A DNA stretch of 17,646 nucleotides from a bacterium (GTDB taxonomy: Bacteria > BMS3Abin14). The DNA is taken from positions 550,223-567,868 of the forward strand of contig CP070719.1 in assembly GCA_020350725.1 (NCBI GenBank), read 5' to 3'. Positions 1 to 17,646 of the stretch are shown in pieces. Within the stretch, counting starts at the first letter, position 1. Every line of letters starts with the position of its first letter. Made by a program: the position numbers and the translations under genes. The notes under the pieces were generated by a model that searched no databases, had not been told where the DNA came from, and worked only from the letters and a program-made list of their open reading frames with translations.

Positions 1-1
1 C

Positions 2-91
2 CGTATAGAGTACATGATCGCGAGGACCGAGATCGAACAGGTCAAGGACACCCTTGACGAGGAGTTGAGTTCCCTTCTGGTCGCCGATTAG
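2..91 (+). CDS. C-terminal fragment of an unidentified protein
   Basis: An open frame enters from the left edge and ends at TAG (89-91). It gives the last 29 residues of a protein, ending in SSLLVAD. The segment is charged and looks helical (acidic and basic residues around an IEQVKDTLDEEL stretch). It is too short to assign to a family. The repeat island starts immediately after the stop. It is reported as partial because the reading frame is open to the window edge. Confidence 0.5.
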   Translation, partial: RIEYMIARTEIEQVKDTLDEELSSLLVAD

Positions 92-438
92 CTTGTCAGT
101 AAAAACACCGAATCCCAAATCCAAATTCCAAAAACAAGTTCACAGTTCACCGCCTGCCCTGAGCCTGTCGAAGGGTTCCCGGGAGTACTGTTGGGAAACC
201 GCTGTGATTCGTGACTCGTGATTCGGAAACGAATCCAAAGTCCAAAGTCCAAAATCCAAAAAGACAGTTCACCGTTTACGGTTGAAGATTGCTTCACACG
301 GTTTCCTGTTCGCAATGACAACCGTCTTTTTCCCCGCGTCCGCTTTTCGCCCCCTCTCCCCCTCGCCCTACCGCCCCATCGGGTCCCCGCGTCCGCTCTT
401 CCCACCCTCTGGACTCTGGCCTCTGGACTCTGGACTGT
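92..438. repeat. Repeat island A (degenerate heptamer arrays, REP-like units)
   Basis: No gene is seen here. From left to right the stretch holds AATCCAA-type heptamers (111-134), GTTCACA-type heptamers (about 138-150), a unit containing CCTGAGCCTGTCGAAGG (152-174), GTGATTC-type heptamers (204-226), AATCCAA/AGTCCAA heptamers (231-263), a GTTCACC/GTTTACG block (264-283), a hairpin unit (287-323), a pyrimidine-rich CCCCGCGTCCGC stretch (331-405) and CTCTGGA heptamers (407-438). The same modules recur in the islands at 3509-4080 and 17236-17646. Open frames through the island are low-complexity artefacts. Confidence 0.85.
287..323. repeat. Dispersed hairpin repeat, copy 1
   Basis: The unit starts GATTGCTTCAC and ends CGCAATGACAACCG. 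The ends pair as ATTGC (288-292) with GCAAT (312-316), so it can fold as a hairpin. Near-identical copies lie at 3621-3658 and 17470-17507. The unit resembles the widespread intergenic repeat of the form CATTGCGAG...GAAGCAATC seen in many unrelated bacterial genomes (family knowledge from memory). Confidence 0.7.
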
Positions 439-440
439 CT

Positions 441-926
441 CTATTCCCTCTCCCAGTGGACCCTGATCCGCTTGTTGTCCTCCTCGTAGTGGTAATTCAG
501 ATCCCCACTGTAGGAACTGTGGAGGGCATCCCCGATCCTGCGTGCAATGTGGACCCCGGTAGTGGTGACCATGGCGTTGTCCCGGCCCTCTTCAATGTCC
601 ATGATCCTCTCCAGGGGCCTCTCGTTCTTCTGCTGCCGATCCACGTTCCTGACCAGGTTCAGGATCTCATCCTGATGTTCTCGGAAAAAGGCCCCCCTGA
701 TCTGGACAAAACCGGCTGGATATTTGTCCTGGATCCTCTGGCACGCCGGACAAGTGGCCTCCAGGCACTCCTCGCCAGTCTCGTTCCAGGTCCATCGCCC
801 ACCTTCGTACACCGAACCGCACCGTGTGCACACCGTGCAGTCCCGCAGCTTCCTCTTTTCCTGGTAGGCGTCATTTCTCTTCTGCTTGATCAATCTGTCC
901 TGCCTGCCTAACCTGCTTCTGTCCAT
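441..926 (-). CDS. BCAM0308-family zinc-ribbon protein
   Basis: This is a 161-residue protein of unknown molecular role. It has a Cys cluster near the N-terminus: C30, C33 and C36, with C33-x2-C36 forming the first knuckle, and C59-x2-C62 forming the second, so it probably binds zinc. The first 30 residues are very basic, which suggests nucleic-acid or ribosome binding. The pattern of zinc ribbon, then RYPAG-like (here KYPAGF), then HQDEILNLVRN and MVTTTGVHIARRIG matches my recollection of the conserved BCAM0308 family, which resembles the N-terminal domain of NMD3. ATG start with GGGAGG six bases upstream. It stands alone, divergent from the antiporter. The family name is fairly secure; the function is not known. 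Confidence 0.8.
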   Translation of the reverse strand: MDRSRLGRQDRLIKQKRNDAYQEKRKLRDCTVCTRCGSVYEGGRWTWNETGEECLEATCPACQRIQDKYPAGFVQIRGAFFREHQDEILNLVRNVDRQQKNERPLERIMDIEEGRDNAMVTTTGVHIARRIGDALHSSYSGDLNYHYEEDNKRIRVHWERE

Positions 927-1029
927 GACAACCTCCCGAACACTGGCCAGTCCCGTTTTCCACCCCGCCGTGAAAGCCAGGCGCCGGTCAGCCAGCTTCT
1001 GCCAGTATGGAAAAGGTCCCCCTAGTAAA

Positions 1030-1035
1030 ATTATA
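1030..1035 (-). promoter_or_regulatory. Possible -10 box for the zinc-ribbon gene
   Basis: The minus strand reads TATAAT here, about 105 bases upstream of the start at 926. No good -35 hexamer sits at 16-18 bases, so support is a single perfect hexamer. If used, the 5' leader would be about 95 bases. Confidence 0.25.
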
Positions 1036-1235
1036 CCCGAGGGTTAACAGGTAGCGCCCGAGAAAATAGATGGTTGGACCTTGCTCCGGTTCGCCCCCCG
1101 CCGGGGCCTTATGCCGCGACCACGGCGTCCTGTAATATCACACCAAAGACGGCGGAGATAACACCTGGATTAGTAAAACCTGTTTAGATAGCATAATGAT
1201 ATTTTTTTATGAAACTCCTTCAATTTCGGCGCTGT

Positions 1236-1263
1236 TTGACTTCCCTGCCGGCCTGTGATAAAA
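1236..1263 (+). promoter_or_regulatory. Predicted sigma70 promoter for the fluoride-riboswitch transcript
   Basis: TTGACT (1236-1241) is followed after 15 bases by GATAAA (1257-1262), preceded by TG in the extended -10 position (TGTGATAAA). Transcription would begin near 1270, giving a leader of about 115 bases that contains the whole riboswitch and terminator. An inverted repeat, TGCCGGC (1246-1252) and GCCGGCA (1270-1276), brackets the -10 and could be an operator. The spacer is shorter than ideal. Confidence 0.4.
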
Positions 1264-1296
1264 GGCTCCGCCGGCAATTCAAACCCATCGTGAACA

Positions 1297-1345
1297 GGTG
1301 GTGGAGTTCACCGTAATCGCTCCCTGGAGCCAATGACTCCTGTCC
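1297..1345 (+). promoter_or_regulatory. Fluoride riboswitch (crcB motif) in the antiporter leader
   Basis: The sequence fits the known fluoride aptamer. P1 is GGTG (1297-1300) with CACC (1309-1312). P3 is GCTC (1319-1322) with GAGC (1327-1330). The pseudoknot is GGAGT (1303-1307) with ACTCC (1336-1340). The GTTC of P1 and the AATGACTCCTG tail (1332-1342) match the family's conserved segments. A1333 and T1341 correspond to the A40-U48 linchpin pair of the crystallised aptamer, by recalled numbering. The pair A6/U38 of that structure appears here as G1301/C1331, which departs from consensus but changes together. The 3' strand overlaps the terminator arm, so bound fluoride should block termination and turn the gene on. 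Confidence rests on three independent pairings plus context; no covariance search was run. Confidence 0.85.
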
Positions 1346-1367
1346 TTTTCTAGGGCAGGTTTTTTTT
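1339..1367 (+). terminator. Intrinsic terminator: riboswitch expression platform
   Basis: CCTGTCC (1339-1345) pairs with GGGCAGG (1353-1359) around a 7-base loop and is followed by eight T residues (1360-1367). It lies only 17 bases before the antiporter ATG, so it is an attenuator rather than the end of a gene. Its 5' arm shares C1339-C1340 with the aptamer pseudoknot and T1341 with the linchpin position, making the two folds mutually exclusive. Confidence 0.9.
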
Positions 1368-1384
1368 GATCCGGAGGTCCCTAT

Positions 1385-2848
1385 ATGGCCGTCAGCCTGG
1401 CTTTCATCATTCTGATCGGGCTTCTCGCCGACGTTCTCTTCCGCAGGATCCGCCTCCCCGGGCTGGTGGGGATGCTCCTGGTGGGCATTCTGGTCGGACC
1501 CTATGTCATGGATATCCTTTCGCCGGACATGATGGCCGTTTCGGGGGATTTCCGGAAGATCGCCCTTATCGTCATTCTGCTCAGGGCAGGCTTTGAATTG
1601 AGGCGCGACACCCTGCACCGGGTGGGACTCTCCGCCATCTCCATGAGCATCATCCCCGCATTGTTCGAGATCGCCGTTGTGACCATCGCGGCCCCTCCCC
1701 TCCTGGGACTGTCCCTGCTCGATGCCGCCATCCTGGGCAGCATCCTGGGGGCCGTATCCCCCGCAGTCGTCGTACCTCTGATGATCGATTTCATGGAACG
1801 GGGCAAAGGTGCCGACAAGGGCATCCCCACCCTCATCCTGGCGGCGTCATCCCTCGACGACGTCTTCGTGATCGTCATCTTCACCGTCCTCCTGGGGATG
1901 TTCGGCGGGGGAACTGTGAACATCCTGTGGCAGGCGGCGACGATTCCCATATCCATCTGTCTCGGCATCCTGGCAGGGCTGATAATCGGCTATGTCCTCT
2001 ATCGGCTGTTCAGCCGATACGATTTCAGACCCCCGAAAAGAACCATCATCGTCATGGGCGCCGCCATTGCCCTGACGTGGATCGAGGACCTGCTCGAGGG
2101 CATCGTTCCCCTGTCGGCCCTGCTGGGGGTTATGGCCATCGGGTTTATCATCCTCGAAAAACAGGAGGCTATCGCCCACATCATCTCGAGCAAGCTCAAG
2201 CGGGTGTGGATCTTCGCCGAGCTGCTCCTGTTCGTCCTCGTCGGCGCCCAGGTGAACATCCACGTCGCCTGGAAGGCCGGGTTGGCCGGCACCGCTGTCA
2301 TTGCCGCCGGTCTGGCCGCGCGGAGCGTCGGAACCTACCTCTCCCTGGCCGGCAGCGGACTGGACCACCGGGAGAAGCTCTTCGCCACCGTCAGCTATAT
2401 CCCCAAGGCAACCGTCCAGGCGGCCATCGGCGCCGTTCCTCTGGCGGCGGGGGTCCCGGGCGGAGAGGTGATCCTCGCCGTGGCCGTCCTGTCCATTCTG
2501 CTGACGGCCCCGGCGGGGGCCATCGGTATCAAGATCATGGGGGAAAGGGTCCTGCGGGAGAGCGATCGGCCCTCCTACAGCTTCAAGGAACTGAGAGCAG
2601 ACCTCTCCCTTCCCCGCACCGGTGAGCGAGTGTTCATGAGGAGCGAGGGAAACACGTGGAAGGTCATCGAGGAAAGGGAAACCTGGCAGGAAGCGCCCGG
2701 GGACGGTTCCAGTCCCGTACCGGCCATCGACCTGAGGTTCTGGAAATACAGCGAGGAACTCGAACCCGGAAAAGGCCAGACAAAAACCCTGCGGTTCACC
2801 CCATCCTCAGCCCCCTTCGACAGGGAATGGGAGATCCTCTACGACTGA
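1385..2848 (+). CDS. CPA-type monovalent cation/proton antiporter under fluoride riboswitch control
   Basis: This 487-residue inner-membrane protein belongs to the sodium/hydrogen exchanger superfamily (PF00999 type). Residues 1-385 contain about a dozen hydrophobic segments. The ion-binding motif is SSLDD, with D158 and D159 in the expected central helix, and YIPKATVQAAIG (338-349) is a typical CPA1 late-helix motif. Exchange of Na+ or K+ for H+ is the family function; the cation here cannot be told. Residues 386-487 form a soluble tail with no domain I recognise. ATG start with GGAGG at 1373-1377, just after the attenuator. The riboswitch implies induction by fluoride. Fluoride riboswitches upstream of Na+/H+ antiporter genes are known alongside crcB and CLC-F. 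Direct fluoride export is not implied; pH or ion homeostasis during HF stress is as likely. Confidence 0.85.
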   Translation: MAVSLAFIILIGLLADVLFRRIRLPGLVGMLLVGILVGPYVMDILSPDMMAVSGDFRKIALIVILLRAGFELRRDTLHRVGLSAISMSIIPALFEIAVVTIAAPPLLGLSLLDAAILGSILGAVSPAVVVPLMIDFMERGKGADKGIPTLILAASSLDDVFVIVIFTVLLGMFGGGTVNILWQAATIPISICLGILAGLIIGYVLYRLFSRYDFRPPKRTIIVMGAAIALTWIEDLLEGIVPLSALLGVMAIGFIILEKQEAIAHIISSKLKRVWIFAELLLFVLVGAQVNIHVAWKAGLAGTAVIAAGLAARSVGTYLSLAGSGLDHREKLFATVSYIPKATVQAAIGAVPLAAGVPGGEVILAVAVLSILLTAPAGAIGIKIMGERVLRESDRPSYSFKELRADLSLPRTGERVFMRSEGNTWKVIEERETWQEAPGDGSSPVPAIDLRFWKYSEELEPGKGQTKTLRFTPSSAPFDREWEILYD

Positions 2849-2881
2849 TCAGGCCTTTTCCTTACTCCAGGGCCTTGATCA
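2846..2881. terminator. Possible bidirectional hairpin between convergent genes
   Basis: TGATCAGGCC (2846-2855) faces GGCCTTGATCA (2871-2881), a near-perfect inverted repeat with one bulged T, spanning the stop codons of the antiporter and the superoxide dismutase gene. The two genes are only 13 bases apart and this is the only stem between them. It lacks a clean T-run on the outer side, so termination is uncertain. Confidence 0.35.
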
Positions 2882-3428
2882 CGCCGCAGGCGAGCCTCTT
2901 CCCGCCCCTACCGGAGGGCTGGGTCATGTGATCGTCAGGTGAGCCGTGGATGACGAGAGCCGTGCCGTCCGGCCTGAAGAGGGAGTTCTCCCCCTGCCTT
3001 AGGGTGACCATCGGGGCGAGGAACACACCCGCACCCTCGCCGTCCGGCCCCACCAGGAGGTTCGGCAGATCACCCGCGTGGGGACCTTTGGGATTTTTCA
3101 GGCCGTGCTCCCGCCCAAAGGGATTGAAGTGCCCCCCGGCCCAATTGAAGTCGGGGGCTACACAAACGCCCTTCTCGTGAATGTGGAGGCCGTGGTATCC
3201 CGGCGGAAGGGATGCGACGTGGACAGAGATCTTGACCCCTTCCGTGCCCTCGGAGAAGGATGCGATCCCCACGGGAACCCCCTCGGAGTTGTTGATCTGG
3301 GCCACAGCCAGCTTTGCCGTGCCATCTCCGTAACAGACAGCGGCAAGAAGCAGAACGACGCAGACGAAAGGTAAAGCGATCCTCACTTTGACACCTCTCT
3401 CTCCCCTGTTGCTGCGCACCCGCATCAC
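2862..3428 (-). CDS. sodC: Secreted Cu/Zn superoxide dismutase
   Basis: It converts superoxide to O2 and H2O2 outside the cytoplasm. Counting 188 residues, all ligands are visible. Copper: H82, H84, H100, H161. Zinc: H100 (bridging), H108, H117, D120. C89 and C181 fit the conserved disulfide, and R178 in KRLACGVI is the active-site arginine. The N-terminus is a signal peptide with a basic start and a VCVVLLLAAV core; C32 follows AAV, a poor lipobox, so a periplasmic rather than lipoprotein form is likelier. The start is ambiguous: ATG at 3428 has a weak GGGGTAGG upstream, while GTG at 3386 (residue 15) has GAGAGG at good spacing and would give a 174-residue precursor. It converges with the antiporter. 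Confidence 0.93.
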   Translation of the reverse strand: MMRVRSNRGERGVKVRIALPFVCVVLLLAAVCYGDGTAKLAVAQINNSEGVPVGIASFSEGTEGVKISVHVASLPPGYHGLHIHEKGVCVAPDFNWAGGHFNPFGREHGLKNPKGPHAGDLPNLLVGPDGEGAGVFLAPMVTLRQGENSLFRPDGTALVIHGSPDDHMTQPSGRGGKRLACGVIKALE

Positions 3429-3620
3429 CTACCCCAGCGCATTACATTCCACTTTATCAGAAAAACCAGCGATTCTCACGGCCTTCGGACCCGGCATACG
3501 GTTCCGGATTCCAAAAAAAACAGTTCACAGTTCACGGTTGGTGAATCAGTGATTCGTGATTTGTGATTAGTGATTCGTAAAAACCAGTTCACAGTTCACA
3601 GTTTACGGTTCACAGTTCGG

Positions 3621-3658
3621 GATTGCTTCACGCGGTTCCCTGTTCGCAATGACAACCG
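3621..3658. repeat. Dispersed hairpin repeat, copy 2
   Basis: It begins GATTGCTTCACGCGG and ends CGCAATGACAACCG, differing from the copy at 287-323 at only a few positions. The terminal ATTGC/GCAAT arms can pair. It is preceded by GTTCACA heptamers and followed by a short T-rich run, as in the other two copies. Confidence 0.7.
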
Positions 3659-3797
3659 CCTTTTTCTCACCATGTATCGGCATTGGATATTCAAGTTCCA
3701 AGTACTGCGTCTCAGGTTTCATGTCTCACAGACCCTTTTGGATTTTGGACTTTGGATTTTGGACTCATTTCCCCCCGTGTCCCCGCGTCCGCTTCTC

Positions 3798-3820
3798 GCC
3801 TGCCCTGAGCCTGTCGAAGG
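3798..3820. repeat. CCTGAGCCTGTCGAAGG repeat, copy 2
   Basis: This 23-base unit is identical to 152-174. Its core CCTGAGCCTGTCGAAGG is a dispersed intergenic word that I recall from many environmental bacterial genomes. Here it sits inside the CCCCGCGTCCGC stretch, while at 152 it lies between heptamer arrays, so its placement is not fixed. Confidence 0.7.
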
Positions 3821-4084
3821 GCCCCCTCGCCCTATCGTCCCTCCGCCCCCTCGCATTTACTGCGGCCCTCTGTGGCGGCGTCTCAAGGGACGCCTCTGTG
3901 TCCTCTGTGTTTAATCCTCTCCTAACTGAGTTCCGGCTCCTGACTCCTGGCTCCTTTTCAAAGGCACGTCCCATGTTCCAGGTACTAACTGTGAACTGTG
4001 AATCGTGAACTGTGAACGAGATTGTCTCTCCCTCTGGACGCTGGCCTCTGGACTCTGGACTCATTTCCCCCCCGCGTCGGGCTG

Positions 4085-4801
4085 TCATCCCTCCTTCCAG
4101 TCCTCGAGAACCGGGCCGGACTTCGCCTCGAGAAGCCCCAATGCGGACAGGAGGATCCGCATCTGAAGGTCCGGCCTGTCCGGGTCCGCAAGAGGACGGC
4201 CCAGCTCGAACGGTACCCAGAGGGCACGGGGAGGCCTGATCCGCTCCGTGTGCTCACGGATCAGGCTGATCTGGGTGGTACTGACGCCTTCACCCTCGAT
4301 GTAATGGGCCAGCCCGCCAACGGCGCGCGTGCAGTTCGGTCAGACGGGGACCAGGAGGGCGGCGGTCACTTCATCCTCTCTCATCATCCTCATCAGCTCT
4401 TCGGTGAAGGATACCATGGCCCGTGGGTCGGTGGCCCCCATGAAAGAGTAGTGGTTACGCGCCACCGATCCGATGACGCCCTCACTTTCCAGCTCTCTCA
4501 GCCTGTCCAGGGGAAAGCAGACGTTCCGGTCGGCCTCGAACCCGGTCCTGTCGTAGTTGGGCGAGACGTGGCTCATAACGAGATCTCCCTTTCCCACATC
4601 GACAGGTATGACCCTGAAATCGGCAGCCCCTGGATGAAAGGGCCTGTCGGATGCCGTGTGGAGGCCGGCGGTGGACACGATGGCGACCCTTGTCCGATCG
4701 AGGGGGGGCGGGATAACCCAGGGAGTGAACCGGAATTCCGGGCACTCCAGTTTTCTCAGATGGGACCGCTTGGGCTCGGGAATGTCGGAGAGGCGGACCA
4801 A
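4085..4801 (-). CDS. PrdB/GrdB-family selenoprotein (TGA-encoded Sec154)
   Basis: Reading through the TGA at 4340-4342 as selenocysteine gives 238 residues ending at TGA 4085-4087. The Sec lies in VPV-U-P-N-C (U154, C157), the redox motif position of the glycine/sarcosine/betaine/D-proline reductase B family; close relatives in my recollection have VPVCPxC there. The 84 codons after the TGA stay open and carry typical family text (VGGLAHYIEGEGV, then IRPPRALWVPFELGRPL), so the TGA is not a gene end. Total length is close to PrdB (about 240) and much shorter than GrdB. H47-like and DRTGFEADRN elements in the first half fit the family. The substrate is unknown: no grd or prd partner lies nearby. 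Start is TTG with GGGAGG seven bases upstream, 24 bases behind the acyltransferase gene. Ordinary annotation would stop at residue 153. Confidence 0.83.
4312..4342 (-). promoter_or_regulatory. UGA selenocysteine codon with candidate bacterial SECIS hairpin
   Basis: On the mRNA strand, CGCC and GGCG form a stem around a GUU loop that begins 19 bases after the UGA. The stem extends past one G-G mismatch to two more pairs. A guanine leads the apical loop, as in known bacterial SECIS elements, and the distance falls in the usual range. The stem is short and the region GC-rich, so the fold alone is weak evidence; the protein alignment is the main argument. Confidence 0.35.
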
Positions 4802-4808
4802 AGTGTTA

Positions 4809-4814
4809 CCTCCC
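4809..4814 (-). promoter_or_regulatory. Ribosome binding site selecting the TTG start at 4801
   Basis: The minus strand reads GGGAGG, then seven bases, then TTG at 4801-4799. No ATG or GTG start in this frame has comparable support, so the rare start codon is accepted. Confidence 0.6.
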
Positions 4815-4825
4815 TGGAGAGTCGC

Positions 4826-5605
4826 TCAGGCAATGGCAGGTTGCCTGAGCTTCTGCTGGATGAAACCGATCACCTCATCGTGCTCTTCACGGCCTCCACC
4901 CGTCACCGCTATGGGCGGCCCGAAGCTGAAGTGGGCGGTCCTTGACGGTTCGATCCTGCCGAAATCCTTGAGGAGCCTGCCCTTTCCCCAGGTATCGGTC
5001 TTCACGGCTATCGGGATGACGGGAACACCGGCGCGTCGGGCCAGCTTGACGCCGATGGTGTTGAACTGTGCCGGGTCGAAGATCTCTTTCCTGGTCGTCT
5101 GGGGGAACACGATCACGGAGATCCCCCGCTCCAGTCTGTCCTGGCCCCCTTCGAGGACGGCCCGGAGGTCCTGTCTCGGGTCCTTTCGGCCGACGACGAT
5201 GGGGTCACGGCTCCGCATGACATGCCTGAAGACCGGATAGCGGATGAGGCTTTCCTTTACCACGAAGGTCACCCTCATGACGGGCTGAATAAGACAGGGG
5301 AGGACAAATGTCTCCAGATTGCTCATGTGGTTTCCTATGAACACACAGGGTTCCTTGAGGTGGCGGTAGGAGTCCATGTGCTCGATGTCAAAATGGCCGC
5401 CCACTTCCTCCAGGGCCTGCAGAACCTCCAGGCTGCTCATGCCCCACTCCTCGTCTCCGTACCTGCCCGCTTTGGCCGCCCGCGAGGACCTCAGGTAGAT
5501 GCCCATCATCCTCCAGTAGAAGAACAGGCTTGGAAAGGCGCGGCGAAGGGGGGAAATCTCTCTTCCCTCCGTTCTGTAATTGTCGTGTTGAGGTATCCGG
5601 ATCAT
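4826..5605 (-). CDS. PlsC-like lysophospholipid acyltransferase with variant motifs
   Basis: This 259-residue membrane-associated protein is likely to transfer an acyl chain to a lysophospholipid or related acceptor. The catalytic His block is G-N-H93-M-S-N-L-E98, an H-x4-E variant of the H-x4-D motif. The glycerophosphate-binding block reads FPQTTR (167-172) instead of FPEGTR. A third block, RAGVPVIPIAVKTD, fits the PlsC motif IV region. The changes are conservative and the fold is intact, so it is probably active on a non-standard substrate. It starts at ATG 5605 without a strong ribosome site. It is first in a two-gene operon with the selenoprotein, 24 bases downstream. Confidence 0.8.
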   Translation of the reverse strand: MIRIPQHDNYRTEGREISPLRRAFPSLFFYWRMMGIYLRSSRAAKAGRYGDEEWGMSSLEVLQALEEVGGHFDIEHMDSYRHLKEPCVFIGNHMSNLETFVLPCLIQPVMRVTFVVKESLIRYPVFRHVMRSRDPIVVGRKDPRQDLRAVLEGGQDRLERGISVIVFPQTTRKEIFDPAQFNTIGVKLARRAGVPVIPIAVKTDTWGKGRLLKDFGRIEPSRTAHFSFGPPIAVTGGGREEHDEVIGFIQQKLRQPAIA

Positions 5606-5698
5606 CGACCACCCCGAGCTGCAAAACAGATCCCTGGAGGTGCTGGATATGAACCCCCTTACTGTATTTCATACCATAAATGTCTCTGAAAACTAAAC

Positions 5699-5727
5699 AC
5701 GGACAGGAGGTCAAGGTGCCTGTCCGT
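5699..5727. promoter_or_regulatory. Perfect 9-bp inverted repeat in divergent intergenic region
   Basis: ACGGACAGG (5699-5707) and CCTGTCCGT (5719-5727) are exact reverse complements separated by 11 bases. The site sits between the acyltransferase operon (-) and the small gene at 5834 (+). It could be an operator dyad or an RNA hairpin; there is no strong T-run on either side. It is not part of the heptamer repeats. Confidence 0.4.
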
Positions 5728-5760
5728 CCCCAGGTCGTCGATGCCTTACCGAACAGGTGT

Positions 5761-5790
5761 TATAATATTTTTTATCGCAGTCCTTATAAT
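5761..5790 (+). promoter_or_regulatory. Possible promoter -10 elements upstream of the small gene
   Basis: Two perfect TATAAT hexamers occur at 5761-5766 and 5785-5790, in the only AT-rich patch upstream of the start at 5834. Neither has a clear TTGACA-like -35 at 16-18 bases, so which one is used cannot be told. Confidence 0.35.
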
Positions 5791-5833
5791 CCGTTCATCA
5801 GGGTATGAACTGCGGACAAGAGGGGGGAATCCG

Positions 5834-6133
5834 ATGAGGAAAGAGGAGAGGATCAGCGAAATGCGCGAACTTCTGGTCCGTGCTAAAAAAGCCCACTATA
5901 CCTACGAGAAGAAGGTCCTCAAGGGTAAACATGATGAAGACTGGCCCGATTGGTACGCCGACTATCTCATCGGCCACGGCCTGGACAACATCGTGGGAGA
6001 CAAACTGGAGGCGGAGATGCTCAGCCGATTCCTCCTCCAGACCGCCCTGGAAAAGCTCTCCCAGCCCAACAGGCTGACCTGGGCGGAGTTCACGGCCCGG
6101 AAATTCGTCACCGCTTTGAAATCAAGGTTTTAA
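5834..6133 (+). CDS. Small conserved protein of unknown function
   Basis: This 99-residue soluble protein has no domain I can name. It is highly charged and helical, with the pattern AHYTYEKKVLKGKHDEDWPDWYADYLIGHGL followed by a second helical pair rich in Glu and Leu (long runs split here as AHYTYEKKVLKG, then KHDEDWPDWYADYL). The WPDWYADYL element resembles small proteins I recall from actinobacteria and geobacters annotated only as hypothetical. The ATG at 5834 is preferred because GGGGGGAA lies directly upstream; the same frame opens at 5741, but that would add 31 mostly hydrophobic residues overlapping the promoter region. It is followed by the beta-helix gene 104 bases downstream. Confidence 0.7.
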   Translation: MRKEERISEMRELLVRAKKAHYTYEKKVLKGKHDEDWPDWYADYLIGHGLDNIVGDKLEAEMLSRFLLQTALEKLSQPNRLTWAEFTARKFVTALKSRF

Positions 6134-6143
6134 TGATATCATT
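6132..6143. promoter_or_regulatory. Perfect palindrome upstream of the beta-helix gene
   Basis: AATGATATCATT is a perfect 12-base palindrome, overlapping the TAA stop of the small gene and followed by ATGATAAC and an A/T tract. A related sequence, ATATCATTTTGATATCATTT, lies at 7561-7580 on the far side of the beta-helix gene. An operator is possible; a weak AT-rich terminator is an alternative. Confidence 0.3.
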
Positions 6144-6237
6144 ATGATAACATAAAAATTTTTTATTTCTCATCACCGTTACTGCCTCACATATCCACGC
6201 CCCCGGCATGACACGGGAGGCGCCAGGAGGATCAACC

Positions 6238-7443
6238 ATGAGAAAATGGACCTGTTCGACCCTTTTTGCCCTCCTCCTTCCGGTCCTCATGACCGCCTCC
6301 CCCGGTATGGCGGCTACGTTCCGGGTGGGCGACAGCGTCTCGGTCACTTCGCCGGCGGGCAACGATATCTATATCGCCGGCGGAAAGGTCGTCGTCGAGG
6401 AAAACATCCGGGGAGACGCCGTGATCGCCGGCGGCAATATCATCATGAGAGGGGATGTCCAGGGCGACCTTCTCGTCGCCGGAGGCAACATGGTCTTTAA
6501 CGGCGCCGTCACCGACGACGCGAGAGTGGCCGGAGGTGACATCACCTTCACGGAGAGGGTGGAAGGCGATCTGATCGTCTTCGGCGGCAATGTCACCATC
6601 ACGCGACAGGCGTCCATCGGAGGCGACATGGTAGTGGCCGCGGGACAGGCGGTCCTGGACGGAACAGTGGGGGGAAACCTGAAGTTTGCCGGGGGGAACC
6701 TCGATCTGAACGGTGAGGTCAGGGGCAATGCCATCATCTACCGTTCCGATTCCCTGACCGTCAACGGTTCCGTCGGGGGGACGACCATTTTTTCGGCCGG
6801 AGAGGTCACCCTGAGCGACTCCGCTTCCTTCGGAGGAGATGTCATGTACTGGGCCGGAAATGCACCGGTGGATTTCGGCCGGGTCGATCTTTCGGGAAAG
6901 GCCACTGAGGACCCTTCGCTCAAGTCCAGGATGAAATGGCCCTCTGAGCCCAAGATCCGTCGAAAAGCAATCCCGGGGCTTTTCGGGATCTGGTTCCTGT
7001 ACACCACTCTGGCAGGGGCAATCGCCGTCCTCATCCTCATCCTGCTTCCGAAAAAACTGTTCTCCCCGGCAGTGGAAAGCCTTCGGTCCAGCCCCCTGAA
7101 AAATCTGGGCGTCGGTCTTCTCTATTTCCTGGTCACGCCCTTTCTGATCCTGTTTTTCATCATCACCATCCTGGGCATCCCCGTGGGGCTGTTCCTCTCC
7201 TTCCTGTTCATGGTCTCCATCCTGTTTTCCAAGTCACTGTCGGCCGTTCTCCTCGCCAGGTGGGCGGAGCGCAAGAAGTACCGGTCCTGGACCAGACCCA
7301 CCCTGTTCCTGGTCTCAGTGGGTTTCCTTCTCACCATAAAAGTCGCCGCCGCCATCCCCATCGCAGGCTGGATCATCGTCACCCTCGTGGTGCTCACGTG
7401 CATCGGGGCACTGCTGTCGGGAGCCCTGGAAGGAGTGAGATAA
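6238..7443 (+). CDS. Secreted bactofilin-like beta-helix protein with C-terminal membrane domain
   Basis: The protein has 401 residues. Residues 1-26 are a signal peptide ending MAA. Residues 30-210 consist of about ten short repeats of 17-20 residues built on the pattern G-D-hydrophobic-hydrophobic-V-A-G-G-N (for example GDAVIAGGNIIMRG, GDLLVAGGNMVFNG), the right-handed beta-helix of polymer-forming, bactofilin-like domains. A spacer with basic residues (about 225-245) leads to roughly five membrane segments from residue 246 to the end. This layout, an extracytoplasmic beta-helix with a membrane anchor, is a known uncharacterised architecture; a role in envelope organisation is inference. 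ATG at 6238 is chosen because AGGAGG sits just upstream; the frame opens at 6208 but that would spoil the signal peptide. Confidence 0.8.
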   Translation: MRKWTCSTLFALLLPVLMTASPGMAATFRVGDSVSVTSPAGNDIYIAGGKVVVEENIRGDAVIAGGNIIMRGDVQGDLLVAGGNMVFNGAVTDDARVAGGDITFTERVEGDLIVFGGNVTITRQASIGGDMVVAAGQAVLDGTVGGNLKFAGGNLDLNGEVRGNAIIYRSDSLTVNGSVGGTTIFSAGEVTLSDSASFGGDVMYWAGNAPVDFGRVDLSGKATEDPSLKSRMKWPSEPKIRRKAIPGLFGIWFLYTTLAGAIAVLILILLPKKLFSPAVESLRSSPLKNLGVGLLYFLVTPFLILFFIITILGIPVGLFLSFLFMVSILFSKSLSAVLLARWAERKKYRSWTRPTLFLVSVGFLLTIKVAAAIPIAGWIIVTLVVLTCIGALLSGALEGVR

Positions 7444-7496
7444 TTCAGGATTCAGAAGTCAGTATCCGGTATTCAGTGAAAGGGATTCAGGAGTAG
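7444..7496. repeat. Repeat island C (ATTCAGT heptamers)
   Basis: Directly after the stop codon, units such as ATTCAGG, ATTCAGA, AGTCAGT, ATCCGGT and ATTCAGT follow each other with a strict 7-base period, then break down. The same ATTCAGT word builds the array at 13776-13801. The remainder of the gap to 7652 is AT-richer and holds only the ATATCATTT pair. Confidence 0.75.
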
Positions 7497-7560
7497 TCTT
7501 GGGTTAAAAAATCAATTGGCCAGGACAACGAAAGGATGGCAAATTGAAAGATTTTGAGCA

Positions 7561-7580
7561 ATATCATTTTGATATCATTT
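7561..7580. repeat. ATATCATTT direct repeat pair
   Basis: ATATCATTT occurs at 7561-7569 and 7572-7580. GATATCATTT is also half of the palindrome at 6132-6143. The pair lies in an AT-rich patch between two convergent genes, so a promoter role is not obvious. Confidence 0.35.
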
Positions 7581-7652
7581 AACACTTGAATTTTCGCGGT
7601 CTATTCAGCTTTGATCCGAGGAACCCCTCCTTTACTCTTTCCACTGCCCTCT

Positions 7653-8639
7653 CTATCTGACTTTCCTCATCCAGAAGGAACCCGGTTCCCTGTCGGCCAG
7701 CTCCTCGGCGAGAACAGGGCAGGCCGCGCACAGGGCTTCGGGGTACCGGTGTCTCAGGTAATTGAGAGCTGCCACCACCTCGAAACTCTCGTTGTTGGAG
7801 AGAAATGCCTCCAGAACATACTGCTCGTTCCAGAGACGGATCTCCCTGACGATCCACTCCTCCGGGTAGTCCCTCGGGGTGAAGATATCGTGGATGTGGA
7901 CGAGGACGCCCTCTCTGAGGGAGGGAAGGATCTCCAGGTATGTGAAGACCAGATCACCCTGGGGGCGCAGGACGTGGGAAGAGTCGATGAACAGGATGTC
8001 GTTCTCCTCCAGTTCCCCATAGATACCAGGGTCCGTCCACTCCACCCTCTCCCGGACCAGGGTGACGGGGAGATCCTTCAGCCAGCTGTGTTCGTAGGGC
8101 TCGACGCAGACGATGTCGCACGAGTATCCGCCGTCCTCCCTCCTGTTGGCTTCGACCGCATTGAGGGCCATGAGGGTGGAAAAGCCGCTTCCCACCTCAA
8201 TGATCCTTTTCGGCCTGAAATGCCTTATCATGCAGTACAGAAACTCGGCATCTCCAGACAGGAAGGCTTCGTTTCCGTAGTAATATTCCCGGTAACCCCG
8301 GCCCTGTCTCGGAAAGGAGACCAGTTCGCCGTCGTATCGGAACTGTTTCAGCAGGGCCAGCTGGCCCTCCGGGTTGAGGTCCAGGCCGGGCAGGTCCCGG
8401 TCCCGGTCCAGGGACCGGCGCAGATCCCTCCTCCGGAAGAATGGCTCGTAGTAATGGTCCGTCACGGGCAGGACTCCCAACCGCCAGAAGACCCTCCTGA
8501 CGATGGGCAGCCTCCCGACACCGTAGGATCTGACCGCCTTGAGGAGGAGCGAGGCGGGCACGACCAGGGGAGCCGACACGAGATCCCATACCGGGGACAA
8601 CCCCTTGATTATCCTCTTTACCCTATTCCATTCCCTCAT
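7653..8639 (-). CDS. Class I SAM-dependent methyltransferase
   Basis: This 328-residue protein has a Rossmann methyltransferase core from about residue 125. Motif I is IIEVGSGFST (146-155) for SAM binding. An acidic residue follows in IVCVEPYE (177-183), and NDILFIDSSHV (213-223) with HIHDIFTPRDYP (248-259) corresponds to the later strands. The pattern resembles the Methyltransferase_24 type. The first 60 residues are basic with a hydrophobic stretch (17-35), perhaps a membrane-associated helix. The substrate is unknown. ATG at 8639 has GAGG six bases upstream. It lies 15 bases behind the RACo-like gene, so both are probably cotranscribed, although no functional link is known to me. Confidence 0.8.
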   Translation of the reverse strand: MREWNRVKRIIKGLSPVWDLVSAPLVVPASLLLKAVRSYGVGRLPIVRRVFWRLGVLPVTDHYYEPFFRRRDLRRSLDRDRDLPGLDLNPEGQLALLKQFRYDGELVSFPRQGRGYREYYYGNEAFLSGDAEFLYCMIRHFRPKRIIEVGSGFSTLMALNAVEANRREDGGYSCDIVCVEPYEHSWLKDLPVTLVRERVEWTDPGIYGELEENDILFIDSSHVLRPQGDLVFTYLEILPSLREGVLVHIHDIFTPRDYPEEWIVREIRLWNEQYVLEAFLSNNESFEVVAALNYLRHRYPEALCAACPVLAEELADREPGSFWMRKVR

Positions 8640-8654
8640 CGTGCACCTCAGGGG

Positions 8655-10229
8655 TCATGTGAAGAAGAGGTTCTCCAGGAAGCTTTCCTCGAAACCAGGG
8701 TCTCCGGAGATGGCCACGTGGTCTATCTGACGGGCCAAACGGGCCGATTCCGCCTGAGCTTTTTCCGACAGTAGAACCGTGGATGCCCCCACCAGGGCGG
8801 TATTGCCCGCCGGTACACATCGATCCTTCGATATCGGGGGGAGAAGCCCTATGGCGATGGCGGAAAGGGCATCCAGGCGGCTTCCGAAAGCTCCGGCCAG
8901 GTAGATCCGCTCGAGGTCTGCCTCCACCAGGCCGACCCTGGCTGCGAGGAGATCGAGAGCAGCTCTGACGGCGGCCTTGGCTTTCTGAACCGTCTCCACG
9001 TCCCCGGGCTCAAAGAGCACGCCGGCCTTTCCGTCGATACGCAAGCCGGTCTCATCGAGACAGGGGTGGGTACCCGGTCTCATCAGGCCGGTGGCGTCGA
9101 TAAGGCCCTCCCTCAGCATCCCCGCCAGCAGGTCCACGATGCCGGTCCCGCAGATACCCCTAGGAGACGCGTCGCCGATGGTCTCGTACCTGACGCCGTC
9201 ACGGGAGATACTGACCCTGTATATGGCCCCCTCCTCGGCCCTCATCCCGGACCGGATGTGTCCTCCCTCGAAGGCCGGTCCGGCCGGTGCGGAGGCGGCG
9301 GCGATTCTGTCCCCCTTCCAGACCACGACCTCGGTGTTGGTCCCCACGTCGATCAGGCATCCCTGTGCTCCTCCCTTTTCCAGGGCGCACCGGACCGCCG
9401 TGAGGACGTCGGATCCGACAAAACCTCCCACCAGGGGAGGAAAAACGACCTGCGCCGAGCCCTCCGGTCCGTCGAGATCCTCGAGGTCAACGGCGGACAG
9501 GACCCTTTCGTCCAGCGTGACGGGCTCAAAGGGCGGAGTCAGGAGACTCTCCGTCGGCAGTCCCAAGGCGAGGTGATGCATGGCGGGGTTCCCGACAACC
9601 ACCATCCTCCGCAGCCGTCCCCGGCCGACCCCGTTCCTCATGCAGAGGGATCGTATCTGGTCGGACACGGCCCTCCAGACGGCCGCCCGCATTTTCCCGG
9701 CCACCTCGGGATCCCGGGCGGCAGCCATCCGGGAGAGGATCTCTTCGCCCCAGGGTGTCTGAGGGTTCAGGCCGGCCACGACGTCCAGCGGCCTTGCCAT
9801 GGCCATGTCGTACAGCGCCTCTGCAACGGACGTCGTCCCCAGATCGACGGCCACCCCATATCCTTCAAAAGTGGGCTCCACCGACTCCGGACGCCACAGC
9901 GGGCTCTGCCAGGTCTCCTTCCATCTGCCGGACCTGTCCACCTCGAGGATCCGTTCGGCATCGATCCGTATCCGCAGGTCGGAGGCTGGATTGACCCTGC
10001 AGGCGAGCCGTTCCCCCCGCCGGACCGAATCCGGCCCCAGGAGGCCCCTCTCGGAGGGTGTCGCTTCACCATGATCCCCCTCCAGAACGCGCACGATGCA
10101 CCTGCCGCACCGACCCTCGTCGGCGCAGGTCCCGTCCAGGAAGACACCCTCGGCCCTGAGAGCGGCCCTGAGGTTGACGCCTGTCTGGACGGAGAAGACA
10201 CCTATGTTCTCTACTGTGATCCTTGGCAA
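8655..10229 (-). CDS. RACo-like ASKHA and ferredoxin protein (corrinoid activation)
   Basis: The protein has 524 residues. An N-terminal 2Fe-2S ferredoxin domain has C35-x5-C41-x2-C44 and C77 (GTCADEGRCGRC, then ERLACRV). A linker is followed by a large ASKHA-type ATPase domain, starting GYGVAVDLGTTSVAEAL and including GCLIDVGTNTEVVVW and YLAGAFGSRLD. Family members (DUF4445, RACo) reductively reactivate the cobalt of corrinoid proteins in an ATP-dependent way. No corrinoid protein or methyltransferase partner of that pathway is adjacent. TTG at 10229 is chosen because GGGAG sits nine bases upstream and the ferredoxin strand begins directly; the frame opens at another TTG (10271) without a ribosome site, which would give 538 residues. 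Confidence 0.88.
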   Translation of the reverse strand: MPRITVENIGVFSVQTGVNLRAALRAEGVFLDGTCADEGRCGRCIVRVLEGDHGEATPSERGLLGPDSVRRGERLACRVNPASDLRIRIDAERILEVDRSGRWKETWQSPLWRPESVEPTFEGYGVAVDLGTTSVAEALYDMAMARPLDVVAGLNPQTPWGEEILSRMAAARDPEVAGKMRAAVWRAVSDQIRSLCMRNGVGRGRLRRMVVVGNPAMHHLALGLPTESLLTPPFEPVTLDERVLSAVDLEDLDGPEGSAQVVFPPLVGGFVGSDVLTAVRCALEKGGAQGCLIDVGTNTEVVVWKGDRIAAASAPAGPAFEGGHIRSGMRAEEGAIYRVSISRDGVRYETIGDASPRGICGTGIVDLLAGMLREGLIDATGLMRPGTHPCLDETGLRIDGKAGVLFEPGDVETVQKAKAAVRAALDLLAARVGLVEADLERIYLAGAFGSRLDALSAIAIGLLPPISKDRCVPAGNTALVGASTVLLSEKAQAESARLARQIDHVAISGDPGFEESFLENLFFT

Positions 10230-10238
10230 GGTATTCGG

Positions 10239-10243
10239 CTCCC
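10239..10243 (-). promoter_or_regulatory. Ribosome binding site deciding the RACo start
   Basis: The minus strand GGGAG lies nine bases before TTG 10229-10227. The upstream TTG at 10271 is preceded by no purine-rich site. Confidence 0.4.
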
Positions 10244-10289
10244 ATTCTCCGGCGCACCGGACAGGTGCCAATGTAAACGATTAGATCGT

Positions 10290-10350
10290 CCTAAGTCCAA
10301 GGATTCGTGATCAGTGACTGGTGATCCGTGATTCGTGAATGGAACCGTCA
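10290..10350. repeat. Repeat island D, GTGATTC part
   Basis: GTGATCA, GTGACTG, GTGATCC and GTGATTC units follow at 7-base spacing (about 10307-10338), the same word as at 204-226, 3549-3579 and 17320-17347. The island is in the divergent gap between the RACo-like gene and the MFS gene; 10351-10400 shows nothing recognisable. Confidence 0.7.
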
Positions 10351-10403
10351 ACCGGATCATTCCGCCCGATCCATGCATCCGGATACCGTCACACACGGGA
10401 ATC

Positions 10404-10609
10404 CCTAATGCTCCATTCCCCAATGCTCCAATCTCCAATTCTCTAATGCTCCATTCCCTAATGCTCTAATATCTAATGCTCTAATGCTCTATTCTCTAAT
10501 GCTCCATTCCCCAATGCTCTAACCTCCAATCTCCAATGCTCCAATTCCTAATCCTCTAATGCTCTAATATCTAATGCTCTAATGTTCCATTCTCCAATGT
10601 CCTAACCTC
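10404..10609. repeat. Long degenerate CTAATGCT/CCAATCT array
   Basis: About 27 units of 7 or 8 bases follow each other without interruption: CTAATGCT, CTAATAT, CCATTCC, CCAATGCT, CTAACCT, CCAATCT and variants. Each begins CTAA, CCAA, CTAT or CCAT. Within the array, longer blocks such as CTAATATCTAATGCTCTAAT occur twice, which points to internal duplication. It lies about 40 bases upstream of the MFS gene and must be near or within its promoter region; no open frame is credible here. Confidence 0.9.
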
Positions 10610-10651
10610 TTTTCTGTTCCCTTTTTCCGGTCACATCACTAAACTCGATCC

Positions 10652-11854
10652 ATGACGCGTGATCCTTCTCCCGTATCGGGTTCCGTTTCCAGGTGGCGGG
10701 TGCTGGCCCTCTGCCACCTCGCAGTGTTCACCTTCGCCGTCACCCTTCAGATGATCCCCCCCCTGGTCGAGGCCCTCGTCGCCGATCTCGGCATGACCCA
10801 CACCCAGGCCGGGGCGCTGATGGGTCTGTTTACCTTCCCAGGCATATTTCTGGCCATCCCCGGGGGATATCTCTCGGACGTCCTGGGCCCCCGCCGCGTC
10901 GGATTGATCTCCCTTGTTACCATGGCCGCCGGAACCTTTCTCATGGTCTCCCTGACCCCCAACCTCCTGTACGCGGGTCGTTTCCTGGCCGGTATCGGAG
11001 GCGGCGTTCTCGTGGTCGTCTGCCCCCAAATTATCTCCCAGCGGTTTCTGGGAAAGGAGCTCGGCCTGGCCATGGGCATCTTCAACACGGCGGTTCCCCT
11101 GGGAACGATCCTTTCCTTTAACCTGTTGGGACTGACGCACCAGGTCCTTGGGATGCGGGCCGTCGTCGTCATCACCGGCAGCCTCACCGCCGTCTCCCTG
11201 GCCTCCTTTTACCTGGCCTACGTGGACCCCTCCATGGATCCGTCGGAGGAGGTTCTCCCCCCACCGACCCTCAGGGGGCTCGGACCAGCCATCTGGCTGA
11301 TAGCCGCCATCTGGACCCTTTTCAACATGGCCATCATGTCCTTTTTCACATTCGGCATCGATTTCTTCGGGTCATACGGCTTTACCCCCAACCTCGCCGG
11401 TCTTTTCACCAGCACGCCCATGATCGTCTCCATCCTCGTCGTCCCCGTTGTCGGATGGCTGATGGACAGGCACGGCTGGCGGACCGGCCTTCTCATCGCG
11501 GGGGGGATCCTGTGCGGTATCGCCATTTTGCTCGTGTTCAGGCACCCCGCCGGTGCGGTCCTGTGGACCATCCTTCTCGGTCTGGGTGTGTCCATGGTTC
11601 CGCCGGCGACTTTTTCCATGGCGGGCGAGGCCGTTCCCAGGAGAAAAGCGGGGGTCGGTTTCGGTATCCTGACCACCCTGTTCAACATCGGTCTGTTCCT
11701 CGGCATCCCCCTGATGGGCACCCTCAGGGACCGGGCGGGAAACTATGGTCCCAGTTTCACCCTCATGGCGGTTTTTTTCCTTGTCTCCGCCGCCATCGCC
11801 CTCCTTCTCGGGGTGAACCGGAAACTCCTCCTTCCGCCCCAGGAGACCGGCTAG
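10652..11854 (+). CDS. MFS transporter
   Basis: This 400-residue inner-membrane carrier has about 12 hydrophobic segments. The MFS motif A region reads GGYLSDVLGPRRVGL (residues 72-86) between helices 2 and 3, and a second copy reads GWLMDRHGWRTGLL after helix 8. The rest resembles the NarK/CynX-like and oxalate-formate type groups, but the substrate cannot be read from sequence. ATG at 10652 lacks a clear Shine-Dalgarno site; the long repeat array ends about 40 bases upstream, so the promoter probably lies in or just after that array. The SDR gene follows 139 bases downstream on the same strand. Confidence 0.85.
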   Translation: MTRDPSPVSGSVSRWRVLALCHLAVFTFAVTLQMIPPLVEALVADLGMTHTQAGALMGLFTFPGIFLAIPGGYLSDVLGPRRVGLISLVTMAAGTFLMVSLTPNLLYAGRFLAGIGGGVLVVVCPQIISQRFLGKELGLAMGIFNTAVPLGTILSFNLLGLTHQVLGMRAVVVITGSLTAVSLASFYLAYVDPSMDPSEEVLPPPTLRGLGPAIWLIAAIWTLFNMAIMSFFTFGIDFFGSYGFTPNLAGLFTSTPMIVSILVVPVVGWLMDRHGWRTGLLIAGGILCGIAILLVFRHPAGAVLWTILLGLGVSMVPPATFSMAGEAVPRRKAGVGFGILTTLFNIGLFLGIPLMGTLRDRAGNYGPSFTLMAVFFLVSAAIALLLGVNRKLLLPPQETG

Positions 11855-11892
11855 AGATCTTCCGAGGATATACAGGGGGCCCCGCGGTCTGG

Positions 11893-11926
11893 TATTCTAT
11901 GACTTCATTCACCGGTCCGGGACCGG
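11893..11926 (+). promoter_or_regulatory. Possible promoter and operator upstream of the SDR gene
   Basis: TATTCT (11893-11898) could be a -10 box. Just downstream CCGGTCC (11912-11918) and GGACCGG (11920-11926) are perfect 7-base arms around one G, placing a dyad near +7 to +21 if that box is used. A repressor site is one reading; a short RNA hairpin without a T-run is the other. No -35 was evident. Confidence 0.3.
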
Positions 11927-11993
11927 CGGGAGAGCGCTGATTCCTCCCCGTCGGGATCAAGGCCCACGGTACTGGATGGAAAGGAGGTTCTCT

Positions 11994-12743
11994 ATGGTAC
12001 TAAAGGGACAGGTGGCCCTGATAACGGGCGCCAGCAGGGGTATCGGCGCCGCCTGCGCCGAACTGTTGGCAAAAAACGGCGCCGCGATAGGCGTCAACTT
12101 CGTGGGAAACAAGGAGGCAGCGGACAACGTCGTTGGCCGGATCCGGGGCCACGGCGGTAAAGCGCTGGCCGTCCAGGCTGACGTACGGGACGCCGACCAG
12201 GTTAAGCGTATGGTCAAGCAGGTGGAAAAGGACCTGGGACCTGTGGATATCCTGGTCAACAACGCCAACATCAATTTCCCGGTCAAGCCCTTCCTGGAGT
12301 TCACCTGGGAGGAGATGGCCGGCAAACTCAACGGGGAGATCGGGGCCGCGTTCCACTGCTGCCAGGCGGTCCTGCCCGGTATGATCGAGCGCAAGAGGGG
12401 GAAGATCATCAACATAAGCAGTGGGCTGTCGCGCACGCCCGGGGAGGGATTCGTGGCCCACACAACCGCCAAGTCCGGTTTGGACGCCTTCACAAAGGCC
12501 CTGGCCCATGAGCTGGGTCCGCACGGCATCACCGTCAACACCGTGGCACCCGGCCTCACGGAGACCGACGCCACCGCCTGGCTGCCACCGGAAGCAAAGG
12601 CGGGCGCAGCGGCCCACACTCCCCTGCGCCGGATCGGGCAGCCGGAGGACGTCGCGGGAGCCGTCCTCTTCTTTGCAGCGCACTACGGGCAGTTTATAAC
12701 CGGCACCTACCTTCCGGTGGACGGCGGAACCACGATGGTCTGA
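11994..12743 (+). CDS. SDR family protein lacking the catalytic tyrosine
   Basis: The 249-residue protein has a FabG-like Rossmann fold with cofactor motif TGASRGIG (11-18), an NNAN loop (89-92; usually NNAG) and a C-terminal PVDGG. The catalytic Ser is S143 and the Lys is K160, but the residue that should be Tyr, 13 after the Ser and four before the Lys, is H156 (VAHTTAK). So the Ser-Tyr-Lys triad is broken although spacing is normal. It may have lost oxidoreductase activity, use His differently, or have a non-catalytic role. ATG at 11994 has AGGAGG at good distance; the frame opens 18 bases earlier, but that would place the ribosome site inside the gene. It converges with the alcohol dehydrogenase gene with only 4 bases between. 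Confidence 0.85.
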   Translation: MVLKGQVALITGASRGIGAACAELLAKNGAAIGVNFVGNKEAADNVVGRIRGHGGKALAVQADVRDADQVKRMVKQVEKDLGPVDILVNNANINFPVKPFLEFTWEEMAGKLNGEIGAAFHCCQAVLPGMIERKRGKIINISSGLSRTPGEGFVAHTTAKSGLDAFTKALAHELGPHGITVNTVAPGLTETDATAWLPPEAKAGAAAHTPLRRIGQPEDVAGAVLFFAAHYGQFITGTYLPVDGGTTMV

Positions 12744-12747
12744 CCGG

Positions 12748-13746
12748 CTACGGGATCAGGACCGCCGTCCCGTCGATCCTGTCGCCTTTGAGATCCCTGA
12801 GGACGCCATTGGCTTCCGACAGGGCAAACGGGGTCACCTCGGCGGCAATGGGGATCTCGGCAGCCAGGGCCATCAGCTCCTCGCCGTCCCTCCGGGTGTT
12901 CGCTGTCACGCTCCTGAGAACCCTCTCGTGGAAAAGGTACCTGCTGTAATCCAGAGCCGGTATGGTGGTGACGTGGATCCCCGCCAGGACGACTGTGCCA
13001 CCCCAGTCCACCGATTCAAGGGCTGGTGGAACGATCTCCCCGGCGGGTGCGAAGATGATGGCCGCGTCCAGCTTTACAGGGGGGTTTTCATGTGAGCCGC
13101 CCACCCAGGCGGCGCCGAGCCTCCCGGCCAGGGAGCGGTGACCCTCACCGCGGCTGACCACATACACCTCACAGCCCATGTGTTTGGCCACCTGGATGGT
13201 CACGTGGGCCGATCCCCCGAAACCGTAAAGGCCCAGCCGCCCCCCCGGCTCGATGCCGGAAAGGCGCAGGGCCCGATAACCGATGATGCCGGCACAGAGA
13301 AGAGGTGCCGCCTGGACATCCGGAAAACCCTCGGGTATGGCGTAGGAGAAGCCCTCGGACGCCACCATGAACTCGGCGTACCCCCCGTCTCTGTGGTATC
13401 CGGTGAAACTGGCCGACGGGCAGAGATTTTCCCTGCCCGCTTTACAGTAGCGACATAGGGCGCACGTGGAGGCAAGCCAGGATGCACCCACGCGGTCACC
13501 GGGGGAGAAGCGCTCCACGCCTTTTCCCGCCTTCTCCACCACGCCGACCACCTGGTGGCCGGGGACAATGGGCAGCTTCGGCAGGTCCAGCTCGCCTTCC
13601 ACGGTGTGCAGGTCGGTCCTGCACACGCCGCAGGCCGTCACCCTTACCAGGATCTCCCCCGGGCCGGGTTCAGGAACCGGGAGCTGACCTTCCCTCAGCG
13701 AGGTGGGCGAGAGGGGCCCGGGTTTATCCAGGATCATCGCGCGCAT
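12748..13746 (-). CDS. Zinc-dependent alcohol dehydrogenase
   Basis: This 332-residue medium-chain dehydrogenase probably oxidises an alcohol or reduces an aldehyde with NAD(P)H. The catalytic zinc site is C42 (GVCRTDLH), H64 (PGHQ; normally GHE) and C151 (PLLCAGI). The structural zinc is held by C95, C98, C101 and C109. The cofactor-binding turn is [10 protein letters not shown] (172-181). It matches the AdhA-like group that uses LCAGIT-type signatures. ATG at 13746 sits at the edge of the repeat island at 13776, and no strong ribosome site is visible. No neighbour points to its substrate. Confidence 0.88.
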
Positions 13747-13775
13747 AAAGGATTTCGTCCCCTTCAGGGGTAGTC

Positions 13776-13847
13776 AGTATTCGGGATTCAGTATTCAGTA
13801 TAAAACAGGATCTCCTTCTGACTACTGACTACTGACTACTGACTTCT
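13776..13847. repeat. Repeat island E (ATTCAGT and CTGACTA heptamers)
   Basis: ATTCGGG, ATTCAGT and ATTCAGT (about 13780-13801) are followed, after a short break, by CTGACTA units (13818-13847). Both arrays have an exact 7-base period. The second array overlaps the 3' end of the permease gene and supplies its stop codon and last residues. Confidence 0.85.
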
Positions 13848-15126
13848 GCCTTAAAACCACATGCTCCAGCAGCATGACAAGGACGATCCCGACGATCAAA
13901 CCGTTGCCCATCAGGGCCCGGGTCGGAGCGGGAAACATGGTCAGGAACTGCGGCGGAAGCATCGATGCGGCCGTCCCCATCAGGATCGGCAGACCGATGA
14001 CCAGGTAATCCCTCACCGTCATCTCATTGCCACCCCTCGTCACCAGGGAGATGCCCACACCCATCTGGGCGGCCAATGTCACGAAAAGTGCTGCTCCGAC
14101 CACGGAATCGGGGATGGACGCCAGCACCGCCCCAGGTTTCTGCAGGAACGCAAGGACCATGAGGAAAAGCCCGCAGATGAGGACCGGGAACCGGCTGCCG
14201 ACACGGGTCACCAGGATGACTCCCGGACTGAGAGAATAGCTCACGGTGCCGACCACTCCGAAGAGGGCGGCGGCGAGACCGCCAACGCCCGTGAAGGCGA
14301 TGCCGCGCTCGATCTTTCTCTTCAGCCCGTCCTTGCCGACCACCTCGGCAACAGCGAGGTAGCTTCCCAGGCCGTTGATGAGGACGGCCATGTAGGCGAG
14401 GAGAAAGGACAGGATAGCGGGAAGCTCGAAGACCGGTCTGGGTCCCAGGAAAGGCTTCGGCACGCCGAACCAGGGCAGACTGACCGCCGCCGACAGGTCG
14501 ATGCGTCCCATGGCGAACATCATTGAGAACCCAAGGAGAATGCCGATGAAGATCGAGAGGTTGCTGGAAAAACCCCTCGTCCAGTGGGACAGGAGAATAA
14601 TGGCCAGGATGACGATGTGACTGAAAGCCAGGACCCAGGGATCGCCCTGGGGTTTGCCGTCGCTGACCCCGATAACCATGGGATAGAGGAAGGGCAGCAG
14701 TGTTGTCGAGATGAGAAGCAGGACCACTCCCACAACCCTGTCGGTAAAAAGAGGCTGGATCCTCTGGACCAGGCCGAAGGCGCCGATAAGGAGGAGAAGG
14801 ACCGCTCCCACCAGCATCCCCCCTGAAACGGCTGCGAGGCCATCGCCCGACAGGACCGCCACGGACAGGAGAAGCGCCGCCGAGGGCCCGTCCACCAGGG
14901 GATAACGATGCCCGGCGAGACACTGGACCGCCGTCACGGCGCCGACGACGAGAAGGAACCGCTGAAAGAGGACCGTGGCCTGCATGAGGTCCATTCCCAG
15001 GAAGGAGGCCATGAGATTCGAGGTAACGGTGATGAGGGGCAGTACGATGAGGAGCCACTGAACAGCGTAGAGGACACTGCGGCCGTAGGGGGGGTTCTCA
15101 TCGACGCTGAACAGAAGCGGTTCCAT
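13822..15126 (-). CDS. NCS2 nucleobase (uracil/xanthine-type) permease
   Basis: It is predicted to import a purine or pyrimidine base with H+ or Na+. From the ATG at 15126 it has 434 residues and roughly 12-14 hydrophobic segments. The signature TVSYSLSPGVILVTRVGSR matches the NCS2 pattern (N-x-x-SYS-x-x-x-GVI-x-x-TRV-x-SR). DGPSAALLLS and YLAVAEVVGKDGL are further family elements. The frame also opens at TTG 15165; neither start has a strong Shine-Dalgarno site. The last residues, KSVVSSQ, and the stop codon are encoded by CTGACTA heptamers of the repeat island, an unusual 3' end. It is divergent from pabB; a 5-base inverted repeat, ACGGT/ACCGT (15238-15253), lies in the shared promoter region. 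Confidence 0.87.
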   Translation of the reverse strand: MEPLLFSVDENPPYGRSVLYAVQWLLIVLPLITVTSNLMASFLGMDLMQATVLFQRFLLVVGAVTAVQCLAGHRYPLVDGPSAALLLSVAVLSGDGLAAVSGGMLVGAVLLLLIGAFGLVQRIQPLFTDRVVGVVLLLISTTLLPFLYPMVIGVSDGKPQGDPWVLAFSHIVILAIILLSHWTRGFSSNLSIFIGILLGFSMMFAMGRIDLSAAVSLPWFGVPKPFLGPRPVFELPAILSFLLAYMAVLINGLGSYLAVAEVVGKDGLKRKIERGIAFTGVGGLAAALFGVVGTVSYSLSPGVILVTRVGSRFPVLICGLFLMVLAFLQKPGAVLASIPDSVVGAALFVTLAAQMGVGISLVTRGGNEMTVRDYLVIGLPILMGTAASMLPPQFLTMFPAPTRALMGNGLIVGIVLVMLLEHVVLRQKSVVSSQ

Positions 15127-15237
15127 CGGTCTAGGATTTTCCTTCAGGGGAACAGGTCGAGTCAACGTTTAATCTTTCTTAAAAAAACACGCCGACCGAA
15201 TAATTAGCTGGATATATATGACCGTGGCCTTAAAATA

Positions 15238-15253
15238 ACGGTTCGCTGACCGT
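15238..15253. promoter_or_regulatory. Short dyad between divergent permease and pabB genes
   Basis: ACGGT (15238-15242) and ACCGT (15249-15253) are complementary around six bases; a further ACCGT lies at 15230. An operator in the divergent promoter region is possible, but the arms are short and could be chance. Confidence 0.2.
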
Positions 15254-15341
15254 CGTTTCCATCCTTTCTGCATCGAGTCAAGATCCTGTTTGACGCAAAG
15301 ACAAAGAGGCTGGAGAAACCATCGGAGGATTTCAACAGAAT

Positions 15342-17231
15342 ATGTCACTGACCGGGATGGGCAGTATGCCGGGTGAGGCCCTGACGGAAAGCCTTTTCAA
15401 GGATGGCACAGTCCTCCTGGAAAGCCAGCTCAGGTCCTCTGAGAACTACCGTTCCTACCTGTTCAAAGATCCATTGTCCACTATATGGTGTACGGATTAT
15501 TCTCATGTGGCCCACGGCCTGAAACAGATCAGGGATGCCACTGACGAGGGCCTGTACGCAGCCGGCTTCATTTCCTATGAAGCCGGTCTGGCCGTCGCCG
15601 ACCGCCAACGGACCAGGCACATGGACGGCTTCCCCCTCATATGGATGGGACTTTATGACCGCGTGGGTGCCTCAGACAGCCCCCTGGTCCTGCCCGCTCC
15701 ACCCCGGCCCGAGGGTGATCTGATCCCGGTCCTCAACGTCTCCAGATCCGATTATGTCTCAGCCGTGGAACGGATAAAGGAGTGGATCAGGGACGGGGAA
15801 ACCTATCAGGTGAACTACACCTGCCGCATGCGGTACGATTCCGAGGAGCATCCGGTCGACACCTACCTGCGTCTCCGCAGGTCACACCCTGTTCCTTACG
15901 GAGCCCTGCTGAACTGCGGCGGGTTCACCGTTATTTCCCAGTCCCCGGAACTGTTTCTGAGGAGAACTGGGGATATTCTCATCACCCGCCCGATGAAGGG
16001 CACCGCCCCCAGAGGATACGACAGGGAGGAGGACAGGCGGTCGGGCGAATGGCTCCGTAATGACCCTAAGAACAGGGCGGAAAACCTGATGATCGTGGAT
16101 CTCATGCGCAATGACCTCGGCAGGATCTCACAGCCCGGAACAGTCGAGGTCTTCGACCCCTTCACCATCGAACCCTATGGGTCGCTGTTTCAGATGACCT
16201 CCGGAGTCCGATGCCGCCTGAGGGAGGGAACCGACCTCCCCGCCGTCCTGGCCGCCACCTTTCCCCCTGGATCCATAACAGGCGCACCCAAAGTACGGAC
16301 AATGCAGCTCATCGGGAAGCTGGAAAACGAGCCGAGAAAGGTCTACACCGGTGCTATCGGCGCCTTCTTCCCCGGTGGTGACTTCGTGACGAATGTCGCC
16401 ATAAGAACCGTTATCGCATACCGGGACGGGGGCCGCGAGATGGGGGTGGGCAGCGGCATCGTCATCGACTCCTCACCGGAGGAAGAATACGGGGAAACAA
16501 TTCTTAAATCCCGGTTTCTTACCGCGTCGGCATTGGGGCCGCATCGCCTCCTGGAGACGATCCTGCTTACCGGGGAGGGGGACCTGGTGTCCCTGATCCA
16601 TCACCTCGACCGCATGGAGCGTTCAGCCTGTGCGCTCAACTTCCCCTTTTCCCGTTCCGGTGCCGAACAATCGGTCCGGAATTTTCTCGGCCCGGATCCA
16701 CCGGGGCCGGCCGTCGTTCGTCTTCTTCTGGACAGAAGGGGCGATTACCAGGTGGAGTTGTCGCCTCTGGAGGACCTGGGACGCCGGGGCCCGATCAGGG
16801 TCCGGATCAGTCCGGAGAGGATCGAATACGGGGATCCGATACGGCGGCACAAGACAACCGACCGGTTCCCCTACGATGAGGAACTTGCCGGGGCCAGGGG
16901 CGACGGCTTCGCCGAAGCCCTCTTTCTCAACACGGAGGGCCAGATCACCGAAGGTGCCTTCACTAACATCTTCCTCCTCGTGGAGGGTGAGTGGAGGACA
17001 CCTCCCCTCTCCTGCGGCCTTCTGCCGGGCATCTGGCGGGAGAACTATCTTTCCGAGGTCCGCGCACGCGAGGTCTCCCTGACGCCCATCGACCTGACAA
17101 GAGCGTCACGGGTCGTGATCGGCAACTCGGTCAGAGGAACGATCGAGGTGGACGAAGTGGTGGACGACAAGGGGGAGGTGCTGTTCTCCAGAGGGGAAAG
17201 TGGAAAGAAAAAGGGTAAAATACGCGTCTAG
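15342..17231 (+). CDS. pabB: Fused aminodeoxychorismate synthase component I and lyase (PabB-PabC)
   Basis: The 629-residue enzyme makes p-aminobenzoate for folate. Residues 1-400 are the chorismate-binding synthase: SQSPELF (199-205), TRPMKGTAPRG with the ADC-synthase lysine K219, VDLMRNDLG (252-260), PPGSITGAPK (308-317) and GVGSGIVIDSSPEEEY near 368-383. Residues 402-610 are a class IV PLP aminotransferase-fold lyase: LLETILL at its start, PLP lysine K504 in RRHKTTDR, TEGAFTNIF (536-544) and VIGNSVRGT (592-600). The fusion should convert chorismate to aminodeoxychorismate with glutamine-derived ammonia (PabA not in the window) and then release pyruvate. GGAGG at 15324-15328 lies 13 bases before the ATG, a long gap, so the true start is slightly uncertain. 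The repeat island starts just after the stop. Confidence 0.92.
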   Translation: MSLTGMGSMPGEALTESLFKDGTVLLESQLRSSENYRSYLFKDPLSTIWCTDYSHVAHGLKQIRDATDEGLYAAGFISYEAGLAVADRQRTRHMDGFPLIWMGLYDRVGASDSPLVLPAPPRPEGDLIPVLNVSRSDYVSAVERIKEWIRDGETYQVNYTCRMRYDSEEHPVDTYLRLRRSHPVPYGALLNCGGFTVISQSPELFLRRTGDILITRPMKGTAPRGYDREEDRRSGEWLRNDPKNRAENLMIVDLMRNDLGRISQPGTVEVFDPFTIEPYGSLFQMTSGVRCRLREGTDLPAVLAATFPPGSITGAPKVRTMQLIGKLENEPRKVYTGAIGAFFPGGDFVTNVAIRTVIAYRDGGREMGVGSGIVIDSSPEEEYGETILKSRFLTASALGPHRLLETILLTGEGDLVSLIHHLDRMERSACALNFPFSRSGAEQSVRNFLGPDPPGPAVVRLLLDRRGDYQVELSPLEDLGRRGPIRVRISPERIEYGDPIRRHKTTDRFPYDEELAGARGDGFAEALFLNTEGQITEGAFTNIFLLVEGEWRTPPLSCGLLPGIWRENYLSEVRAREVSLTPIDLTRASRVVIGNSVRGTIEVDEVVDDKGEVLFSRGESGKKKGKIRV

Positions 17232-17235
17232 GGTC

Positions 17236-17519
17236 CAGGGTGAAGATTCAATCCAAAATCCAAAGTCCCAAATCCAAAAAGACAGTTCCCTGTTCACGGT
17301 TCACAGATGGGAAACGGCCGTGATTAGTGATTTGTGATTCGTGATTAGAAAATTCCAGTTCACCGTTCACGGTTCCCGGTTCACGGTTAGGACCGCCGTG
17401 ATTAGTGATTCGTGATTGGTGATTAGAAAAGGCCAGATCATCGTTCTCAGTTCACGGTTTACAGTTCGAGATTGCTTCACGCGGGCATCGGTTCGCAATG
17501 ACAATCGCTATTTATCTCC
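17236..17519. repeat. Repeat island F (mixed heptamers)
   Basis: No gene is seen here. Modules in order: AATCCAA/AGTCCCA heptamers (17251-17280), GTTCACG heptamers (17282-17306), GTGATTA/GTGATTC heptamers (17320-17348), GTTCACC/GTTCACG heptamers (17357-17388), GTGATTA/GTGATTC again (17399-17425), GTTCACG (17438-17469), then the hairpin unit (17470-17507). The order parallels islands A and B. Confidence 0.85.
17470..17507. repeat. Dispersed hairpin repeat, copy 3
   Basis: It starts GATTGCTTCACGCGG and ends CGCAATGACAATCG. The interior differs from copies 1 and 2 (GCATCGG replaces TTCCCTG), while the ends that can pair are kept, as expected for a hairpin under structural constraint. Confidence 0.65.
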
Positions 17520-17520
17520 G

Positions 17521-17646
17521 CGCCCCCTCTGGACACTGGCCCCTGGCCTCTGGACTCTTTTTCCCCGCGTCTGCTTCTCGCCCCCTCTGGACACTGGCCC
17601 CTGGCCTCTGGACTCTTTTTCCCCGCGTCTGCTTCTCGCCCCCTCT
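17521..17646. repeat. 58-bp tandem repeat, running off the window
   Basis: A unit beginning CGCCCCCTCTGGACACTGGC recurs exactly at 17579 and starts again at 17637, giving two full identical copies and the beginning of a third at the window edge. The unit is itself made of CTCTGGA-type heptamers plus the CCCCGCGTCTGC stretch found in islands A and B, so it is a recent duplication of a composite island module. Confidence 0.95.

Follow-up and report, generated by a model that had tools for sequence, protein, structure and literature searches.

What does the TGA codon in the middle of the gene at positions 4085-4801 (minus strand) encode, and what kind of protein results? The window, a stretch of 17,646 nucleotides, is part of a complete 2.78-Mb chromosome. 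At this locus it holds a frame of 238 codons whose single in-frame TGA is codon 154 (4342-4340, minus strand). Under the standard code the list of open reading frames gives the first 153 residues only, whereas translation with TGA as selenocysteine yields a full-length coding sequence (4085-4801, minus strand) of 238 amino acids with Sec154 in the context ALLVPV-U-PNCTRAVGG. Both ends of this product match those of relatives. The TTG start codon (4801-4799) aligns with their initiator Met and the frame closes at a terminal TGA (4087-4085). Direct reading of the sequence also located a Shine-Dalgarno-like AGGGAGGT (4808-4815, minus strand) 6 nt 5' of the TTG. A preliminary description of this DNA, which left the strand unstated, had proposed a hidden selenoprotein with Sec154 in a UPNC motif, on the ground that the frame stays open for 84 codons past the TGA. 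The 84 sense codons are indeed there, on the minus strand from 4801 to 4085; because an open extension of this length has a chance of ~7% at this base composition, the extension alone is weak evidence.

The comparison with PrdB/GrdB-family proteins, as the preliminary description had suggested, brought together 66 homologues. The column of Sec154 (4340-4342, minus strand, in VPV-U-P-N-C) is TGA in 60 of them, and the remaining six read TGT, TGC, GGC, GGA, TCG and TCA. The in-frame UGA is thus conserved against Sec or Cys, two of the six being Cys codons, and it falls at the very site where relatives had been said to carry one or the other. Three other genomes of the same small phylum (12 sampled), all separate assemblies, have the gene too, with identities of 62-65%. 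In every one of them there is exactly one TGA, at the same site, with no frameshift there, and the downstream sequence is intact, one contig ending shortly after. Comparing codons 3' of the TGA between the window gene and these relatives, we obtained pN values of 0.11-0.20 and pS values of 0.52-0.77 (0.139 and 0.767 against L060), and pN past the TGA was equal to or below pN before it. These rates indicate that the codons downstream of the TGA are under purifying selection, in agreement with the earlier remark that they read as family-like sequence. With the TGA column conserved and pN past it low, the codon is for practical purposes neither a plain stop nor an assembly error, and the gene no pseudogene.

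A candidate bSECIS hairpin lies at 4308-4332 (minus strand), covering positions 11-35 when the U of UGA is counted as 1, with an apical GUU at 4321-4319. In the published bSECIS model the loop starts with G followed by G or U, mostly with a flanking pair, at 16-37 nt from the UGA and with a folding energy of at most -7.5 kcal/mol (PMC13188914). The window hairpin fits this model, with its GUU loop, a distance of 18 nt and a predicted -11.8 kcal/mol, and its stem has a mismatch, a G-G at 17-29 that is also present in three near relatives. Its 21-24 combination is C-U. Single-sequence folding detected no excess stability of the hairpin region over shuffles (z 0.5), hence we do not rely on thermodynamics alone; given this result and the mismatch, support for the SECIS is comparative.

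For this comparison, the 48 nt from the UGA of 46 distinct short-family sequences were aligned without gaps. An unbiased scan of all position pairs for excess Watson-Crick pairing ranked 19-27, 21-24, 15-31 and 18-28 highest, and these four pairs nest around positions 22-23, which read GU in 43 of the 46 sequences. Pair 19-27 is seen as T-A, A-T and G-C, that is, with compensatory changes. A first test on eight stem pairs counted 305 paired cells out of 368, as against 251±6 with the arms shuffled among sequences and 222±7 with synonymous codons drawn according to each gene's own usage. With seven pairs, pairing amounts to 86% in register and does not exceed 53% after one arm is shifted by 1-6.

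The search for selenocysteine genes that the preliminary description had called for found selA, selB, selC and selD, all in the same complete genome. The selB gene (367 bits) adjoins selA (515 bits), the tRNA-Sec has the anticodon TCA (UCA), and selD (244 bits), whose sequence is partly masked in the record, itself contains an in-frame TGA in VQAAGUAAK. A TusA/DsrE-type (YedF-like) gene, of a type associated with selenium metabolism, is located upstream of this Sec-containing selD (L080:3788-4366, plus strand). With this machinery and this hairpin at hand, UGA154 would be read as selenocysteine because the short hairpin, starting a few nucleotides past the codon, would recruit SelB, which together with Sec-tRNA(Sec) would decode it.

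Two other readings of the codon were weighed. If the TGA were a real stop, followed by a decaying frame or a chance extension, the locus would encode a truncated protein or be a pseudogene, and an open extension of 84 codons does arise by chance at the ~7% rate given above. The sharing of the TGA by 60 of 66 homologues, the low pN behind it, the covariation of the SECIS and the full set of sel genes all speak against this, and the comparative data have refuted it already, leaving it scarcely any probability. The preliminary description had held that missing selB or selC, or a differing stop codon or frameshift in close relatives, would count against its proposal; selB and tRNA-Sec are present, and the relatives keep the TGA in frame. 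Even less probable, to the point of being negligible, is a genome-wide reassignment of UGA to Trp or another residue, which would account for an in-frame TGA within a conserved gene. The selenoprotein gene and its upstream neighbour both terminate in TGA, and the ending of the latter makes TGA a normal stop in this genome, which in addition has SelB and a tRNA-Sec with a UCA anticodon; the reassignment is refuted by these TGA-terminated conserved genes. On the sequence evidence, the "stop" codon inside the gene is almost certainly one for selenocysteine, and the proposal of Sec154 in UPNC is borne out by the TGA column, the low pN, the bSECIS and the sel genes together.

As for the family of the protein, it matches Pfam GRDB (PF07355) at 38.7 bits (9.7e-10; gathering cut-off 22). 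Among NCBIfam models the PrdB equivalog TIGR04483 matches best, at 90.9 bits (8.2e-26, residues 30-225); the equivalog cut-off is 300 bits, which places the protein outside that family, and ten relatives score 92-203 bits to the same model. No match was obtained in PHROGs. A profile search of 386 genomes detected the superfamily in 46, a few of which have just the long GrdB; an earlier scan from a four-sequence alignment, in which one of two patterns had Cys at the Sec site, had returned five loci only. A tree of 66 proteins separates a branch of 12 long GrdBs (support 100) from 54 short proteins, and among the latter the window protein clusters with L059-L065. The only conserved Cys/Sec pair is UxxC, which in the window is the putative U-P-N-C redox motif of Sec154 and Cys157 (4331-4342, minus strand). 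All but one of the 48 short Sec members retain the Cys at +3, and the third Cys of the GrdB motif UxxCxxC is missing from short members. Neither Sec nor Cys occupies the site in 4 of the 54 short proteins, which means that a chalcogen at this place is dispensable in some relatives. Among short-family loci, Sec is replaced by Gly or Ser in L096, L098, L103 and L108 and by a Cys without its partner Cys in L102, hence the fold exists also without the redox pair. The nearest relatives outside the phylum (L062-L065) have an extra C-terminal domain of ~150 amino acids with the motif WFWGQT/WFFKET, which has no significant Pfam match and was seen only in these four genes among the compared loci; it may hint at function.

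The surroundings of the gene were also inspected. A phospholipid acyltransferase-like gene with a PlsC domain (4826-5605, minus strand; Pfam Acyltransferase, 8.1e-16) ends 24 nt upstream of the selenoprotein start, and the two genes are probably co-transcribed. Of the four loci from the phylum, the window, L060 and L061 have an acyltransferase gene just upstream and L059 does not; apart from this no conserved gene neighbour or operon partner was found across 21 loci. Because its neighbours are not conserved across these loci, the selenoprotein gene is a loner whose pathway cannot be read from context. Elsewhere in the window are a fluoride riboswitch (1288-1349, plus strand; RF01734, 42.3 bits) with a multi-pass transporter-like ORF of 487 amino acids directly 3' of it (1385-2848, plus strand), a Cu/Zn superoxide dismutase gene (2862-3428, minus strand; 1.5e-39), here in a selenoprotein-using bacterium, and a gene for a RACo-type corrinoid reductive activator (8655-10271, minus strand; Raco_middle, RACo_C_ter and Fer2). 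The regions 88-470 and 3450-4080 are gene-poor and built from degenerate repeats of short phrases (GTTCACAGTTCAC, GGATTTTGGACTTTGGA, CCCCGCGTCCGC). Within this genome the same phrases recur at L082 and in the vicinity of selD (L080); the compared loci of other genomes do not have them.

Glycine and proline reductases act with partner subunits, and these were sought in the complete genome. It contains no other GRDB protein and no full-length GrdB, no match to PF09338 (the GrdE/PrdA pyruvoyl family), and no GrdA (PF04723), a model that does match in four grd genomes tested. Nor is there a match to TIGR04480 (PrdA), which reached its cut-off in no other genome either; the compared genomes were searched for a true PrdB with PrdA to serve as positive control, without success. 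Across the 46 superfamily genomes, PF09338 is found in seven, those with a long GrdB of ~440 amino acids, and is missing from the other 39. The statement that the gene is not in a grd or prd cluster can therefore be extended to the whole genome, and since any partner is lacking, the window protein is not a subunit of proline, glycine, sarcosine or betaine reductase.

The likeness to known systems is nevertheless clear. PrdB, the 26-kDa selenoprotein subunit of D-proline reductase (TIGR04483), is likewise ~240 amino acids long with Sec in a UxxC motif and aligns over residues 30-225, but the window protein is far below the equivalog cut-off and its genome lacks PrdA. GrdB, GrdF and GrdH, the selenoprotein B of glycine, sarcosine and betaine reductase (PF07355), are homologous in their C-terminal half, where Sec occupies the aligned position; however, GrdB has about 430-440 amino acids, usually UxxCxxC, and lies beside GrdE and GrdA, whereas the window protein has 238 amino acids and UxxC only and is partnerless. 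Short UxxC 'PrdB' selenoproteins have been reported to rank with the commonest ones both in the Sargasso Sea, with 42 genes (PMC1088965), and in GOS data, with 235 (PMC2398784), and 'proline reductase' selenoproteins were reported in Anaeromyxobacter and Geobacter uraniireducens (PMC1794560); reviews place PrdB under TIGR04483 with UxxC. These marine, Anaeromyxobacter and Geobacter uraniireducens proteins share UxxC and pfam07355 and are abundant Sec forms, and, likened by description rather than by sequence, they probably belong to the same short family. The surveys assign them proline reductase function; the absence of partners argues against that function for the members examined here. The earlier proposal of a stand-alone PrdB-like selenoprotein of unknown substrate therefore holds in its main point and is to be amended in two respects: the protein lies outside the PrdB equivalog family (90.9 bits against 300), and short 'PrdB' selenoproteins are not a new kind, having been catalogued since 2005. 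An incomplete literature collection yielded nothing on PrdB-like proteins without PrdA; the partner-absence evidence and the SECIS covariation are what is added here.

A thiol/selenol redox site usually has its reactive residue at the start of a helix and a Cys three residues further on. An AlphaFold2 model, computed with Cys in place of Sec (pLDDT 88.4, pTM 0.89), predicts a strand at 147-151 and a helix at 155-170, with residue 154 between them, so that Sec154 and Cys157 are placed at the N-terminus of the helix. A sequence search of the PDB retrieved no relative and Foldseek no match under E 0.001. Further structural comparison pointed to LacI-type domains at a Z of about 8, which is within the background range, and for this reason no fold is claimed. 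In the mechanism we favor, Sec154, paired with Cys157 in U-P-N-C, would act as the nucleophile on an oxidised or electrophilic substrate, Cys157 would resolve the selenenyl intermediate as a Se-S bond, and the thioredoxin system or a thioredoxin-type donor would re-reduce that bond, the protein working as a self-contained reductase with no need for a pyruvoyl cofactor. We infer both the reductase activity and the thioredoxin coupling from the motif and the superfamily only.

The main rival to a reductase is cleavage of a carbon-heteroatom bond (C-N, C-halogen or similar) by a stand-alone selenol enzyme using GrdB/PrdB chemistry without the pyruvoyl Schiff base. Attack of Sec on a substrate carbon is the chemistry of the superfamily, and a GrdB-like selenoprotein has been proposed for C-F cleavage of monofluoroacetate, where a Schiff base is impossible (PMC10838667). 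However, that system comes with an operon and retains a homologue of GrdE, neither of which was found for the window gene, and the short members do not have the third Cys of the GrdB motif; we regard such cleavage as possible and rather unlikely. Far more doubtful is that the protein is a true PrdB working with a PrdA-type pyruvoyl subunit. TIGR04483 is its best NCBIfam match and proteins of this sort go by the names PrdB or proline reductase in the literature (PMC1088965, PMC2398784, PMC1794560), but the score of 90.9 bits against 300, the complete genome without PF09338 or PrdA matches, and the restriction of PF09338 to the seven superfamily genomes with long GrdB leave this option very improbable. 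Most likely the protein is a UxxC selenol reductase in its own right and no subunit of a proline reductase. Overall, we consider it highly probable that the gene encodes a stand-alone, short PrdB/GrdB-like selenoprotein that is decoded by SelB and acts as a self-contained UxxC reductase without a pyruvoyl cofactor.

Automatic annotation ends the gene product at residue 153, and the name it gives, if any, points to a proline or glycine reductase; because the superfamily occurs mostly without partner subunits, the reductase name should not carry over. The conserved SECIS, with 46 aligned sequences and compensatory changes inside codons, offers a well-aligned case for studying the bacterial recoding signal. 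The superfamily is common and nearly always carries Sec, and so represents a widespread selenoenzyme. We think it likely that the single-gene selenoproteins to which annotation gives the name PrdB or GrdB, a large clade that spans phyla, form a selenoenzyme class of their own, one that would act on an undiscovered substrate, with no pyruvoyl partner, in non-Stickland bacteria.
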